Shown here: one piece after another, positions 1-64,000 of the stretch | How positions within the stretch are numbered: the stretch's first letter is position 1 | Layout of the letters: the number at the start of each line of letters is the position of its first letter | Origin: Sporomusa sphaeroides DSM 2875 | GTDB lineage: Bacteria; Bacillota; Negativicutes; Sporomusales; Sporomusaceae | Reading direction: 5' to 3' | Assembly (NCBI RefSeq): GCF_001941975.2 | Contig: NZ_CP146991.1 | Span: forward strand, 3,221,001-3,285,000 | Length of the DNA stretch: 64,000 nucleotides | Position numbers and translations under genes: made by a program | Notes under the pieces: generated by a model | Seen by the model: only the letters and a program-made list of their open reading frames with translations | What the model was told of the DNA's origin: nothing | The model's database searches: none

Positions 1-1365
1 TTTGCGCCGTACATCTTCCAGACTGTAGCTGGTATCATCGGCCGCCATAGCCTCGACTTCAGCCAGAGTAACCATTTCACACTCGCATAAGAGCTGCCGC
101 TTAGCCGGGTCGGTTTCCATGGCTTTTACGACTTCGGGAAATTTGGGCCCAAGCCGGGAAGCCGCCCGGTCAACACCATAGGCCGGGAAAAACCGTCTGG
201 CCGCTTCGATATCGGCGGCTGCCGCATCGGCAATCATCGGTTCGGCGGCAGTCCGGCACTCAGCCATGACACCAAGGTGTTCACATACCTTGTCAGCCAT
301 CTTTTCGGCCATAAGCCGGTAGGTCGTCAGTTTACCGCCGACAATTGTCGCCATGCCTTTGAGGCCGTCCTGTTCATGATCAATGATGGTAAAATTGCGG
401 GAGGCCGCCCTGCCGGCCGCCGGATCGGCGCTGTAGAGCGGGCGGGTTCCGGCAAAGGTCCTGAGGATACGGTAATGATAAATATCTTCAAATAATGGCT
501 GGCCGATTTTCAGCAGGGTGGCCACCTCGGCTGCCCGCGGGATGGTGTCGTCAGGCCTGGTTGCCGGCGAAGAAGTTGTGCCGAAAATAGTAATTGAACC
601 GTGCGGCACAAAGATATCACCGTCAGACGGCGGCCGCAGCCTGTTGACAATCCGGCTGGTAAACCGGTGGTTAAAGGCAATCAACACCCCTCTGTCAGGA
701 CTGACATGAACGTCCACTCCGGCCAGATGCGCTACCTGTCCCACCCAGGAGCCAGTGGCGTTGACAATATAATCACAGGCAATTGAGCCGGTCTGGCCTG
801 TAAGGGTATTTCTGACCTTAACTCCCACCACCTGATTATTTACATGTTCAATAGCGGTTACTTCCGTATAGGTTAATGCTTCCCCCCCATACTTACGGGC
901 TGATATAACATTTTGCCAAACCAGACGGAAGCCGTCTATGGCGGAATCCGGCACCCGGTAAGCGGCAACCGCCCTGCCGGAAAGCTGCGGTTCCAGGCGT
1001 CTGGCTTCTGCCGGGGTTATGGGGATGGCCGGAATATTCACCTGCGCACAGGCTGTCACCCACGCGGCTTCAAAGGCTTCGTCATCCTCCGGCAGCCTGA
1101 CAAACAAACCCTCAGTTTCTTCCACCGCGTGTCTGGCCACTTTCCGCAAAATCATATTTTCTTCAATACATTCCTGCGCCGATTCGGCATCTTTTACCGC
1201 ATACCGGCCGCCGCTGTGCAACAGCCCGTGAAAGCGCGAGCTTGTGCCATAAGCCAAATCTTTTTGTTCAACTAAAATTGTTTTTACACCGCGCATGGAC
1301 AAATCCCGGAGAATACCAACCCCGGTTGCCCCGCCGCCGATGACTACTACAGTAGCTTGCCTCAT
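1..1365 (-). CDS. glpA: Anaerobic-type glycerol-3-phosphate dehydrogenase, FAD subunit (3' end beyond window)
   Basis: Oxidises glycerol 3-phosphate to dihydroxyacetone phosphate with FAD, passing electrons towards the membrane. The N-terminus has the dinucleotide-binding motif VVVIGGGATG, and the DAO-family fold runs to about residue 370. Near the left edge the motif LLCECEMVT starts the BFD-like cysteine domain found in GlpA but absent from aerobic GlpD, so I call GlpA. 455 codons are visible and the C-terminus lies outside the window. The ATG at 1365 follows AAGGGG at good spacing. It is the last visible gene of glpP-glpF-glpK-glpA, and its leader carries a terminator that can be masked by an antiterminator. 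GlpB and GlpC partners, if present, are out of view. Confidence 0.88.
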   Translation of the reverse strand, partial: MRQATVVVIGGGATGVGILRDLSMRGVKTILVEQKDLAYGTSSRFHGLLHSGGRYAVKDAESAQECIEENMILRKVARHAVEETEGLFVRLPEDDEAFEAAWVTACAQVNIPAIPITPAEARRLEPQLSGRAVAAYRVPDSAIDGFRLVWQNVISARKYGGEALTYTEVTAIEHVNNQVVGVKVRNTLTGQTGSIACDYIVNATGSWVGQVAHLAGVDVHVSPDRGVLIAFNHRFTSRIVNRLRPPSDGDIFVPHGSITIFGTTSSPATRPDDTIPRAAEVATLLKIGQPLFEDIYHYRILRTFAGTRPLYSADPAAGRAASRNFTIIDHEQDGLKGMATIVGGKLTTYRLMAEKMADKVCEHLGVMAECRTAAEPMIADAAAADIEAARRFFPAYGVDRAASRLGPKFPEVVKAMETDPAKRQLLCECEMVTLAEVEAMAADDTSYSLEDVRRK

Positions 1366-1407
1366 AATTTATATCCCCTTTGCGAGAATTCTGCCTTTTG
1401 TCAGGGC

Positions 1408-1478
1408 AAAAAAAGGTAGAGAAGTCCCCTTGGGCCAACGATCCGGCGCAAGAAGGACTTCTCTTCATCTCTAAGTCC
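1408..1478 (-). promoter_or_regulatory. glpA leader: mutually exclusive antiterminator and terminator (probable GlpP target)
   Basis: On the minus strand, 1478-1455 can form a hairpin closed by GGACTT/AAGTCC around an AGAGATGAAGAG loop. The 3' arm of that hairpin is also the 5' arm of a longer stem, AGAGAAGTCC (1464-1455) with GGACTTCTCT (1427-1418). The longer stem is followed three bases later by a run of seven T. The two structures cannot coexist. The loop motif recurs at 3938-3960 before glpF. GlpP is known in Bacillus as an antiterminator of glp leaders, so a GlpP target is inferred. Confidence 0.7.
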
Positions 1479-1508
1479 GTTGTATAGCGTTTTTAAAAAC
1501 TGAATTCT

Positions 1509-3029
<1,521 letters not shown>

Positions 3030-3062
3030 TTATATTTGGAGATTTCTTGTGTGAAATCCCAA

Positions 3063-3788
3063 TTACAGCATTCCGGCGGCTTTAGCCACTATTACGGCCA
3101 GCCCTGCACCCATCATTGGGCCAAGCACCGGAATCCAGGAATACCCCCAGTCAGAACCGCCTTTACCGGCAATCGGCAAAATAGCATGGGCAATACGGGG
3201 ACCAAGGTCACGGGCAGGGTTAAGCGCATAACCGGTAGGACCGCCAAGGCTGAGACCCAGTGCCCATACCAGCATACCTACCAGATAAGGGCCAAAACCA
3301 GGAGCCAGACCGCCAACAGGCTTGGAGAAGATAGCAAATATTCCGATAACTAACATCGCAGTGGCGATAATTTCGCATAAGAGATTGGAAAAGGTATTAC
3401 GGATTGCAGGAGCTGTACTGAATACCGCCAATTTTAAGCCTTTATCTTCCGTAGCTTCCCAGTGTGGCAGGAAGGCCAGCCAAACAATCGTGGCACCCGC
3501 AATACCGCCGGCAATTTCAGCCAGCATGGTAACAACCGCATGACCAGGCTCATATACGCCTAAGAACATTTTAGCAAAAGTAACTGCCGGGTTAAGATCG
3601 GCCTGGGGCGCGCCGGTAGCGATGGCGCTGAATACGCCAAGCATAACGGCCATGGCCCAGCCTGTTACAATAGTCAGCCAACCGGCACCCTCGGCTTTGG
3701 ATTTTGATAAAAGGCAGTTAGCGACAACGCCGCAACCAAAAATACACAGAACCATTGTGCCAAAAAATTCACCAAACAAATTTGTCAT
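3063..3788 (-). CDS. glpF: Glycerol uptake facilitator (aquaglyceroporin)
   Basis: A channel protein of the MIP family that lets glycerol diffuse across the inner membrane to be trapped by GlpK. 241 residues, about six hydrophobic segments, and two NPA half-helix motifs (DLNPAVTFA and ALNPARDLGPR). The second is followed by Asp/Arg as in glycerol-conducting members. The start ATG at 3788 follows AGGAGGGTC. First gene after the structured leader and 57 bp upstream of glpK, so the two are probably co-transcribed. Confidence 0.95.
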   Translation of the reverse strand: MTNLFGEFFGTMVLCIFGCGVVANCLLSKSKAEGAGWLTIVTGWAMAVMLGVFSAIATGAPQADLNPAVTFAKMFLGVYEPGHAVVTMLAEIAGGIAGATIVWLAFLPHWEATEDKGLKLAVFSTAPAIRNTFSNLLCEIIATAMLVIGIFAIFSKPVGGLAPGFGPYLVGMLVWALGLSLGGPTGYALNPARDLGPRIAHAILPIAGKGGSDWGYSWIPVLGPMMGAGLAVIVAKAAGML

Positions 3789-3875
3789 AAATAAGACCCT
3801 CCTCTTCTTCTATAACGCATTAGACTTCCTGACAATAGCTGCTGATCCTGTCTGCCGTCTGACCGCCTCCTTACA

Positions 3876-3960
3876 GGGACAAAAAAATAAAGTCAAAATT
3901 AACACCAGAACAGCCAATGCTGTCCAGATGGAAATTCGGACTTTTCTTTATCTCTGTCCC
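3876..3960 (-). promoter_or_regulatory. Structured leader of glpF with GlpP-type antiterminator motif
   Basis: The glpP-glpF gap (3789-4127) holds no ORF. Read on the minus strand, 3960-3938 begins GGGACAGAGATAAAGAAAAGTCC, here given only by its parts: GGGAC and GTCC arms around AGAGATAAAGAAAA. This matches the glpA leader motif at 1455-1478. The same 5' segment can also pair at long range with 3892-3876 (ATAAAG/CTTTAT and GGGACA/TGTCCC), enclosing a hairpin (GGACAG/CTGTTC). A candidate -10 box TATACT lies at 3977-3972, with a poor -35. The function as a GlpP target is inferred from context. Confidence 0.55.
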
Positions 3961-4127
3961 ATATTCTTATGAGTATATATATTCTACTCCCTTTTTATAA
4001 TTCCTGCTTATTTCGAAGAGTTTGAAAAGTTATTATTTTCACTCATCTTCCAGCTTATTTACTTCACGAATTATGACTACGGCTGCAGCTGCGGCGCTGC
4101 CGGGAAGAGGCAGACTCCCTGCCTGAG

Positions 4128-4697
4128 TCATCCCCATAATTCGCGCTTGCTGGCACTCACGGCACTTAGACCGCTGTTAATGGCCTGCTTAATATCTTCC
4201 GCCGTATGCATTAGTCCGCCGCCCAAAATCGGCAACCCGGTCAAAGCGGCCAATTCTGCCACCACGTTCGCCGGAACAGAAGCAGGCAGCAGTTCCAGTG
4301 CATCCGGTTTATAGCCTTTAAGCAAATTTACGCCGGTTTTAATGGCTTCCGAATCCATTAAAAATAAGCGATGAATAACCAGCATCCCGGATTCACGGGC
4401 CAGTTTTCCCAGTTGCGGTTTAGTTGTAATAACAGCTGCCACACCCATGCGGGCTAAAAATACAATACCTGCTTTATCCTTGCCAACACCGCCCAGTAGA
4501 TCCAGGTGCACCAGGGCGCGCTTCTTTTTGGCCCGGGCTTGCACCAACAGCTCCGGCAATATGTTGATATCACCAAACAGCAGGCTGATACTGGGACTGG
4601 AGGAATGCTCCAGCGCATACTTAAAATCCTCATAATTACGTGGTGCGGGTATGACATAGCCGTTGCATAGCAGTTTTACAATACTGCACGCTGCCAT
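4128..4697 (-). CDS. glpP: Glycerol-operon antiterminator GlpP
   Basis: RNA-binding regulator that, with glycerol 3-phosphate, prevents termination in glp leader transcripts in Bacillus. 189 residues with the family pattern: IPAPRNYEDFKYALE near the N-terminus, LVHLDLLGGVGKDKAG around residue 60, DALELLPA near 130 and LPILGGGLMHTAEDI near the C-terminus, a TIM-barrel-like fold. The order glpP-glpF-glpK-dehydrogenase is the same as in Bacillus subtilis. The start ATG at 4697 has GAGGCGG about 12 bases upstream. Two candidate RNA targets are visible downstream. Confidence 0.9.
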   Translation of the reverse strand: MAACSIVKLLCNGYVIPAPRNYEDFKYALEHSSSPSISLLFGDINILPELLVQARAKKKRALVHLDLLGGVGKDKAGIVFLARMGVAAVITTKPQLGKLARESGMLVIHRLFLMDSEAIKTGVNLLKGYKPDALELLPASVPANVVAELAALTGLPILGGGLMHTAEDIKQAINSGLSAVSASKRELWG

Positions 4698-4807
4698 CAG
4701 GCATTCACCGCCTCAATAATAGTTTTTTTGTTCTTTATTCGCCATTACTTTACAGATACCTTTCGGCATTACAATATTTAGTTCCCATTTAATGTAAAAT
4801 TTTAAAA

Positions 4808-4848
4808 GTAAATTCACTGTCAACCTGAAAAGGTAACAGTGAATTTAC
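4808..4848 (-). terminator. Factor-independent terminator of rpoN
   Basis: A perfect 13-bp inverted repeat (GTAAATTCACTGT and its complement) encloses a nested ACCT-GAAA-AGGT hairpin. On the minus strand it is followed by CTTTTAAAATTTT. It lies 15 bp past the rpoN stop. Confidence 0.8.
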
Positions 4849-4862
4849 AGCTTTTCCAGTAC

Positions 4863-6272
4863 TTAATGCCTTTTGCGCTTGCTGGAGGCGGCAATTCCCA
4901 ATTCTTCCCGGTACTTGGCAATAGTCCGCCGTGAAAGCATAATTCCCTTGCTGTTAAGCGTATCGCACAACGCCTGGTCGCTTAACGGCTGGCTCTGGTC
5001 TTCGGCGGCAATCAGTTCCTTGATCTCCTGTTTCACCCGGCTGGCCGATACGTCTTCCCCATCGGCTCCCTGTACGCCGGAGGTGAAAAAACTATGCATA
5101 CCGAAAACCCCATGCGGCGTGGCCATATATTTATTGGCTGTAGCCCGGCTTACCGTTGATTCATGAACCCCGATCTGCTCGGCTACCTTTTTCATGGTCA
5201 GCGGCCGGATGCATTTGGGGCCGGCATCAAAAAATTCACTCTGCAGGCCAATGATGGCCTCTGTCACATTATATAAGGTACGCCGGCGCTGTTCGATGCT
5301 TTTGATCAGCCAAACGGCGGCATTAATCCGGCCTTCCACATATTTTCGCGCATCGCTGTCGGCATCCCGGGCAATTTCGCGGTAATAGGGATTGATGGAT
5401 ATCTGCGGCACATAATTATCATTAATATGGATGCTATAGCCATTGTTCACCCGTTCGACAGTAACATCAGGAATAATATAGGCTGCCTGGCCACCGCCAA
5501 AGGCCTGCCCCGGTTTGGGATCAAGGGTACGGATTATATCAACAGCCTGCTGCACCTCATGCATCGAACAATGCTGTTTGTCGGCAATTTGCTTATACCG
5601 GCCTGCGGCTACCTGGTCAAGATGGTCTTTGATCACGGCAATTGCCAAATCAATTTTCGCGCTGTCGCCTTCCGACTGTTTGTGTTCCAGTTGGAGGAGC
5701 AAGCATTCTTGCAGGCTGCGGGCGCCTACGCCCAGGGGATCAAAGGTTTGAATAATTTGCAGCACCTCAATTACCGCCGCTTCTTCCACCCCTAGCCGAA
5801 GCGCAGCCTCGGCGGTTGTGTCGCATAAATAACCATTATCATCAATGCAGCCGATAAGATATTTGCCGATCATCAGGTGCGAGGCCTCAAACACGGCAAA
5901 ATGCAGTTGCATTTCCAGATAATCCTGCAGCGAAACGGCGTCAGTATCAGCGATTTCCCGCCGCGGTGCCGGTTCGGCGGCTCCTGAATGGGTACTGCCG
6001 GTTGTTTGCTTGCCGCTTAGTAAATATTCCATCCAGCCATCGGCTTCCGGCTGGGTGTCGTACTCACGGACGGGTGCTTCGGCTTCCATTGCAGGTTCCT
6101 CCCCGTTCCCGTCTGCGGTTGGTTCAAGTACCGGATTTTCCAGTAATTCCTTTTCCACCAATGCCGCCAGCTCGGTGGCCGGCAGCTGGAGAATCGCAAT
6201 TGCCTGGCGTAATTGGGGAGTCATTATTAACTTTTGTGTGGTTTCCAGTTTAAGCCCGTAATCCAATTGCAC
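4863..6272 (-). CDS. rpoN: RNA polymerase sigma-54 factor
   Basis: Directs RNA polymerase to -24/-12 promoters that need enhancer-binding ATPases. 469 residues. The N-terminal region I is Gln/Leu rich (LKLETTQKLIMTPQLRQAIAILQLP), followed by an acidic linker, the core-binding region (PLGVGARSLQECLLLQL), the HTH (GVHESTVSRATANKYM) and the RpoN box SRRTIAKYRE near the C-terminus. The start is GTG at 6272 after a run of G (GAGGGGGGG). It lies 71 bp after hypE on the same strand and ends at a strong terminator. I saw no convincing sigma-54 promoter within the window. Confidence 0.96.
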   Translation of the reverse strand: MQLDYGLKLETTQKLIMTPQLRQAIAILQLPATELAALVEKELLENPVLEPTADGNGEEPAMEAEAPVREYDTQPEADGWMEYLLSGKQTTGSTHSGAAEPAPRREIADTDAVSLQDYLEMQLHFAVFEASHLMIGKYLIGCIDDNGYLCDTTAEAALRLGVEEAAVIEVLQIIQTFDPLGVGARSLQECLLLQLEHKQSEGDSAKIDLAIAVIKDHLDQVAAGRYKQIADKQHCSMHEVQQAVDIIRTLDPKPGQAFGGGQAAYIIPDVTVERVNNGYSIHINDNYVPQISINPYYREIARDADSDARKYVEGRINAAVWLIKSIEQRRRTLYNVTEAIIGLQSEFFDAGPKCIRPLTMKKVAEQIGVHESTVSRATANKYMATPHGVFGMHSFFTSGVQGADGEDVSASRVKQEIKELIAAEDQSQPLSDQALCDTLNSKGIMLSRRTIAKYREELGIAASSKRKRH

Positions 6273-6343
6273 AGCGTTAACCCCCCCTCAGGTCTATGCC
6301 TGTCCTTCTATCATAATACTATGACAATTCTTACTAATTTATG

Positions 6344-7360
6344 TCAGCAAATTCGCGGTAATTGTTCACCTGACAACATGTCCAGGAGACGCAATCCGCC
6401 TACTGTGGTTTTAAGTGCCACCTGCCCGGCCGGCTGCTCGGTCACACTGCCGATAATACAGGCCTCACCGGCTAGCGGATGCTGGCGCATGATTGTCAGA
6501 ACTTTATCACTATATTCTTTTTCGACAAAAACAACCACTTTTCCTTCATTGGCAAGGTATAAAGGGTCAAATCCCAATATTTCGCAGACAGCCTGTACTT
6601 CCGGCCTCACCGGCAAAAGGCTTTCCTCCAGAATTATCCCGACACCGGCGTCGCCGGCAATCTCATTCAGCGTTGTCGCCAGCCCGCCCCGGGTAGGGTC
6701 CCGCAGCATAGTAATCGCCGGCACTTCGGTAAGCATGGCCTGGATGAGCTTGTTCAGCGGCGCGCAATCGCTGACAATCTTTGCCGGCAGTGTCAGTCCA
6801 TGCCGTTCACTCATAACAGCAATGGCATGATCCCCCAGATAACCGCTGACAATAACTGCCTGACCCGGCTTAACCCGTTTGGCGGTAATATCTGCCCCAG
6901 GCTGCAGGAGGCCAATGCCGGCGGTATTGATATAGATACCGTCCACCGCTCCTTTTTCCACAACCTTCGTATCACCGGTAACAATCTGAACACCAGCTTC
7001 CCGGGAAGCCAGCCGCATGGAGGCTACAATCCGCTCAAGTTCAGCAGCAGGCAGCCCTTCTTCTAAAATGAACCCGGCGCTCAGATACAGCGGCACGGCA
7101 CCGCACATAGCCAAATCATTGACAGTACCGCAAACAGCCAATTTGCCGATATCGCCACCGGGGAAAAAGCGCGGTTTTACCACATAGCTGTCGGTGGCAA
7201 ACGCCAGGCTGGCACCGCCGGCAAGGACTCTGGCCCCGTCATGCAGTTCGTCCAGTGCCGGATTGCTGAAAGCCGGCAGAATAATATTTTTCAGCAAGTC
7301 ATGGCTGAGGCGGCCGCCGCTGCCATGTCCCAGCAGAATCTGTTCCTGTTTTTTATGCAT
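6344..7360 (-). CDS. hypE: Hydrogenase maturation protein HypE (carbamoyl dehydratase)
   Basis: Converts the carbamoyl group handed over by HypF into a thiocyanate on its C-terminal cysteine, the source of the CN ligands of [NiFe]-hydrogenase. 338 residues. The N-terminus has the PurM-like start ILLGHGSGGRLSHDLL, the middle carries VIVSGYLGDHAIAVMS and LRDPTRGGLATTLNEIA, and the protein ends with the essential PRIC tail. A longer reading frame exists upstream, but the ATG at 7360 fits the family start and lies just behind GGTGG. The start overlaps the hypD stop by 8 bp, which indicates translational coupling. Confidence 0.95.
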   Translation of the reverse strand: MHKKQEQILLGHGSGGRLSHDLLKNIILPAFSNPALDELHDGARVLAGGASLAFATDSYVVKPRFFPGGDIGKLAVCGTVNDLAMCGAVPLYLSAGFILEEGLPAAELERIVASMRLASREAGVQIVTGDTKVVEKGAVDGIYINTAGIGLLQPGADITAKRVKPGQAVIVSGYLGDHAIAVMSERHGLTLPAKIVSDCAPLNKLIQAMLTEVPAITMLRDPTRGGLATTLNEIAGDAGVGIILEESLLPVRPEVQAVCEILGFDPLYLANEGKVVVFVEKEYSDKVLTIMRQHPLAGEACIIGSVTEQPAGQVALKTTVGGLRLLDMLSGEQLPRIC

Positions 7361-8450
7361 AGGTCCACCGTCCTTGGCCGTATTTATACCAGGCGGCGCA
7401 GGCTCCTTCCACCGACACCATACAGGCTCCCACCGGCTGCTCCGGCGTGCAGCTCCGGCCAAAATGCGGGCAGGCATCCGGCACAATCAGGCCGCGCAGC
7501 ACTTCACCGCAGCGACAGCCGGCCGGTTCACGGGTTACCACATTGTCTAACGGCAGTCTGGTTTGCGCGTCAAAATGCCGGTACTCCGGCCGTAAGGCAA
7601 GGCCTGAGCCGTCAATGCCGCCAAACCCGCGCCAATTGGCGGCTGCAGGTTGGTATACCTGTTCAAGAATCTTCCTGGCTGACGGATTACCTTCCGGCTT
7701 TACCACCCGCCGGTATTGATTGGCCAACTCGGCTTTGCCGCCAGCAAGCTGTTCGATTAAGATATAGATGGCCTGCAGGATATCGAGAGCTTCAAAACCG
7801 GTAACGACAGCAGGCACCTGATAGGTTTCCGCGACAAACCGGTAAGGTTCCAGGCCGCTGATAGCTGCCGCATGCCCTGGCAGCAAAAAGCCATCTACCT
7901 TGCCGTCCGGTGCCGACAGGATGGTCTGCAAGGCAGGCGGCACCAGCTTATGCGCCGACAGTACCAAAAAGTTGTCCAGGCCCTGCTGCTCAGCCTGCAG
8001 CACGGTAGCCGCCGCGGTGGGAGCGGTTGTCTCGAAACCAACCGCCAGAAAAATCACCTTTTTCCCCGGATTATCCCGGGCAACCGGCAGGCTTTCCAAT
8101 GGCGAGTAAACAATGCGGATATCGGCTCCCCGCGCTTTTTCCGCCATCAGCGTGGAGTCGGAACCCGGCACCTTGAGCATATCGCCAAAGGTGGTAATAA
8201 TGGTGTCCGGCCGCCGGCTATAAGCTATCGCGGTATCCAGATACTCATTGGGCGTGACACATACCGGGCAGCCCGGCCCGCTGACCAGCTCCACAGACGC
8301 CGGCAGCAACTGCCGGATACCGCTGCGGAAAATGGCCACCGTATGGGTGCCGCATACTTCCATCAGGCGCACCGGCCGGCTGACCCGCCTGGCTATGCCT
8401 TCCGTAAAAAAGGCCGCGGCGCGGGCTGTTTCCTCAGCTGTCAACCGCAT
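7353..8450 (-). CDS. hypD: Hydrogenase maturation protein HypD
   Basis: Iron-sulfur scaffold that, with HypC, assembles the Fe(CN)2CO unit for [NiFe]-hydrogenase. 365 residues. It contains the conserved EVCGTHT motif, the SGPGCPVCVTP cysteine motif, and late cysteine clusters (AGCRCGEVLRG and the following CPHFGRSC) expected to hold the [4Fe-4S] cluster. The ATG at 8450 gives the typical N-terminus (MRLTAEETARAA) and lies inside hypC, overlapping it by 17 bp. A 26-residue upstream extension is possible but unlikely. Confidence 0.95.
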   Translation of the reverse strand: MRLTAEETARAAAFFTEGIARRVSRPVRLMEVCGTHTVAIFRSGIRQLLPASVELVSGPGCPVCVTPNEYLDTAIAYSRRPDTIITTFGDMLKVPGSDSTLMAEKARGADIRIVYSPLESLPVARDNPGKKVIFLAVGFETTAPTAAATVLQAEQQGLDNFLVLSAHKLVPPALQTILSAPDGKVDGFLLPGHAAAISGLEPYRFVAETYQVPAVVTGFEALDILQAIYILIEQLAGGKAELANQYRRVVKPEGNPSARKILEQVYQPAAANWRGFGGIDGSGLALRPEYRHFDAQTRLPLDNVVTREPAGCRCGEVLRGLIVPDACPHFGRSCTPEQPVGACMVSVEGACAAWYKYGQGRWTYA

Positions 8451-8661
8451 ATTGTTCCAGCTCCTTAAATAATTCCAAAGTACGCCTTGCTTCTGCCTCA
8501 TCAATGGCCTGAATGGCAAAACCGGCATGGATTAACACATAGTCGCCCACCGCAGCCTCCGGCAGCAGCATCAGACTAATCTGACGGGTTACGCCGCTGA
8601 CCGTAACGGTGGCCATATATTCGCTGCGTTCTGTTATTTGGGCAGGAACGGCCAAACACAT
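8434..8661 (-). CDS. hypC: Hydrogenase maturation chaperone HypC
   Basis: Small chaperone that shuttles the Fe(CN)2CO moiety from HypD to the hydrogenase large-subunit precursor. 75 residues beginning with the invariant MCLAVPAQI, where Cys2 is the functional residue, and an OB-like domain with GDYVLIHAGFAI. GGAG of the hypF end supplies the ribosome site. It starts two bases after the hypF stop and overlaps hypD, so hypF-C-D-E is one tightly coupled transcript. Confidence 0.96.
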   Translation of the reverse strand: MCLAVPAQITERSEYMATVTVSGVTRQISLMLLPEAAVGDYVLIHAGFAIQAIDEAEARRTLELFKELEQYAVDS

Positions 8662-8663
8662 AA

Positions 8664-10928
8664 TTATCTGCTCCTTTCCCCGGCAATGACGGCCTGGCCG
8701 AGCGCCAGACCGCCGTCATTGGTCGGTACCTGCCGGTGAAGATATATTGTCAGCCTGTTTTGCGCGAGCATTCCGATAATTTGTTGTAATAAGGTAATAT
8801 TCTGGAAAACCCCGCCGCTTAAGACGATCTCCCGGATGCCGGCGGCCCGGCTGATATGTCGTGCAACCTCACAAGTAGCTGCCGCCAGCGTTGTATGAAA
8901 GTCGGCGGCAAGCTGCGCGCTGGCTGTGCCTGCCTGGATTTCCCGGCACAGGGCGCCAAATAGCGGCCTGTAGTCCAGTACCCAGCTTCCCCCGGTTTCA
9001 CTGACAGCATATGGCAGCACCCTGCCGTTATGGCCCTGAGCCGCCAGTTCAAGCTCAACAGCGGCCTGGCCTTCATAATTAATGGTGCGGCGAATACCCA
9101 GCAGCGCGGCGGCAGTGTCGAACCACCGGCCGGCACCTGAGGCCAGCGGAGTATTAATGCCCTTTGCCGCAGCCGCCAGCACCAATTCCCAGCCAGGCGG
9201 CAGCGCCTGTGCCAGCGGTATATTCCGGTTAACAAAGTCCTGGCCATACAGTTCCTGCAGCCACCAGAGAGCCGGCCGCCAGGGCTCGCGAATGGCTTTA
9301 GCCCCGCCCGGCAGCGGCAGTGTCGCCAGATGTCCTGCCCGGCGGTATTCTTTTAGGTCAGCTACCAGAAATTCGCCGCCCCACAAGGTGCCGTCCGGGC
9401 CATAGCCGGTACCGTCAAAAGCAATGCCGATAACCGGACCTTGCAAATGATGTTCGGCCATAACGGCGGCAATATGGGCATGGTGATGCTGCACCGCAAC
9501 TATCGGCAAGTCAAGCGCCGCCGCATATTTTGTTGACAGATACCCGGGATGCAGGTCACAGGCAACCACCTGCGGCGTAACACTAAGCAGCCGCTGATAA
9601 TGCTCAATGGCTTCCACATAGGACTGATAGGTAGGCAGATTTTCCAAATCGCCGGTATGGGCGCTTAAGAAAGCCTGCTTGCCTCTTGTCAGGCAAAAAG
9701 TGTTTTTCAGTTCACCGCCCACAGCCAGCACCGGCGGCAGCTCACGCGCCAGGTTGACAGGCGCCGGTACATACCCCCGGCTGCGCCGGATAAAATAAGG
9801 CTGCTCCTCCACCACTCTGACTACCGAATCATCAGCCCGGCAATAAATATCCCGGTCATGAACCAAAAAATAATCGGCAATGGTATTAAGACGCGCCAAT
9901 GCGTCATCATCCTGATAGGCAATAGGCTCATCACTGCTGTTGCCGCTGGTCATAACCCAGATATCGTCCTGGCCCAGCAGCAGGTAATGCGCCGGGGTAT
10001 AGGGCAGCATCATGCCGATATAAGGATTGCCGGGGGCAATACTGCCAGCCAGCCGGCAGTTGTCCCTTTTCGCCAGAAGCACCACCGGTCTTGCCGCACT
10101 GGTCAGCAGTTGTTCTTCGGCAGCAGACACCAGGCAATGCGCTTTGGCGGCTGCCAGACTGCCGGCCATCAAGGCAAACGGCTTATCTTCGCGGACTTTG
10201 CGCGCTCTCAGCCGGGCCACCGCCGCCTCGTCCCTGGCGTTAACCGCCAGATGATAACCGCCAATCCCTTTTACCGCCAGAATGGAACCCCCTGCTATGA
10301 GTTTTGCGGCCCTGGCAAATATATCCCCGTCGCTGAGCGGCCGCCCGGCATTATCAAGCAGCCGGTAAGCCGGGCCGCATACCGGACAGGCGTTAGGCTG
10401 GGCATGAAAACGGCGGTTGGCGGGATTGTCATATTCCGCCTGGCAGGCCGGACACATGGTAAACCGGCGCATGGTGGTAGCCTGCCGGTCGTAGGGAATA
10501 TCCTCAATGATGGTAAAACGGGGACCGCAGTCGGTGCAGTTGATAAAAGGATAACGGTAACGCCTGTCGTCCGGCTGCAAAAGTTCCCTGACACAGTTAG
10601 GGCAGGTGGCCACATCGGGCGAAACCAGCGCTGTCTTGCACTGGCCGTCAACACTGGGCCTGATGCTGAAGCCGGCATAGCCGCAGGGTTCACGGCAGGC
10701 CACCGTAATGGCATCAATGACGGCCAGCGGCGGAGCCTGGTGCTTCAGGGCCGCGATAAAGCCGTCAATGGCCGTCTGGCTTCCTTCCAGCTCCAGTTCC
10801 ACACCGTTGGCATTATTTGACACCCAGCCGCGTACCCCATACTGCTCGGCCAGATTATAGACAAAGGGGCGGAAACCCACCCCCTGGACGATACCGGTTA
10901 TATGGATATGAACAGCTGTGTTAGTCAT
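8664..10928 (-). CDS. hypF: Carbamoyltransferase HypF
   Basis: Uses carbamoyl phosphate and ATP to place a carbamoyl group on HypE for cyanide ligand synthesis. 754 residues in the standard order: acylphosphatase-like domain (1-90, ITGIVQGVGFRPFVYN), two zinc-finger motifs (CPNC...CTDC near 115-135 and CPAC...CPVC near 160-185), a YrdC-like domain (200-370, VKGIGGYHLAV), and a Kae1/TobZ-like C-terminal domain with HHHAHIAAVMAEH and the late VLSGGVFQN. First gene of hypFCDE, 61 bp after the SCIFF maturase gene. hypA, hypB and any [NiFe] structural genes are not in view. Confidence 0.96.
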   Translation of the reverse strand: MTNTAVHIHITGIVQGVGFRPFVYNLAEQYGVRGWVSNNANGVELELEGSQTAIDGFIAALKHQAPPLAVIDAITVACREPCGYAGFSIRPSVDGQCKTALVSPDVATCPNCVRELLQPDDRRYRYPFINCTDCGPRFTIIEDIPYDRQATTMRRFTMCPACQAEYDNPANRRFHAQPNACPVCGPAYRLLDNAGRPLSDGDIFARAAKLIAGGSILAVKGIGGYHLAVNARDEAAVARLRARKVREDKPFALMAGSLAAAKAHCLVSAAEEQLLTSAARPVVLLAKRDNCRLAGSIAPGNPYIGMMLPYTPAHYLLLGQDDIWVMTSGNSSDEPIAYQDDDALARLNTIADYFLVHDRDIYCRADDSVVRVVEEQPYFIRRSRGYVPAPVNLARELPPVLAVGGELKNTFCLTRGKQAFLSAHTGDLENLPTYQSYVEAIEHYQRLLSVTPQVVACDLHPGYLSTKYAAALDLPIVAVQHHHAHIAAVMAEHHLQGPVIGIAFDGTGYGPDGTLWGGEFLVADLKEYRRAGHLATLPLPGGAKAIREPWRPALWWLQELYGQDFVNRNIPLAQALPPGWELVLAAAAKGINTPLASGAGRWFDTAAALLGIRRTINYEGQAAVELELAAQGHNGRVLPYAVSETGGSWVLDYRPLFGALCREIQAGTASAQLAADFHTTLAAATCEVARHISRAAGIREIVLSGGVFQNITLLQQIIGMLAQNRLTIYLHRQVPTNDGGLALGQAVIAGERSR

Positions 10929-10989
10929 AAACAGACTCCTTACTGCTCCCGTTTTAGCTTAATCGGTTGGTCATGCCGCTGGGACCAGC

Positions 10990-12345
10990 TTACTCCTGGC
11001 CTGCGATCGCCAGCTTGGCCTGGATCATAATGGCACATTCCAGACGCTTTTTCTGGAGTTCACAGCCCAGCTCATAGGGCTGATGCAGGTCATTATGGAA
11101 CAAATCAGCATTGGCATGGCAACCGCCGCTGCAGTAGAATCTGGCCCAGCATTCGCGGCAGGCCGGCTTATTCAGCACATGCGCCTGACGGAATTGCACC
11201 GGCATGGCGGTGTTGGTCACGCCTTCATAAATGCTGCCTAATTTGTATTCGTCACGGCCGACAAACTGATGGCAGGGATACAAATCCCCTTCCGGCGTTA
11301 CGGCAAAATACTCATGTCCGGCGCCACAGCCGCTCAGGCGTTTGGCAACACAGGGGCCGTTGCTTAAATCAAGATTAAAGTGAAAAAACTCAAAGCCTTT
11401 GCCGGCCAGCTTGCGGGCCAGATACTCTTCTGCCAGAATTTCATATTGTTGAAACAGTTCCGGCAGGTGAGCTTCAGTCAAAGCATAGTCCGCATCTTTA
11501 GCCACTACCGGCTCCACCGATAATTGGGCAAAGCCCGCATCGGCCATTGCCAGCACATCGGCGGCAAAATCAAGGTTATAGGCCGTAAAGGTGCCACGCA
11601 GATAATAATTCTGGCCCTCGCGCGCATCCACTACCTGTTTGGACAACCGGGCAGCCTTCTCATAGCTGCCTTTGCCGTTAGCGGCAGGACGCATGCGGTC
11701 ATGAACCTCCTGCCGTCCGTCCAGGCTAAGCACCAGGCTGATGTTATTGTCATTCAGATAATTAATGATGTCATCTGTGAGCAGTACGGCATTGGTGGTC
11801 AGTGTCAGTTTAAACACCTTGCCTGTCTCGCCTTCGCGTTTTCTCACATAGCTGACAACATGACGCACGGTATCCATATTTAAGAGCGGTTCGCCGCCAA
11901 AAAAGTCCAATTCACAATTGCGGCGCTGCCCACTATTTTCAATAATAAAATCAACGGCCCGCTCGCCAATTTCTTTAGGCATCAGACCACGGCTGTGGCC
12001 GAAATCACCTGTCCCGGCAAAGCAATAGCCGCAGCGCAGGTTACAATCATGCGCCACATGCAGGCAAAGCGACTTAACCAGCGGCTTCTCACTGAAGGTA
12101 AGCGGCACAGTCAGTTCAGGGGCTAACAGCTGCCCGGCACTGACAAGTTCTTTAAGCTCTTCCAGCGCCTCACGCAAATTTTCGACAGCATAGGCAGTTT
12201 TAAGTGCGGCAATAACTTCCTCATCATTGGCGCCGGTAAAAAAATCCATGATATCAAAGGTCATCTTGTCCACAACATGTACGGCGCCGCTATTGATATC
12301 CAGTACAATATATAATCCGTTTAACTGAAACTTATGAACTTGCAT
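10990..12345 (-). CDS. SCIFF peptide maturase, radical SAM/SPASM enzyme
   Basis: Radical SAM enzyme of the family that installs sulfur-to-carbon thioether links in the SCIFF peptide. 451 residues. The N-terminal 80 residues (HKFQLNGLYIVLDINSGAVH) form the peptide-recognition-like region. The radical SAM cluster motif CNLRCGYC is near residue 115, followed by a GGEP-type segment (FFGGEPLL). The C-terminus has SPASM cysteine clusters (CGAGHEYFAVTPEGDLYPC, and CRECWARFYCSGGC). The start at 12345 has AAAGGA 11 bases upstream. The precursor gene lies 195 bp upstream on the same strand, separated by a terminator and a dispersed repeat, so the enzyme is probably made at lower level than the peptide. 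Confidence 0.93.
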   Translation of the reverse strand: MQVHKFQLNGLYIVLDINSGAVHVVDKMTFDIMDFFTGANDEEVIAALKTAYAVENLREALEELKELVSAGQLLAPELTVPLTFSEKPLVKSLCLHVAHDCNLRCGYCFAGTGDFGHSRGLMPKEIGERAVDFIIENSGQRRNCELDFFGGEPLLNMDTVRHVVSYVRKREGETGKVFKLTLTTNAVLLTDDIINYLNDNNISLVLSLDGRQEVHDRMRPAANGKGSYEKAARLSKQVVDAREGQNYYLRGTFTAYNLDFAADVLAMADAGFAQLSVEPVVAKDADYALTEAHLPELFQQYEILAEEYLARKLAGKGFEFFHFNLDLSNGPCVAKRLSGCGAGHEYFAVTPEGDLYPCHQFVGRDEYKLGSIYEGVTNTAMPVQFRQAHVLNKPACRECWARFYCSGGCHANADLFHNDLHQPYELGCELQKKRLECAIMIQAKLAIAGQE

Positions 12346-12369
12346 GAAATAGTTAATCCTTTCTAAATT

Positions 12370-12495
12370 GGCGGCGGCTTAGAAATGTCCACATGCAAGG
12401 CCCCCGGAAAACGCGCAGCGCCGCGTACATGGGTGCATACGCAAGCAAGCGTTTTAAGGAGCAGCTAAGCAAATGGGCGTTTGTAAGCCGTCGCC
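12370..12495. repeat. Dispersed structured repeat, type 1 copy A
   Basis: A 126-bp element without ORF between SCIFF and its maturase. The outer arms GGCGGCGGCTTA (12370-12381) and TAAGCCGTCGCC (12484-12495) pair fully if one G-U is allowed on the plus strand. After one mismatch, AAATGTCCA pairs with TGGGCGTTT through two further T-G contacts. A central hairpin GCGTA/TACGC encloses a TGGG-containing loop. The inner arm sequences recur at 44088-44191, where the outer arm is different but still self-complementary. Confidence 0.7.
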
Positions 12496-12504
12496 CAAAA
12501 AATT

Positions 12505-12529
12505 AAGCCCCTTGTTGTGCAAGGGGCTT
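12505..12529 (-). terminator. Terminator or attenuator after the SCIFF gene
   Basis: A perfect 10-bp stem AAGCCCCTTG/CAAGGGGCTT with a 5-nt loop, followed on the minus strand by AATTTTTTGG. It lies 10 bp after the SCIFF stop and before the maturase. Partial read-through would give excess precursor over enzyme. Confidence 0.85.
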
Positions 12530-12539
12530 GTCCCACGGC

Positions 12540-12680
12540 CTACTTCTGACAGACCTGATTGCCAACAGTACAGGAAGTCTTGCAGGCCGACTGGCAGGAA
12601 GCCTGACATTCCCCGCAGCCGCCGGTATGTACAGTTTGGGCAAGTGATGCTTTATTAATTGTCACAACATGTTTTTTCAT
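12540..12680 (-). CDS. SCIFF ranthipeptide precursor (six cysteines in a 46-residue peptide)
   Basis: A 46-residue peptide: the leader starts MKKHVVTINKASLAQ, and the core holds six cysteines in CGEC, ASC, SAC, TSC and a final VC just before the C-terminal QK. This pattern (INKASL, then CGECQ, SCQSACKTSC) matches the Six-Cys-In-Forty-Five peptides found almost universally in Clostridia and relatives, which receive thioether cross-links from a dedicated radical SAM enzyme. The start ATG at 12680 is preceded by AAGGAGGG. It has its own sigma-A-like promoter and is followed by a terminator before the maturase. The biological role of SCIFF remains unsettled. Confidence 0.96.
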   Translation of the reverse strand: MKKHVVTINKASLAQTVHTGGCGECQASCQSACKTSCTVGNQVCQK

Positions 12681-12716
12681 ATTCAATTTCCCTCCTTACT
12701 AAACTGCTACTCTATT

Positions 12717-12745
12717 ATTTTAGCTTTTTTGCCGCCAGGAATCAA
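12717..12745 (-). promoter_or_regulatory. Sigma-A-type promoter of the SCIFF gene
   Basis: TTGATT (12745-12740), a 17-bp spacer, and TAAAAT (12722-12717) on the minus strand, about 37 bp upstream of the SCIFF start codon. Confidence 0.7.
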
Positions 12746-12777
12746 TAGGAAAAGCAGAAACAGGGGAAATGTGCGGG

Positions 12778-13875
12778 TTATTCCGTTTTACCGGCCGGAG
12801 CCAAAATAATTTTTACCGGCAGGTTAGAAGCACCTGGTGGTGAAAAGGTCAGCCACAGCGACTGGCCGCCCTCATAGTTGCCAAGGTGAGCCGCATCGGT
12901 TACCGTTTTAGTGCCAAAAAATAATTTGTCTGCCGGAGTGCCGATGGTATTTTCGTGTTGGTGGCGATATTTTACTTTTATCCCACCGGCATATTCCCCA
13001 CCCCGGGGATTTAAGTAGACAGCATATTTTTGTTCAAAAGCTGTCGGCAGAAATACTTTGTACACAACACCATAATTCCCGTAGTTAAGCGTCTCCGAAC
13101 CATCAGTAGCATCAATACCGGACACATACATATCCCGCTTATGATCAGCCAGGGTAATCGCAATAATGCCGTCTTTCTTGGCATTATACACCTTACTGGG
13201 AACAATCAGGCGGTCACTGCCGTGAAAGGTTCCCCGCAGCCGCTGACTATCGGCAGGCAATACCGCCGCAGTGGCGGCAAATTCAGCCGCTTCCGCCTCG
13301 ACAGGCAGCATCATGACAACAACTTTAAGCGGAATTTTGGTTCTAAAATCGTAGATGCCGTTAACCAGCTCATTGGGTAAAACAACAGTATCTCTTAAGA
13401 CTGATACCAGATGGGCCGTGCCATTTGCCGGCACATGTATCAGTTCGACTTCCTCTTGATTCAGATACTCCATTTGCGCAATTTTACCTACTGCCAGATA
13501 ATCCACATCCGGACCGCCAAGCCCATGCCTGCTGACAATCACATCGGCAGCCTCAGTGGTGTCGTTAACCAGCAGCACCACAATTTTCTTCGGTTCCATA
13601 GTTGCATTAACATGATGGAAAAATAGCCGGATATCTCCACTTACCGTATCCTGATACATAATACCGTCATCAGGTACCATCTCAGGGCTGTCTGACAACA
13701 GCAGCTTGCCGCTTTGCTCTGTCACAGCGGCAGGCAGCTCGGACGGCCTTTCCAAATCAGCGGGAGACAGAACACCGGATTTGGCCAGCACCAGCTGGGG
13801 AGAAGAAATAACGCATACAGCAATCGTGACAGCAACTGCCACACTTGCCTGGCGTAACCATTTTAACAAATACAT
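12778..13875 (-). CDS. Predicted exported protein of unknown function
   Basis: I do not recognise the family. About 365 residues, with a basic N-terminus and a hydrophobic stretch (SVAVAVTIAVCVI) ending near a plausible signal cleavage region (PQLVLAKSG). The rest is soluble, beta-rich in look, without cysteines, with segments such as RLFFHHVNATMEPKKIVVLLVNDT that resemble secreted copper-oxidase-associated or adhesive beta-sandwich proteins, but this is only an impression. The start is uncertain: AGGAGG directly abuts ATG 13875, while TTG at 13869 has the better 6-nt spacing. It has its own strong promoter and stands alone between the SCIFF promoter and the deacetylase. Confidence 0.75.
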   Translation of the reverse strand: MYLLKWLRQASVAVAVTIAVCVISSPQLVLAKSGVLSPADLERPSELPAAVTEQSGKLLLSDSPEMVPDDGIMYQDTVSGDIRLFFHHVNATMEPKKIVVLLVNDTTEAADVIVSRHGLGGPDVDYLAVGKIAQMEYLNQEEVELIHVPANGTAHLVSVLRDTVVLPNELVNGIYDFRTKIPLKVVVMMLPVEAEAAEFAATAAVLPADSQRLRGTFHGSDRLIVPSKVYNAKKDGIIAITLADHKRDMYVSGIDATDGSETLNYGNYGVVYKVFLPTAFEQKYAVYLNPRGGEYAGGIKVKYRHQHENTIGTPADKLFFGTKTVTDAAHLGNYEGGQSLWLTFSPPGASNLPVKIILAPAGKTE

Positions 13876-13907
13876 ACCTCCTAACAATGCTTGGCCACCT
13901 AACAAAA

Positions 13908-13936
13908 ATTATAACAGACTATGGTCCGGCCTTCAA
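13908..13936 (-). promoter_or_regulatory. Sigma-A-type promoter of the exported protein gene
   Basis: TTGAAG (13936-13931), a 17-bp spacer, and a perfect TATAAT (13913-13908) on the minus strand, 33 bp from the likely start. This separates the gene from the upstream deacetylase. Confidence 0.8.
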
Positions 13937-13963
13937 CCGTTAGGATACTTTACCAATTGCCTG

Positions 13964-14716
13964 TCACTGCCGGGAAAGCTTGGCATATAGCTGGGCCCGG
14001 AGCAGTCTAAGGCGAAACTCCCATAAACCGTACTTGGGTCGCGGCACATTAACCCGTTTAAGTTGATAAGCATCGCCGGCTGTTGTGCCCAGACCGGGCA
14101 GCCCGGTACAAGCGCCGCGATAACCGGCTTGCTGCACGGCAGCCATGGTTTGCCGATTATACTGGCCAAAAGGATAGGCCAGAAATTCCACCGGCTGCGG
14201 CAAATGCTCTTCCAATAGTTGTTTGGAACGTCTAAGCTCCTCCGCCACCACAGCCTGGTCGATTTGATTTAACGCCACATGACTGTGAGTATGGGAGGCA
14301 ATTTCTGTGGTTCTGGCCTGCATATCCCGGATCTGTTCCCAGGTTAGATATGCCGGCTGTCCCACCTGGCCGGTAATGATGAATACCGTGCTTTTCATCC
14401 GGTACTTTTCCATGATGGGCAATGCGGTCAGATAATTATCGGCATAGCCGTCGTCAAAAGTAATAATAACCGGTTTCTCCGGCAGCCGGCCGGTCCCTTC
14501 CCTGGCGGCAAAAAGTTCGGACAACGAGACAGCCGTATAGCCGTGGCTGGCCAAATACTGCATTTGTTGTTCAAAATCTGCCGGATCAATACTATATATT
14601 TCAGCTGCACTGCTAACCTGATGATAGGCCAAAATAGGAACACCGGTGCCAGGTGCCAGCAGCCAAACGCTTATCAGTAAAATAACGGCAGCAGCACTTT
14701 GCAGAATTCTGATCAT
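13964..14716 (-). CDS. Polysaccharide deacetylase (NodB-type), membrane-anchored or exported
   Basis: Carbohydrate esterase family 4 fold, removing N-acetyl groups from a cell-envelope glycan. 250 residues. An N-terminal hydrophobic anchor (AAAVILLISVWLLA) is followed by ILAYHQV, the metal motif TFDDGYADN near residue 90, the SHTHSHVAL zinc histidines near 145, and FLAYPFGQYN. The natural substrate is not evident (peptidoglycan, exopolysaccharide or other). The start overlaps the whiA stop by 4 bp (ATGA), so it is coupled to rapZ-yvcK-whiA, an unusual extra member for that cluster. Confidence 0.9.
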   Translation of the reverse strand: MIRILQSAAAVILLISVWLLAPGTGVPILAYHQVSSAAEIYSIDPADFEQQMQYLASHGYTAVSLSELFAAREGTGRLPEKPVIITFDDGYADNYLTALPIMEKYRMKSTVFIITGQVGQPAYLTWEQIRDMQARTTEIASHTHSHVALNQIDQAVVAEELRRSKQLLEEHLPQPVEFLAYPFGQYNRQTMAAVQQAGYRGACTGLPGLGTTAGDAYQLKRVNVPRPKYGLWEFRLRLLRAQLYAKLSRQ

Positions 14717-15678
14717 TTGCTCCCCAACTCAGGCTGAGATGAACGATTGGCGGCCAGGGCCTGGGCAATCTCTCCCAGCTTGCGCAGACGATGATTAATG
14801 CCCGATTTGCCAACCCGTTTCTCCATAATGGCTGCCAGCTCGGTCAGGGTGGCTTCCGGATAAGCCAGCCGGACTTCAGCCACTTCTTTAAGCGGTGCCG
14901 GCAGCTTGTCAAGCCCCATGAACTGTTCAATAAGGTGAATGCTCTCAATCTGCCGCACAGCGGCATTTACCGTTTTTTGCAGATTGGCTGTCTCGCAGTT
15001 AACCAGGCGGTTAACCTGATTGCGCATATCTTTAACTACCCGCACATTTTCAAATTGCAGGAGGGCACTGTGGGCACCAATGATTTGGAGAAAAGCGGTA
15101 ATCGCGTTACCGTCCTTCAAATACACAATATAATCATCCTTGCGGTCGGTAATCCGGCCAGGCAGGCCCAGCGATTTCATAATCCTGACCAGTGACTTGG
15201 CCAGTTCGGCGTTGCCTGTCACCAGCTCCAGATGATAAGAGCCTTCCGGACGGTTAACAGAACCGGCCCCCAGGAACGCTCCCCGCAGATACGCCCGGCG
15301 ACAGCAGGTTTTGCGCAAAATAGCGCCGTCAGAGTGAACGTTCAGGGCATCGCCGCGCATAATTCCCAGTGATGCCAACAGCTTATTCACTCCCGGTGAC
15401 GGCACCACCCGCACATGGTAGGTATTATTCTTTTTAAGCCGTCGTCCCCGGGTAACCATCACTTCGGTTTTAATATTGGCATATTGTTTGATCAGGCTGA
15501 GTACCTTGCGGGTAACAGCGGCATTCTCACTGCTGAAATTAATTCCTAAGTTGGCATTGCCGCCAATAGCCATCGCGCCCCCCATCCGGATTAATGCCGC
15601 CAGTTCGGCGCCACAGCAACAGCTATTTTCTTCGGCTATGCGGGCCAACTCATTTTTTACATCTGCTGAAAAAGACAA
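14713..15678 (-). CDS. whiA: DNA-binding protein WhiA
   Basis: WhiA-family protein, conserved through Gram-positive lineages, tied to cell division and sporulation control. 321 residues. The N-terminal half is the degenerate LAGLIDADG homing-endonuclease-like fold (LAALIRMGGAMAIGG, then AYLRGAFLGAGSVNRPEGSYHLEL near 130-155), and the C-terminal HTH contains ALTELAAIMEKRVGKSGINHRLRKL-type sequence near residue 285 (shown here only by its parts LTELAAIM and GKSGINHRLRKL). The usual partner yvcK is immediately upstream (17 bp) and rapZ before that. No crh gene is present. Confidence 0.96.
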   Translation of the reverse strand: MSFSADVKNELARIAEENSCCCGAELAALIRMGGAMAIGGNANLGINFSSENAAVTRKVLSLIKQYANIKTEVMVTRGRRLKKNNTYHVRVVPSPGVNKLLASLGIMRGDALNVHSDGAILRKTCCRRAYLRGAFLGAGSVNRPEGSYHLELVTGNAELAKSLVRIMKSLGLPGRITDRKDDYIVYLKDGNAITAFLQIIGAHSALLQFENVRVVKDMRNQVNRLVNCETANLQKTVNAAVRQIESIHLIEQFMGLDKLPAPLKEVAEVRLAYPEATLTELAAIMEKRVGKSGINHRLRKLGEIAQALAANRSSQPELGSK

Positions 15679-15695
15679 ATGCGTCAGTCCTTTGG

Positions 15696-17051
15696 TTAAT
15701 CTTTTAGTTTTTTTATACTTTCCGACATGATGTAGTAATCCAGGAGCCGCATCCGGTCTGAATTAATTTTCAAATCATACACCATTGACATAATGGTGCG
15801 CGACAATCTCCCCGGATCATGCCGTACTAAATTAGTCTCACTGATAAGGTTGGCTTTGACCACCTTAATCCCCAGGGCCTCAATGGCTTCCACATCAGGC
15901 ACCACCGGCTGCGCTCCCTGCTCTGCATAGAGTTCACGCAGTTCGGGTGCCACTTCCTGCACATTGATGACGGCAATATCAATACAGCCGGGACCGGCAT
16001 GGTCGATGATGGCCTTAATGTGGTCACAGGCGGTATAGCCGTCAGTTTCCCCCGGCTGGGTCATTACGTTGCAAATATAAATTTTAACGGCATCGCTCTC
16101 CCGTAAAGCTTCTGCGATGCCTTGGACCAGTAGATTGGGAATGATGCTGGTATACAGGCTTCCCGGCCCTAAAATGCAGGCATCAGCCTCATGAATGGCC
16201 TCTACCGCCCCTTTTACCGGCGCGACATCAGCGGGTTTGATAAATACCTGTTTAATTGTTTTGCCTGCCAGCGAAATTTTCGATTCGCCCTCCACCAGCG
16301 TTCCGTCTGTCATTTCAGCTGCCAGCAGCACCCTTTCGGTAGAGGAAGGCAGTACCTGCCCCCGTACGGCCAGTACTTTGCTGGATTCCTTGAGCGCCAG
16401 CTCAACATCACCGACAATCTCGGCCATAGCGGCAATAAACAGGTTGCCGAAGCTATGACCGGCCAATTCACCATGGCCGCCAAACCGGTGTTGAAATAAT
16501 TTTTCCATCAGCGGCTCGGTATCGGCCAGCGCTACCAGGCAATTGCGCAAATCACCGGGAGGAATAATCCCCAGGTCTTCCCGCAAGCGTCCGGACGAAC
16601 CGCCGTCGTCGGCCACCGTTACAATGGCAGTCAAATTACTGGTAATGCTCTTGATGCCGCGCAGCAGCACCGACAGGCCGGTACCGCCGCCAATTACGGC
16701 AATTGCCGGTCCCCGGTTGAGTTTGCGTTTTTCAAAAATAATCTCAACCAGCTTGTCAGAGCCTTCCGGCACCAGCACACTAATGACAGACTTAATAATC
16801 TGCCGGGTTGCCGCCAGCATGGTTGCCAGCCCCAGGACAACAATCGCGCTGCCGGCAATGGTAGTGACAGCATAGTAATAGCTGCCTGTTGTCAGATAAA
16901 ACAGGCGGAAGATGGCTTCTTCCACCACTCCGATATATTTATAGTTAAAAACAATGGCCAAGCCAATGCTGACAAAGATAACACCTGCCGAAAACAGGAG
17001 CAGCCAACGCTTGAACTTCATACCAGGATACAACCACTTTAAAAAATGCAC
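15696..17051 (-). CDS. yvcK: Gluconeogenesis factor YvcK/CofD-like protein with N-terminal membrane segments
   Basis: YvcK family, required for cell shape and for growth on gluconeogenic sources in Bacillus, binding UDP-sugars. About 451 residues. Two hydrophobic segments occur before residue 90 (WLLLFSAGVIFVSIGLAIVF and a second near 65-85), a membrane-anchored form common in Clostridia and Negativicutes. The CofD-like core starts at IAVIGGGTGLSVLLRG, with VTVADDGGSSGRLR and PPGDLRNCLVALA. I place the start at GTG 17051, five bases after GGGGGTG. An upstream in-frame start would add ten residues. The 165 bp before it hold no clear signal. Confidence 0.95.
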   Translation of the reverse strand: MHFLKWLYPGMKFKRWLLLFSAGVIFVSIGLAIVFNYKYIGVVEEAIFRLFYLTTGSYYYAVTTIAGSAIVVLGLATMLAATRQIIKSVISVLVPEGSDKLVEIIFEKRKLNRGPAIAVIGGGTGLSVLLRGIKSITSNLTAIVTVADDGGSSGRLREDLGIIPPGDLRNCLVALADTEPLMEKLFQHRFGGHGELAGHSFGNLFIAAMAEIVGDVELALKESSKVLAVRGQVLPSSTERVLLAAEMTDGTLVEGESKISLAGKTIKQVFIKPADVAPVKGAVEAIHEADACILGPGSLYTSIIPNLLVQGIAEALRESDAVKIYICNVMTQPGETDGYTACDHIKAIIDHAGPGCIDIAVINVQEVAPELRELYAEQGAQPVVPDVEAIEALGIKVVKANLISETNLVRHDPGRLSRTIMSMVYDLKINSDRMRLLDYYIMSESIKKLKD

Positions 17052-17216
17052 TTTTTCACCCCCGAACAGGTGATTAAACACCTAGCTGCCGCTGCTGTTG
17101 CCAACGCATACTGTCTGCCAGCAGCGTATCGCAGTCTCACAGGCGACGGTCTTGCGCCTCATGGCACTCCCAACCGGATATTTCCGACCTGTTCTGAACT
17201 TATACTATGTTCCCTG

Positions 17217-18095
17217 CTATTCAATAATATTGTGTTTAATATCCCGATGTTCGACGTTAACCTTAAAGCCCTTGCCTTTGAGATATTCAAACATTTTTTC
17301 GGCGACAAAAACAGAACGATGCAAACCGCCGGTACAGCCGATAGCAATAACCAGCTGGCTCTTGCCTTCTTTAACATAATGCGGAATAAGAAAATCAATA
17401 AGACCTGACAGCTTTTCCATAAACTGCTGGGTAACCGGCCATTTCCAGATATATTCCCCGACCAAAGCCTCTTGTCCGCTTTTGCGCCGCAGTGATTCCA
17501 CATAAAAGGGATTAGGCAGGAAACGGACATCCAATACCATATCGCCATCCAGCGGAATACCGTATTTGAAACCAAATGACACTACCGTAACCGTCATGCG
17601 CTCATGTTCACGCTCTTCGGTAAACAGTGTCGTGATCTTACCACGCAATTCAGCGGTTGACAGACCGGAAGTATCAATGATGTGATTGGCCCGTCCCCGG
17701 ATTTGTTCCAGCCGGTCCCGTTCGCGGCAGATGCCTTCGCTGATGCGGCCATGAGGTGCCATGGGGTGACGGCGGCGGGTTTCCTTGTAGCGGCGGATAA
17801 TGGTGGCATCCGCTGCTTCCAAAAATACTATCTCATAAAGAAAGCCTTGCTTTTCCATATCTTCCAGCACCTGAACCAGTGTGTCAAAAAATTCGCCGCC
17901 GCGAATATCAACCACCAGCGCGATCTTGGAGACCTTACCGCCTGATTGGGCACATAATTCGGCGAATTTGGGAATTAACATCGGCGGGAGGTTATCCACG
18001 CAAAAATAACCCAGGTCTTCCATAGCCCGCATCACCTGTGATTTACCGGCACCGGACATACCGGTGATAATTACCAGGCGAAAGTTATCCAGCAT
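17217..18095 (-). CDS. rapZ: RNase adapter / nucleotide-binding protein RapZ (YvcJ)
   Basis: P-loop protein of the RapZ family. 292 residues, Walker A GMSGAGKS near the N-terminus, DNLPP and ADATIIRRYKETRRRHP in the kinase-like domain, and the C-terminal domain with IGCTGGLHRSVFVAEK. In enterobacteria RapZ links GlcN6P sensing to small RNA decay. The role in Firmicutes is less clear. The ATG at 18095 is chosen because GAGGTG lies seven bases before it. Two further in-frame upstream starts overlap the ribosome site. First gene of the rapZ-yvcK-whiA-deacetylase group, with a clear promoter. Confidence 0.95.
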   Translation of the reverse strand: MLDNFRLVIITGMSGAGKSQVMRAMEDLGYFCVDNLPPMLIPKFAELCAQSGGKVSKIALVVDIRGGEFFDTLVQVLEDMEKQGFLYEIVFLEAADATIIRRYKETRRRHPMAPHGRISEGICRERDRLEQIRGRANHIIDTSGLSTAELRGKITTLFTEEREHERMTVTVVSFGFKYGIPLDGDMVLDVRFLPNPFYVESLRRKSGQEALVGEYIWKWPVTQQFMEKLSGLIDFLIPHYVKEGKSQLVIAIGCTGGLHRSVFVAEKMFEYLKGKGFKVNVEHRDIKHNIIE

Positions 18096-18138
18096 ACACA
18101 TACACCTCAATTTTTCCTTCTAGGCGATTGTTACTTTA

Positions 18139-18167
18139 ATTATAGGGTAGTATTGGCAAAAAAGCAA
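18139..18167 (-). promoter_or_regulatory. Sigma-A-type promoter of rapZ
   Basis: TTGCTT (18167-18162), a 17-bp spacer and a perfect TATAAT (18144-18139) on the minus strand, 44 bp before the rapZ start. Confidence 0.75.
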
Positions 18168-18171
18168 AATA

Positions 18172-18202
18172 CAGTTCCCATTATTTTTATTAATGGGAAC
18201 TG
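18172..18202 (-). terminator. Terminator of the response-regulator pair
   Basis: A 12-bp stem CAGTTCCCATTA/TAATGGGAACTG with a short AT loop, followed on the minus strand by TATTTTGCTTTTTT. It starts 5 bp after the stop of the EAL gene and runs into the rapZ promoter. Confidence 0.85.
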
Positions 18203-18207
18203 CAAGT

Positions 18208-19896
18208 TCACCAGCAAAAATCAAACAGACTTGCCACCTGCTCTGCCGGCAGCGGCCGGCTGAATAAAAAGCCCTGCATCATATTACAATGCCGTTCCCG
18301 CAGCAATAGCCGCTGTTCGGGGGTTTCCACCCCTTCGGCAACAACTTTAAGATTCAGATTGTGCGCCAGTAAAATAATGGCCGATATAATGGCGGCATCC
18401 TGCTGGCTTTTGGCAGCATCCTGAACAAAAATCCGGTCGATCTTCAGGGTTGTTATCGGAAAGCGTTTCAGATAACTTAAGGAAGAATACCCTGTGCCGA
18501 AATCATCAATGGCAATTCCGATACCCATAGCACCTAATTCTTTGAGAATCGCAATGGTATATTCCACATCTTCCAGCGCAATGCTCTCGGTAATTTCCAG
18601 TTCCAGATACTCCGGCGCCAAGCCGGTAGCAGCCAGTACCTTGCTGATCCTGCCGGTGAAATCCGGCTGACGGAACTGGCGTCCGGATAAATTAACAGCC
18701 ATCACCACCGGCGGATAACCGGCATCCTGCCAGGCTTTATTCTGCGCACACGCCGTACGGAGCACCCATTCGCCAATGGGTACAATCAGTCCGGTTTCCT
18801 CCGCCAGGGGAATAAACTCCATCGGCTGTATCAGGCCACGCTCAGGATGCAGCCAGCGTACCAGGGCCTCCACGCCGACGGTACGTCCGGTTGTGCCATC
18901 AATGAGCGGCTGATAATGAATCACCAGTTCATTATTATCGATCGCCTGACGCAAGCTATTTTCCAGCAGCATCCGCTCAAGAACCCGTTCATTCATACTT
19001 TTAGTATAAAACTGGTACGCGTCGCCACCCTGTTCTTTTGCCCGGTACATGGACGACTCGGCATTTTTTAGCAGCACATCCACATTCTGCCCGTCGTCAG
19101 GGCATACGGCAATACCGATACTGGCAGAGGTATGCCAGACATAGCCGTTCAAGTCAACCGGCTGTCTGATGCCCTCGATCAGGTCCTCGGCAATACTGGC
19201 CGCCACCTGGGAATCAGCCAGTTCCGGCAGCAAAATCCCGAACACGTCACCGCCTACCCTGGAAACCACGGCTTGTTTGCCTACGCAGGCATTCAGCCTG
19301 TTGGCAACAAGATGGATGAGTTTGTCACCCAGACCATGTCCGAGGGTATCGTTTACCAATTTAAAACGGTCAACACCGACAAACAACAACGCCAGCATGC
19401 CGCCGCTGCGCTCAATACCTGCTAAAGCCATCACTAAGCGGTCAATTAAGAGGAGACGGTTAGGCAGCCCGGTGGCAGCATCATAATAGGACAGATATTC
19501 AATCATAGCCTCCGCCCGTCCCAGCCTGATGGCTGCCCGCAGGCACTGGGACAGGCTGTCGGCCGAAAGCTTGTTTTTTACCATATAATCGGTAGCACCG
19601 GCTTTCATTACATCAACAGCCAGCTGTTCATCGCCCTGACCTGTCAGGATAATGACCGGTGTTTTGACCCCGGCGGCCCGAATGGCTGACAGTACAGCCA
19701 GGCCGCTGTCCCCTGGCAGGCATTGATCAAGAAAAACACAGTCATATCTGCCTGTTTGCGCCTCATTAAGCCCCTGGCTGCCGGTAACAGCCTCGTGAAT
19801 AATAATCTGGGCATGAGCAGCCCTGAGTGCTCGCTTAACCATCATCCGGTCAACTTCATCATCATCGATTAACAGTATTCTCAGTTCTTCCGCCAT
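18208..19896 (-). CDS. Response regulator with degenerate GGDEF and intact EAL domains (c-di-GMP phosphodiesterase)
   Basis: About 562 residues: receiver domain (5-120, phospho-acceptor in CVFLDQCLPGDSG), GGDEF-like domain (165-300) and EAL domain (315-560). The GGDEF signature reads GGDVF, losing the catalytic acidic residue, so cyclase activity is doubtful. The EAL domain keeps EALVRW, the Asn in VMAVNLSGRQF, LELEITES, IDDFGTGYSSL, the Lys in LKIDRIF and VAEGVET, so c-di-GMP hydrolysis is expected. The ATG at 19896 follows AAGGAG and is preferred over a start 39 bp upstream. It follows a single-domain receiver gene by 14 bp. The cognate kinase is not in the window. Confidence 0.9.
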   Translation of the reverse strand: MAEELRILLIDDDEVDRMMVKRALRAAHAQIIIHEAVTGSQGLNEAQTGRYDCVFLDQCLPGDSGLAVLSAIRAAGVKTPVIILTGQGDEQLAVDVMKAGATDYMVKNKLSADSLSQCLRAAIRLGRAEAMIEYLSYYDAATGLPNRLLLIDRLVMALAGIERSGGMLALLFVGVDRFKLVNDTLGHGLGDKLIHLVANRLNACVGKQAVVSRVGGDVFGILLPELADSQVAASIAEDLIEGIRQPVDLNGYVWHTSASIGIAVCPDDGQNVDVLLKNAESSMYRAKEQGGDAYQFYTKSMNERVLERMLLENSLRQAIDNNELVIHYQPLIDGTTGRTVGVEALVRWLHPERGLIQPMEFIPLAEETGLIVPIGEWVLRTACAQNKAWQDAGYPPVVMAVNLSGRQFRQPDFTGRISKVLAATGLAPEYLELEITESIALEDVEYTIAILKELGAMGIGIAIDDFGTGYSSLSYLKRFPITTLKIDRIFVQDAAKSQQDAAIISAIILLAHNLNLKVVAEGVETPEQRLLLRERHCNMMQGFLFSRPLPAEQVASLFDFCW

Positions 19897-19910
19897 AGCC
19901 AAACAACTCC

Positions 19911-20336
19911 TTACGGCATCTCGCTTAACGTCCAATAATGGTCAAGCGCTCCCAAGGTTTTAACAAATTCTTCAAATGAAACCGGCTTAATAATATAGCC
20001 GGCAACGTTGAACTGGTAAGCAGCAACAACATCCCGTTCTTCATTCGAGGTTGTCAGAACAATCACTGTTATCATTTTTAAGGCAGGGTCTTGTCTGATT
20101 TCGTGTAAAAATTCGATACCGTTCATCCGGGGCATATTGATATCAAGCAAAATTAATCTGGGCCAGGGCACAATGGCTTTGCCATTCTGACCACGCAGCA
20201 TGGCTAATGCCTCAACACCATCACGGGCAATATAGAGAGGATTCGTAAGGTTAATTCGTTTAAAAGCCCGCTCAACATTCATTATATCGACTTCATCGTC
20301 TTCGATGAGCAGAATGTTCATGCTCTTATCCCGCAT
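19911..20336 (-). CDS. Single-domain response regulator
   Basis: 141-residue receiver of the CheY/Rcp1-like type: acidic pocket IEDDEVD, phospho-acceptor in LILLDINMPRMNG, Thr/Ser in VLTTSNEERD, and Lys in YIIKPVSFEEF. It has no output domain. It lies 14 bp upstream of the receiver-GGDEF-EAL gene, so it is probably part of the same phosphorelay, perhaps acting as an intermediate or phosphate sink. The ATG at 20336 follows a G-rich stretch. The 124 bp upstream show no clear promoter or sensor kinase. Confidence 0.9.
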   Translation of the reverse strand: MRDKSMNILLIEDDEVDIMNVERAFKRINLTNPLYIARDGVEALAMLRGQNGKAIVPWPRLILLDINMPRMNGIEFLHEIRQDPALKMITVIVLTTSNEERDVVAAYQFNVAGYIIKPVSFEEFVKTLGALDHYWTLSEMP

Positions 20337-20460
20337 ACTGCGCCCCCCTGACTACCAGTTACCATAGGTAGTTCTTACCATTGGCCGGATTTTCCTGCCT
20401 GTGACAGCAAGTTACATAATTAATTTGCTAGCTTGCCGGACGCAACAGGCATGCATACCG

Positions 20461-21258
20461 TTATGCCAGCACATATTTTTCAATAGCTTCCGCCACGCCA
20501 TCGGCATCATTGGCCAGCGTTTCCAAACGGGCAATGGCTTTCACGGCCGCACTGGCGTTGCCCATCGCCACACTCCAACCGGCGTACTTGAGCATGTCGA
20601 CATCATTGCCGCTATCGCCGACAGCCATTGTTTCCTCTTTTGTTATTCCCAGCGTATCGGCTAAAAAAGCCAGCGCTCTGCCTTTATTGGCCAACGGGTC
20701 AGTTATCTCCAGATAGGTTGGCTTGGATATTGCGATACTGAGCTGATTGCCAAACAGAGCCTTACATATGTCATATATCTCAAGAATGCCTTCCGGCGTG
20801 GACATAATCAGCATTTTATTGGAAGATTCTTCCCCGTCATACAGCCTGTCCCCCACAGCGGTGACCGGTACCGCCGCCAGGCGCGAATACTGCTCAGCGT
20901 ATTGGTTGATTTTTTCCACATACAGTTCATCCCGGACATAATTTTGAATATACCAGCCCCGTTCTTTGCACAGGGCCAGCACCTGCTGCGACAGCTTCCG
21001 CTCAATGGGTTGATCCAGTAATACCTCTCCTGACAAACAGGACTTAATCAGCGCCCCGTTATAGGTAATAATCGGCACATCCAACCCCAGTTGCCGGGCA
21101 TACGGTAAGGCCGAACGGTACATCCGCCCGGTGGCTATCGTCACCGTTACCCCCTGCGCCACGGCTTGGCGAATGACCTCACACGCCCGCGGCGAGACGG
21201 CCAGTTTACTGTTTAATAAGGTATCATCCAAATCCAATGCTACTAATTTTATTGCCAT
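20461..21258 (-). CDS. Cof-type HAD-superfamily hydrolase
   Basis: Haloacid dehalogenase-like phosphatase of the Cof subfamily, usually acting on sugar phosphates, FMN or other small phosphorylated metabolites. 265 residues: motif I LDLDDTLLN at the N-terminus, the ATGRMYRSA motif II, the C2 cap in the middle, and GDSGNDVDMLKYAG as motif IV. The start at 21258 is set by AAGGAG nine bases upstream. The longer upstream frame lacks a ribosome site. The substrate is not predictable from sequence. Confidence 0.93.
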   Translation of the reverse strand: MAIKLVALDLDDTLLNSKLAVSPRACEVIRQAVAQGVTVTIATGRMYRSALPYARQLGLDVPIITYNGALIKSCLSGEVLLDQPIERKLSQQVLALCKERGWYIQNYVRDELYVEKINQYAEQYSRLAAVPVTAVGDRLYDGEESSNKMLIMSTPEGILEIYDICKALFGNQLSIAISKPTYLEITDPLANKGRALAFLADTLGITKEETMAVGDSGNDVDMLKYAGWSVAMGNASAAVKAIARLETLANDADGVAEAIEKYVLA

Positions 21259-21325
21259 GTTACTCTCCTTTTTCTCCATAATGAAAAACAGGAATCTCGC
21301 TGCACGCAAAATTCCTGCCAATTAT

Positions 21326-21670
21326 CTACCTGTCATGTATTACTTTTGACAGCGTGACACTGCATAGGGTTATTAGCAAAATCCCCGCCAGCGATGCTAC
21401 CATACCAGTGATTTGAAACCCCGGCAATGCTTTGACCACCATGAACGGAGTAAACACATTGGTCACAACAGTAATACCGCCCAGATTCATGAATGAAAGC
21501 GGCAAATCGGCAATTGACAAGAGCGGCCTGATGGCGGCATTAGCCACCCCGACGATAGTCGCACCCAACAAAGTCCCGCCTAAAGTATCCACAAAAATAC
21601 CCGGTAGTTCAACCACTACCATAAATAGAATTACCGCATTAATAATAATCCGCAGCAAAAAACCACTCAC
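21326..21670 (-). CDS. Small membrane protein of the phage-holin-IV-like / YvlD family
   Basis: 114 residues with four hydrophobic segments and the family hallmarks ATIVGVANAAIRPLL and LPLSFMNLGGITVVTN, typical of the PF04020 proteins. Despite the holin name, these are ordinary chromosomal membrane proteins of unknown role, in Bacillus linked with envelope stress operons. GTG at 21670 lies behind AAGGAG and is preferred to the longer frame. No phage genes are nearby. Confidence 0.85.
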   Translation of the reverse strand: MSGFLLRIIINAVILFMVVVELPGIFVDTLGGTLLGATIVGVANAAIRPLLSIADLPLSFMNLGGITVVTNVFTPFMVVKALPGFQITGMVASLAGILLITLCSVTLSKVIHDR

Positions 21671-21797
21671 CGTACTACTCCTTCCACCAAGGTCTGGCAA
21701 AATCAACCGACACTATTTATTATATCCCAAGAGACAAAAATTCGGCAATATGGTTATTACCATTTTTTTTGCAGTTGTCATCATACCAGCTGCGGCT

Positions 21798-22337
21798 TTA
21801 CTCTACAATCTCTGTTTCCAGCAATAACAGCGCCCGTTTCAGGTCGATACCGCCCTCAAAGCCGGTCAGACTGCCATTAGCCCCCACTACCCGGTGGCAG
21901 GGCACCACCAGCGGCGTCCGGTTGCCGTTCAGCGCACCGCCAACCGCTCTGGCCGCCTTTGGATTGCCGACAGCCTGGGCTACCGCCTGATAACTGACAG
22001 TAGTACCGTACGGGATGCCTGCCGTATAGGTGAGCACCGCCGTCTGAAACGGGGTATACAGCCGCCAGTCAACCGGTACGCTGAAAGTAACCGGAAACCC
22101 CTGAAAATATAGTTGCAACTCCCGGCTCAGTTCCTCAGACCAGAGGCAGGCTTCCCGGCCTGCCTCCAGCATGGTGAACTCTTTAACACGGATATCGGCC
22201 AAGGCAGCCGTTTCGTCAGCACACGGAAACCCTAATTCCCACAAGCCTACATCAGACCATATGGCAGCAATCGGACCCCAGGCAGTGGAAATCAGATCAC
22301 AATACAAGGCCGGTGGCTTTGCTGTGGGCTTTACCAT
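21798..22337 (-). CDS. ogt: Methylated-DNA--protein-cysteine methyltransferase
   Basis: Suicide repair enzyme that takes the methyl group from O6-methylguanine. 179 residues, with an N-terminal RNase H-like domain and a C-terminal HTH domain holding the acceptor motif VVPCHRVVG, preceded by the RAVGGALNGNR segment of the DNA-binding helix. The start overlaps the end of the upstream FMN oxidoreductase gene by 7 bp, so the two are probably translated from one message. Confidence 0.95.
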   Translation of the reverse strand: MVKPTAKPPALYCDLISTAWGPIAAIWSDVGLWELGFPCADETAALADIRVKEFTMLEAGREACLWSEELSRELQLYFQGFPVTFSVPVDWRLYTPFQTAVLTYTAGIPYGTTVSYQAVAQAVGNPKAARAVGGALNGNRTPLVVPCHRVVGANGSLTGFEGGIDLKRALLLLETEIVE

Positions 22338-23344
22338 AATATTTCTACAGGCACGTCATTGGTCTGGGCTGTACCTGTCAAGGTCATGGCCGCACTGAGT
22401 TCGGCCCGGTATTTATTGATCATAAAATCCACCCCATCCGCCCCGCCGCCTACTGCGGCAATGGCCAGCGGCCGTCCGAGCAGCACGGCATCAGCACCCA
22501 GAGCCAGCATTTTTAATACATCAGCTCCACTTCTGATGCCGCCGTCAACCAATACAGTCATCTTGCCTTTCACAGCTTCGGCAATATACGGGAGCACCTC
22601 GGCCGTACCAGGCGTATAATCCAGCGCCCGTCCACCATGGTTGGACACGACAATGGCATCAACACCGGCCTGCCAGCAGGCCTCAGCATCATCAGGGGTC
22701 ATAATCCCTTTAACGATAAAAGGAATGGTGGTACGGTTTTTGATGTATTCCAGTTCATGAATAGTCTTAGGGCCTACAGGCTGTCCGGCATTAGTCATAT
22801 TAACCAGCGCGGCGGCATCGATATCTATGCCAAAAGCCGGACAACCGGCAGCAGCCGCCTGTTTAGCCAGTTCAACAATTTTATCTGTCTCACGCGGTTT
22901 GATAATCGGTATTCCCCAGCCCTGTTCCTTGCCAATTGCCGCCATACCTGTGGAAAAAACCGCCGGATTGGGGCCGTCACCGGTCATACCGATAGTGCCG
23001 GCCTTACGACAGCCGCTGACAATGGCTGTGTCGTATTCTTCCTCTGTCAGTGCACCTTTCATATTCATCGCAATGCCGCCAATAGCTGCGGCAATAATGG
23101 GCAGCGTTAATTCCAAACCAAATATCCGACAGGACATATCAGGATTTTTCACACTATGAATGGTTCTTAAATTCAGGCGGCAGTCAGCCAGAGCTTCTAC
23201 ATTATGCCGAAAGGCCGCACCTGTACCCAAACCGCCCATGCCTGGCACTTCTCCGGCACAGACAATCCCATTGCATACAGGACAAAGCCGGCAGGCACCC
23301 TGAAATTTTTCTTTTGCAGCCGTCTTAATGCTTATAATATCCAT
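22331..23344 (-). CDS. FMN-dependent alpha-hydroxy-acid oxidoreductase
   Basis: Member of the lactate-oxidase/glycolate-oxidase TIM-barrel family. 337 residues. The FMN phosphate site is seen in VLVDGGIRSGADVLKMLALGA (listed here as VDGGIRSG and LALGADAVLLGRP), and the catalytic His in VVSNHGGRALDYTPGT. The N-terminus has a cysteine cluster (CRLCPVCNGIVCAGEVPG) typical of a clade common in anaerobic Firmicutes. It hints at a metal or redox site, and oxygen is unlikely to be the acceptor. The ATG at 23344 follows AGGAGG. Substrate not predictable. Confidence 0.9.
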   Translation of the reverse strand: MDIISIKTAAKEKFQGACRLCPVCNGIVCAGEVPGMGGLGTGAAFRHNVEALADCRLNLRTIHSVKNPDMSCRIFGLELTLPIIAAAIGGIAMNMKGALTEEEYDTAIVSGCRKAGTIGMTGDGPNPAVFSTGMAAIGKEQGWGIPIIKPRETDKIVELAKQAAAAGCPAFGIDIDAAALVNMTNAGQPVGPKTIHELEYIKNRTTIPFIVKGIMTPDDAEACWQAGVDAIVVSNHGGRALDYTPGTAEVLPYIAEAVKGKMTVLVDGGIRSGADVLKMLALGADAVLLGRPLAIAAVGGGADGVDFMINKYRAELSAAMTLTGTAQTNDVPVEILW

Positions 23345-23442
23345 TTCGTCCCTCCTGATTATACATTCAGTATTTTGATGAAATTCTTGTTTGTCTGTCA
23401 AAATCCTGCCGGTAAAACCGCAAAGGCAAGCATAATTTTAAT

Positions 23443-23481
23443 TTTAGGAAGCAAAGGGGGACAGTCACTTTGCTTCCTAAA
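23443..23481. repeat. Perfect 14-bp palindromic hairpin element
   Basis: TTTAGGAAGCAAAG and its exact complement enclose an 11-nt loop GGGGACAGTCA. It has no T-run suited to either flanking gene, though it could end transcription from 23557. A degenerate relative of the loop and right arm lies at 26253-26280. It marks the left edge of the AT-rich patch. Just after it, 23497-23519 shares ATAAATGGAGACTT with 35116-35131. Confidence 0.6.
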
Positions 23482-23556
23482 TCAGATTGCGATAGATAAA
23501 TGGAGACTTAATTCAGGGCTAACAGCCCGCAAGAATGATGAAAACCGGTGCTGCAA

Positions 23557-24165
23557 TCAGTCTCCCACCTTTGCAACAATCCATTCTTTTTTGACCTGCC
23601 ACAGACCTGCCTGCATATCCGGGTACAGGCAGGAGCCGGTCGCCTTTACCTTTTGGTCATAGCGAAACAAATTTTGCCAGCTGTCCCGGCACTCTTTTTT
23701 GAGGTGGGGATAAAAGGGGGTTGTGTGTATATCCCCTGCATAACGAATGCCATAGCGAGCTAGCTTTTCGGCAAATAGAGCTTCCTCTGCTGCTGATTCA
23801 CCAATATAGTTAAGGTTCAGTATCTTGTTCCAGTCGCTCATCCGGAAAAATACCGCGCTCGCAAGGGGAACGCTGAGCTTCAATATTTGGTGGCCGGGAT
23901 GACGTTCCAGGTATTTTATATCACAAAAAGACCAGACAGCCGATTCGGCTTGCTGCGGTTTGGGAACAATACGCTGCGCATGTTCAGTATACCAGGCATA
24001 TGCCTGGAGAAACACAGCAGATACTTCGGCATATTTCCGGGAAATGTACTCTAGTTTGACATAATGATGCCCATGCGCCAAGAGGTTAGCGACTACTTCA
24101 TCAGTCTGGGCTGTGTACAGTGTTATCTGGTTATGCTGACAATCCATTCTTTCTTCAACTCCCAT
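23557..24165 (-). CDS. DUF3841 family protein, second of a pair
   Basis: About 200 residues of the uncharacterised DUF3841 family. The family pattern is visible: an N-terminal LYTAQTDEVVANLL segment, VKLEYI, a YAWYTEHAQRIVPKP block, and the closing LWQVKKEWIV. It resembles its upstream neighbour along its whole length but only moderately, so the pair is an old duplication. The start is uncertain between ATG 24165 and ATG 24147. Both lie inside the 3' end of the upstream gene (43-bp or 25-bp overlap), implying coupling. No enzymatic motif is evident. AT-richer than the surrounding housekeeping genes. Confidence 0.82.
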   Translation of the reverse strand: MGVEERMDCQHNQITLYTAQTDEVVANLLAHGHHYVKLEYISRKYAEVSAVFLQAYAWYTEHAQRIVPKPQQAESAVWSFCDIKYLERHPGHQILKLSVPLASAVFFRMSDWNKILNLNYIGESAAEEALFAEKLARYGIRYAGDIHTTPFYPHLKKECRDSWQNLFRYDQKVKATGSCLYPDMQAGLWQVKKEWIVAKVGD

Positions 24166-24692
24166 ATAGTTCCCACCCTGGCTTCAGTCAAAACGATACT
24201 CTCGTCAAATAGTCGATCCCAGCTTTTAATGATCTTTTGTCTGATATTGGGGTAGAAAGGTTTCATATAAGCAGTACAATCGTCAACTCCATAACGGCGC
24301 AGCAGTGCCGCATGTTCTTGTTCATCCTGTGCATCAGCAGGGATATACATATAGTTGACGATCCGGCCCCATTTATCAAAATCCATGGTAATAAGCTGAT
24401 CTTCGTCTACCAGGATTTCTATCTGCACATTGCCCGGGCTGTTCGCTATTTTTTCTTCCTCTGCTAAAGACACCCAGATAGGGTATTGTACATCTTGAGG
24501 AGGCATGACCAACTTGCTTGCTGCTAAATAATACCAATTGTATACATCCAGGTACAGCGAGGCGTGTTCCTCCATTTTACCCACTATGTATTCTTTTTTT
24601 ACGATATACCGGTCATTGGCTTCTAAATCTTTGAGGATGTTTTCATGTTGCTTGGTCCAAATTCTTATCTTATTCTTCATTTTGTTCTCCAC
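24123..24692 (-). CDS. DUF3841 family protein, first of a pair
   Basis: 189 residues, uncharacterised DUF3841 family: IRIWTKQHENILKDLEAN at the start, VKKEYI, YNWYYLAASKLVMPP, YPIWVSL, a central KWGRIVNYMYIP, and the closing IWELKKEWIVS. No signal peptide or membrane segment. AGGTGGAG lies about eight bases before the ATG at 24692. A dispersed structured repeat lies immediately upstream (24703-24866), in the position of a 5' leader. Confidence 0.85.
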   Translation of the reverse strand: MENKMKNKIRIWTKQHENILKDLEANDRYIVKKEYIVGKMEEHASLYLDVYNWYYLAASKLVMPPQDVQYPIWVSLAEEEKIANSPGNVQIEILVDEDQLITMDFDKWGRIVNYMYIPADAQDEQEHAALLRRYGVDDCTAYMKPFYPNIRQKIIKSWDRLFDESIVLTEARVGTIWELKKEWIVSITR

Positions 24693-24702
24693 CTAATTTC
24701 CT

Positions 24703-24866
24703 TAGTAGCCCACCCAGCCTAAATCTATAGTGTTCTTGCCGCGAGATTTTCCGCCCAGCTTCGTTGTCGTCGCCTTACATATGTCCGATATGCGCGGCTC
24801 CTCCGCCTTACTGGACGAAAAATCTCGCACAATTCATCCTATATCTTAGGCTTGGCGGACTACTAG
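24703..24866. repeat. Dispersed structured repeat, type 2 copy A
   Basis: An element of about 164 bp without ORF. The terminal arms TAGTAG... (24703-24730) and ...CTACTA (24839-24865) are near-complementary, with mismatches that become G-U pairs on the minus strand. A second stem pairs GCGAGATTTT with AAAAATCTCGC. About 58 bp of the core (24751-24808) are identical to 37898-37955 in copy B. Confidence 0.8.
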
Positions 24867-25012
24867 TTGAATTTATATGTATTTTAGCACTTGTTTTTTA
24901 AACTAATCAACAAAACTAAAGCCTAAAAAATCTCTGCATTTTTGTGCTGTACAACCAACTTGTACTATTTTATACTATCTATACAAAATATAGTGAGAAG
25001 CGAGGTAGCGCA
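24867..25012 (+). promoter_or_regulatory. Leader of pucR-like gene 1, duplicated before gene 2
   Basis: This AT-rich leader shares long blocks with 26466-26611: TATGTATTTTAGCACTTG, then AGCCTAAAAAA, a GTGCTG.ACAACCAACT block and TATACTAT near the start. The AGCAC and GTGCT pieces form an inverted pair about 50 bp apart and may be an operator. TATACT at 24970-24975 is a possible -10, but the -35 is weak. Confidence 0.5.
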
Positions 25013-26122
25013 TTGACACTGAAACAATTTTATGAGAAGTTCAAAGAAAAACATCAGCTGACATTAATAGCCGGCGAAAAGGGTATTCATGCTTCTATTG
25101 AAGGCATCTATCTGTTAGAGGATTTGAATAATATTAAATTTCTGCGCGACAGAGGCTTGATTATTACAACCGGACTTGCCAACCATTATGACGACTACTG
25201 GCTTGAAGAACTCCTTTGTGCGGCGAGACGAAAAAGCGCAAGCGGTGTTATCCTATGTATGGGGGCTTATATTACCGAGATACCGCTTCCTCTTGTTGAA
25301 TACTGCAACTATAACAATTTGCCGCTGCTTGTCATACCTTGGGACATATATATTGTTGATATTATGCAAGAATATTATGATGATTTTTTTAAAGAGAAAC
25401 AACAAGGAGAATATTTTGGTAAAATATTCTCCAATGCGATGTTTAACAATACTATTGACAATGAATTTATTGCAGACCATGAGGATATGAAACCGTATTC
25501 TTATTCTACCTATGGGATTGTTGCTTTTAAAAATGTTGCTAAGGACACATTAACTGCCGTCCTGAATCAAACTGAGGAAAAATACCTGATTCTGACGAAA
25601 AAAACTACACTGTATGCCATTTTATATAACATAACTGAAAGCAATTTTTCGGCAGCAGCAGCTTTGCTGCATATGTCTCTAAGTACCAAGCCTGTTCATT
25701 ATGGGATTGCCACTCTGGGGCAGGGTATACACTCGCTATTTAACAAACGAATAGAATCAGATAAAGCGTTGCAAGTAGCAATGGCTACCCGCAAGACTTA
25801 CTGCTGCTATAATGAGTTAGGCCTTTATCGAATTATATTAGGTATTTCCGATGGGGCGATATTGGACGATTTATATACACAGTCGCTGAAGGCTGTTGTC
25901 GACTACGACAATGAGCATAACTCCAATTACCTAGAAATACTGCGCTATTATATCGAATTTAATTCCAGTGTCCAACGGGTTGCTGAACACACTTTTACAC
26001 ATCGAAATACTATCAATTACAGTATTGGAAAAATCAAAAAAATACTCCAGAGCGATTTGTCTTCCATGGAAGAGCGCTGCCGGATTCAACTGGCTTTTTG
26101 TCTTTATGACTTACAGCAGTGA
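25013..26122 (+). CDS. PucR-family transcriptional regulator, copy 1
   Basis: 369 residues. The N-terminal PucR-type sensory domain (LTLKQFYEKF... through IPWDIYIVDIMQ, residues 1-130) is followed by a middle region without GGDEF features, and the C-terminal HTH_30 domain (AEHTFTHRNTINYSIGKI near residue 335). The family includes activators of purine catabolism and other nitrogen pathways. The ligand here is unknown. The TTG start at 25013 is chosen because GAGGT lies just upstream and because the paralogue starts at the same codon. It is a tandem paralogue of 26612-27721, about three quarters identical by eye and the same length. Confidence 0.88.
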   Translation: MTLKQFYEKFKEKHQLTLIAGEKGIHASIEGIYLLEDLNNIKFLRDRGLIITTGLANHYDDYWLEELLCAARRKSASGVILCMGAYITEIPLPLVEYCNYNNLPLLVIPWDIYIVDIMQEYYDDFFKEKQQGEYFGKIFSNAMFNNTIDNEFIADHEDMKPYSYSTYGIVAFKNVAKDTLTAVLNQTEEKYLILTKKTTLYAILYNITESNFSAAAALLHMSLSTKPVHYGIATLGQGIHSLFNKRIESDKALQVAMATRKTYCCYNELGLYRIILGISDGAILDDLYTQSLKAVVDYDNEHNSNYLEILRYYIEFNSSVQRVAEHTFTHRNTINYSIGKIKKILQSDLSSMEERCRIQLAFCLYDLQQ

Positions 26123-26247
26123 AGCAGAGAGACGGTTATATTAGAAACGGCAAAGGTCAACGGACGCAAAAAATCCGCTGACCTCTGTCTCGCAGGTATC
26201 GTTTGATGATCAGAACAGGTAACTTATATGTTCGAGAAAACAAGATA

Positions 26248-26436
26248 CTATTCCAAAGCAAAGTGAATGTTCCCCTGCTTCGCGTTCCCCTGTTTCTTGC
26301 TCTTTTGCTGACTGCTTATATCGGGAATTTTGTCGAATACGGATATGTTTTTTACAAGCTGTATGAGGATTGGACACTTGTGATATTCCTCTACATAATT
26401 TTTTATTACATCTTTCAGTGGTTTTTCAGCATCCAT
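26248..26436 (-). CDS. Small ORF of unknown function between the two regulators
   Basis: 62 codons opposite to the flanking regulators. The start at 26436 has an excellent ribosome site (GGGAGG, eight bases away), which supports translation. The first 45 residues (MDAEKPLKDVIKNYVEEYHK...) look like a small helical protein. The last 18 are lysine, glutamine and glycine rich and are encoded by DNA related to the hairpin element at 23443-23481, so the original 3' end may have been replaced. No family recognised. The opposite frame (26203-26442, +) looks membrane-like but has no ribosome site. Confidence 0.45.
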   Translation of the reverse strand: MDAEKPLKDVIKNYVEEYHKCPILIQLVKNISVFDKIPDISSQQKSKKQGNAKQGNIHFALE

Positions 26437-26465
26437 AAATAATTTCCTCCCATTGGTGTATTTTT

Positions 26466-26611
26466 GAATTTGTATGTATTTTAGCACTTGTTTTTTCGGC
26501 GTTCAATGAGATTGGAGCCTAAAAAAAACTCTGCTTTTTCGTGCTGCACAACCAACTGCTATTCGATTTATACTATTTATAGTTTCAGTAAATGAAATGA
26601 GGGGTATATCA
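26466..26611 (+). promoter_or_regulatory. Leader of pucR-like gene 2
   Basis: Second copy of the leader seen at 24867-25012. Conserved blocks at the same spacing (TATTTTAGCACTTG, AGCCTAAAAAA, CGTGCTGCACAACCAACT, TATACTAT at 26572-26579) surround diverged stretches, so the duplication included regulatory DNA and the blocks have been retained. Confidence 0.5.
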
Positions 26612-27721
26612 TTGACGCTAAAACAATTTTATGAAAAGTTTCAAAAAAAGCACCAGCTAACACTACTAGCTGGTGAAAAGGGTATCTATGAGCCTGTCGA
26701 ATGGGTTTATCTGCTAGAGGACCTGAATAATGTTAAATACCTGCGCGGCAGAGAGTTAATAATTACGACCGGGCTTGCCAACAATTATGACCGCTGGCTT
26801 GAAGAGTTCATTTATTCAGTACATAAAAAAGGGGTAAGCGGTATTATCTTATGTATTGGAACTTATATTAAGGATGTGCCGAATTCTCTTATTGACTACT
26901 GCAACGCCAATGGCTTGCCGCTACTTATCATACCGTGGGAAATACGCATGGTTGATATTATGCAGGATTACTATGATGATACTATTAAAGAGAAACAAGA
27001 AGCACAATATTTCAGCAAAATATTTTCCAGTGCCATGTTTGATAATCGGATTGATAATGCACTTATTGCTGAACATGAAGATATGGAGCAGTATGTCTAT
27101 TCCACCTATGGAATTGTCGCTTTCAAAAACATTGCTGCCGATAAATTAACTGCGTTGTTAAATCAAGTGGAACAAAAATATTTGATTTTGACGAAAAAAA
27201 CGATACAGTATGCCATCCTGTATAACATAACCGAAAGCAATTTTTCGGCTGTAATAGCTTTCCTGCATAAGTCCTTAAGCACCGGATCTATTCATTATGG
27301 CATTGCCGCTTTGGGGCAGGGCATACACTCGCTATTTGATAAACGAATAGAAGCAGATAAAGCCCTGCAAGTAGCAATGGCTACCCGCAAAACTTATTGC
27401 TTCTATAATGACTTAGGTTTGTATCAAATTATATTAGGCATTTCCAATGAGGCGATATTAGACAATTTATATGCGCAAACGCTGAAGCCTATTGTAGAGT
27501 ACGACCAACAACACAAATCCAGTTATTTAGAAACGCTGCGCTATTATATTGAATTTAACTCCAGTGTACAACTCATTGCTGAGCACACCTTTACCCATCG
27601 AAATACCATCAACTACCGTATTGCCAAAATCAAAAGCTTACTCCAGAGCGACTTGTCTTCCGCACAAGAGCGTTGCCGGATTCAACTGGCTTTTTGCCTT
27701 TATGATTTACGACAAGGATAA
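26612..27721 (+). CDS. PucR-family transcriptional regulator, copy 2
   Basis: 369 residues with the same architecture as copy 1: PucR sensory domain (1-130), linker region, and C-terminal HTH_30 (AEHTFTHRNTINYRIAKI). The TTG at 26612 is preceded by GAGGGG, nine bases upstream. An in-frame ATG at 26597 overlaps that ribosome site and is less likely. Differences from copy 1 cluster in the sensory domain and around residues 85-140, which would fit altered ligand response. It converges with rubredoxin across a bidirectional terminator. Confidence 0.88.
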   Translation: MTLKQFYEKFQKKHQLTLLAGEKGIYEPVEWVYLLEDLNNVKYLRGRELIITTGLANNYDRWLEEFIYSVHKKGVSGIILCIGTYIKDVPNSLIDYCNANGLPLLIIPWEIRMVDIMQDYYDDTIKEKQEAQYFSKIFSSAMFDNRIDNALIAEHEDMEQYVYSTYGIVAFKNIAADKLTALLNQVEQKYLILTKKTIQYAILYNITESNFSAVIAFLHKSLSTGSIHYGIAALGQGIHSLFDKRIEADKALQVAMATRKTYCFYNDLGLYQIILGISNEAILDNLYAQTLKPIVEYDQQHKSSYLETLRYYIEFNSSVQLIAEHTFTHRNTINYRIAKIKSLLQSDLSSAQERCRIQLAFCLYDLRQG

Positions 27722-27799
27722 TATACTTCCTCATGATATTATTGTTCATTACTGCCGGTGAAATAATCACCATTACAAGCCTTACACCTGCTATTAAAT

Positions 27800-27833
27800 A
27801 AAACAAGACTTGGCATAAGCCAAGTCTTGTTTT
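27800..27833. terminator. Bidirectional terminator between pucR-like gene 2 and rubredoxin
   Basis: A perfect 15-bp stem AAAACAAGACTTGGC with its complement and a 4-nt loop. A-run and T-run flank both sides, so it can end both convergent transcripts. Confidence 0.9.
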
Positions 27834-27838
27834 ATGTG

Positions 27839-27997
27839 CTATATTTGCTCGAACTGGTCTTTGCCTACGCCGCAGACCGGGCATTGCCAGTCTTCCGATA
27901 CATCGGCAAATGCTGTTCCCGGCTGAACGCCATGGTCCAGGTCGCCCTGATCCGGATCATACTCATAACCGCATACCATACATCTATACTTTTCCAT
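27839..27997 (-). CDS. Rubredoxin
   Basis: 52-residue electron carrier with one Fe(Cys)4 site: CMVCGYEYD near the N-terminus and [12 protein letters not shown] near the C-terminus, with the usual PGTAF and DVSEDWQCP between them. In anaerobes rubredoxins feed peroxide and superoxide reductases or flavodiiron proteins. GGAG lies nine bases upstream of the ATG at 27997. Single gene after uvrC, ending at a strong bidirectional terminator. Confidence 0.97.
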
Positions 27998-28093
27998 TAC
28001 TATCCACTCCTTATTAATAATAAACTACTTGTCTAATATTTTACTATTTTTACAAGAAGATTGCAAACAAAAGCTGCCAATAAGTACCTGTAC

Positions 28094-29911
28094 TTATTCA
28101 TACACTTTCTTGCGAAAGAAATTGTACACCGCTTCAGCCGCAGGCAGCGTCATGCCGTTAACTTTCGTTAGTTCCGCTACCTCGGCGGCTTTAATTTTGG
28201 GCAGGCTGCCGAAATGATCCCACAGCGCTTTCCGGCGTTTGGCGCCAATGCCAGGGATATGGTCAAGCACTGACACCAGATTACGCTTGGACCGCAATTT
28301 TCGGTGGTAGGTAATGGCAAAGCGGTGGGCTTCGTCGCGGATGCGCTGCACCAAATACAGCGACTGGGAGTGCCGTGGCAGAATGAGCGGTTCGCTGATT
28401 CCTTCACGGAAGATATGTTCAAATTCCTTGGCAAGCCCCACTACCGTCACTTCTGTAAGCCCGGCAGCACGAATAATGGGCAGGGCCGAGCTAAGCTGGC
28501 CTTTGCCGCCGTCGATAATAATCAAATCCGGCACAGGTCCTTTTTCGATTGCCTCGCGATAACGCCGCCCCACTACCTCCTGCATGGACTTAAAGTCATC
28601 CGGCTTGCCTTCGACGGTTTTTAACTTATAGCGGCGGTATTCATTCTTATTGGGCTGCCCGCCCTCAAACACCACCATCGACGCCACCGTTTCCGAACCT
28701 TGTATATGGGAAATGTCAAAACACTCAATCCGTTCAGGCGCACCCGGCAAGCCCAGGTACTGTCCAAGCTCGGCTGCGGCGCCGGCCGTCTTGCCGGCAT
28801 CGGCTTCCAGCCGCACCGCCTGTTCTTCCAGTACGGTGGCCGCGTTGCCTGCCGCCATATTGACCAAATCTTTCTTCGTGCCTCGTTTCGGGGTTTCTAC
28901 CTGTACCCGCCCGCCTTTGACACCGCTCAGCCACTCGGCTAAAAGATGCTGCTCCGCCAGCGCCAGCGGCAGCAGGATTTCCCGGGGAATAAAGGCAGCC
29001 TGGCTGTAGTACTGTTTAACAAAGGCTTCCAGGATAGTCTGATCGGTTTCATCCTCGCCGCCTGTCAGCATGAAGTGATCCCGTCCCACCATTTTGCCGC
29101 TGCGAATAAAGAATACCTGGGCACAAATCCCGGCGGCCGACCTGGCCAAGCCAATGGCATCCTGGTCGCCGCTGCCTGTTACCATGTTTTGCTTTTCAAT
29201 AATTTTCTCGACAGCCGCAAGCTGGTCGCGCAGCCTGGCAGCCTGTTCAAACTCCAGGTCTTCCGCCGCTTGTCCCATGGCCTGCTTAAGCTGCTTAACA
29301 ACCGCGTCACTGCGGCCTTCCAGAAACAGACCCACGGCTTTAATCATCCCGCCGTAGGTTTCATGATCCACTTTCCCGGCACACGGAGCCAGGCAGCGTT
29401 TAATATGGTGTTCCAGGCAAGGACGCTTGGCGTCAAGCTGGCGGCAGGAACGCAGCGGAAACAGGTTTTTTAAGAGCTTGAGCGTTTCATGCACCGCGCC
29501 GGCACTGGTGTACGGACCGAAATACCTGGCACCGTCTTTTACCACCTTACGGGTGGCATATACTCGGGGATAGTCTTCTCGCGTCACCTTAATATAGGGG
29601 TAGCTTTTGTCGTCCCGTAAGCTGATATTGTACTTGGGACGATGTTTTTTTATCAGATTGCACTCCAGTATCAGGGCTTCAATTTCAGAAGCAGTAATGA
29701 TATACTCCAGGTCGGCAATCCTCGCCACCAAAGCAATTACTTTGGGCGAATGATTACGGCTTGACTGAAAATAGGAGCGCACCCGGTTTTTCAAATTAAT
29801 GGCTTTGCCGACATAGATAATCCGGTTTTTCCCGTCTTTCATCAGATAGACGCCAGGCTTGTCAGGCAATAATGCCAGTTTTTCCTCAACTGCAGGAGAT
29901 ATTACAGAAAT
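28094..29911 (-). CDS. uvrC: Excinuclease ABC subunit C; probable non-canonical ATT start
   Basis: Makes the dual incisions in nucleotide excision repair. About 605 residues: GIY-YIG nuclease (residues 15-95, PGVYLMKD...IIYVGKAINLKNRVRSYF), a cysteine cluster (CRQLDAKRPCLEHHIKRCLAPC), the UVR motif near 205, an RNase H-like second nuclease (CFDISH, IIDGGKGQL) and C-terminal HhH motifs (IPGIGAKRRKALWDHFG). The family N-terminus (VEEKLALLPDKPG) continues upstream of the first ordinary start, TTG 29869. The only good ribosome site, AGGAGG at 29926-29921, points to ATT 29911. An annotation pipeline would choose 29869. Confidence 0.9.
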   Translation of the reverse strand: MSVISPAVEEKLALLPDKPGVYLMKDGKNRIIYVGKAINLKNRVRSYFQSSRNHSPKVIALVARIADLEYIITASEIEALILECNLIKKHRPKYNISLRDDKSYPYIKVTREDYPRVYATRKVVKDGARYFGPYTSAGAVHETLKLLKNLFPLRSCRQLDAKRPCLEHHIKRCLAPCAGKVDHETYGGMIKAVGLFLEGRSDAVVKQLKQAMGQAAEDLEFEQAARLRDQLAAVEKIIEKQNMVTGSGDQDAIGLARSAAGICAQVFFIRSGKMVGRDHFMLTGGEDETDQTILEAFVKQYYSQAAFIPREILLPLALAEQHLLAEWLSGVKGGRVQVETPKRGTKKDLVNMAAGNAATVLEEQAVRLEADAGKTAGAAAELGQYLGLPGAPERIECFDISHIQGSETVASMVVFEGGQPNKNEYRRYKLKTVEGKPDDFKSMQEVVGRRYREAIEKGPVPDLIIIDGGKGQLSSALPIIRAAGLTEVTVVGLAKEFEHIFREGISEPLILPRHSQSLYLVQRIRDEAHRFAITYHRKLRSKRNLVSVLDHIPGIGAKRRKALWDHFGSLPKIKAAEVAELTKVNGMTLPAAEAVYNFFRKKVYE

Positions 29912-29926
29912 GACCGGACACCTCCT

Positions 29927-32770
29927 TTACTCACGCTGCTGCCGCGGCCCGCGCGCCAGGATGGGGGCTAAATACTGACCGGTATACGATTTCGCCACAG
30001 CCACCACCTGCTCCGGCGTACCCTGCGCGACAATGGTGCCGCCCCGGTTGCCGCCCTCCGGCCCCAGGTCAATAATATAATCAGCGGTTTTAATCACATC
30101 CAGGTTGTGTTCAATAACCACAACCGTATCGCCGCCGTCAACCAGCCGCTGCAGCACCTCCAGCAGGCGGTGAATATCGGCGGTATGCAAACCGGTAGTG
30201 GGCTCATCCAGAATATACAGCGTTTTGCCGGTACTGCGCCGTGCCAGTTCGGTGGCCAGCTTAACCCGCTGCGCCTCGCCGCCCGACAATTGGGTCGCAG
30301 GCTGACCAAGCTTGATATACCCCAGGCCCACATCCTTCATAATCTGCAGCTTGCGGTGAATCTTGGGGAGATTCTGGAAAAATTCAACCGCTTCGTCGAC
30401 CACCATGTCCAGAACCTGGGCAATGCTTTTCCCCTTGTAGTGGACTTCCAGCGTCTCACGGTTGTAGCGGGCTCCCTTGCACACTTCACAAGGCACATAG
30501 ACATCAGGCAAAAAGTGCATTTCAATCTTAATAATGCCGTCACCTTTGCAGGCTTCGCAACGGCCACCTTTGACATTAAAGCTGAAGCGGCCCGGACGGT
30601 AGCCCCGCATCTTGGCTTCTGACGTCTGGCTGAACAGTTCCCGGATGCTGTCAAACAAACTGGTATAGGTCGCCGGATTGGAGCGCGGTGTCCGGCCAAT
30701 AGGCGACTGGTCGATATCAATAATTTTATCAATATATTCCAGACCGCGAATACTGTCATGGTCTCCCGGCCGGGCGCGGCTGGCGCGATACAGCTGACTG
30801 ACCAGGCCCTTGTATAAAATTTCGTTGACCAGCGTGCTTTTGCCAGAACCCGACACCCCGGTAACAGCGGTAAACACGCCTAACGGGAACCGGACATTGA
30901 CCTTTTTGAGGTTGTTTTCCTTAGCTCCGATAACCTCCAGCCATTTGCCGTTTGGCTGACGGCGCTCGGCCGGTACGGGAATGGCTTTGCGTCCGCTTAA
31001 ATACTGGCCTGTTACCGAGTCTTCGCAGGCTTTGATGTCATCGACAGTACCTGCGGCGACAATATTGCCGCCGTGCGCACCGGCAGCCGGGCCAATGTCG
31101 ATAATATGATCGGCGGTATACATGGTATCTTCATCATGTTCCACCACCAGCAGCGTATTTCCCAGATTGCGCAAATGCTTCAGCGTGTCCAGGAGACGGT
31201 TGTTGTCGCGCTGATGCAGGCCGATGCTGGGCTCATCCAGAATGTACAGCACCCCGACCAAGCCTGAACCAATTTGCGTCGCCAGCCGGATGCGCTGAGC
31301 TTCACCGCCGGAAAGCGTACCGGCAGCCCGGTCAAGCGTCAGGTAATCCAGGCCGACATTGAGCAAAAAGCCCAGACGGGCATTAATCTCTTTTAATATC
31401 TGGTTGGCAATGACTTTTTCCCGCTCAGTAAGCTCCAGCTTGCTGAAAAAGGCTTGAGACTCAGCCACCGTCAGGCGGGTGATTTCATAAATATTTTTGC
31501 CGCCGACCCTGATGGCCAGCGCTTCCGGCTTAAGTCTTGCCCCTTTGCACGCCGGGCAGGGCTTGGAGCTCATGTATTCTTCAATTTCTTCCCTGGACCA
31601 GTCGGAAGTGGACTCACGGTGCCGCCGGGAAAGCATCGGCAATACCCCTTCAAACACCGAGTAATAGGTTTTGGTTTCGCCATACATATTATCATAACGG
31701 AAAGTGAATTTCTCAGCCCCGCCGCCATGAAGAATAATCTCCTTCAGATCATCAGGGGTATTTTCCCAGGTGTCATACAGGGTTTTGCCATAGCGTTCCA
31801 ACACGGCTTCCAGCTGGCACATGAAATAGGAATTGGTATTCTTGCTCAAGGCCGCAATGGCCCCGTCAATAAAAGACTTGCCCGGGTCAGGAATGACCAG
31901 CGCCTGGTCTATTTCCAGGTTGTTGCCGAGACCGGTGCAGTCCGGGCAGGCACCAAAGGGATTGTTAAAAGAAAACATCCGCGGGGCAATCTCCGGCAGG
32001 CTGATACTGCAATCCACACAGGCAAAATTCTGGCTGAATATCAGTTCGTTAGTGCCGCCGGTATCGACAGTAAGAATGCCGCCGCCCAGTTCAAGCGCAG
32101 TTTCAATAGAGTCGGCCAGACGGGTAGCAATCCCGTCACGCACTACAATGCGGTCGACCACAACTTCGATGGTATGTTTCTTGTGCCTTTCCAGCTTAAT
32201 CTCATCCGTAACATCACGGACCTCGCCGTCCACCCGCACCCGGACATAGCCTTGTTTGCCGATATCCTCCAGAACTTTCTGATGCTCGCCCTTCTTCCCG
32301 CGAATTACCGGTGCCATAATGCTCAGTCGGGCACCCTCGCCTAAAGCCAGCAATTGGTCGACCATCTGTTCCACCGTCTGCTGCGCAATAGGCTTGCCGC
32401 ATTTGGGACAATACGGCCGTCCCGCCCGGGCAAACAGCAGGCGAAGATAATCATAAATCTCAGTAACGGTCCCCACGGTGGAACGCGGGTTGCGGCTGGT
32501 GGTCTTTTGGTCAATGGATATCGCCGGCGATAAGCCTTCGATATAGTCGACATCCGGTTTGTCCATCTGGCCCAGAAACTGCCGGGCATAGGCGGACAAT
32601 GACTCCACATAGCGCCGCTGCCCTTCGGCATAAATGGTATCAAACGCCAGTGATGATTTGCCTGAGCCGCTCAGCCCGGTAATAACCACCAGTTGGTCGC
32701 GTGGAATAGTTATGTCAATGTTTTTTAAATTGTGTTGTCTGGCACCTTTAATGATAATACTGTCTGTCAT
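29927..32770 (-). CDS. uvrA: Excinuclease ABC subunit A
   Basis: Damage-recognition ATPase of nucleotide excision repair. 947 residues, with two ABC modules: Walker [15 protein letters not shown] at the start and [13 protein letters not shown] near 645, signatures [12 protein letters not shown] and [12 protein letters not shown], and zinc motifs CPKCGKP, CVDC...CPDC and CEACKGDG...CEVCKGARY. Transcribed after uvrB, but 237 bp away with its own extended -10 promoter. The uvrC ribosome site begins directly after its stop. Confidence 0.97.
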
Positions 32771-32831
32771 GCTTGTCTTATTCCCCTCTTTTAACTACTG
32801 CATATTAATGGATAGCAATTATTCGTTTTAT

Positions 32832-32840
32832 ATTATACCA
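32832..32840 (-). promoter_or_regulatory. Extended -10 promoter of uvrA
   Basis: TGGTATAAT on the minus strand (32840-32832), a TGn extended -10 element. The -35 region is poor. It lies 62 bp before the uvrA start and no LexA box is seen here. Confidence 0.55.
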
Positions 32841-32907
32841 GTATCTTAATGATAATGGTAGCATCTTGTCAGCGTAAAATTACAAAGCGACCCGGAATTA
32901 TCCAGGG

Positions 32908-32983
32908 GGCTTACTCGCTCGCCTGTGCCCGTATGGGTATAACTCCCGCTTTTAGAAGCGGGAGTCTTATAGCGAGTTTAGCC
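32908..32983. repeat. Three-stem palindromic element between uvrB and uvrA
   Basis: A 76-bp element: an outer stem (GGC plus ACTCGCT, 32908-32919, with AGCGAGT plus GCC, 32971-32983), an inner hairpin CCC-GTAT-GGG, and a second perfect 10-bp hairpin ACTCCCGCTT/AAGCGGGAGT (32942-32965). It has no T-run, so it is not a classic terminator. Origin unknown. Confidence 0.55.
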
Positions 32984-33007
32984 AGCGGATAAGGGCAACA
33001 GGAGCTG

Positions 33008-35092
33008 CTACTTCTTCCTGGCTTTATTCGTCTTACTGCCGGTTTTGCCGGCTGTTTTGCCTTTACCTGTTCCACCCCCGGCTTTTTGCCGGAGTTCGAC
33101 AATCATATCTCTAAGTTCAGCCGCCCGCTCAAATTCGAGCTGTCTGGAGGCCTGACGCATTTCTTTCTCCAAATTGTCCGCCAAGTCCAGCATATCGGCA
33201 CGCTGCATATTGCCAATACGGTCGGCTTTATATTCAGCCGGAGTTTCGGCAACCCTGGTGGTTTCGATAAGTTCTTTAACCCGTTTTTCAATGGTTTTCG
33301 GCGTAATCCCATGCTTGGTATTATAAGCCATCTGAATCTCGCGGCGTCGTTCGGTCTCACCCATCGCCCGCCGCATGGAGTCGGTGATGGTATCGGCATA
33401 CATAATAACCTTGCCATGGACATTACGGGCAGCGCGGCCGATGGTCTGTACCAGCGAGGTCTCTGAACGCAGGAAACCCTCTTTGTCGGCATCCAGGATA
33501 GCGACAAGCGATACTTCCGGCATATCCAGGCCTTCCCTGAGCAGGTTGATACCGACAAGCACATCATGCACCCCGGCCCGCAAATCCCGGATAATCTCCA
33601 CCCGTTCGATTGTCGCAATATCAGAATGGAGATAGGTTACTTTGATGCCCATGCCTTTTAGATATTCTGTCAGGTTTTCCGCCATCTTCTTGGTCAGGGT
33701 AGTAACCAGCACCCGCTCATTGGCGGCTGTGCGCAGCTTGATTTCATCCAGCAAATCGTCCATCTGCCCTTTGATGGGACGTACTTCAATTTCAGGATCA
33801 ATAAGTCCGGTTGGCCGGATAATTTGCTGGGCTACCTGACTGGCTGCCTTCAGTTCATAAGCAGCCGGTGTGGCCGAAACATAGACAATCTGATTAATCC
33901 GCTCGACAAACTCATCAAAGGTCAGCGGCCGGTTATCGAACGCCGAGGGTAAACGGAAGCCATTTTCAACCAGCGATTCTTTGCGTGAACGGTCGCCGGC
34001 ATACATGGCCCTAATCTGGGGCAGGGTAACATGAGATTCGTCAATAACAATCAGAAAATCCTCCGGAAAATAATCCACCAGCGTATAGGGAGACTCTCCC
34101 GGCTGACGCTGGGTCAGGTGGCGGGAGTAATTTTCGATGCCTGAACAATAGCCCATTTCCAGCATCATTTCCAGGTCATAGCGGGTGCGCTGCTCCAGGC
34201 GCTGGGCCTCCAGCAGCTTATTGCCGGCCCGCAGAGAGGCCAGGCGGTCATCTAGTTCGGCTTCAATGTCCTGCACTGCCCGCAGCATGTTTTCCCGGGA
34301 GGTAACATAGTGAGAGGCCGGATAAACCGCAATATGTTTCCTTTCCCCGACAATTTCACCAGTCAGGGTGTCAATCTCCAAAATACGTTCCACTTCATCG
34401 CCGAACAATTCGACCCGCAAAGCCTTTTCCCCGTAGGCTGCCGGGAAAATTTCCACAACATCACCACGGACCCGGAAGGTTCCCCGGGTAAAATTGTAAT
34501 CATTGCGCTCATACTGGATATCGACAAGCTTACGCAGGATTTCGTCCCTGTCTTTTAGCTGACCCTGCCGCAGCGACAGCACCAGCCCCCGGTATTCATC
34601 CGGCGAACCCAAACCATAAATGCAGGAAACACTGGCCACGATAATAACATCCCGCCGTTCAAACAGCGAACTGGTGGCCGAGTGGCGCAGCTTATCAATT
34701 TCATCATTGATGGAAGCGTCTTTTTCTATATAGGTATCGGTCTGCGCAATATAGGCCTCAGGCTGATAATAGTCATAATAGCTGACAAAATATTCAACAG
34801 CATTATTGGGGAAAAACTCCTTAAACTCACTGGCCAGCTGAGCCGCCAGGGTTTTGTTATGGGCTATGACCAAAGTCGGCTTTTGTACAGCCTCAATAAC
34901 TTTGGCCATAGTAAAGGTCTTACCGGTACCGGTAGCTCCCAGCAGCACCTGAGCGGCATCACCCTGTTTGATGCCTTCAGCCAATTGGACAATAGCTGCC
35001 GGCTGATCACCTGTCGGCACGAAGGGCGCTTCCACCTTGAACGGAATACTGCCCTCATGGTGGACGGTATTGAGTTTTGGTACGGTTGCCAT
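33008..35092 (-). CDS. uvrB: Excinuclease ABC subunit B
   Basis: DNA helicase-like damage verifier that loads UvrC. 694 residues: Walker [12 protein letters not shown] near 40, the beta-hairpin region ([10 protein letters not shown]), DEAD-like [14 protein letters not shown] near 340, helicase motif [11 protein letters not shown] near 540, and the C-terminal UVR domain ([22 protein letters not shown], shown by its part [12 protein letters not shown]). A lysine-rich tail follows. ATG 35092 is preferred over GTG 35101 since AGGTGA lies just before it. Controlled by a promoter overlapped by LexA-like boxes. Confidence 0.97.
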
Positions 35093-35131
35093 AGTTATCA
35101 CCTATCTTACTTTATAAATAAATGGAGACTT

Positions 35132-35163
35132 GATGCAGATGAGGCTCCAACCCCATCTGCATC
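35132..35163. repeat. Hairpin in the uvrB leader
   Basis: A perfect 10-bp stem GATGCAGATG/CATCTGCATC within the 5' untranslated region of uvrB. The adjoining ATAAATGGAGACTT is also found at 23497, so this is probably part of a scattered palindromic repeat. Confidence 0.5.
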
Positions 35164-35200
35164 CCCGTCAGATAAGAAAGTTTTTCATAAATATCACTAT

Positions 35201-35255
35201 CCAGAACATATGTTTGCTTTGTTTTTATTATAGCACGCACATATGTTCTGGTCAA
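35201..35255 (-). promoter_or_regulatory. uvrB promoter with two LexA (SOS) boxes
   Basis: Minus strand: TTGACC (35255-35250), a 17-bp spacer, and TATAAT (35232-35227). One SOS-like box, GAACATATGTGC (35248-35237), fills the spacer. A second, AAACATATGTTC (35215-35204), lies just past the -10. Each differs by one base from GAAC-N4-GTTC, and together they form a mirror-image pair. LexA repression of uvrBA is well known in Firmicutes. Confidence 0.85.
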
Positions 35256-35268
35256 ATATCTCAGCATT

Positions 35269-36510
35269 TCAAAGTCTTCTCAATTTATCCCGGACCCAGT
35301 CAAACAGTCCATAGCGTTCCTCTGTCATCACGGCGTAAAACTGTTCATCTCCGTCGGGGACCAAAATTACCCCCAAACGGCGCTCGCCGCGCTTGAATTT
35401 AATAGTTTTAACCTGCGTGGTCCCTTCACGTTCAAACACAAGCTCAAAGCGTTCCGGCGCTTGAGCGAGAGCCACTGCCAGGTCATAACGGCTGTTGATG
35501 GTAAAGCCTGCAATATGGGTAATAATATCTCCCGGCGCCAGCACCCTGGCTGCCGGTGCATCAACAACCGTATCAAGCGTCATTACGCCATACGGCGGCG
35601 GAACAAAACGGGGAGGAGCGTCCATCTCGCGCCGGTTGTCACGCTGAATAAGAAATTCATGCCCGAGGGGCGACAATACGGCGGCAATGGCCTGAAGCCA
35701 GGTGTATTTAGCCGATAATATGGCAAGCACCAGCAGCACGATACTGTAGGCAGCCAAATGCAATGCCGATTGCCGCCGCCGCTGCTGCGGCAGGCTGGCA
35801 ATGGCCATATCGGCATAACCAAGGGCGGCTACCACCGGTGCCATAACATAAACCCAGGCCGAACCGGCCGGTGCTTCCTGCACTAACGGCAGCAGCGGCC
35901 ACCAGTCCGGCATGTTGAGGATGCCACCGGTTCCGGTACCTGTGGGAACAGCCACCGCGGCCAGGATAACCAGCGGCAAAGGCCAGAAGTTTTGCAGACT
36001 GAAGGCGCCGACCAAGGTGCCATCGCTCTTTTTAATAATCATCGGCATGGAGCTGTAACCGCCGCTGACGGCAATTAACAAGCTCTCGGTTATATGCAGT
36101 ACGGCAACCAGCGACAATACCTGCGGCACATTGACCTCAGGCCAGCCAAACAATACATTGGACAAAGCCACCAAACCACCGGCATAGGCAAAGCACAAAA
36201 ACCGCATGTTAATCAGCATAAGTGCCAGCGCCACCGGCCAAATGTAGGCAAGACCAAGTTGGTTGATGGTGACACCGACAAGGGTCAGCAGCCAGCTGGC
36301 CGCTATGCCGCCAAGCAGGCCGTAAGCCCCGGCCAGCATAATCTGCTGGGTCAGCGAGTAGTTGTATACGCCAAACATTTGGAGCTGACGTTTTTGCATC
36401 TGCCAGTACTGATAACCAACCAGCGCCAGGATCAGCCAAAAGTTAAAATTAAATACGATACCTACAGCACCGCGAACAATAAGCAGCATAATATCAGACC
36501 ATGGAAACAA
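35269..36510 (-). CDS. Polytopic membrane protein with C-terminal PDZ domain, MinJ-like
   Basis: 413 residues. About eight to ten hydrophobic segments occupy residues 1-290. The C-terminal hundred residues hold a PDZ domain (TLDTVVDAPAARVLAPGDIITHIAGFTINS). This architecture and its place directly after ctpA in an ftsE-ftsX-ctp cluster match Bacillus subtilis MinJ (YvjD), the bridge between DivIVA and MinCD. The name is inferred from topology and gene order, not from a recognised signature. The TTG start at 36510 is five bases after GAGG. The hydrophobic part contains cysteine-poor repeats of Ala/Leu only. Confidence 0.8.
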   Translation of the reverse strand: MFPWSDIMLLIVRGAVGIVFNFNFWLILALVGYQYWQMQKRQLQMFGVYNYSLTQQIMLAGAYGLLGGIAASWLLTLVGVTINQLGLAYIWPVALALMLINMRFLCFAYAGGLVALSNVLFGWPEVNVPQVLSLVAVLHITESLLIAVSGGYSSMPMIIKKSDGTLVGAFSLQNFWPLPLVILAAVAVPTGTGTGGILNMPDWWPLLPLVQEAPAGSAWVYVMAPVVAALGYADMAIASLPQQRRRQSALHLAAYSIVLLVLAILSAKYTWLQAIAAVLSPLGHEFLIQRDNRREMDAPPRFVPPPYGVMTLDTVVDAPAARVLAPGDIITHIAGFTINSRYDLAVALAQAPERFELVFEREGTTQVKTIKFKRGERRLGVILVPDGDEQFYAVMTEERYGLFDWVRDKLRRL

Positions 36511-36572
36511 CTTGTCCTCACCTCAATGAACAATAAGGTTGGTTTATATATATAAACCAACCTCACCTTTTA

Positions 36573-37709
36573 TTATAATTTGCTTTGCAAAACCTCAAGC
36601 GCCTTTTCAAGCTGTACATCTTTGTCTTTGGTCTCAGGCAGTTCAATAGTAATGTCCGGTTCAATACCTACCCCGTTAATGGAGCGGTCTTTTGGCGTCA
36701 GGTATTTGGCAATGGTCAGTTTGACAGCCGAAGCTTCATCAAGCCGAATAACCGTTTGAACAGAACCTTTGCCATAGGTTTTGGTGCCAATCAGGGTGCC
36801 GACACCGGTATCCTGGACAGCTCCGGCTACAATTTCGGAAGCACTGGCACTGCCGCCGTTAACCAGAACAGCTACCGGATATTTCGGTACTGCCAGGTTA
36901 GAGGAATGCGTCTCCCGCTGCCCGTCCCGGGTAACTACCGAAACCACCGGACCTTTTGGTACAAGCTGGCTGGCCACTTCAACACTTTCGTTCAGGAGGC
37001 CGCCCGGATTGTCCCGCAAATCCAGTACGATTGCCTTCATCCCTTGTTTCTCAAGTTCCTGCAGCTTATGAATAAAATCGTCACCGGTATTTTCGTTAAA
37101 CATGGATATGCGAATATAGCCAATATGATTATCCATCATTTTTCCGGCAACTGTCTTAATCTGGATGTTGGAACGGGTTAAGGTATAGTCTTGGGTATCC
37201 TCACCGCGCTTAATGGTCAGGACCACCTTACTGCCTTCCGGCCCGCGGATTTTATTGACGGCTTCGTCCAGGGCCAGATCTTTGGTATCCTGGCCGTCTA
37301 TTTTGATGATCTGGTCACCGCTCTTAATGCCGGCTTTTTCACCAGGGGTTCCTTCAATGGGGGCTACCACGGTAAGCAGTTTATCTTTGGTGCCAATAAC
37401 AATACCGACACCGCCGAAAGAGCCTTCTGTCTCAATCATGAAATCCTTAAACATCTTGTTGTCCATATAGATGGAGTGCGGATCATTCAGGGAGTTGACC
37501 ATTCCCTTGATTGACCCGGCCATCAGGGTGTCAACAGACACATCCTCGACATACCGTGACTTAACGACCTGCAATGCACGTAGCACTCTGAGCGTGCTCA
37601 CAACATCAGATGACCAGGCATTCATCAAATATAAGAAGCCGGCAGATGTAGCCAAAAATGTCATCAAAACCAAAAGTACTGCGCCAAAAAGTATTTTACG
37701 GCGGCTCAA
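36573..37709 (-). CDS. ctpA: S41-family carboxyl-terminal processing protease
   Basis: Serine/lysine protease acting outside the inner membrane. 378 residues: an N-terminal anchor (AVLLVLMTFLATSAGFLYL), a PDZ domain (about 95-180, GVGIVIGTKDKLLTVVAPIEGTPGEKAGIKSGD seen by parts such as TPGEKAGIKSGD), and a catalytic domain with DLRDNPGG, the nucleophile Ser in GGSASASEIVAG, and the Lys in TYGKGSVQ. TTG at 37709 has GAGGTG six bases upstream. It lies downstream of the M23 peptidase, separated by a dispersed repeat, and before the MinJ-like gene, the same order as in Bacillus. Confidence 0.95.
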   Translation of the reverse strand: MSRRKILFGAVLLVLMTFLATSAGFLYLMNAWSSDVVSTLRVLRALQVVKSRYVEDVSVDTLMAGSIKGMVNSLNDPHSIYMDNKMFKDFMIETEGSFGGVGIVIGTKDKLLTVVAPIEGTPGEKAGIKSGDQIIKIDGQDTKDLALDEAVNKIRGPEGSKVVLTIKRGEDTQDYTLTRSNIQIKTVAGKMMDNHIGYIRISMFNENTGDDFIHKLQELEKQGMKAIVLDLRDNPGGLLNESVEVASQLVPKGPVVSVVTRDGQRETHSSNLAVPKYPVAVLVNGGSASASEIVAGAVQDTGVGTLIGTKTYGKGSVQTVIRLDEASAVKLTIAKYLTPKDRSINGVGIEPDITIELPETKDKDVQLEKALEVLQSKL

Positions 37710-37748
37710 TCAACACACCTCGCAAGAGTCGCGGGTTGGATGGATACA

Positions 37749-37772
37749 GGGTTCTGCGCATTCGCAGAACCC
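37749..37772. other. Perfect hairpin upstream of ctpA
   Basis: A 10-bp stem GGGTTCTGCG/CGCAGAACCC with a CATT loop, 40 bp before the ctpA start. No T-run follows on the minus strand, so a role in message stability or processing is more likely than termination. Confidence 0.5.
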
Positions 37773-37848
37773 GGCAGCCGCCTCGCTCCGGACTACGCCT
37801 TTTTTCATTTCATCCTTTTAACTATATGTCAAAATGGCTGTAAATATT

Positions 37849-38014
37849 CTAGTAGTCCGCCAAGCCCAAATCCACAGTGTTCTTGGCGCGATACTTCCCG
37901 CCCAGCTTCGTTGTCGTCGCCTTACATATGTCCGATATGCGCGGCTCCTCCGCCTCGCTGAGCGAAAAATCTCGCGCAATTCATCCTATGGCTTTAGACT
38001 GGGCAGACTACTAG
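37849..38014. repeat. Dispersed structured repeat, type 2 copy B
   Basis: About 166 bp. The terminal arms CTAGTAGTC (37849-37857) and GACTACTAG (38006-38014) are perfect inverted repeats, and the pairing runs on to about 37877/37986 through several C-A contacts that become G-U on the minus strand. The core is identical to copy A over about 58 bp. Its right end supplies the TAG stop of the upstream M23 peptidase gene. Confidence 0.8.
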
Positions 38015-39135
38015 GGCAAATATCCCATCGGACTGACCGGCGAACCATTTTCCCGTACTTCAAAATGCAGGTGCGGGCCGGTCGAGTAACCGGTCGAACC
38101 GCAGCGGGAAATTGTCTGGCCTTTATATACCCGGTAGCCTTCCTCCACCAGCAGTTCGGAGTTATGAGCATACAGGGTTGATATGCCGCCGCCGTGATCA
38201 ATAATAACAGCCTTGCCATAGCCGCCCATCCAGCCGCTGAAAATAACAGTACCGTTGTCGGCTGCAGCAATGGCGTCGCCATAGTCGGCGCCAATATCAA
38301 TACCGCTGTGGAAACGCTGGGTGCCAAAAATCGGATGGGTCCGCCAGCCGAAGGGGGAAGTAATCGGACCTGAAGCCGGCCATAAGAGTGCGCCGGTGCC
38401 TTCGACAGCACCGCCCTTCTGACTGCGGCGAATCATTTGTTCAATTTGGCGGGAAGTTTCCATAAGCTCCTGATAGGCGCGCTCAGCAGTGTCGCGTTCA
38501 CTCACCGCATCATCCAGAACCTTTTCCCGGTCGTTTTTCCTGACTTCAATGAGCGCTTTTTTGGCAGCAGCCTCGGCTTTAAGCTCAGTAATAGCGGCTT
38601 TATCCCGCTCCAGCTCAGCCCGCTTCTGCACTACCAGCTCGCGCTCGGCCTTTACCTGGGCAACCAGTGTCATATCAAGGTTAACCACCCGCTTCAACAA
38701 ATCGGCTCTGGTGGTAAAATCGACAAAATCGGCTGCGCCAAACAGTACATCAAGATAATTGACTTGTCCATTCTTATAAATATCCCGCATCCGCTTGTTA
38801 AGAATTTGGCTGCGCTCAGCCAGATTCTTCTCCACCTTAGCCAATAATTCCGTATTAAGCTCGATTTGCTGTTCTGTGGCTTCCAGTTTGGCTAAGATTG
38901 ATTTATAATCGGCGGCAGCAGCATCCAAATCTCCCTGGATCAGCCGCAATTGGTCTGATACGCTGTCTACCTGCTGCTGTGCCTGCGCAACCTTGCTTTG
39001 CTGCGCCTCCATCTGCCGTTGAATCGTTTGCAGTTCACGCTGCTTCTGGTCAAGCTCATCCGCCAGCGCGGTTCCCAGCACACTAATGCCCAGAACAACG
39101 GCCAGCCCTGCCGATAAAATTCGTTTACTTGGCAA
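38011..39135 (-). CDS. EnvC-like murein hydrolase activator (coiled coil plus M23 domain)
   Basis: 374 residues: a signal peptide (LSAGLAVVLGISVLGTALA), two long coiled-coil blocks (about 27-110 and 155-245), and a C-terminal LytM/M23 domain (SPFGWRTHPIFGTQRFHSGID, seen as FGWRTHPIFG and HSGIDIG). HSGID and HLHFEVRENG are retained, so peptidase activity is possible, in contrast to the degenerate site of EnvC of Escherichia coli. Preceded by ftsEX, which normally drives such hydrolases. ATG 39135 follows GGAGGG. The stop codon lies inside a dispersed repeat, but the ending NG-PVSPMGYLP looks natural. Confidence 0.92.
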   Translation of the reverse strand: MPSKRILSAGLAVVLGISVLGTALADELDQKQRELQTIQRQMEAQQSKVAQAQQQVDSVSDQLRLIQGDLDAAAADYKSILAKLEATEQQIELNTELLAKVEKNLAERSQILNKRMRDIYKNGQVNYLDVLFGAADFVDFTTRADLLKRVVNLDMTLVAQVKAERELVVQKRAELERDKAAITELKAEAAAKKALIEVRKNDREKVLDDAVSERDTAERAYQELMETSRQIEQMIRRSQKGGAVEGTGALLWPASGPITSPFGWRTHPIFGTQRFHSGIDIGADYGDAIAAADNGTVIFSGWMGGYGKAVIIDHGGGISTLYAHNSELLVEEGYRVYKGQTISRCGSTGYSTGPHLHFEVRENGSPVSPMGYLP

Positions 39136-39146
39136 AATTCTCCCTC

Positions 39147-40034
39147 CTAGACATTCATAAACCGACGCAAGGAAATCGTGCTGCCGAGCGCCCCAATCGC
39201 CGTACCGACAATGAGCAGCACAATACTGATATGGGTTAAGAACGGATCCTGCGGAATCAGCGGCAAAAACGCCAGTGACTCATACACTTTTTCGGTAAGC
39301 GATCTATAGGTCTGACTAAGAATCAGCACCGCGAACAACGCACCGCCAAAGCCCAGAATCATGCCTTCAATCATAAACGGCAGCCGGATAAACCAATCGG
39401 TAGCACCAATATACTTCATAATTCCGATCTCCCGGCGGCGGGCAAAAACGGTAATCCGGATGGTGTTGGAAATAATGAACAAAGCGGCTAGCGCCAGGAA
39501 GACAATCAGGATCAAGCCAAAAATCCGAATCATTTTTGTCAACGAGAACAATTGTTCAATAACTTCCTGACCATATTTGGCCGTTTCAATCCCTTTTAGC
39601 TCGCCAATGGCCTGGGCCACCGGCTTAACATACTCAGGCCTGTCCACTTTCACTTCAAAGGCATTGGGCAACGGATTGGTTTCCCCTAATGCCGTAAGCA
39701 AGCCTTGCTGTTCTCCCAAACGTTCCTTAAACCGGGTCATTGCTTCTTCTTTATCCACAAACATAACCTGGGTAACACCGTGCAACCGGGTAATCCGGGT
39801 GCCGATTTCCCGCATTTCCAAATCGGACAAACCGTCTTCCATATAGACAGTAATCTGCACCTGGGTTTCCAAGGTGGAGGCCATATGGTTAAGATTAAGC
39901 ACCATAACCAAAAACATGCCCAATATCAGGAGCGACAGCGCCACCGTACTCACCGAAGCAATGCTCATAAGGCCATTGCGGCGGATGGAGGAAGCAGCCT
40001 CCCGCACAAAATATTCCAAGGTTCTAATTTTCAT
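39147..40034 (-). CDS. ftsX: Cell-division ABC-transporter-like permease FtsX
   Basis: Membrane partner of FtsE that conveys ATP hydrolysis to murein hydrolases outside. 295 residues: one N-terminal membrane helix (SIASVSTVALSLLILGMFLV), a large extracytoplasmic loop (45-165, including LSDLEMREIGTRI), then three helices at 170-195, 220-245 and 265-290 with the FtsX-type RREIGIMKYIGATDWFIRLPF (seen as RREIGIMKYIGAT). It overlaps ftsE by 11 bp and is 11 bp from the M23 gene. Confidence 0.96.
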   Translation of the reverse strand: MKIRTLEYFVREAASSIRRNGLMSIASVSTVALSLLILGMFLVMVLNLNHMASTLETQVQITVYMEDGLSDLEMREIGTRITRLHGVTQVMFVDKEEAMTRFKERLGEQQGLLTALGETNPLPNAFEVKVDRPEYVKPVAQAIGELKGIETAKYGQEVIEQLFSLTKMIRIFGLILIVFLALAALFIISNTIRITVFARRREIGIMKYIGATDWFIRLPFMIEGMILGFGGALFAVLILSQTYRSLTEKVYESLAFLPLIPQDPFLTHISIVLLIVGTAIGALGSTISLRRFMNV

Positions 40035-40710
40035 AGCCGTATACCCCTTTCACCTGGTCACGGACAATACGGCCTTTTTCTATAGCGATAACCCGTTTTC
40101 GCATGGCATCAACCACCGTCTTATCATGGGTAGCCATAACAATAGTGGTACCGGCTTTGTTGATGGTGTCAAAAACCTTCATAATTTCCCATGAAGTCTC
40201 CGGGTCCAGGTTGCCTGTCGGTTCATCGGCAATAACAATTGCCGGGTTATTGACAATGGCCCGGGCAATCGCCACCCGCTGCTGCTCACCGCCTGACAGT
40301 TCTGACGGATAAGTACGCACCTTATGTCTAAGACCTACTAGATCAAGCACATTATGTACCCGCTTCTGCATCTCCCGGCGGGAAGATTCAATGACCTGCA
40401 TAGCAAAGGCCACATTATCATATACCGTTTTATTGGGTAACAGGCGATAATCCTGGAAAACAATCCCCAGGCCCCGCCGTAAATACGGCACTTGGTTTGA
40501 CGGCATCTCAAGCAAGCTGCGGCCATTAACTACAAGCCGCCCGCTGGTAGGCAATTCTTCCCGGAGGATAAGCTTTATGAAGGTCGACTTGCCTGCACCG
40601 CTCGGACCTACTACGAAAACAAACTCACCTTTGCCAATTTCCACTGTAATATCTGATAATGCAACCGAGCCGCTACTATATACTTTCGACACTTCATTCA
40701 TGTAAATCAA
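40024..40710 (-). CDS. ftsE: Cell-division ATP-binding protein FtsE
   Basis: ATPase of the FtsEX complex. 228 residues with Walker A GPSGAGKST, Q-loop FQDYRLL, signature [15 protein letters not shown], Walker B VIADEPTGNLD and the H-loop TH. The start is TTG 40710 with GGAGG ten bases upstream. ATG four codons in is too far from that site. First gene of ftsE-ftsX-envC-ctpA-PDZ. The 200 bp upstream are AT-rich, with weak promoter-like hexamers only. Confidence 0.96.
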   Translation of the reverse strand: MIYMNEVSKVYSSGSVALSDITVEIGKGEFVFVVGPSGAGKSTFIKLILREELPTSGRLVVNGRSLLEMPSNQVPYLRRGLGIVFQDYRLLPNKTVYDNVAFAMQVIESSRREMQKRVHNVLDLVGLRHKVRTYPSELSGGEQQRVAIARAIVNNPAIVIADEPTGNLDPETSWEIMKVFDTINKAGTTIVMATHDKTVVDAMRKRVIAIEKGRIVRDQVKGVYGYEN

Positions 40711-40880
40711 TACTAAAGTACCTCCATTGTAAAGTGAAAGACAAAACGATTACTTATTCGACATTTGTCATGCAAAACCTCTTTTTTCTATAAATTTAAT
40801 ACCTTTATTTCTATATTTTTCCATACATTTTTCTCACAAACGCCTGCCCCTGGCTCTTGCCGCTGCAGACGGTGTCGGTT

Positions 40881-40904
40881 CAGGCGGAGCAGGCGCTCCA
40901 CCTG
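40881..40904. other. GC-rich hairpin after the M50 protease gene
   Basis: A 10-bp stem CAGGCGGAGC/GCTCCACCTG, complete if one G-U is allowed on the minus strand, 9 bp beyond the M50 stop. It lacks a T-run, so termination is only possible. Confidence 0.4.
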
Positions 40905-40913
40905 AAACCCGGG

Positions 40914-41660
40914 TCACTTTAGCAGATCCATCGTATAGAGTGTTGTCAGGGCAAGGACAGTTAACAGACCAAAATACCACCAAGCAACATTAAGACGCTG
41001 GGTGGCGGTTAATTGATAATAGCGCTCATCTTGTTCTTCCTCGCCGCGCCATAAGGCAAACAGCGAAAATAGGAAAATAATTAAAACCAATATATTGTGT
41101 GTATATAAAAACACAATACCGATAACCAAACTGCCAAGCCACCAAAGCCGCGGGGAAATAGCGGCAGCAATCCGTTCGCCGTCAAGCGGCGCGCAGGGAA
41201 TAAGATTAAACAGGTTCAGCAAACAGGCGGTATACGCCAATACCAGCATCAGGGTACTGTCACTCCACAGGTAAAACGCCAGACACACCAGCGCACTGAG
41301 AGTACCGGCAGCCGGTCCGCCGATAGCGATATTAGCTGTCATTTTGGCGTTAACCGGCGCACGATTCAGACTGATAACAGCACCAATAAACGGAATGAAG
41401 GTAGGCCCCTTTGCCCGCAGCCCGACAATGCGCGAGGCAGCTACATGACCTAATTCATGCACAAGCAGCAATAGGACAAAGCCAGCGGCAAACCTAAAGC
41501 CAAAAGCCATTGCATAGAAGGCCAGCGACACCAGCATCGACGCGGTGGTTGACAGGGCTCCGCCCATTTGTACCAGCGCCAGCAGGCCAACTAAACCAAT
41601 TCCGGCCCGGCGCACTACCCGCCGGCCCAGATTAATCACTCTCCAGGAGTTCACTGCCAT
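40914..41660 (-). CDS. M50-family site-2-type membrane metalloprotease
   Basis: 248 residues with five or six hydrophobic segments. The zinc motif HELGH lies in the second segment (near residue 68), and the third ligand region reads LIPCAPLDGERI, a variant of the usual NPDG/PLDGG motif near residue 153. This is the short form without CBS or PDZ domain, resembling SpoIVFB-like and YydH-like enzymes of unknown target. Stands alone, with 491 non-coding bp upstream and 200 bp downstream. Confidence 0.88.
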   Translation of the reverse strand: MAVNSWRVINLGRRVVRRAGIGLVGLLALVQMGGALSTTASMLVSLAFYAMAFGFRFAAGFVLLLLVHELGHVAASRIVGLRAKGPTFIPFIGAVISLNRAPVNAKMTANIAIGGPAAGTLSALVCLAFYLWSDSTLMLVLAYTACLLNLFNLIPCAPLDGERIAAAISPRLWWLGSLVIGIVFLYTHNILVLIIFLFSLFALWRGEEEQDERYYQLTATQRLNVAWWYFGLLTVLALTTLYTMDLLK

Positions 41661-41742
41661 CCCTCCTCAAAATAGAAAAACCACTAACTCGATCCTTTGG
41701 TTTTGCACGCATAGTTAATCCTGGAATACAAGAGAAGTGGTT

Positions 41743-42054
41743 TTACTTTTGGCATCGCCCCAAAAGTAACAAAAAGTCTAGGCCCAAAGCCTCCAAAAAC
41801 TGAAAAGCCGGACAATATTCCTAAAATCTGTAAACTCGCTACGCTCAAACAGTACAGATTTCTTAACGGAATACCGCCCGGCTTTTCTCCTGCGGAACGC
41901 TTTTTCCGGCAATGGCCGCTGGGGAACGGGGGTTACCAGGGGTGCACCGTATAAACAGTACCGAAGCGTGGGCGACCGTTACACATAAGCGGAGGTTAAG
42001 CGCCGGCATAGCAGTGTTGCATGACGGCCGTTCGTGCCGGGTCTTGTGCCGGCG
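41743..42054. repeat. Palindrome-rich non-coding element
   Basis: The 491-bp gap 41661-42151 holds no gene. It contains TTACTTTTGG/CCAAAAGTAA (41743-41769), then an 86-bp nested palindrome (41802-41887: GAAAAGCCGG/CCGGCTTTTC, TATTCC/GGAATA, AAATCTGTA/TACAGATTT), and finally CGCCGGCA/TGCCGGCG (42001-42054). This looks like a large scattered repeat unit rather than regulatory DNA. No transposase is present. Confidence 0.65.
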
Positions 42055-42090
42055 TGCAAAATTTATAAATTCTGCCAGACAGCCAAAAGA

Positions 42091-42127
42091 AGCCCGCACA
42101 TACATAATACATATGCACGTGCGGGCT
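42091..42127 (-). terminator. Terminator of the transketolase genes
   Basis: A 9-bp stem AGCCCGCAC/GTGCGGGCT with a larger AT-rich loop, followed on the minus strand by TCTTTTGG. It lies 25 bp after the transketolase stop. Confidence 0.75.
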
Positions 42128-42151
42128 CCTTTAATGCTCTTGACTGATTTT

Positions 42152-43096
42152 TTAAGCCTTTTTACGGCTGACTGCTTTCTTAGCAGCAGCCACAACAGCC
42201 GCTTCAGTCAAATTATATTTTTTCAACAGATCACCAGGTGTACCGGATTCACCGAAGGTATCCATGACACCTACCCGCTCCAGCGGCACAGGCTCATTTT
42301 CTCCCAGTACTTCGGCAACAGCGCTGCCAAGGCCGCCAATAATACTGTGTTCTTCACAGGTAACAATCGCACCGGTGTCACGGGCGGCAGCAATAATGGC
42401 CTCTTTGTCAATCGGTTTAATGGAGGCCATGTTAAGCACCCTGGCGCTTATTCCCTGGGAAATAAGTTGCTCGGCCGCATGCCGCGCCGGAGCCACCATA
42501 ATGCCGCAAGCGATAAGGGTTACATCCTTGCCGTCAGCCAGTAAAGCCGCTTTGCCAAGCTGGAACCGGTAGTCCTCGCCGAAAACATCCGGCACGGCCG
42601 CCCGGCCCAGCCGGATGTATACAGGCCCCTGATATTCGGCGGCAAAATCGATTACCTGCCTGGTTTCAGCCGGATCTGCCGGAACAATAACTGTCATATT
42701 CGGCAACACCCGCATAATGGCAATATCCTCAATGGATTGATGGGATGCACCGTCCTCACCGACAGTCAGTCCGGCATGAGTGGCGGCAATCTTAACATTG
42801 AGCTTGGGATAGCAAATGGAATTGCGGACTTGTTCGAAGGCCCGGCCGGTAGCGAACATGGCAAAAGTGGAAGCAAACGGAATCTTGCCGGCAGCAGCCA
42901 GTCCTGCCGCAACCCCCATCATGTTTTGCTCGGCAATACCGACATTGAAGAACCGGTCAGGATGGGCTTTGGCAAATACATTGGTTTTAGTAGACTTGGA
43001 CAGGTCGGCGTCCAGAACTACAACATTTTTATTACGGTCGCCCAGGTCTTTCAGGGCTAAGCCGTAGGCTTCTCTGGTTGCTAATTGATTAGCCAT
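42152..43096 (-). CDS. Transketolase, C-terminal subunit
   Basis: Second half of a split transketolase (pyrimidine-binding and C-terminal domains). 314 residues: DLSKSTKTNVF and FFNVGIAEQNMMGVAAGLA in the pyrimidine domain, THAGLTVGEDGASHQSIEDIAIMR (seen by part GLTVGEDGASHQ), and the C-terminal domain with VTCEEHSIIGGLGSAVAE. With the N-terminal subunit it transfers two-carbon units between sugar phosphates. The ATG at 43096 follows GAGGTGTGAG. A 13-codon longer frame is rejected. 65 bp after the N-terminal subunit gene. Confidence 0.95.
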   Translation of the reverse strand: MANQLATREAYGLALKDLGDRNKNVVVLDADLSKSTKTNVFAKAHPDRFFNVGIAEQNMMGVAAGLAAAGKIPFASTFAMFATGRAFEQVRNSICYPKLNVKIAATHAGLTVGEDGASHQSIEDIAIMRVLPNMTVIVPADPAETRQVIDFAAEYQGPVYIRLGRAAVPDVFGEDYRFQLGKAALLADGKDVTLIACGIMVAPARHAAEQLISQGISARVLNMASIKPIDKEAIIAAARDTGAIVTCEEHSIIGGLGSAVAEVLGENEPVPLERVGVMDTFGESGTPGDLLKKYNLTEAAVVAAAKKAVSRKKA

Positions 43097-43161
43097 ATGT
43101 ATCTCACACCTCGTTCTTTCAGTTTGAAGTTGCAAACAATGATGATATGTATTGGTAACTT

Positions 43162-44007
43162 TTATTTATCTTTCAAGTCTTCCAGCTCTGCCAAAAACTT
43201 GGTACATTCCTCGCGGCTGGGAGCCTTGCCATGCCAGTCGGCGACATTTTCCATCTGGCAAACACCCTTGCCTTTAATGGTCTTGGCCACAATCATGGTT
43301 GGCTTGCCCTTTACGGTCTTAGCCGTTTGAATGGCGTCATAAATGGCATTATAGTCATGGCCGTCAATAATCAGTACATGCCAGCCGAAAGCCTGCCACT
43401 TCTCCGGAATAGGCAGCGGCGACATAACCTCGGCAACCGGGCCGTCGATCTGCAAGCCGTTAAAATCAACAAAGGCCGTAAGGTTGTCCAACTTGTAGTG
43501 AGCAGCAAACATGGCGGCTTCCCAAATCTGTCCTTCCTCCAGCTCGCCATCTCCCAGCAGGGCATATACACGATAGTCCCTGGCATCCAGTTTGCCGGCC
43601 AGCGCCATGCCATTGGCGGCGCTTAAGCCCTGTCCCAAAGAACCTGTCGACATATCAATACCGGGAATGTGTTTCATTTCCGGATGTCCCTGCAGGCGGC
43701 TGTCAATTTTGCGCAGGGTAAGCAATTCTGCCGCCGGCAGATAGCCTTTCTCCGCAAGGGTAGCATACAATACCGGAGCGCCATGACCTTTTGACAGCAC
43801 AAAGCGGTCACGGCCGGCATCCGTAGGATTGGCAGGGTCTACCTTCATTTCGGCAAAATAAAGTACCGCCAGCATATCCGCCGCCGACAGTGAACCGCCG
43901 GGATGACCGGATTTAGCTTCGGTAACCATGCTTACAATATTGCGTCTGATGGATGTGGCCCGAACAGCCAATTCTGCAAGCTGCTTAGGGGTAAGTTTCT
44001 GTGTCAT
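43162..44007 (-). CDS. Transketolase, N-terminal subunit
   Basis: Thiamine-diphosphate-binding half of the split transketolase. 281 residues: SGHPGGSLSAADMLAVLYF near 30, RFVLSKGHGAPVLYA, and the TPP motif GDGELEEGQIWEAAMFA ending with DFNGLQIDG. The ATG at 44007 sits behind AGGAGG. The longer frame is not supported. Works in the pentose phosphate pathway with the adjoining C-terminal subunit. Confidence 0.95.
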   Translation of the reverse strand: MTQKLTPKQLAELAVRATSIRRNIVSMVTEAKSGHPGGSLSAADMLAVLYFAEMKVDPANPTDAGRDRFVLSKGHGAPVLYATLAEKGYLPAAELLTLRKIDSRLQGHPEMKHIPGIDMSTGSLGQGLSAANGMALAGKLDARDYRVYALLGDGELEEGQIWEAAMFAAHYKLDNLTAFVDFNGLQIDGPVAEVMSPLPIPEKWQAFGWHVLIIDGHDYNAIYDAIQTAKTVKGKPTMIVAKTIKGKGVCQMENVADWHGKAPSREECTKFLAELEDLKDK

Positions 44008-44075
44008 TCTTTCAACCTCCTGTAATCTATCTAGCTTAAACGGGTATGCACTATATAACTTCATAGCCACAAGAC

Positions 44076-44203
44076 CTGAAACTGGCAAGAAATGTCCATA
44101 TGCGAGGCGCGACGAGGACGTGACCGCAGTCGTACTGGGAAGTACGTCGGAGGGAACGCCCGCAGGAGAAACGAAGTAGATGGGCGTTTATTGCCAGTTT
44201 CAG
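44076..44203. repeat. Dispersed structured repeat, type 1 copy B
   Basis: 128 bp. The outer arms CTGAAACTGGCA (44076-44087) and TGCCAGTTTCAG (44192-44203) pair perfectly. The next segment AAATGTCCAT pairs with ATGGGCGTTT with the same two T-G contacts as in copy A. A central CGTAC/GTACG hairpin has a TGGGAA loop. The outer arms differ wholly from copy A but keep complementarity. The right arm overlaps the TGA stop of the yitT-like gene. Confidence 0.75.
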
Positions 44204-45045
44204 CGCGGGGACTGGAAGCCTTCGCCCAAAACCTCATGCGCATCGGCAACAATAACAAACGCCTGGCGGTCAATACGGTACACCAGTTCTTTTATTTGTG
44301 AAACCTCCCTGGTGCTGACCACACAGAAAACAATTTCGCCGTCAGCCTGTGTATAGCCGCCGCGTCCGGCTAACAGGGTTACACCCCGTCCAAGCTCGTC
44401 CATAATGGCATCTGCCACTTCTTTCGAGGAGCGGGACATGATGAAAAAGGCTTTGGCGGCACTGGGGCCTTCCTGCACCAGGTCGATAATCTGCGTGGTG
44501 ATAAATAAAGAAATAATGCCATACAGGGCTAATTCCGCGCTGCCGAATACCACTCCGGCCAGAGCAATAACGAACAGGTCGACAGACAGAAGTGCCTTCC
44601 CCACGCTAATGCCTGTTAATTTATTAATAATCGCGGCCGCTAAATCCGTACCGGCAGTGGTTCCTTTGAACTTAAACACAATCCCCATGCCAATACCGGA
44701 AAGAACGCCGCCGTACAAGGAATTAAGCAATAAGTCCCGGGTTAACAGCGGCACATACGCTGCCGTCAGATCAATGGTGAGCGCCAGAACGCCCGCTCCC
44801 AGCAGCGTATTCACACCAAAACGGGCACCTAATAATTTAATACTGAGCAAAAACATGGGAATATCCATGGCCAGCATGGTCAAACCCACCGGCAGTCCAA
44901 AAGTATGATGAAGTACTGTAGCCAGGCCGCTTGTGCCGCCTGCCGCGACTTTGTTAGGAATGAGAAACATATTCAGTGCCAGGGCGGTAATCACCGTACC
45001 CAGCACGATTCCCAGATAGCCCCGCAGCCACTTCCATTTTACCAT
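44200..45045 (-). CDS. YitT-family membrane protein with DUF2179 domain
   Basis: 281 residues: five hydrophobic segments in the first 190 residues (YitT domain with AAGGTSGLATVLHH and FKFKGTTAGTDLAAAII), then a cytoplasmic DUF2179 domain (about 205-275). Function unknown; related Bacillus proteins are numerous and some are sporulation linked. 18 bp after csaB, so probably in the same transcript as csaB and DUF5693. Its stop lies in a dispersed repeat arm. Confidence 0.9.
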   Translation of the reverse strand: MVKWKWLRGYLGIVLGTVITALALNMFLIPNKVAAGGTSGLATVLHHTFGLPVGLTMLAMDIPMFLLSIKLLGARFGVNTLLGAGVLALTIDLTAAYVPLLTRDLLLNSLYGGVLSGIGMGIVFKFKGTTAGTDLAAAIINKLTGISVGKALLSVDLFVIALAGVVFGSAELALYGIISLFITTQIIDLVQEGPSAAKAFFIMSRSSKEVADAIMDELGRGVTLLAGRGGYTQADGEIVFCVVSTREVSQIKELVYRIDRQAFVIVADAHEVLGEGFQSPR

Positions 45046-45063
45046 GGCTACCTCCTGCTTGCA

Positions 45064-46152
45064 TTATTTCATCAGGCTTAGCGCCAGTTCGGCATTCTGA
45101 AAAGCTTTATTTCTTAACATAGTAATCCGTTCTTCCCGCTGCTTATTAGGATGTTTGCGTTCATCCCACAATTGCAGTATTCGTGCCATCAGGCTGTCGG
45201 TAGTAACTGTTTTTAAGGTACCAACATGCCGTTCACCAATGGTTTCCAAAAAACGGTCAATTTTGGGGTCATAGGATATACCGGCCATCGGCACATGCAT
45301 AACCGCGGCAAAGATAAGGGCGTGCAGCCTGATACCGATTAGCAGATCCAAGTTGCCGACAAGTGATAATAACTCACTGGTAGTATATTCACCTGGCAGC
45401 ACTTCGGCTTTATTTTTCATCCGGCCGGCTATTTTTTGTGAAACACCCAGGTCATCAGGACACTGCATGGGAATAAATACAACCCGGACGCCCAATTCCT
45501 CAATCATCCGGTCGGCAGCGTGGGACAATACCTGCTTAAAATGCCCCCATTCCTTCCACTCCCGCACCGAAATGCCGATAAGCGGCGCCACCCCTTCCTG
45601 ACCGTGTTTGCGCAAAATACTGCGGCCAATCTGCCTGTCCACCGGATGCATGGCCAGCACCGGATCGGCTGTTACATAAATGGGCGGTACCGTTACCTTC
45701 AGCCGCTTGAGCTCTTCATAAGATCCGTCATCACGGACGGTAATCAAATCCACCATATTGCCGATATACCGCATGGCACTCTGAGCCAGCGTTCCCTGCA
45801 CCGGCCCAATGCCTTGCGCATAAAGCATAACCGGTTTGTTCAGCTTTTTGGCCAGCATCATAATGCTCAGATAATAGTAGAGACTGCGATCACTGGTCAC
45901 GTCCTGCAGCAAACTGCCGCCGCCACTAATCAAGAGCCGGCTTTTGGCCAGCGCTTTAACAATCTCCGGATAATTGAGGCGATAGACGGCACAAACACCG
46001 TGCCGCCGTTTAGTATCATCAGGATTTCCGGAAATAACCGTAATCTGAACATTGGGTTCAATGTCGGTCAAAGCCTCAATCATGGCCGCCAGCATAGCTT
46101 CATCACCGGCATTGCCAAAACCATAATAGCCTGAAACAACGATATCACTCAT
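45064..46152 (-). CDS. csaB: Polysaccharide pyruvyl transferase CsaB
   Basis: Adds ketal pyruvate to a cell-wall polysaccharide, which in Bacillus lets S-layer-homology domains bind. 362 residues with the family opening VVSGYYGFGNAGDEAMLAAM, SGGGSLLQDVTS near 90, YAQGIGPV near 120, and late IGIRLHALIFA. In diderm Negativicutes the glycan that is modified is not obvious, since SLH proteins there are thought to bind polyaminated peptidoglycan. It overlaps the end of the DUF5693 gene by 8 bp. Confidence 0.93.
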   Translation of the reverse strand: MSDIVVSGYYGFGNAGDEAMLAAMIEALTDIEPNVQITVISGNPDDTKRRHGVCAVYRLNYPEIVKALAKSRLLISGGGSLLQDVTSDRSLYYYLSIMMLAKKLNKPVMLYAQGIGPVQGTLAQSAMRYIGNMVDLITVRDDGSYEELKRLKVTVPPIYVTADPVLAMHPVDRQIGRSILRKHGQEGVAPLIGISVREWKEWGHFKQVLSHAADRMIEELGVRVVFIPMQCPDDLGVSQKIAGRMKNKAEVLPGEYTTSELLSLVGNLDLLIGIRLHALIFAAVMHVPMAGISYDPKIDRFLETIGERHVGTLKTVTTDSLMARILQLWDERKHPNKQREERITMLRNKAFQNAELALSLMK

Positions 46153-48217
46153 GGGCTGACGGACTCCTTCCCACCAACCGGGCCGCTATGAGTTGGATCA
46201 CATATACGCCAACCACCGCCGCCGCGCCAATCACGGCCCCCAGCAGCAAACCGTCAAGTCCGCGGATGGTTGACATCAACACCGGAGTTCTAAGGTGTGC
46301 AAAGGTCTCAACCAGTGAACCCTGGGCCAGTGTAGCCGCCACAATCAGGAGGAACTGAGCCAGCCGCGGCCATTGCTGGTATATAGCCATTGCCGCCAGC
46401 AAAAAGGCCGGATGACCAATTAAAAATTCCTTGCTGCGGGGTCTGGCGTACATGGCCTGCTCCAACAGTGCCCTTAGCTTGAGTTCGATAGCTGGTACAG
46501 GCACACCGGCGGTATGTCCGGAACGCCCGATAAATATCCAGGCCACCACGGCGGCTGCGCCGAACAGGCAGAGGATTTTGATGGTGACCGGGTGTTCCAT
46601 AATCCCGGTTAGCTGACGCCACAAGCCCCGGGCATTGACTGTCTGAACTTTATCAAATACATTGTAACGGGTTAAGTATATGACAGTCACTAAAATCAGC
46701 GGCGCAACAAAGGTTAATTTTACGCCACGATAGATTTCCATCTCCAGGAAAAAGCGCACATCACTAAGAACGGCACCGACATACAGTCCGCCGATTAACG
46801 ATAAACAGGTGGTGGCAATCAGCGCGCCGATACCGGCGGTAATAATGCGCCCAATGCCTACAGAACCGGCAAATTGGCCGGCCGCCTCCTGTTTGCGCCA
46901 GCGGTCAAGCTGCCAGGTCATAGCCAGGACGGGAAAAATAATGGCACTGGCCAGGGCAGCCATTTGACGGCTCAAAGTCCCGCCGCCTTTAAGCACCGGG
47001 AAGATTAACAGGATAGCGATGAGCCCTGTAAGCAGATACTGCCACCGGGCGGCAAACGGATACACCTGTGACAAAAACAATACACCGGCGGCAGTGGCCC
47101 CCAGCACAATTAAAGCTAAAAGCCAGGGCGCAGCAAAGTACGGCTGATAAATAGCCGCCTTCCCCATAACAAAGCCCTCGGCCAGTAATGCCGCTTTCGT
47201 ATCGGCAATATACTGCAGGTTAGTCTCCACCAGCGTTTTTCCAGGCTCAGGCTTGTCATACTTGCGCATAAGATTGATACGAATATTGCGTTCCTGATCC
47301 GTAACCGCCCAACGCTGAATGGCATCACGCATTTTAAGTTTAGGCTGTTCATCTTTCGGAATGGCATACACCCGGGCAGCTTGATAGTTAATAGCTGTCG
47401 CCACCTGAGTCAGACCTTCCTGTTTTAAAAACTGCAATTGCAGCGGGTGCTCAATCATGGCCAGGGTTATTTGGCGCTCTTTAAAATAACTGACAGTCAG
47501 TGGCAGCAGATCCGGATAACCCAGTATCTCATCCCCGGAAAACATAATGGCCGAAAGGTTTTTAGCGCTTGCCAGGCGTTGAAATACCGCATTGACATCG
47601 TCTGCCGTTACTTTAGTATAGTTGGTTGGACGGGCCACTATGTAGAAGCCCAGGTTATCAACAGCCCTAAGCTCGTCAGACGGCAATCCCAGATTCCATT
47701 TTACCACTTTTTCAAAGTTGGCTTTTACCGCCAGTACCGGGCGGTCGCCCTCGGCCAGCAGCGTCACCCTGTCCGGGCCTAACCGCCGCTCTAAATCACT
47801 CATGACTTCCGCAAAAACCTGTTTATCCTGACCGACAATATATACATCCTCAGCCAATACCCTGCCACCGGCAATTAAGCTGCGCCAAAAAGGATCTGTC
47901 AGCATGCCGGTGCGGTCCTGGTGGAGAATATCCGCCCCAGGCAGTGCAGTAAGCTTGCCGCTTTTATTAAGCTTTTCCAGAGTGGTCTCATAGACAGCCA
48001 AAGAAGTAATGCCTGCTGCTTTAAACTGCTGAAACAGTCCGGCCGGCTCAGCGCCTTCCATCTGCGCCAATTCCATAATATCTTCATATTCCATGACCAT
48101 TTCAACAGTAGCATTGGCTTGTTCAACAGTATGACGCTGCCAGTTAATTGTAAGCGAAGCCAATAAGCCCAGGATGATCAAGGCAATCAGCCATTTATTA
48201 TATTGAAAGGTTGACAA
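46145..48217 (-). CDS. DUF5693 polytopic membrane protein
   Basis: 690 residues. One N-terminal membrane helix (WLIALIILGLLASLTINW), a soluble region (about 35-335) with no recognised catalytic motif, and then about ten hydrophobic segments (345-690). DUF5693 proteins commonly sit next to csaB and may serve in export or assembly of the pyruvylated glycan. This is inferred from gene order only. It overlaps csaB by 8 bp and is 63 bp from the DUF2993 gene. Confidence 0.85.
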   Translation of the reverse strand: MSTFQYNKWLIALIILGLLASLTINWQRHTVEQANATVEMVMEYEDIMELAQMEGAEPAGLFQQFKAAGITSLAVYETTLEKLNKSGKLTALPGADILHQDRTGMLTDPFWRSLIAGGRVLAEDVYIVGQDKQVFAEVMSDLERRLGPDRVTLLAEGDRPVLAVKANFEKVVKWNLGLPSDELRAVDNLGFYIVARPTNYTKVTADDVNAVFQRLASAKNLSAIMFSGDEILGYPDLLPLTVSYFKERQITLAMIEHPLQLQFLKQEGLTQVATAINYQAARVYAIPKDEQPKLKMRDAIQRWAVTDQERNIRINLMRKYDKPEPGKTLVETNLQYIADTKAALLAEGFVMGKAAIYQPYFAAPWLLALIVLGATAAGVLFLSQVYPFAARWQYLLTGLIAILLIFPVLKGGGTLSRQMAALASAIIFPVLAMTWQLDRWRKQEAAGQFAGSVGIGRIITAGIGALIATTCLSLIGGLYVGAVLSDVRFFLEMEIYRGVKLTFVAPLILVTVIYLTRYNVFDKVQTVNARGLWRQLTGIMEHPVTIKILCLFGAAAVVAWIFIGRSGHTAGVPVPAIELKLRALLEQAMYARPRSKEFLIGHPAFLLAAMAIYQQWPRLAQFLLIVAATLAQGSLVETFAHLRTPVLMSTIRGLDGLLLGAVIGAAAVVGVYVIQLIAARLVGRSPSAHE

Positions 48218-48280
48218 AATCTCTCCACCTTTTTGAAACTGTCAAGTACGGTTTCAAATGTTATCTACTGTATACTATTA

Positions 48281-48973
48281 CTATTCCCGGTTATCGGTAT
48301 AAATAATAACCTGGCCATCTTCCATGACAACCTCACGCACATTCACACCAAACGGAAGTTTCTTGAGGTCAACCAGCGGCACCTCGGTCAGCAGCGAGCC
48401 GCCAATATTGCCTACCGGGGTGTTGTTTAACAAAAACCGGTCGGTAACAAAGGTAATCCGCTGTTGCTCGCGGTCACCGGCAATCCGTCCCTCAAACTTG
48501 ACATCAACACGGGCAAACCCGCCTAACGTCAAAGAGCTGCTGACCTCAACCTTGCCGGAGTGTATGGATACAACCGCGTTTTTAACCCCTTTTACCGAGC
48601 TGTTGAGAAAAGCGGCCAGTTCTTCCTGGGTAAGCGTTGCCGTAATCGCAGCGTCGCCAAGCTTTTCCAGCACCAGTTTGCGGCCGGTTAGCAAGGTTTT
48701 AATATCAACATCAACATCGGTGAGATTGATATGCATTGTGCGAAAGGTGATTTTTTCGGTTTTTACATCGCTGACCTCTGCCGTTACCCTGTCAAACTTA
48801 CCACCAAGCATTAAGAGGGCCGGACTTTTATCAACCTTAGCCGTCACCTGCTTGCTGCCGGTCATTTCACGCAGTCCCTGGGCCACCGCATCTGACACAA
48901 CCTTGGGTAAGATCATTTGCACGGCAGCTATCACCATTACGAGAAACAGGATGATTCTGGTAAAACGATTCAT
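48281..48973 (-). CDS. DUF2993 (LmeA-like) lipid-anchored or membrane-bound protein
   Basis: 230 residues with an N-terminal hydrophobic segment (IILFLVMVIAAVQMILP) and a repetitive beta-strand region with the DUF2993 pattern (LPKVVSDAVAQGLREMTG, VDVDIKTLLTGRKLVLE, LTQEELAAFLN). LmeA of mycobacteria is an envelope phospholipase-like protein. Distant BPI-like lipid binding is suspected. Here it lies between prfB and the DUF5693-csaB genes, 34 bp after prfB. Confidence 0.82.
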   Translation of the reverse strand: MNRFTRIILFLVMVIAAVQMILPKVVSDAVAQGLREMTGSKQVTAKVDKSPALLMLGGKFDRVTAEVSDVKTEKITFRTMHINLTDVDVDIKTLLTGRKLVLEKLGDAAITATLTQEELAAFLNSSVKGVKNAVVSIHSGKVEVSSSLTLGGFARVDVKFEGRIAGDREQQRITFVTDRFLLNNTPVGNIGGSLLTEVPLVDLKKLPFGVNVREVVMEDGQVIIYTDNRE

Positions 48974-49007
48974 AGGGAATCCCCCTTAAGCAAACTACCG
49001 AATAAGC

Positions 49008-50109
49008 TTACCGTGTACCGCTTTTCAGGTAAGCTTCAATAAACAATTCAATCTCTCCGTCCATGACAGCCTGAACATTGCCTGTCTCCGCGGCTGTCCG
49101 ATGATCTTTAACCAGATTATAGGGATGAAAAACATAAGACCTGATCTGGCTGCCCCATTCGATTGCCTGATATTCGCCGCCCAGTTCCGCCTTCTTGTCT
49201 GCTTGCTTTTGCCGTTCAAGCTCAAACAGCCTGGCCCGCAGCAAGCGCATGCACTGCTCGCGGTTTTGAATCTGGGACCGTTCGCTTTGGCATTGCACCA
49301 CAACGCCTGTCGGCAGGTGAGTCATGCGGACAGCCGAATCGGTTTTATTAATGTGCTGGCCGCCGGCACCGCCGGCGCGGAAGGTATCTACTCTAAGATC
49401 AGCCGGGTTAATATCAATTTGCACCGAATCATCAATTTCCGGCATGACATCGACAGCGGCAAACGAGGTATGGCGGCGACCGCTGGTGTCAAAGGGTGAA
49501 ATCCGGACAAGGCGGTGGACGCCTTTTTCGGATTTCAAGTAACCGTACGCGTTAGTACCGGCCACCATAATGGTAACGCTTTTCACACCAGCCTCATCTC
49601 CGGCCAAAAAGTCCATGGTTTCCAGTTTGTAATTATTTTTTTCCGCCCAGCGGACATACATCCTGAGCAGCATTTGCGCCCAGTCCTGGGCTTCGGTACC
49701 ACCGGCACCGGCATGCAAGGTCAGGATGGCGTTATTCGCGTCATATTCGCCTGACAGCATCAGCGTAAGTTCCAGGTGTTCCATATCCCGTTCAAGAGCG
49801 GTAAGTGCTGCCGCTACCTCAGGATAAACACTTTCATCATTTTCTTCCATGCCCAGTTGCCATAAAACAGCCATATCGCTGTGGCGGTCAGCCATGTCCC
49901 GGTACTGGCCGATACTGTCTTTTAACCGGGTGACCTCCTGGGCAATTTTCTGCGCCTCGTCCGGATTATCCCAGAAGGCCGGGTCACTCATTTTATCTTC
50001 CAGTTCCTCAATCTGTTCCGTTTTACCGGCAACGTCAAAGAGAAGCCCTCATTTCATCAAGCCTGTGGGCCAGGGTCTCAATAGCCCCGCGTAAATCTTC
50101 CAACAGCAT
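49008..50109 (-). CDS. prfB: Peptide chain release factor 2, with programmed +1 frameshift
   Basis: Releases peptides at UGA and UAA. The gene starts at ATG 50109 behind GGGGAG. After 24 codons the zero frame meets TGA at 50037-50035 in the context CTT-TGA-C. Slipping +1 (skipping 50037) continues as LDVAGKTEQIEEL and gives a 366-residue RF2, the normal length. The catalytic GGAGGQHINK and the codon-recognition segment RISPFDTSGRR are intact. The frameshift is the well-known RF2 autoregulation: low RF2 stalls at UGA and shifts. 44 bp after secA, so likely co-transcribed. Confidence 0.96.
50034..50050 (-). promoter_or_regulatory. prfB +1 recoding site
   Basis: Minus strand GAGGG (50050-50046), then CTTCT and the slip codon CTT, in-frame TGA and following C. 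The internal Shine-Dalgarno-like GAGGG is a little closer to canonical AGGGG than chance, but the spacer differs from the standard AGG-GGG-TAT-CTT-TGA-C by two codons of sequence. Confidence 0.92.
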
Positions 50110-50152
50110 TTTTTCAACTCCCCATTACAAACTCAGGTTTGGACTGCCAGCC

Positions 50153-52675
50153 TTAGTTAGCGCCGCAGCAACGCTTATATTTCTTGCCGCTGCCACAGGG
50201 GCACAATTCATTGCGGCCGGTTACATCCTTATTTACAATCGGCTCCAGCGGCTGAGTCTGTTCTTCGCCTTCTTCACCGCCACGCATTGCCTGAGCGCCG
50301 CGCAGATGATCCTCCGGCTGCGCCTGGGAAATAATATTGACTCTGAACATATAACGGACAATATCCTCCTGGATATACTCCATCATTTGCTGGAACATGT
50401 CATAGCCTTCAATTTTGTACTCAATCAGCGGATCTTTTTGCCCGTAGGCTCTCAGGCCAATCCCCTGACGCAGCATATCCATGGCATCAAGATGCTCCAT
50501 CCATTTGGCGTCAAGCGTTTTGAGCATAACCACCTTTTCGAGTTCGCGCATATTTTCGGCGCCAAACAGGGCTTCCCGGCCACTATAAGCGGCATCGGCC
50601 ACCCGCATAAGCTCTTCCCTGAGTTCATCCCGGCTCATTTTATCAAGCACAGCCTCTGTAAGCTCGCCTGCGGGTGCAAAATAACCCTCGCAGAACTCAA
50701 TCAGGCCGGCATAATCCCATTCTTCCGGATAGATCTTTTCATTGGCATATACATCCATGCCCTGGTCAATGATTTTCTCAATCATATTGTAGATATTTTC
50801 TTTGAGATTCTCGCCTGTGAGAATTTTCCGGCGCTGGCTATAGATAACTTCCCGCTGCTGGTTCATGACATTATCATATTCCAGAACATATTTCCGGATG
50901 TCAAAGTTGCGGGCTTCCACTTTCTTCTGCGCCTGTTCAATGGAACGGGTAATAAGCGCATGTTCAATTGGTTCGTCTTCTTCCATGCCCAGCTTATCCA
51001 TGATACCGGCAATGTTGTCAGAACCGAACAAGCGCATAAGATCATCTTCCAAGGACAAATAAAAACGGGTGGAACCCGGATCGCCCTGACGTCCGGCACG
51101 GCCGCGCAGCTGGTTGTCAATCCGGCGGCTTTCGTGGCGTTCGGTGCCGATAATATGAAGACCGCCCCGTTCAGCCACACCTGTTCCCAATACAATGTCG
51201 GTACCGCGACCGGCCATGTTGGTGGCAATGGTGACCGCGCCCGCCTGACCGGCTTGCGCCACAATCTGGGCTTCCATTTCGTGATACTTGGCATTCAGCA
51301 CATTATGGGGCACGCCTTGCTTCTTAAGCATGGCCGACAATTCTTCCGACTGGGCAATCGAGGTCGTACCGACAAGAATAGGCTGGCCATTTTTATGCCG
51401 TTCCACAATCTCAGTCACAACTGCCTTATATTTTGCCCGTTTGGTTTTATAAATTACATCCGACAAATCCTGCCGCTGCATATCCTTGTTCGGAGGAATA
51501 ACAATAACGTCAAGATTATAGATTTTACGGAATTCCGGTTCCTCGGTCTTGGCCGTGCCGGTCATGCCGGCTAATTTTTTGTACATCCGGAAATAGTTCT
51601 GGAAGGTAATGGTGGCCAGTGTCTGGCTTTCACGCTCAATTTTAACGCCTTCCTTCGCCTCAATGGCCTGATGCAAACCTTCGGAGTAGCGCCGGCCAAA
51701 CATTAAACGGCCGGTAAATTCGTCGACAATAACCACTTCGCCGTCTTTAACCACATAATCCTTATCCCGCTTCATCAAGGCATGCGCCCGGAGCGCCTGG
51801 TTAAAGTGATGGGACATCTCCATATTTTCGCTGTCATAGAGATTTTGAACATTTAACAGCTTCTCGGCTTTCGCAACACCGGCCTCGGTAGGTGCTACCG
51901 TATTGGCCTTTTCGTCAATGGTATAATCTTCGACGGCTTTTAGTTTTGGCACAATTTTGGCCAGCACATAATAAAGCTCGGTAGACTTCTCGCCAGGTCC
52001 GGAGATAATGAGCGGTGTCCGTGCTTCGTCGACTAAAATACTGTCAACTTCGTCGACAATAGAATAGTTAAGCGGCCGCTGTACCATCTGCTCCGGATAA
52101 ATCACCATATTATCCCGCAGATAATCGAAGCCAAATTCATTATTGGTTCCGTATGTAACATCAGCGCTATACGCTAATTTACGTTCATCAAAGTCAAGTC
52201 CATGCACAATAAGTCCCACAGACAAGCCAAGATAGCGATACAATTTTCCCATCCACTCGCTGTCACGGCGAGCCAAATAATCGTTGACAGTAACGACATG
52301 CACGCCTTTGCCGGTTAAAGCATTCAGGTACACCGGCAGGGTGGCCACCAGGGTTTTACCTTCGCCTGTCCGCATTTCGGCAATTTTGCCTTCATGCAGG
52401 GTAATGCCGCCTAACATTTGCACATCAAAATGACGCATGGCCAGCACCCGGCGGGACGCTTCCCGCACAACGGCAAAGGCTTCCGGCAAAATGTCATCCA
52501 CTGTCTGCCCTTTGTCCAGACGCCGCTTAAACTCAGCCGTCTTGGCAGTCAGCGTCGTATCACTCATGTTCTGAAGCTCGGGTTCAAACGCGTTAATGGT
52601 TTCCACCAGCTTTAACATGCGCTTAATTTCTTTTTCGTTATCATCGCCAAATATGTTCTTCAAAAATTTAAACAA
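50153..52675 (-). CDS. secA: Preprotein translocase ATPase SecA
   Basis: Motor of Sec-dependent export at the inner membrane. 840 residues: Walker [15 protein letters not shown] near 100, [19 protein letters not shown] near 205, the helicase VI-like [21 protein letters not shown] near 520, and the C-terminal zinc tail [14 protein letters not shown] that binds SecB or ribosomes. 44 bp upstream of prfB. It has its own strong promoter and is isolated from the hydrogenase operon by a terminator. Confidence 0.97.
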
Positions 52676-52788
52676 AATATCAACTCCCCGCCAAACAATG
52701 AATACACAGTAAGCCCAAAAGACGGCTTACAAGTGCGCAGAGGCCGCAATTATAAACAGTCCTACGGTTAGTATGTGCCTAATATATG

Positions 52789-52817
52789 ATTTTAACAGAA
52801 ACCCGGTTCAAAGTCAA
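52789..52817 (-). promoter_or_regulatory. Sigma-A-type promoter of secA
   Basis: TTGACT (52817-52812), a 17-bp spacer, and TAAAAT (52794-52789) on the minus strand, 113 bp before the secA start. Confidence 0.8.
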
Positions 52818-52840
52818 AAACTGGATTGGTTAAAACATGC

Positions 52841-52875
52841 AAAAGCGAGATTGCTTTGCAAGCAATCTCGCTTTT
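52841..52875 (-). terminator. Terminator of the hydrogenase operon
   Basis: A perfect 15-bp stem AAAAGCGAGATTGCT with its complement and a 5-nt loop. The stem ends in CTTTT on the minus strand, followed by GCATGTTTTAACC. It lies 37 bp after the cytochrome b stop. Confidence 0.85.
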
Positions 52876-52911
52876 CACTTTTTCGCCTAACTGCTCAGGT
52901 CAAATGAAGAT

Positions 52912-53610
52912 TTAACCTGCCTGATGCTGACCGGGAAGGTTGGTTTGACCACCTTTAACCGGCTCAATTTCATTTTCTACCCATACCGGATTATGATGTT
53001 TGGCTTCTTCAATGGATTGAGTACCATCGCCAAACATGCACAGGAACTCACCCCAATTGTAGATGCCAAGGAAAATATGAGCAAATACACATAATCCAAG
53101 GAAGATACCGATAACCAAATGCACCATATCAAACCAGTACATAGCTGCTTTGGGAGCTACCGGCAGGAAAGCGTACAGCGCCCACCCGGTAACAATCAGA
53201 ATGATACCGCCGAACAGCATCATAATTCCCATCTGTTTCTGCCCTGAATTCATTTTTCCCATCGGCGGCACAGGAATCTTTTTCCCGAGCAGCATTTTTT
53301 GCGGATAGCCGCCGCCAATCATCATCCAGGCAATATCCCGGTCATCCCAGGAAAATATGCGGCGGGTAAAAGCAATCACTCTGTCAAATCCAAATATGGT
53401 GTAAAGTATACAAGATATGGTAAGAATGCTGGCACCAATAATATGGATTTGCATGATCAGATTTTGTACATTCTCGCTAAAAGGCTGCAGCCAAATGGCA
53501 AAGCCGGTAATGGCAGCCGGTAAAAAACCTAAAATCAAGCCCCAGTGAAACAACCGTGAGATAAGAGGGTGCTTGAGTACCCGCGGACCATGTTCATCAT
53601 GATGACTCAT
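52912..53610 (-). CDS. Di-heme cytochrome b membrane subunit of the hydrogenase
   Basis: 232 residues, with four hydrophobic segments and histidines placed as in the formate-dehydrogenase gamma/Ni-Fe-hydrogenase cytochrome b family: RLFHW before helix 1, MQIHIIG in helix 2, DMVHLVIG and FAHIFLG in the last two. It should carry two b hemes and pass electrons between the periplasmic hydrogenase and the menaquinone pool. It follows hydB by 12 bp. Family assignment is by topology and context. Confidence 0.85.
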   Translation of the reverse strand: MSHHDEHGPRVLKHPLISRLFHWGLILGFLPAAITGFAIWLQPFSENVQNLIMQIHIIGASILTISCILYTIFGFDRVIAFTRRIFSWDDRDIAWMMIGGGYPQKMLLGKKIPVPPMGKMNSGQKQMGIMMLFGGIILIVTGWALYAFLPVAPKAAMYWFDMVHLVIGIFLGLCVFAHIFLGIYNWGEFLCMFGDGTQSIEEAKHHNPVWVENEIEPVKGGQTNLPGQHQAG

Positions 53611-53622
53611 TGATTATCCCTC

Positions 53623-53934
53623 CTACACCAACTTAGTTCTGTCTACATATTTGGTATGAAACAGTTCTTCGGCCAAATGACTCAGTGGGTTTTGAGCAAA
53701 TTTTTTGTAGACATCCGTTACCGCCTGGTTGTTGTGGCTTTGACGGATTTTTGCTTTTGCATCATCTTTGTAGATGCCCTGCGCCCGCATCTTAATGTAC
53801 TTTGTGCGGTCCTGAACCAAATCGGTGGCCACATAAGCGCCGGTCCACAAGACTGCACCAGCCACACCCATTACTCCTAAAAATTCGCGCCGTGTTACTT
53901 TGACGGCCTTTTCTACATAATCATAACGCGCCAC
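53623..53934 (-). CDS. hydB: [FeFe]-hydrogenase small subunit with Tat signal
   Basis: 103 residues. The N-terminus has the twin-arginine motif VTRREFLGVMGVAGAVLW, followed by the small-subunit sequence RAQGIYKDDAKAKIRQSHNNQAV and HLAEELFHTKYVDRTKLV (shown in parts), as in Desulfovibrio HydB. It wraps around the large subunit and carries it through the Tat translocon. GTG at 53934 lies behind GGAGGG. The longer frame upstream runs into hydA and is rejected. 13 bp after hydA. Confidence 0.92.
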   Translation of the reverse strand: MARYDYVEKAVKVTRREFLGVMGVAGAVLWTGAYVATDLVQDRTKYIKMRAQGIYKDDAKAKIRQSHNNQAVTDVYKKFAQNPLSHLAEELFHTKYVDRTKLV

Positions 53935-53947
53935 TCTTGTTCCCTCC

Positions 53948-55207
53948 TTATGACCAAGGCAATACGGCCTTGGCTTTACCCAGCCATGAGGTGCCCATTG
54001 GATTGATTGGCTGGCCACCACCGTTGACACAGCCGCCGGGACAGTTCATTATCTCAATAAAGTGATAAGGTGATTTGCCGGCTTTGGTTTCTTCCAACAG
54101 CGCTTTCACATTTTCCTTAATGCCATGCGCCACTGCAACTTTAAGGGTAACCTCTTTGCCTGTCTTGGCGTCTTTCATCGTAACACTGGCTTCTTTCACA
54201 CCTTGCAGACCGCGTACAGGCTTGAAGTCCAGCACATCCAGCTCTTTGCCGGTAATAACAAAGTAGGCTGTTCTTAACGCCGCTTCCATTACCCCGCCGG
54301 TATTGCCAAAAATAGTGCCTGCACCGCTGTACTGGGCCAACGGATTATCTTTATCGGTAAATTCCGGTACTGTGTTAAAATCAATCCCCAGCTTTTTAAA
54401 CAGGCGGGCCAGATCTCTGGTGGTTAACACCACATCAATATCGGGATAACTGCCTGCTTTGCCCTGGCTTTGCCAATAGTGGGCCGCACTGTGGAACTCA
54501 GGCCGTGAAGCTTCAAACTTTTTAGCCGTACAGGGCATAATCCCAACCATATAAATGTCTTCCGGATTAACTTTCCAAACCTCTTTAGCCCCATAAGTCT
54601 TAGCCAGCGCGCCGGCCATCATCATCGGCGACTTGGCGGAAGACATATTCGGCAGCAGTGTCGGATAGTAAAGCTCTACATACCGGACCCAGGCCGGACA
54701 GCAGGAAGTAAACTGCGGCAATGGCCCTAAATGATGCTCTGACGGTTCACCCAGAGCAAAGTGCCGGATTTTGGCAATCAGTTCCATGCCTTCTTCCATG
54801 ATTGTCTGGTCGGCAGTAAAGTTGGTATCAAGCACCTTGAACCCGGCTTGTTTCATCGCGCCATACAATTTTTCCGTTACCAGGCTGCCCGGCTCCATGC
54901 CAAACTCTTCACCGATAGCCACCCTAACAGCCGGTGCAATGGTGCCAACTACTGTCAGCTGTTTGTTTTTGAGTTTTTCAATTACCTTATCCACCACGTC
55001 AACCGTATCCTTGGGAGCCCCGAACGGACAGTTGATAAGGCATTGACCGCAGGAAATACATTTCTCGCTGTTGACTCTGTGAACGGCTCCATACTTGCCC
55101 TCAATTGCATCTGTTGGGCAAAACGACTTGCATGAGTCACAGCCTTTGCATGTCTTGCGGTCAATCTCAATGATGCTGGTTAACTCCTGTGATTGAAAAC
55201 CTTTCAA
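53948..55207 (-). CDS. hydA: [FeFe]-hydrogenase catalytic subunit
   Basis: Hydrogen-activating large subunit of 419 residues. Two [4Fe-4S] ferredoxin motifs at the N-terminus (CKGCDSCKSFC near 19 and CISCGQCLINC near 50) precede the H-cluster motifs TSCCPAWVRY near 188, MPCTAKKFE near 245 and EIMNCPGGCVNGGGQP near the C-terminus. It has no signal peptide of its own, so it probably leaves the cytoplasm with HydB, as in Desulfovibrio. The TTG start at 55207 is behind GAGGAGG. hydE, hydF and hydG maturases are not in the window. Confidence 0.95.
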   Translation of the reverse strand: MKGFQSQELTSIIEIDRKTCKGCDSCKSFCPTDAIEGKYGAVHRVNSEKCISCGQCLINCPFGAPKDTVDVVDKVIEKLKNKQLTVVGTIAPAVRVAIGEEFGMEPGSLVTEKLYGAMKQAGFKVLDTNFTADQTIMEEGMELIAKIRHFALGEPSEHHLGPLPQFTSCCPAWVRYVELYYPTLLPNMSSAKSPMMMAGALAKTYGAKEVWKVNPEDIYMVGIMPCTAKKFEASRPEFHSAAHYWQSQGKAGSYPDIDVVLTTRDLARLFKKLGIDFNTVPEFTDKDNPLAQYSGAGTIFGNTGGVMEAALRTAYFVITGKELDVLDFKPVRGLQGVKEASVTMKDAKTGKEVTLKVAVAHGIKENVKALLEETKAGKSPYHFIEIMNCPGGCVNGGGQPINPMGTSWLGKAKAVLPWS

Positions 55208-55319
55208 GACAAAACCTCCTCACCCCATAAAAATTGATATAAAATTCCTGTACAAAACCGGTATTGTGAAATTTGGAACGTTTAAAGCCTATTTGGTATT
55301 AGAGAATTGCCACGATTTA

Positions 55320-55348
55320 ACTGTAGTGTAAAAAGCAGGACTTGTCAA
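55320..55348 (-). promoter_or_regulatory. Sigma-A-type promoter of the hydrogenase operon
   Basis: A perfect TTGACA (55348-55343), a 17-bp spacer, and TACAGT (55325-55320) on the minus strand. The leader to hydA is about 105 nt. No obvious operator palindrome overlaps it. Confidence 0.8.
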
Positions 55349-55389
55349 TAAATATTGGAATAGTCTGAACAAGTTATTTATTTCACTCA

Positions 55390-55418
55390 TTGACAAAATA
55401 TTCAAAGAATGGTTTAAA
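55390..55418 (+). promoter_or_regulatory. Promoter of the small plus-strand gene
   Basis: TTGACA (55390-55395), a 17-bp spacer, TTTAAA (55413-55418), 57 bp upstream of the GTG start. It is divergent from the hydrogenase promoter. Confidence 0.6.
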
Positions 55419-55474
55419 AATGTCCCGCCTTGTGCATACTATATAAAGTATCGATTTTTCCTGGAGGTATCATT

Positions 55475-55699
55475 GTGAGTCGTGATGTGCTTGGGATACT
55501 GGATATAGCCGGTCAGCTTGCCAGCCTAAAAGATGTTGATTATAAAAATACACTGGCAATTGCGGCACTGATAGAGTTATTAATTGATAAAGGGCTCTTT
55601 ACCAGACAGGAGTTCGCGCAAAAAACGCAGGAACTCGAATCAGCTTCCCTGGCCGAGATGATTATTAAACGCCGCTCAGAACTGCGAAAGCCGCGTTAA
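55475..55699 (+). CDS. Small conserved-looking protein of unknown function
   Basis: 74 residues, no recognised family. Two predicted helical stretches (LGILDIAGQLASLKDVDYK and NTLAIAALIELLIDKGLF) and a charged C-terminus (EMIIKRRSELRK). Neither membrane segment nor cysteine. GTG at 55475 with GGAGGT six bases before it strongly supports translation. An upstream in-frame ATG lacks a ribosome site. It is divergent from hydA, convergent with hpf, and ends at a strong terminator. It could be a regulator or adaptor of either neighbour, but nothing in the sequence says which. Confidence 0.75.
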   Translation: MSRDVLGILDIAGQLASLKDVDYKNTLAIAALIELLIDKGLFTRQEFAQKTQELESASLAEMIIKRRSELRKPR

Positions 55700-55718
55700 C
55701 GAAAATAATACTTTACAC

Positions 55719-55752
55719 AAAAATGAGCCGGACGCGTACCCGGCTCATTTTT
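55719..55752. terminator. Bidirectional terminator between the 74-residue gene and hpf
   Basis: A 13-bp stem AAAAATGAGCCGG with its complement and an 8-nt loop, with A/T runs on both sides, suited to both convergent genes. Confidence 0.9.
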
Positions 55753-55764
55753 TGGTTTTAAGGT

Positions 55765-56304
55765 CTAGAATTCCGGCTCAATCAATCCGTATTGGCCATC
55801 TTTACGCCGGTATACAACATTCACTTCTTCTGTTTCCGCATTGGTGAATACGAAAAAGTCGTGATTAATCAAATTCATTTGCATAACCGCTTCATCAACT
55901 GCCATTGGTTTGACGGCAAAGCGCTTGGTTTTAACAATAATATTGGAATCCTCATCATCATTGGCTAAGGCTGCGGCAGGCACCGGTTCTGCCTTGAAAG
56001 TACCGTTTTTAAGGTTACGGGACAATTTCGTCTTATATTTTTCAATTTGCCGTTCCAGCTTATCAATAACTAAGTCAATGGACGCGTACATGTCGGTGGT
56101 AGCTTCTTCGCCGCGTAAGAGTATGCCATTAATCGGTACGGTAACCTCAACAATATGCCTACCCTTGTTAACAGTGAGGATTGCAGTAATTTCTCCCATA
56201 TTGGCACTGTCAAAATACTTGGTAATTTTACCAATGCGTTTTGCGACATGATCTTTTAGTGCCGGTGTAATCTCAATATTTCTTCCTCGTACTGTAATTG
56301 CCAT
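55765..56304 (-). CDS. hpf: Ribosome hibernation promoting factor, long form
   Basis: Dimerises 70S ribosomes into 100S particles in stationary phase. 179 residues: the N-terminal S30AE domain (ITVRGRNIEITPALKDHVAKRIGK by parts, HIVEVTVPINGILLRGEE) and the C-terminal dimerisation domain (VKTKRFAVKPMAVDEAVMQMNLINHDFFVF by parts, VVYRRKDGQYGLIEPEF). This makes it the long HPF of Firmicutes. The ATG at 56304 is placed behind AAGGGGATGG. The longer frame is rejected. A sigma-H consensus promoter lies 35 bp upstream. Confidence 0.95.
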   Translation of the reverse strand: MAITVRGRNIEITPALKDHVAKRIGKITKYFDSANMGEITAILTVNKGRHIVEVTVPINGILLRGEEATTDMYASIDLVIDKLERQIEKYKTKLSRNLKNGTFKAEPVPAAALANDDEDSNIIVKTKRFAVKPMAVDEAVMQMNLINHDFFVFTNAETEEVNVVYRRKDGQYGLIEPEF

Positions 56305-56338
56305 ACTACCCATCCCCTTTCTGGATCCTATATATTTA

Positions 56339-56367
56339 ATATTCCCTATAAAACGTAAAATTCCTGT
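56339..56367 (-). promoter_or_regulatory. Sigma-H-type promoter of hpf
   Basis: On the minus strand ACAGGAATT (56367-56359), an 11-bp spacer, and AGGGAATAT (56347-56339). Both parts match the Bacillus sigma-H consensus RnAGGAWWW-N11/12-RnnGAATWW at every fixed position. In Bacillus the hpf homologue yvyD is transcribed by sigma-H as well as sigma-B. Confidence 0.75.
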
Positions 56368-56471
56368 CCTAATTTGCAATATTTTTTCTGTGTTTTCTAC
56401 AAACTCAGAATCGTGCAAATTGGTAATTATACCCAGGCGAAAACGTATACTTTCTGGCAGACTAAATTAAA

Positions 56472-56499
56472 ACCCGGCAATGTAGTTACATTGCCGGGT
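56472..56499 (-). terminator. Terminator of cspA
   Basis: A 12-bp stem ACCCGGCAATGT/ACATTGCCGGGT with a 4-nt loop, followed on the minus strand by TTTAATTTAG. 12 bp after the cspA stop. Confidence 0.85.
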
Positions 56500-56511
56500 A
56501 TATGTTTATAT

Positions 56512-56712
56512 TTAGTTGCACTTGTATACGTTGCTGGCTTGCGGTCCACGAGCGCCTTCAACGATTTCAAATTCAACTTGCTGGCCTTCATTCAGGGTTT
56601 TGAAACCTTGATCTTGAATAGCCGAGAAGTGTACGAACACGTCGCCGCCATCTTCTCTTTCAATGAATCCGTAACCTTTTTCTGCGCTAAACCATTTAAC
56701 TTTACCAATCAT
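56512..56712 (-). CDS. Cold shock protein, CspA family
   Basis: 66-residue single-stranded RNA/DNA-binding protein: [30 protein letters not shown] contains RNP1 (KGYGFIE) and RNP2 (VFVHF), shown here as motifs within it. It closes with [21 protein letters not shown] chaperone, one of the best-expressed proteins in such genomes. TAGGAGGAG lies seven bases upstream of the ATG at 56712, and the promoter is near-perfect. The leader is short (about 45 nt), so no long cold-shock thermosensor leader is present. Confidence 0.97.
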
Positions 56713-56765
56713 GTGAAACTCCTCCTAAGATAAACTACCGACTGCACTATGCAGCCACAAGAGGA

Positions 56766-56794
56766 AGTATAACATATATTGGCAGCAGTGTCAA
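56766..56794 (-). promoter_or_regulatory. Strong sigma-A-type promoter of cspA
   Basis: A perfect TTGACA (56794-56789), a 17-bp spacer, and TATACT (56771-56766) on the minus strand. It begins two bases after the glnQ stop codon. Confidence 0.88.
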
Positions 56795-56795
56795 T

Positions 56796-57515
56796 TTATA
56801 AAATCTTCGACAAAAAGGCCTGGGTCCGCTCTTCTTTAGCATGCAAAAATACCGCATCAGGCGTGCCTTCTTCCACAATCCGGCCTTCATCCATAAAAAT
56901 GACTCTGTCGCCCACTTCGCGGGCAAAACCCATCTCGTGGGTAACCACCACCATGGTCATGCCTTCATTAGCCAGAGTCTTCATAACATCCAGAACTTCC
57001 TTAATCATTTCCGGGTCAAGTGCCGAGGTAGGCTCATCAAATAACATGACTTTCGGCTTCATGGCAAGCGCCCGGGCAATAGCCACCCGTTGCTGCTGGC
57101 CGCCGGAGAGCTGATCAGGGTAAGCGTCGGCTTTGTCCTCCAGCCCAACCTTTTCCAGCAGGTCGCGGGCGATCTTGTCGGCTTCCGGCTGCGTCAGCTT
57201 ACGGACTTTTACCGGCGCCAAAGCGATATTTTGCAGTACTGTCATATGAGGGAACAGATTGAAGCGCTGAAAAACCATGCCGACTTCTTCCCGGACTTTA
57301 TTGATATTAGCCTCATTAGTGAGGGGAATGCCGTCCACAATGATTTCGCCCTCTGTAGGCTGTTCCAGATAATTCATGCACCGGAGCAGCGTACTCTTGC
57401 CGGAGCCGCTCGGTCCAATAATAACAACAACCTCTTGTTCGCTGATATGGGCATTAACGCCTTTTAGCACATGCAAATTACCAAATTTTTTATGAAGATT
57501 TTTAATGCTTATCAT
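56796..57515 (-). CDS. glnQ: Polar amino-acid ABC transporter, ATP-binding protein
   Basis: 239 residues with Walker [13 protein letters not shown]-loop FQRFNLFPH, signature [15 protein letters not shown], Walker [13 protein letters not shown] and the H-loop THEMGFA, the pattern of the GlnQ/HisP/ArtP group. ATG 57515 follows GGAGGT. A longer frame exists but starts too far from the ribosome site. It overlaps the permease gene by 14 bp. Amino-acid specificity cannot be read from the ATPase. The gene symbol denotes family type only. Confidence 0.93.
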
Positions 57516-58170
57516 CAGTCTTGTACCTCCGCTCAAGATAATCCACAAGGCGGGATATGGTAAAGGTCATAATCAGGTAAATAAAAGCGACAGTCAGCCA
57601 AATTTCAAATGAGCCATAGGTACGGGCAATAATCAGCTGACCGCGCCGGGTAAGCTCTTCAAAACCGATTACCGACACCAGCGAAGAATCCTTAAGCATG
57701 GCAATAAATTCGTTGCCCAAAGGAGGAATAATGCGCTTGAAGGCCTGCGGCAGAATTATGTAGCGCATAGTTTGGGCCCAGGTCATACCTAGCGACCGTC
57801 CGGCTTCTGTTTGTCCTTTGTCAATGGACTGAATCCCTGACCGGAAAATTTCGGCAACATAAGCGCCGCTGTTCACACTGCAGGCCGTAATGGCGGCAAT
57901 AAAAGGATCAATCCGCTGTCCCACCATCAGGGGCAATGCAAAATAAATGAGAAAAATCTGTACCAGCAGTGGTGTACCCCGGATAAAATCCACATATATG
58001 GCAGCCAGCATTTTCACTGGCCATAGGGTTGATAGCCTGGCTATACCGACAAACATACCGATCAAAAGACCAAAGCCGACACTAAGCGCAGTAATCTGCA
58101 CGGTGACACCGGCCCCCATGAGGAGCAAGGGAAACGAGTCAACAATTAAATTAAAATCAAAGTCCAACAT
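57502..58170 (-). CDS. glnP: Polar amino-acid ABC transporter, permease protein
   Basis: 222 residues, with five hydrophobic segments and the family EAA loop ([28 protein letters not shown], by parts [12 protein letters not shown] and [17 protein letters not shown]). It forms the channel with itself (homodimer) or with a partner. No second permease gene is present, so a homodimer is expected. ATG 58170 has AGGG five bases upstream. GTG two codons earlier lies within that ribosome site. Confidence 0.93.
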
Positions 58171-58266
58171 TCTCACCCTTAATAAAAATTAACAAGGTTG
58201 CATAAAAATCACATGTCAATTATATGCGGACATACCATGGGTGTCAATACAATTTTAGACACAAAA

Positions 58267-58290
58267 AATGGCGCGAGAGTTCGCGCCATT
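58267..58290 (-). terminator. Intra-operon terminator between glnH and glnP
   Basis: A perfect 10-bp stem AATGGCGCGA/TCGCGCCATT with a 4-nt loop, followed on the minus strand by TTTTTTGTG. It lies 83 bp after the glnH stop. Partial read-through would give more binding protein than permease and ATPase, a common arrangement. Confidence 0.88.
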
Positions 58291-58373
58291 CCATTGGAGT
58301 TGGTCAGGAAAGCCTTAAGACAGCATCGGCCTTTGCTTGCGTTCGCAGTTGAGCGGGGCCATGTTTTCTTCAA

Positions 58374-59162
58374 CTATTGGGGAGGCTTTTTGCCAAACCA
58401 TTTCATGTATATTCTTTCATATTCGCCATTTTTCTTCAATGCTTCGATAGCTTTGTTGACTTTTTCAGTTGTCTCGGTGTTTTTCTTGGAGATGGCAATA
58501 CCGTATTCCTCGGAAGTGAGTGGTTCGCCTACAACCTTGGCATCCTTGCCGCCGGCCTGCGCAATATAATATTCGTTAACAGGCAGATCATTAACAACCG
58601 CGTCTACACCGCCTGCCTTCAGCTCCATAAAAGCTTCCGGCGCATTGTTAAACTCACGGATGGTGGCATCTTTAATTTTTTTAGCTTCCATGGCGCCGGT
58701 AGTGCCGATTTGCACGGCAATGCGTTTGCCTTCAAGATCCTTAAACGTCTTTAATGTATCATTATCGACTTTAACAACCATGGACAGACCAGACTTGTAA
58801 TAGGGAGTGGAAAAATCGACTTTCTTCGCCCGCTCGGCAGTAATCGTCATCCCCGAAATCGCAACATCGATATTGCCGGCCTCGAGCGCCGGAATCAGGC
58901 CGTCAAAGCCCATGCTCTGAATTTGCACTTCTACGCCCATTTCCTTGCCGATAGCACGGATCAGGTCCATATCAAAGCCCACATATTCTTTGCTCTTTTC
59001 ATCCTGGAACTCAAACGGTGCAAACGTAGTCTCGGAACCAACCTTAAGCACCTTAGCTTTCGGCGTCTCGGCCGGTTTTGCCGTTTGCTGCCCGCAGCCG
59101 GTTAGACCTGCGGCCAGAAGGAACATAAGGAAAATAGATAAAATACCAACTTTTTTCGGCAC
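58374..59162 (-). CDS. glnH: Polar amino-acid ABC transporter, substrate-binding lipoprotein
   Basis: 262 residues. The signal sequence VGILSIFLMFLLAAGLTGC ends in a lipobox cysteine at about residue 22, so the protein is lipid-anchored. The SBP family 3 domain is recognisable by LKVGSETTFAPFEFQ, YVGFDMDLIRAIGKEMG, VDVAISGMTITAERA (by part AISGMTITAERAKKVDFS) and YGIAISKKN. The ligand is an amino acid; which one is not certain. GTG at 59162 follows GAGGGGG. The leader carries a mini-repeat hairpin. Confidence 0.93.
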   Translation of the reverse strand: MPKKVGILSIFLMFLLAAGLTGCGQQTAKPAETPKAKVLKVGSETTFAPFEFQDEKSKEYVGFDMDLIRAIGKEMGVEVQIQSMGFDGLIPALEAGNIDVAISGMTITAERAKKVDFSTPYYKSGLSMVVKVDNDTLKTFKDLEGKRIAVQIGTTGAMEAKKIKDATIREFNNAPEAFMELKAGGVDAVVNDLPVNEYYIAQAGGKDAKVVGEPLTSEEYGIAISKKNTETTEKVNKAIEALKKNGEYERIYMKWFGKKPPQ

Positions 59163-59198
59163 ACCAATAACCCCCTCTATAATGTACACTTCACGCAA

Positions 59199-59233
59199 TA
59201 GTCCGCCAGACCTGCATCAGACTTGGCAGATTA
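59199..59233. repeat. Remnant of a type 2 dispersed repeat
   Basis: A short inverted pair: TAGTCCGCCA (59199-59208) against TGGCAGATTA (59224-59233), with one G-T and one C-A contact. The sequence is close to the type 2 termini TAGTAGTCCGCCAAG. The core is absent, as if deleted. It forms a hairpin in the glnH leader. Confidence 0.5.
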
Positions 59234-59239
59234 CTAGTA

Positions 59240-59268
59240 ATTATACAATTCAATGCATAATTACACAA
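59240..59268 (-). promoter_or_regulatory. Promoter of the glnH operon
   Basis: TTGTGT (59268-59263), a 17-bp spacer and a perfect TATAAT (59245-59240) on the minus strand. Upstream lie two TGTATACA palindromes (59281-59288, and within TTGTATACAA 59333-59342) that could be operators. Confidence 0.75.
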
Positions 59269-59403
59269 GTAGTTTGATAATGTATACATGCGCAACCTTT
59301 CGTTGTCCTATCAGGTTAAACAGGAAGTCAAATTGTATACAAAATCAGGTACAAAGCCGTTCAGCTCCGGCGCGTAGTGTAGCTTCATCAGGGGAACGCA
59401 AGA

Positions 59404-59426
59404 AGCCCGGAATCAAATCCCGGGCT
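59404..59426 (-). terminator. Possible terminator of the zinc-ribbon gene
   Basis: A 7-bp stem AGCCCGG/CCGGGCT with a 9-nt loop, followed on the minus strand by TCTTGCG. The T-run is weak, 20 bp after the stop. Confidence 0.45.
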
Positions 59427-59445
59427 GTTACTGCATGTATATGTA

Positions 59446-59742
59446 TTATTGCCCTTTTTGGGCGATAAAGCAGTCACGGCAATAAATCGGACGATCATTG
59501 CGAGGTTTAAATGGAACTTGGGTGGTTACACCGCATTCGGCACATACCGCTTCATGCATTTCCCTGGGAGCTGTCTGTCCTTCACCGCCATCACGGCTGC
59601 GTCTTCTGTTACCCCGACATTCACGACAACGAGCAGGTTCATTTTCAAAACCTTTTTCCGCATAAAACTCCTGCTCCCCAGCTGTAAAAACAAAGTCCTT
59701 TTCACAGTCCTTGCACTTAAGAGTTTTGTCCTGAAAAGCCAT
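59446..59742 (-). CDS. Zinc-ribbon protein with four CxxC motifs
   Basis: 98 residues: MAFQDKTLKCKDCEKDF with CKDC, then CREC in PARCRECRGNRR, a charged linker, CAEC in VCAECGVTTQVPF and CRDC in PIYCRDCF. The first pair belongs to the probable zinc-ribbon domain family and the second to the CxxC small zinc-ribbon family. Each two motifs likely bind one Zn. Function unknown, possibly nucleic-acid binding given the basic linker. AAGGTGAGG lies about 12 bases before the ATG. The gene has an unusually long, structured leader. Confidence 0.88.
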   Translation of the reverse strand: MAFQDKTLKCKDCEKDFVFTAGEQEFYAEKGFENEPARCRECRGNRRRSRDGGEGQTAPREMHEAVCAECGVTTQVPFKPRNDRPIYCRDCFIAQKGQ

Positions 59743-59779
59743 TAACGAAATCCCCTCACCTTATGAATTTAAAAACCAC

Positions 59780-60006
59780 TGCTTAGCCGACCTGGTCTTT
59801 GACCCCACACTCGCCTGCAGGAAGGGTCGCTACTAGGAACTCAATCCCCTCACTACTGCTTCTCTCGATCAAAATATATGTAACTGTTGTTTTACGGACC
59901 GGCAGGACTTACCTCTAAGCCGCACCATGCTCAAAGCCGCTTTGGGCTTCTTACGTGGGTCGTTTCGCCTGCGACTGGCATCGACTTTCAACCACAGACC
60001 TAAGCA
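59780..60006 (-). ncRNA. Candidate structured RNA in the leader of the zinc-ribbon gene
   Basis: The 338-bp gap 59743-60080 has no ORF. The minus-strand transcript from the promoter at 60025-60053 would start near 60018. Its ends pair (TGCTTAG 60006-60000 as CTAAGCA on plus, with 59780-59786). Inside, GACCCAC pairs with GTGGGGTC (59961-59955 with 59808-59801). Local hairpins are seen at 59957-59973 (GTCG/CGAC), 59929-59947 and 59900-59922. The end is followed by GTGGTTTTT. It resembles neither RNase P, tmRNA, SRP RNA nor a riboswitch I know. A 6S-like rod is conceivable. Confidence 0.4.
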
Positions 60007-60024
60007 AATTGGTTCTTATCTTAA

Positions 60025-60053
60025 ATTATAGAATTCCATAAGAAAAAAAGCAA
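60025..60053 (-). promoter_or_regulatory. Promoter of the zinc-ribbon gene or leader RNA
   Basis: TTGCTT (60053-60048), a 17-bp spacer and a perfect TATAAT (60030-60025) on the minus strand. The start codon lies about 275 nt beyond the expected start site. Confidence 0.8.
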
Positions 60054-60080
60054 GCAGATATTTTCAGATTAATATTACCA

Positions 60081-61196
60081 TTAGCATACCAATTTGGCTA
60101 TTTTCAGGCCAGGCTGCTGACTGACATCCAGTATTTTCCCGTCAGAAAACCGGACTAAACAGTTTTCTTTGCCGCTCCGGTTCCAAAAAACCAGCTGCCC
60201 GGTACGTCCATCGCTGAGTGTTACATATCTGCAGATAAGCGTCTGACACAATTCATGCAAAAACGGTGTGCTGTAATCCGGCGAAAACTTGCCGGCGAAC
60301 ATATCGGCCTGGATGGTGTCAATAGCGGCAAAGGGCGATATTTCCTGCCCGTAGGTTTTTTTTGAAGTCATGGCATCATATACATCGGCAATACCAAGCA
60401 CCTTGGCAATAGGATGATTTTTGGCGGCATTGGTATGCAGCGGGTAGCCTGAGCCATCATCACGCTCATGATGCTGCAGGACCCCAAAACGAACACTTTC
60501 CGGAATTTCTTTATACCGGCTGAAAAATTTAAAGGCTATCGCCGGATGCTGACGCACGGCAGCTAACTCGTCCTCTGTCAGTGCGCCATTTTTATACAAT
60601 ACCTTGGACGACACTTCCAGCTTGCCGATATCATGAAGAATACCTGCCAAAATCAGGTTGCGCTGCTGGATTAAACTAAAAACACCGCTTAACTCACCGA
60701 TAATATGAGCTAAGATACCAACATTGACAGAATGATGAACCAAATAATCCTCCGTGCGGGTTAGCGTGTGCAGCAAAGCCGTAGCGGCAATGCCGCGGGA
60801 GGCCAGACGAGCCACCGAGTCAACAAGGGTATCCAGCAAAGCGTAATCCAGGTGCCTTTCCAGTCTGATAAGGGTAAAGCATTTTTTCATATCCTGCACA
60901 CAGCGGCTATAGAGGCCGGAAAATTCGTTTTCCTGCTCCGATACACCGGCAGCCATATCTGGTTCACAATATGCCTCTGCTGCCGGCTCTGGTGCCGCCT
61001 CCGGCGTCAGAACCGTTTGGCGAATGCGAACAGAATCAAGCCCATAATTGAGAATCCGGGCAATTTGCCTTTCTGTAAGTATGGTGCCCGCATGAAGCAA
61101 GCCGCTGCCGTCAGGTGAAAATACCGATTCCCCCAGTTCGAAGCCCGGACGGAGTTGGTGGACAGAACATTTTATAATAGTATAACTTTCAGCCAT
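60081..61196 (-). CDS. HD-GYP domain protein (c-di-GMP phosphodiesterase candidate)
   Basis: 371 residues. The N-terminal 60 residues resemble the short sensory head of many HD-GYP proteins (LRPGFELGESVFSPDGSGLLHAGTILTERQIARI in parts), with a Pro/Ala/Glu-rich linker. The HD-GYP domain covers about 130-310: HHSVNVGILAHIIGE, AGILHDIGKLEV, the HHERDDGSGYP signature, and GIADVYDAMTSKKTYG. All metal-binding residues of the family appear present. The C-terminal 50 residues are beta-rich. ATG 61196 follows GAGGAG. Together with the EAL protein it points to active c-di-GMP turnover. Confidence 0.92.
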   Translation of the reverse strand: MAESYTIIKCSVHQLRPGFELGESVFSPDGSGLLHAGTILTERQIARILNYGLDSVRIRQTVLTPEAAPEPAAEAYCEPDMAAGVSEQENEFSGLYSRCVQDMKKCFTLIRLERHLDYALLDTLVDSVARLASRGIAATALLHTLTRTEDYLVHHSVNVGILAHIIGELSGVFSLIQQRNLILAGILHDIGKLEVSSKVLYKNGALTEDELAAVRQHPAIAFKFFSRYKEIPESVRFGVLQHHERDDGSGYPLHTNAAKNHPIAKVLGIADVYDAMTSKKTYGQEISPFAAIDTIQADMFAGKFSPDYSTPFLHELCQTLICRYVTLSDGRTGQLVFWNRSGKENCLVRFSDGKILDVSQQPGLKIAKLVC

Positions 61197-61328
61197 ATAA
61201 ATCGCTCCTCTTGAGACATTGATTCCAGTTCAATCTTGCTTGTTAAAGCTCTCTATATAAATAGCACTTACTTCCTATTATTAGCCAACTTACAAAAAAT
61301 TTCAATATATCTGTTAAATTTTAATAGT

Positions 61329-61362
61329 TGATGCCCTGCCGGTGAGCCCGGTCAGGGCATCA
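61329..61362 (-). terminator. Terminator of the DUF169 gene
   Basis: A 10-bp stem TGATGCCCTG/CAGGGCATCA extended by CGG/CCG with a mismatch, followed on the minus strand by ACTATTAAAATTT. It lies 17 bp after the stop. Confidence 0.7.
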
Positions 61363-61379
61363 TAACTTGCAAAATAGAG

Positions 61380-62114
61380 CTACTTTGCCGGAATGCGTTT
61401 AACTACTTTTTCCCAGGCATGCTTGTCGAGGAAGCTGCCTGCTACGTTGGCTTCCATTTCCTTGAACATACAGAAAGGAACGCTGAAGGACAACAAATCG
61501 GCATCAATAACCGGACGGGCCGAAATATCGGTCATGCCCACCACAGCTCTGGGCCGTTCCTGCGAAGCTTCATTCCAGGGAATCAGGCAGGTGCTCTGAC
61601 AGCCTGCCCCAAAAGGGATCATTACATTGTCATTGCCCGGACGTCCATAATTGGCCAATACCACCAATGCCGACAACTGATCCGGGTTGGCGTAGAAGAC
61701 AACCACCCGGGGTTCCTCGGCAGTTGCCTCGGCAAGCGGCTTAAAAACAACATATTGTTCAGGTATCTCCTGAATAGGCAAGGCTTCGACAAAACTTTCC
61801 GCCAGTTCCGGCGTCTTTTTGTAAGCCTCGCCTTCCCGGTACCCCTCTTTGCCAATTGACAAAAAATATTCAAAACCGCCCGGGAAATTCGGATACATAT
61901 TGCCTAAACCTAAGCCAACACTACCACCCGGACAGCCAAAGGTGCTGCGGCTAAACACCGCCTGCCGCCCTTTGGCGGCAGCAGTTAACATGGCCGCCGC
62001 ACACCCCCAGCGCCCCTCCGCAAACTCCAAAGCCTTTTCCGGCTTTTCATTGGTAAAAAGAATGGCTACCGGCGCATATCTAAGTTTTAACCGCTCCGCA
62101 ATTTCACTGCGCAT
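61380..62114 (-). CDS. DUF169 family protein
   Basis: 244 residues of a family with no settled function, frequent in methanogens and anaerobic bacteria. Visible features: an N-terminal LRYAPVAILF, RWGCAAAML with a conserved cysteine, FSRSTFGCPGGSVGLGLG near 55-70, and GAGCQSTCLIPW in the second half. The conserved cysteines and glycines suggest a cofactor or metal site. Not secreted. ATG 62114 is preceded by AAAGGGG. It stands alone with a terminator. Confidence 0.85.
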   Translation of the reverse strand: MRSEIAERLKLRYAPVAILFTNEKPEKALEFAEGRWGCAAAMLTAAAKGRQAVFSRSTFGCPGGSVGLGLGNMYPNFPGGFEYFLSIGKEGYREGEAYKKTPELAESFVEALPIQEIPEQYVVFKPLAEATAEEPRVVVFYANPDQLSALVVLANYGRPGNDNVMIPFGAGCQSTCLIPWNEASQERPRAVVGMTDISARPVIDADLLSFSVPFCMFKEMEANVAGSFLDKHAWEKVVKRIPAK

Positions 62115-62273
62115 ACGAACACCCCTTTCTTTTTATTAGAATATTCAATATATTAATTGGCGATTGAACCTTATTCTCCTGCCGCGGCCCCACAAATATT
62201 GACTTCCTTTTTTCGACCAATTAGGGCATAATATAACCTGTACTACATATATACAAAGAGTGAGGTGCGCAGC

Positions 62274-62858
62274 ATGCTGAATGATACCAACAAAATCTGT
62301 CAAGTCTGGAACCAGAAAGACGCCTTGGAGCAAACCCTTCTTGCAGGCCTGCATGGCGGACCGGAAATAAAGAAGGAAGAAAAGCAGGCTTATTTAGGGG
62401 TATTCAGAGAACAGGTCATTGCTTTCCTTACCCAGGACCAGGTGAAAGAAGCTGCCCTTTATCCGGAAATTGCCGAAGCCCTGGAGCATGAGAAATTTCA
62501 AAAACTGATTATCAACAGCAGCCTGGCTGCTTATTATACCAACAAATACCAAACGCTGGCCAGAGAAAAGAACAAAGCCTACACCATGGTTGCCGATGCT
62601 GATTGTGCCCGGGCGGCAGGCCTTGTTGTAGCAGGCAGCGAGGCAGTAGACCTGCAGGATATTGCTGTCGACGACCGCCGGCTGCGGCTGCAAAAATTAG
62701 GGGTTTCCGAAAAACTCATTGCCAGCGCCGGCAAAAAAATTTGTGAAACCTGCTTAAACAGCATTCTCAGTCTCGACCCGCGTGAAGCAATAAACTATTC
62801 CGGGCTTACCTGGCTGGACAGGCTCACCGGCGAACGCTGCCCGGCCCATCAGGATTAA
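62274..62858 (+). CDS. yueI: YueI family protein (DUF1694)
   Basis: 194 residues. The opening block matches the YueI family: LEQTLLAGLHGGPEIKKEEKQAYLG and FREQVIAFLTQDQV (shown in parts). It goes on with EHEKFQKLIINSSLAAYY and a late cysteine-containing segment (ICETCLNSIL). Function unknown, cytoplasmic. ATG 62274 is preferred, with GAGG about ten bases upstream, though GTG at 62265 is in frame. It is convergent with cdaR, sharing a 4-bp overlap at the stop codons. Confidence 0.85.
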   Translation: MLNDTNKICQVWNQKDALEQTLLAGLHGGPEIKKEEKQAYLGVFREQVIAFLTQDQVKEAALYPEIAEALEHEKFQKLIINSSLAAYYTNKYQTLAREKNKAYTMVADADCARAAGLVVAGSEAVDLQDIAVDDRRLRLQKLGVSEKLIASAGKKICETCLNSILSLDPREAINYSGLTWLDRLTGERCPAHQD

Positions 62859-64000
62859 TAACTGAATAGTATCCGGCAAAGCATTGCATGATTTAAGGAC
62901 TGACTGGGACACAACCCTGTCAGTTCTTTTAGTTTTTCCAAACGGAAAACCAGGGTGTTGCGATGGACAAATAATGCCTTAGCCGCGCTTGACACGTTCA
63001 GGTTATTATCCAGCAGGGCATTGACAGTATTGCGCATATCATATTTGCGGTCAAGCTGTGCCAGTATGAGGTCTTTCAATTTCTTCAACGCCAGACAAGA
63101 ATGAATAGCGCCCGGCTCCTTGATAAGATAATCGACAAGTATATCAAAATCATAAATGGAAGCAACAGCAGTGCCGTCCATTTTATTATTTTGCGAGAAT
63201 AGGGCCTCCTTGTAAGACTCATGAAGTTCTGCCGGCGAGCCGGTAAAGCTCCCCAGCCCCATACGCAAACCTTGCTGCTGCGGGCCGCCAAGCAGTGAAA
63301 GTATGGCTGAGCCCCATTGGTAAAACTCAGCCTCGCCGGCATCTGCCGGGAATTGTTTGAGAATAACCAATTCATCTTCAAAAAAAACAAACAGGTCCTG
63401 GGAATCGAGCAGCGAGGAATGCTCCAGCAGTTGGGCGAGTGTTTCCCTTGTCCTAAGCGCTACCAAATCATGCACTCCATACTGATTACATGCATCCCGG
63501 ATGATGAGGCCAACAGAAACAACCGCCACCAGCCGCGGCAGGTTTAGGCTAAAGCGCAACAATTTTGCTGTTTTTGCTATGGCATTGTCCTGATAGCGGT
63601 CTGACAAAACATGCTGCATGAATTGTTCCCTGAGCTGAAGATTGGCTCTGAATTCCTCCACCAGGTTTTCCCGCTCCAAAATGAGTTCTGTGACCATTTT
63701 TACTAGCTTGGTGGTATTGCGCACCTTGTCGGGATGGCCGGAAACCCCCACCGCACCAACCACCTGGCTGCCGAGAACAATGGGCCAGTTTAAACCAGGA
63801 AGCGCCCCGGGATAACGCTCCATATCCTCAGGAAATATTTCTACAACCTGCCCGCTGCGGATAACCTCCATCGCACCTTGATGATAAGTATTGAGCCGGC
63901 TCTTTTGGCCGGACCCGACAATCACGCCGGCACTATCCATAATATTGATATTTTGCTGGACCAGCGGCATAATATTATCCACAATGTGCTGAGCTAATTC
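62855..64000 (-). CDS. CdaR/PucR-like sugar-diacid regulator (5' end beyond window)
   Basis: 382 codons visible, with the N-terminus cut by the window edge (ELAQHIVDNIMPLVQ is the first in-frame sequence). The diacid-recognition domain (NINIMDSAGVIVGSG... to about residue 135, with GLNWPIVLGSQVVGAVGVSG) is followed by a GGDEF-like linker region and a C-terminal HTH_30 (NVSSAAKALFVHRNTLVFRLEKL). In Escherichia coli CdaR activates glycerate and galactarate genes. The target here is unknown; no such catabolic gene is in view. Confidence 0.92.
   Translation of the reverse strand, partial: ELAQHIVDNIMPLVQQNINIMDSAGVIVGSGQKSRLNTYHQGAMEVIRSGQVVEIFPEDMERYPGALPGLNWPIVLGSQVVGAVGVSGHPDKVRNTTKLVKMVTELILERENLVEEFRANLQLREQFMQHVLSDRYQDNAIAKTAKLLRFSLNLPRLVAVVSVGLIIRDACNQYGVHDLVALRTRETLAQLLEHSSLLDSQDLFVFFEDELVILKQFPADAGEAEFYQWGSAILSLLGGPQQQGLRMGLGSFTGSPAELHESYKEALFSQNNKMDGTAVASIYDFDILVDYLIKEPGAIHSCLALKKLKDLILAQLDRKYDMRNTVNALLDNNLNVSSAAKALFVHRNTLVFRLEKLKELTGLCPSQSLNHAMLCRILFSY

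Follow-up and report, generated by a model that had tools for sequence, protein, structure and literature searches.

What is transcribed between the promoter and the small CxxC protein gene at this locus of Sporomusa sphaeroides DSM 2875, and how is it tied to that gene? The locus lies in a stretch of 64,000 nucleotides (the window), and the earlier note had proposed for it an undescribed structured RNA, either a riboswitch-like leader or a free-standing RNA of the 6S type. We found that positions 60008-59778 of the minus strand encode a full-length raiA (ModT) RNA, Rfam family RF03072. The match scored 193.3 bits (E 1.7e-49) in cmscan against a gathering score of 101.3, and a covariance-model search detected one copy in the 5.0-Mb genome. 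The claim that no known class fits therefore fails, because a hit to a known RNA is the very result that the note itself had set against it. 6S RNA is a free-standing structured RNA of ~200 nt. The window RNA has no Rfam 6S match, and in a scan of 59400-60300 raiA was the only family at E ≤ 1. A new class or a 6S RNA, for which the by-eye view of the earlier note was the sole argument, is thus hardly conceivable. The raiA RNA class has already been described; what looks new is its apparent unit with the zinc-finger gene (zf_Tbcl) and a compact variant.

raiA/ModT RNA is abundant and highly structured, and its biochemical job is described as still unknown (PMC11706538, PMC11751092). ModT of C. 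difficile is abundant, stable and trans-acting (PMC11706538), and ModT affects the stationary-phase transition and sporulation (PMC11706538, PMC11477304). Trans action in C. acetobutylicum is cited by PMC11477304. The window RNA agrees with raiA/ModT in sequence, helices P1-P8, pseudoknot pk-1, length class and presence in Bacillota (PMC11751092). Its parts are given below, with helix numbering, pk-1, A33 and P4 following the published cryo-EM structure (PMC11751092).

59778..60008, minus strand: raiA (ModT) RNA, RF03072, 231 nt, model positions 1-209 complete
59781..60005, minus strand: closing helix P1a, 60005-60000 with 59786-59781, GCTTAG/CTAAGC ends
59960..59984, minus strand: hairpin P3 (P3a, P3b), by position match to the published structure
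59918..59924, minus strand: 3' half of pk-1, pairing with 59976-59970
59804..59959, minus strand: helix P4, 59959-59955 with 59808-59804, GACCCAC/GTGGGGTC arms
59814..59906, minus strand: P6-P7-P8 domain, from the Rfam alignment; absent from the compact form found in another order

Mapping onto the published structure places pk-1 in the 7-nt loop of P3 (59976-59970), with A33 as the first loop nucleotide. P4 (CCCAC/GTGGG) was assigned by mapping onto the description of P4/J4-1c in the cryo-EM structure. The P6-P8 domain has helices 8-12 formed and is of the variant-2 type. For pseudoknot pk-2 (2 pairs), the residues C80, U82 and G84 stand at their published numbers, with C80 and G84 invariant, in a comparison of positions only. 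Several by-eye observations of the earlier note find their place in this structure: the pairing ends CTAAGCA/TGCTTAG correspond to helix P1 and the GACCCAC arms to P4 as mapped. Of the repeated words, GCAGGCGA and CGACCC, the minus strand has two copies each.

raiA RNA was found in 53 of 60 related genomes (the window's included), in 50 of them above the cut-off. Alignment A1 comprised 50 full-length RNAs of these 53, aligned without structure; the three damaged ones excluded were those of G003 (at a contig end), G033 (only 105 nt, through an internal deletion) and G058 (interrupted by a stretch of N). Across the 50 relatives, the known structure with pk-1 had standard pairs in 97.8% of 2790 pairing cells and two-sided changes in 21 of 57 pairs. 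The covariation score of 0.221 compared with 0.123 for shuffled and at most 0.081 for slid alignments, and lay above all 500 shuffles. Comparison of the gap in relatives, as suggested earlier, showed it to be conserved. Helices P1a-P1b, P5, P7 and P8 hold 18 of the 21 two-sided pairs (Rfam helices, naming by this analysis). P1a and P1b together had two-sided changes in 6 of 9 pairs, with 100% of cells paired in 49 distinct sequences. pk-1 (7 pairs) was paired in 99.1% of cells, and 6 of the 49 sequences have U-A in place of one of its C-G pairs. P4 was paired in 100% of cells and is nearly invariant; because P1c, P4 and P6 hardly vary, they are outside the reach of covariation. Folding energy alone was uninformative (z = -0.86 for the minus strand and +0.87 for the plus strand), and it is the covariance-model E-value (1.7e-49) together with the covariation that places the RNA beyond chance. 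Note that the 105-nt RNA of G033 (locus L166) has P3 through P7 deleted and retains P8, P1 and zf_Tbcl; this deletion is either real or an assembly error.

In a draw of 398 genomes from the phylum, 47 carried raiA RNA, 36 of them above the cut-off, with search filters that lose some weak matches. Among the 60 relatives, incomplete genomes included, 43 of the 47 that have Spo0A carried the RNA, as did 10 of the 13 lacking Spo0A. Spo0A was therefore rejected as a predictor of the RNA, whose distribution is not accounted for by the loss of sporulation. This agrees with the statement in PMC11706538 that many non-sporulating bacteria have raiA RNA.

Transcription and translation around the RNA involve the following features.

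60025..60053, minus strand: promoter TTGCTT-17-TATAAT (TTGCTT at 60053-60048, spacer of 17 nt, TATAAT at 60030-60025)
59743..59777, minus strand: linker, 35 nt, with ribosome-binding stretch AAGGTGAGGGGATTTCGTTA; terminator absent
59446..59742, minus strand: zf_Tbcl gene, 98 aa, PF13451 and PF23477/TIGR04272, CxxC-x17-CxxC
59404..59426, minus strand: terminator-like hairpin AGCCCGGGATTTGATTCCGGGCT, 3' of zf_Tbcl; T tail poor, four of its 8 bases being T

A promoter TTGCTT-17-TATAAT ~275 nt before a CxxC gene had been noticed before, and it is indeed present on the minus strand; transcription would start near 60018, ~276 nt from the zf_Tbcl ATG at 59742. The view that a structured RNA stands directly before a CxxC zinc-finger gene was likewise correct: RF03072 is followed by PF13451 and PF23477/TIGR04272 (84.4 and 72.4 bits in Pfam, 73.4 bits in NCBIfam). 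A generic sigma-70 scan reported no promoter within 59300-60200, missing this one because TTGCTT fits TTGACA at only 3 of 6 positions. Of 53 related loci, 48 have the motif CTTG[CA]-18/21-TATA[AC]T 5' of the RNA, compared with 26 of 5300 random windows from the same regions; the pattern, which allows A at the fifth base, was chosen after viewing the upstream sequences, and these counts are descriptive.

The spacing between RNA and gene is narrowly kept. zf_Tbcl starts 33-42 nt past the RNA in 43 of the 53 related loci; three have spacings of 66, 66 and 117 nt, and in seven zf_Tbcl was not found there. In the phylum draw, besides the window's own genome, 46 genomes carry the RNA, and 27 of these have zf_Tbcl 33-41 nt past it. 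In the remaining 19, the RNA is followed by a cold-shock gene (csp), a GlnH-like gene, hpf or no recognised gene, G350 having too little sequence; a neighbour call was impossible for G003 and G350. Searching from the gene side, we found raiA upstream of zf_Tbcl in 50 of the best 80 of at least 576 relatives (named genomes), spaced by 33-52 nt in the 47 loci with the start set; two of these 50, L040 and L055, are short, partial matches. The other 30 of the best 80 had no upstream raiA by either RF03072 or the compact model R1 described below, and when R1 was run on these 30 loci and two with the RNA, it matched only the latter two. Three zf_Tbcl paralogues of the window's genome (L031, L032, L034) lie away from its single RNA and have GGAGG-type ribosome-binding sites, unlike the GTGAGGGG stretch of the linker. 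In a zf_Tbcl tree of 117 chosen rows (83 RNA-linked, 33 not, one hairpin), linkage was clustered, with 11 changes versus a shuffled mean of 30.0; this tree used part of the rows, and 56 of its 111 forks are open. Presence of the RNA and of zf_Tbcl was not associated over the 398 genomes of the draw (35/47 vs 230/351, Fisher p = 0.25). zf_Tbcl was unmatched in 12 of the 47 RNA-bearing genomes (G029, G097, G174, G240, G246, G350, G354, G365, G376, G386, G435 and G437). As a separate observation, a strongly diverged 259-nt raiA of 50 bits (L209, G227:C21) lies immediately 5' of zf_Tbcl.

Hairpins that could end transcription are distributed unevenly around the two elements. By the stricter rule, none of 82 loci with zf_Tbcl next had a hairpin past the RNA, whether 60 or 100 nt were considered, and 6 of 22 loci in which zf_Tbcl was not next had one (random windows, 66/1060). 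By the looser rule, the counts were 0/82 versus 10/22 for the first 60 nt and 5/82 (window included) versus 11/22 for 100 nt, all five of the former falling within the zf_Tbcl coding sequence. Note that G029 and G059, present in both sets, were counted once. Past the zf_Tbcl stop, a terminator-like hairpin with T tail was found in 44 of the 45 loci with enough sequence, the window included. In the window, this hairpin (59426-59404) gave z = -3.63 as a 51-nt fold, and a stricter generic terminator scan does not report it. The T-run noted earlier past the closing stem exists here as GGTTTTT directly after P1; as a conserved terminator it was rejected, since only 21 of 53 loci show five T in a row within 15 nt. 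Based on the spacing, the promoter motif, the absence of a hairpin after the RNA and its presence after zf_Tbcl, the arrangement promoter-RNA-zf_Tbcl-terminator looks like one unit at the sequence level. The loci share ancestry, nine of the 53 coming from one genus, and the counts are therefore not independent.

As for the linker region, 40 of 53 loci have GGTGAGGGGAT no more than 130 nt 3' of the RNA, and the word G[TCA]GAGGG occurs in 11 of the 50 RNA-linked loci among the best 80 of at least 576 zf_Tbcl relatives. A switch in which the ribosome-binding stretch GTGAGGGG repeats a P8 strand was considered and dropped, because the word is absent inside the RNA of many relatives and present in only those 11 of 50 linkers, and because compact RNAs without the P8 domain retain the stretch in the linker.

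Downstream of the hairpin, the minus strand carries a further string of genes.

58374..59198, minus strand: SBP_bac_3 amino-acid ABC substrate-binding protein (Pfam)
57502-58176, minus strand: ABC permease, named by eye and clustering
56796-57548, minus strand: ABC ATPase, named by eye and clustering
56512..56712, minus strand: cold-shock protein gene (PF00313, Pfam)
56469-56845, minus strand: cspA-thermoregulator RF01766, 83.8 bits (cut-off 78)
55765..56418, minus strand: raiA/hpf gene (Ribosomal_S30AE, PF02482), 98.6 bits at 56023-56298; start mechanical

The RF01766 match overlies the csp gene, between the ABC transporter and hpf. The order RNA/zf_Tbcl/ABC transporter/csp/hpf recurs in relatives: among 53 regions of limited length, a GlnH-like gene was found downstream in 42, csp in 38 and hpf, on the same strand, in 41, the window among them. 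According to PMC11706538, quoting Soares et al., the common neighbours of raiA RNA are the comFC and raiA genes, and PMC11477304 adds genes for periplasmic-binding proteins. In contrast, the RNA here lies directly 5' of zf_Tbcl, apparently in one unit with it, and raiA/hpf follows only ~3.4 kb downstream on the same strand, beyond zf_Tbcl, the ABC transporter and csp.

We also analyzed the weak matches of the phylum draw. Eleven of the 47 fell below the RF03072 cut-off, at 42-59 bits, and ten of these are RNAs of 113-120 nt in two families. In compact raiA, P1, P3, the GAAAGUCGA turn, the complementarity of the pk-1 loop to a downstream segment and the type of promoter are all retained; P6-P8 are gone, as are two conserved stretches, GUAAGU and GCGAGUGUGGGG. 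R1, a model derived from the ten compact RNAs, was matched by 20 of the 22 genomes of a single order, the ten founders included; the order includes Thermosediminibacter, and the loci are L206-L208 and L210-L233. Nineteen matches are complete (110-121 nt) and the twentieth is partial, truncated where its contig ends. Each of the 19 complete loci has zf_Tbcl 32-41 nt past the compact RNA. Covariation was not detectable in the compact set (0 two-sided pairs; 10 of the 19 tested), and the case for P1 and P3 in the compact form is therefore their invariant sequence, common to these RNAs and raiA. A GCCG/CGGC complementarity for pk-1 is readable in 19 of 19, shuffled segments equalling it in 0.5-54% of cases per sequence. 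At these 19 loci, then, the core of P1, P3 (both by invariant sequence) and pk-1 is retained and P6-P8 is absent. Two genomes of the order had no R1 match. The one inspected, G136 (L235, G136:C43), has a plain 74-nt hairpin before zf_Tbcl and no raiA match, and it retains the promoter motif (by eye) and a similar linker. A search of 4,064 bases there gave no Rfam family above its cut-off.

How the RNA and the gene might work is suggested by these observations together. We consider it likely that raiA RNA is made from its own promoter, is co-transcribed with zf_Tbcl and acts in trans, a reading built on sequence features. The promoter would yield a transcript starting with the 231-nt RNA, reading into zf_Tbcl 35 nt on, with no terminator between, and ending at the hairpin past the gene. 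The RNA folds into the compact raiA structure with P1, P3, P4/P5, pk-1 and P6-P8 and would probably be cut or trimmed out of the shared transcript. Once freed, it would act in trans when the growth phase changes, as its clostridial counterparts do, and the remainder of the transcript would give the zinc-finger protein. Co-transcription and processing are proposed from the arrangement of the locus, and the trans function is carried over by analogy from other species. Against a shared unit, an abundance like that in C. difficile would demand that the transcript be strongly processed or partly terminated; no signal for this was found. The five looser-rule hairpins at loci with zf_Tbcl next, the poor T tail in the window and the shared ancestry of the loci also weigh against it. 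Moreover, the gene reported downstream of ModT in C. difficile is a PTS antiterminator, not zf_Tbcl (PMC11706538).

Alternatively, raiA RNA might be mainly a cis leader of zf_Tbcl, in which the fold, a ligand or a protein controls translation at the ribosome-binding site 15-20 nt behind P1. The short spacing fixed across many families speaks for this, as do the compact RNA before zf_Tbcl in 19 of 19 complete loci, the retention of promoter motif and a 74-nt hairpin in G136, where the RNA match is gone, and the Rfam type of RF03072 ('Cis-reg; riboswitch'). The leader proposed in the earlier note thus fits in placement and spacing, sharing with riboswitch leaders a structured RNA closely upstream of one gene. 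It differs from them in that the linker has no terminator-type expression platform (0/82 hairpins in the 60 nt past the RNA), and trans action has been published for other species (PMC11706538, PMC11477304). Furthermore, 12 of the 47 RNA genomes of the draw are without a zf_Tbcl match, and where zf_Tbcl is not next, a hairpin follows within 100 nt in 11 (looser rule) or 6 (stricter rule) of 22 loci, resembling a free RNA. The G[TCA]GAGGG ribosome-binding stretch is found in only 11 of the 50 RNA-linked loci among the best 80 relatives of at least 576, and PMC11477304 opposes a riboswitch. On balance, we regard a mainly cis-acting leader as rather unlikely.

Returning to the co-transcribed, trans-acting RNA, its neighbour could be a protein partner. 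zf_Tbcl might bind raiA RNA and form an RNP by analogy with OapA and OLE RNA. The genes of OLE RNA and OapA are neighbours, and we know of no relation in sequence or fold between OLE and raiA RNA. OLE, whose particle with OapA is cited in PMC11706538, is also a large structured bacterial RNA working with a small protein, and ModT is reported to show initial evidence of protein association (PMC11706538). Adjacency, the apparent shared unit, conserved spacing and the zinc-finger fold are consistent with such a particle; the absence of a zf_Tbcl match in 12 of 47 RNA genomes and the lack of association in presence (p = 0.25) argue against it, and we think it doubtful. Passive linkage, in which RNA and zf_Tbcl merely share a long conserved gene string, would account for the conservation of that string (GlnH-like gene in 42, csp in 38 and hpf in 41 of 53 regions). 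It would not be expected to hold a gap of 33-42 nt free of terminator-like hairpins and a hairpin past zf_Tbcl in 44 of 45 loci, and we judge it improbable.

The same evidence bears on how closely RNA and protein belong together. An obligate pair is disfavoured by the 12 of 47 RNA genomes without a zf_Tbcl match and by the absence of an association in presence. A link between the two is favoured, because the spacing is fixed, the arrangement looks like a unit, and neither the shrunken RNA nor the plain hairpin has left its place before the gene. Tentatively, raiA RNA and zf_Tbcl may be a functional pair in one unit, the protein serving the RNA or the RNA controlling the protein, with the core pared and the place kept. 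If so, one order would have pared the RNA to a natural core of ~113 nt comprising P1, P3, pk-1 and a P4/P5-like hairpin without P6-P8, and one genome of that order would have reduced it further to a plain hairpin, still before zf_Tbcl. The compact RNA would then be an unreported variant showing which part of raiA this role needs. A conserved neighbour in what appears to be the same unit gives a concrete candidate partner for raiA/ModT, and the naturally halved RNAs show the part of the fold kept by evolution. Among the papers listed in searches of the open literature, to which Soares et al. 2024 (PNAS) did not belong, none joined raiA RNA to the zf_Tbcl family or described the compact form; the novelty of the pairing is unproven.

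Finally, the upstream side of the RNA was compared. Flagellar genes are absent within the 4.0 kb upstream of the RNA in the window. In the relatives at loci L116-L166, the RNA is often preceded by flaG, fliD, fliS and fliT, names assigned from clusters by eye.
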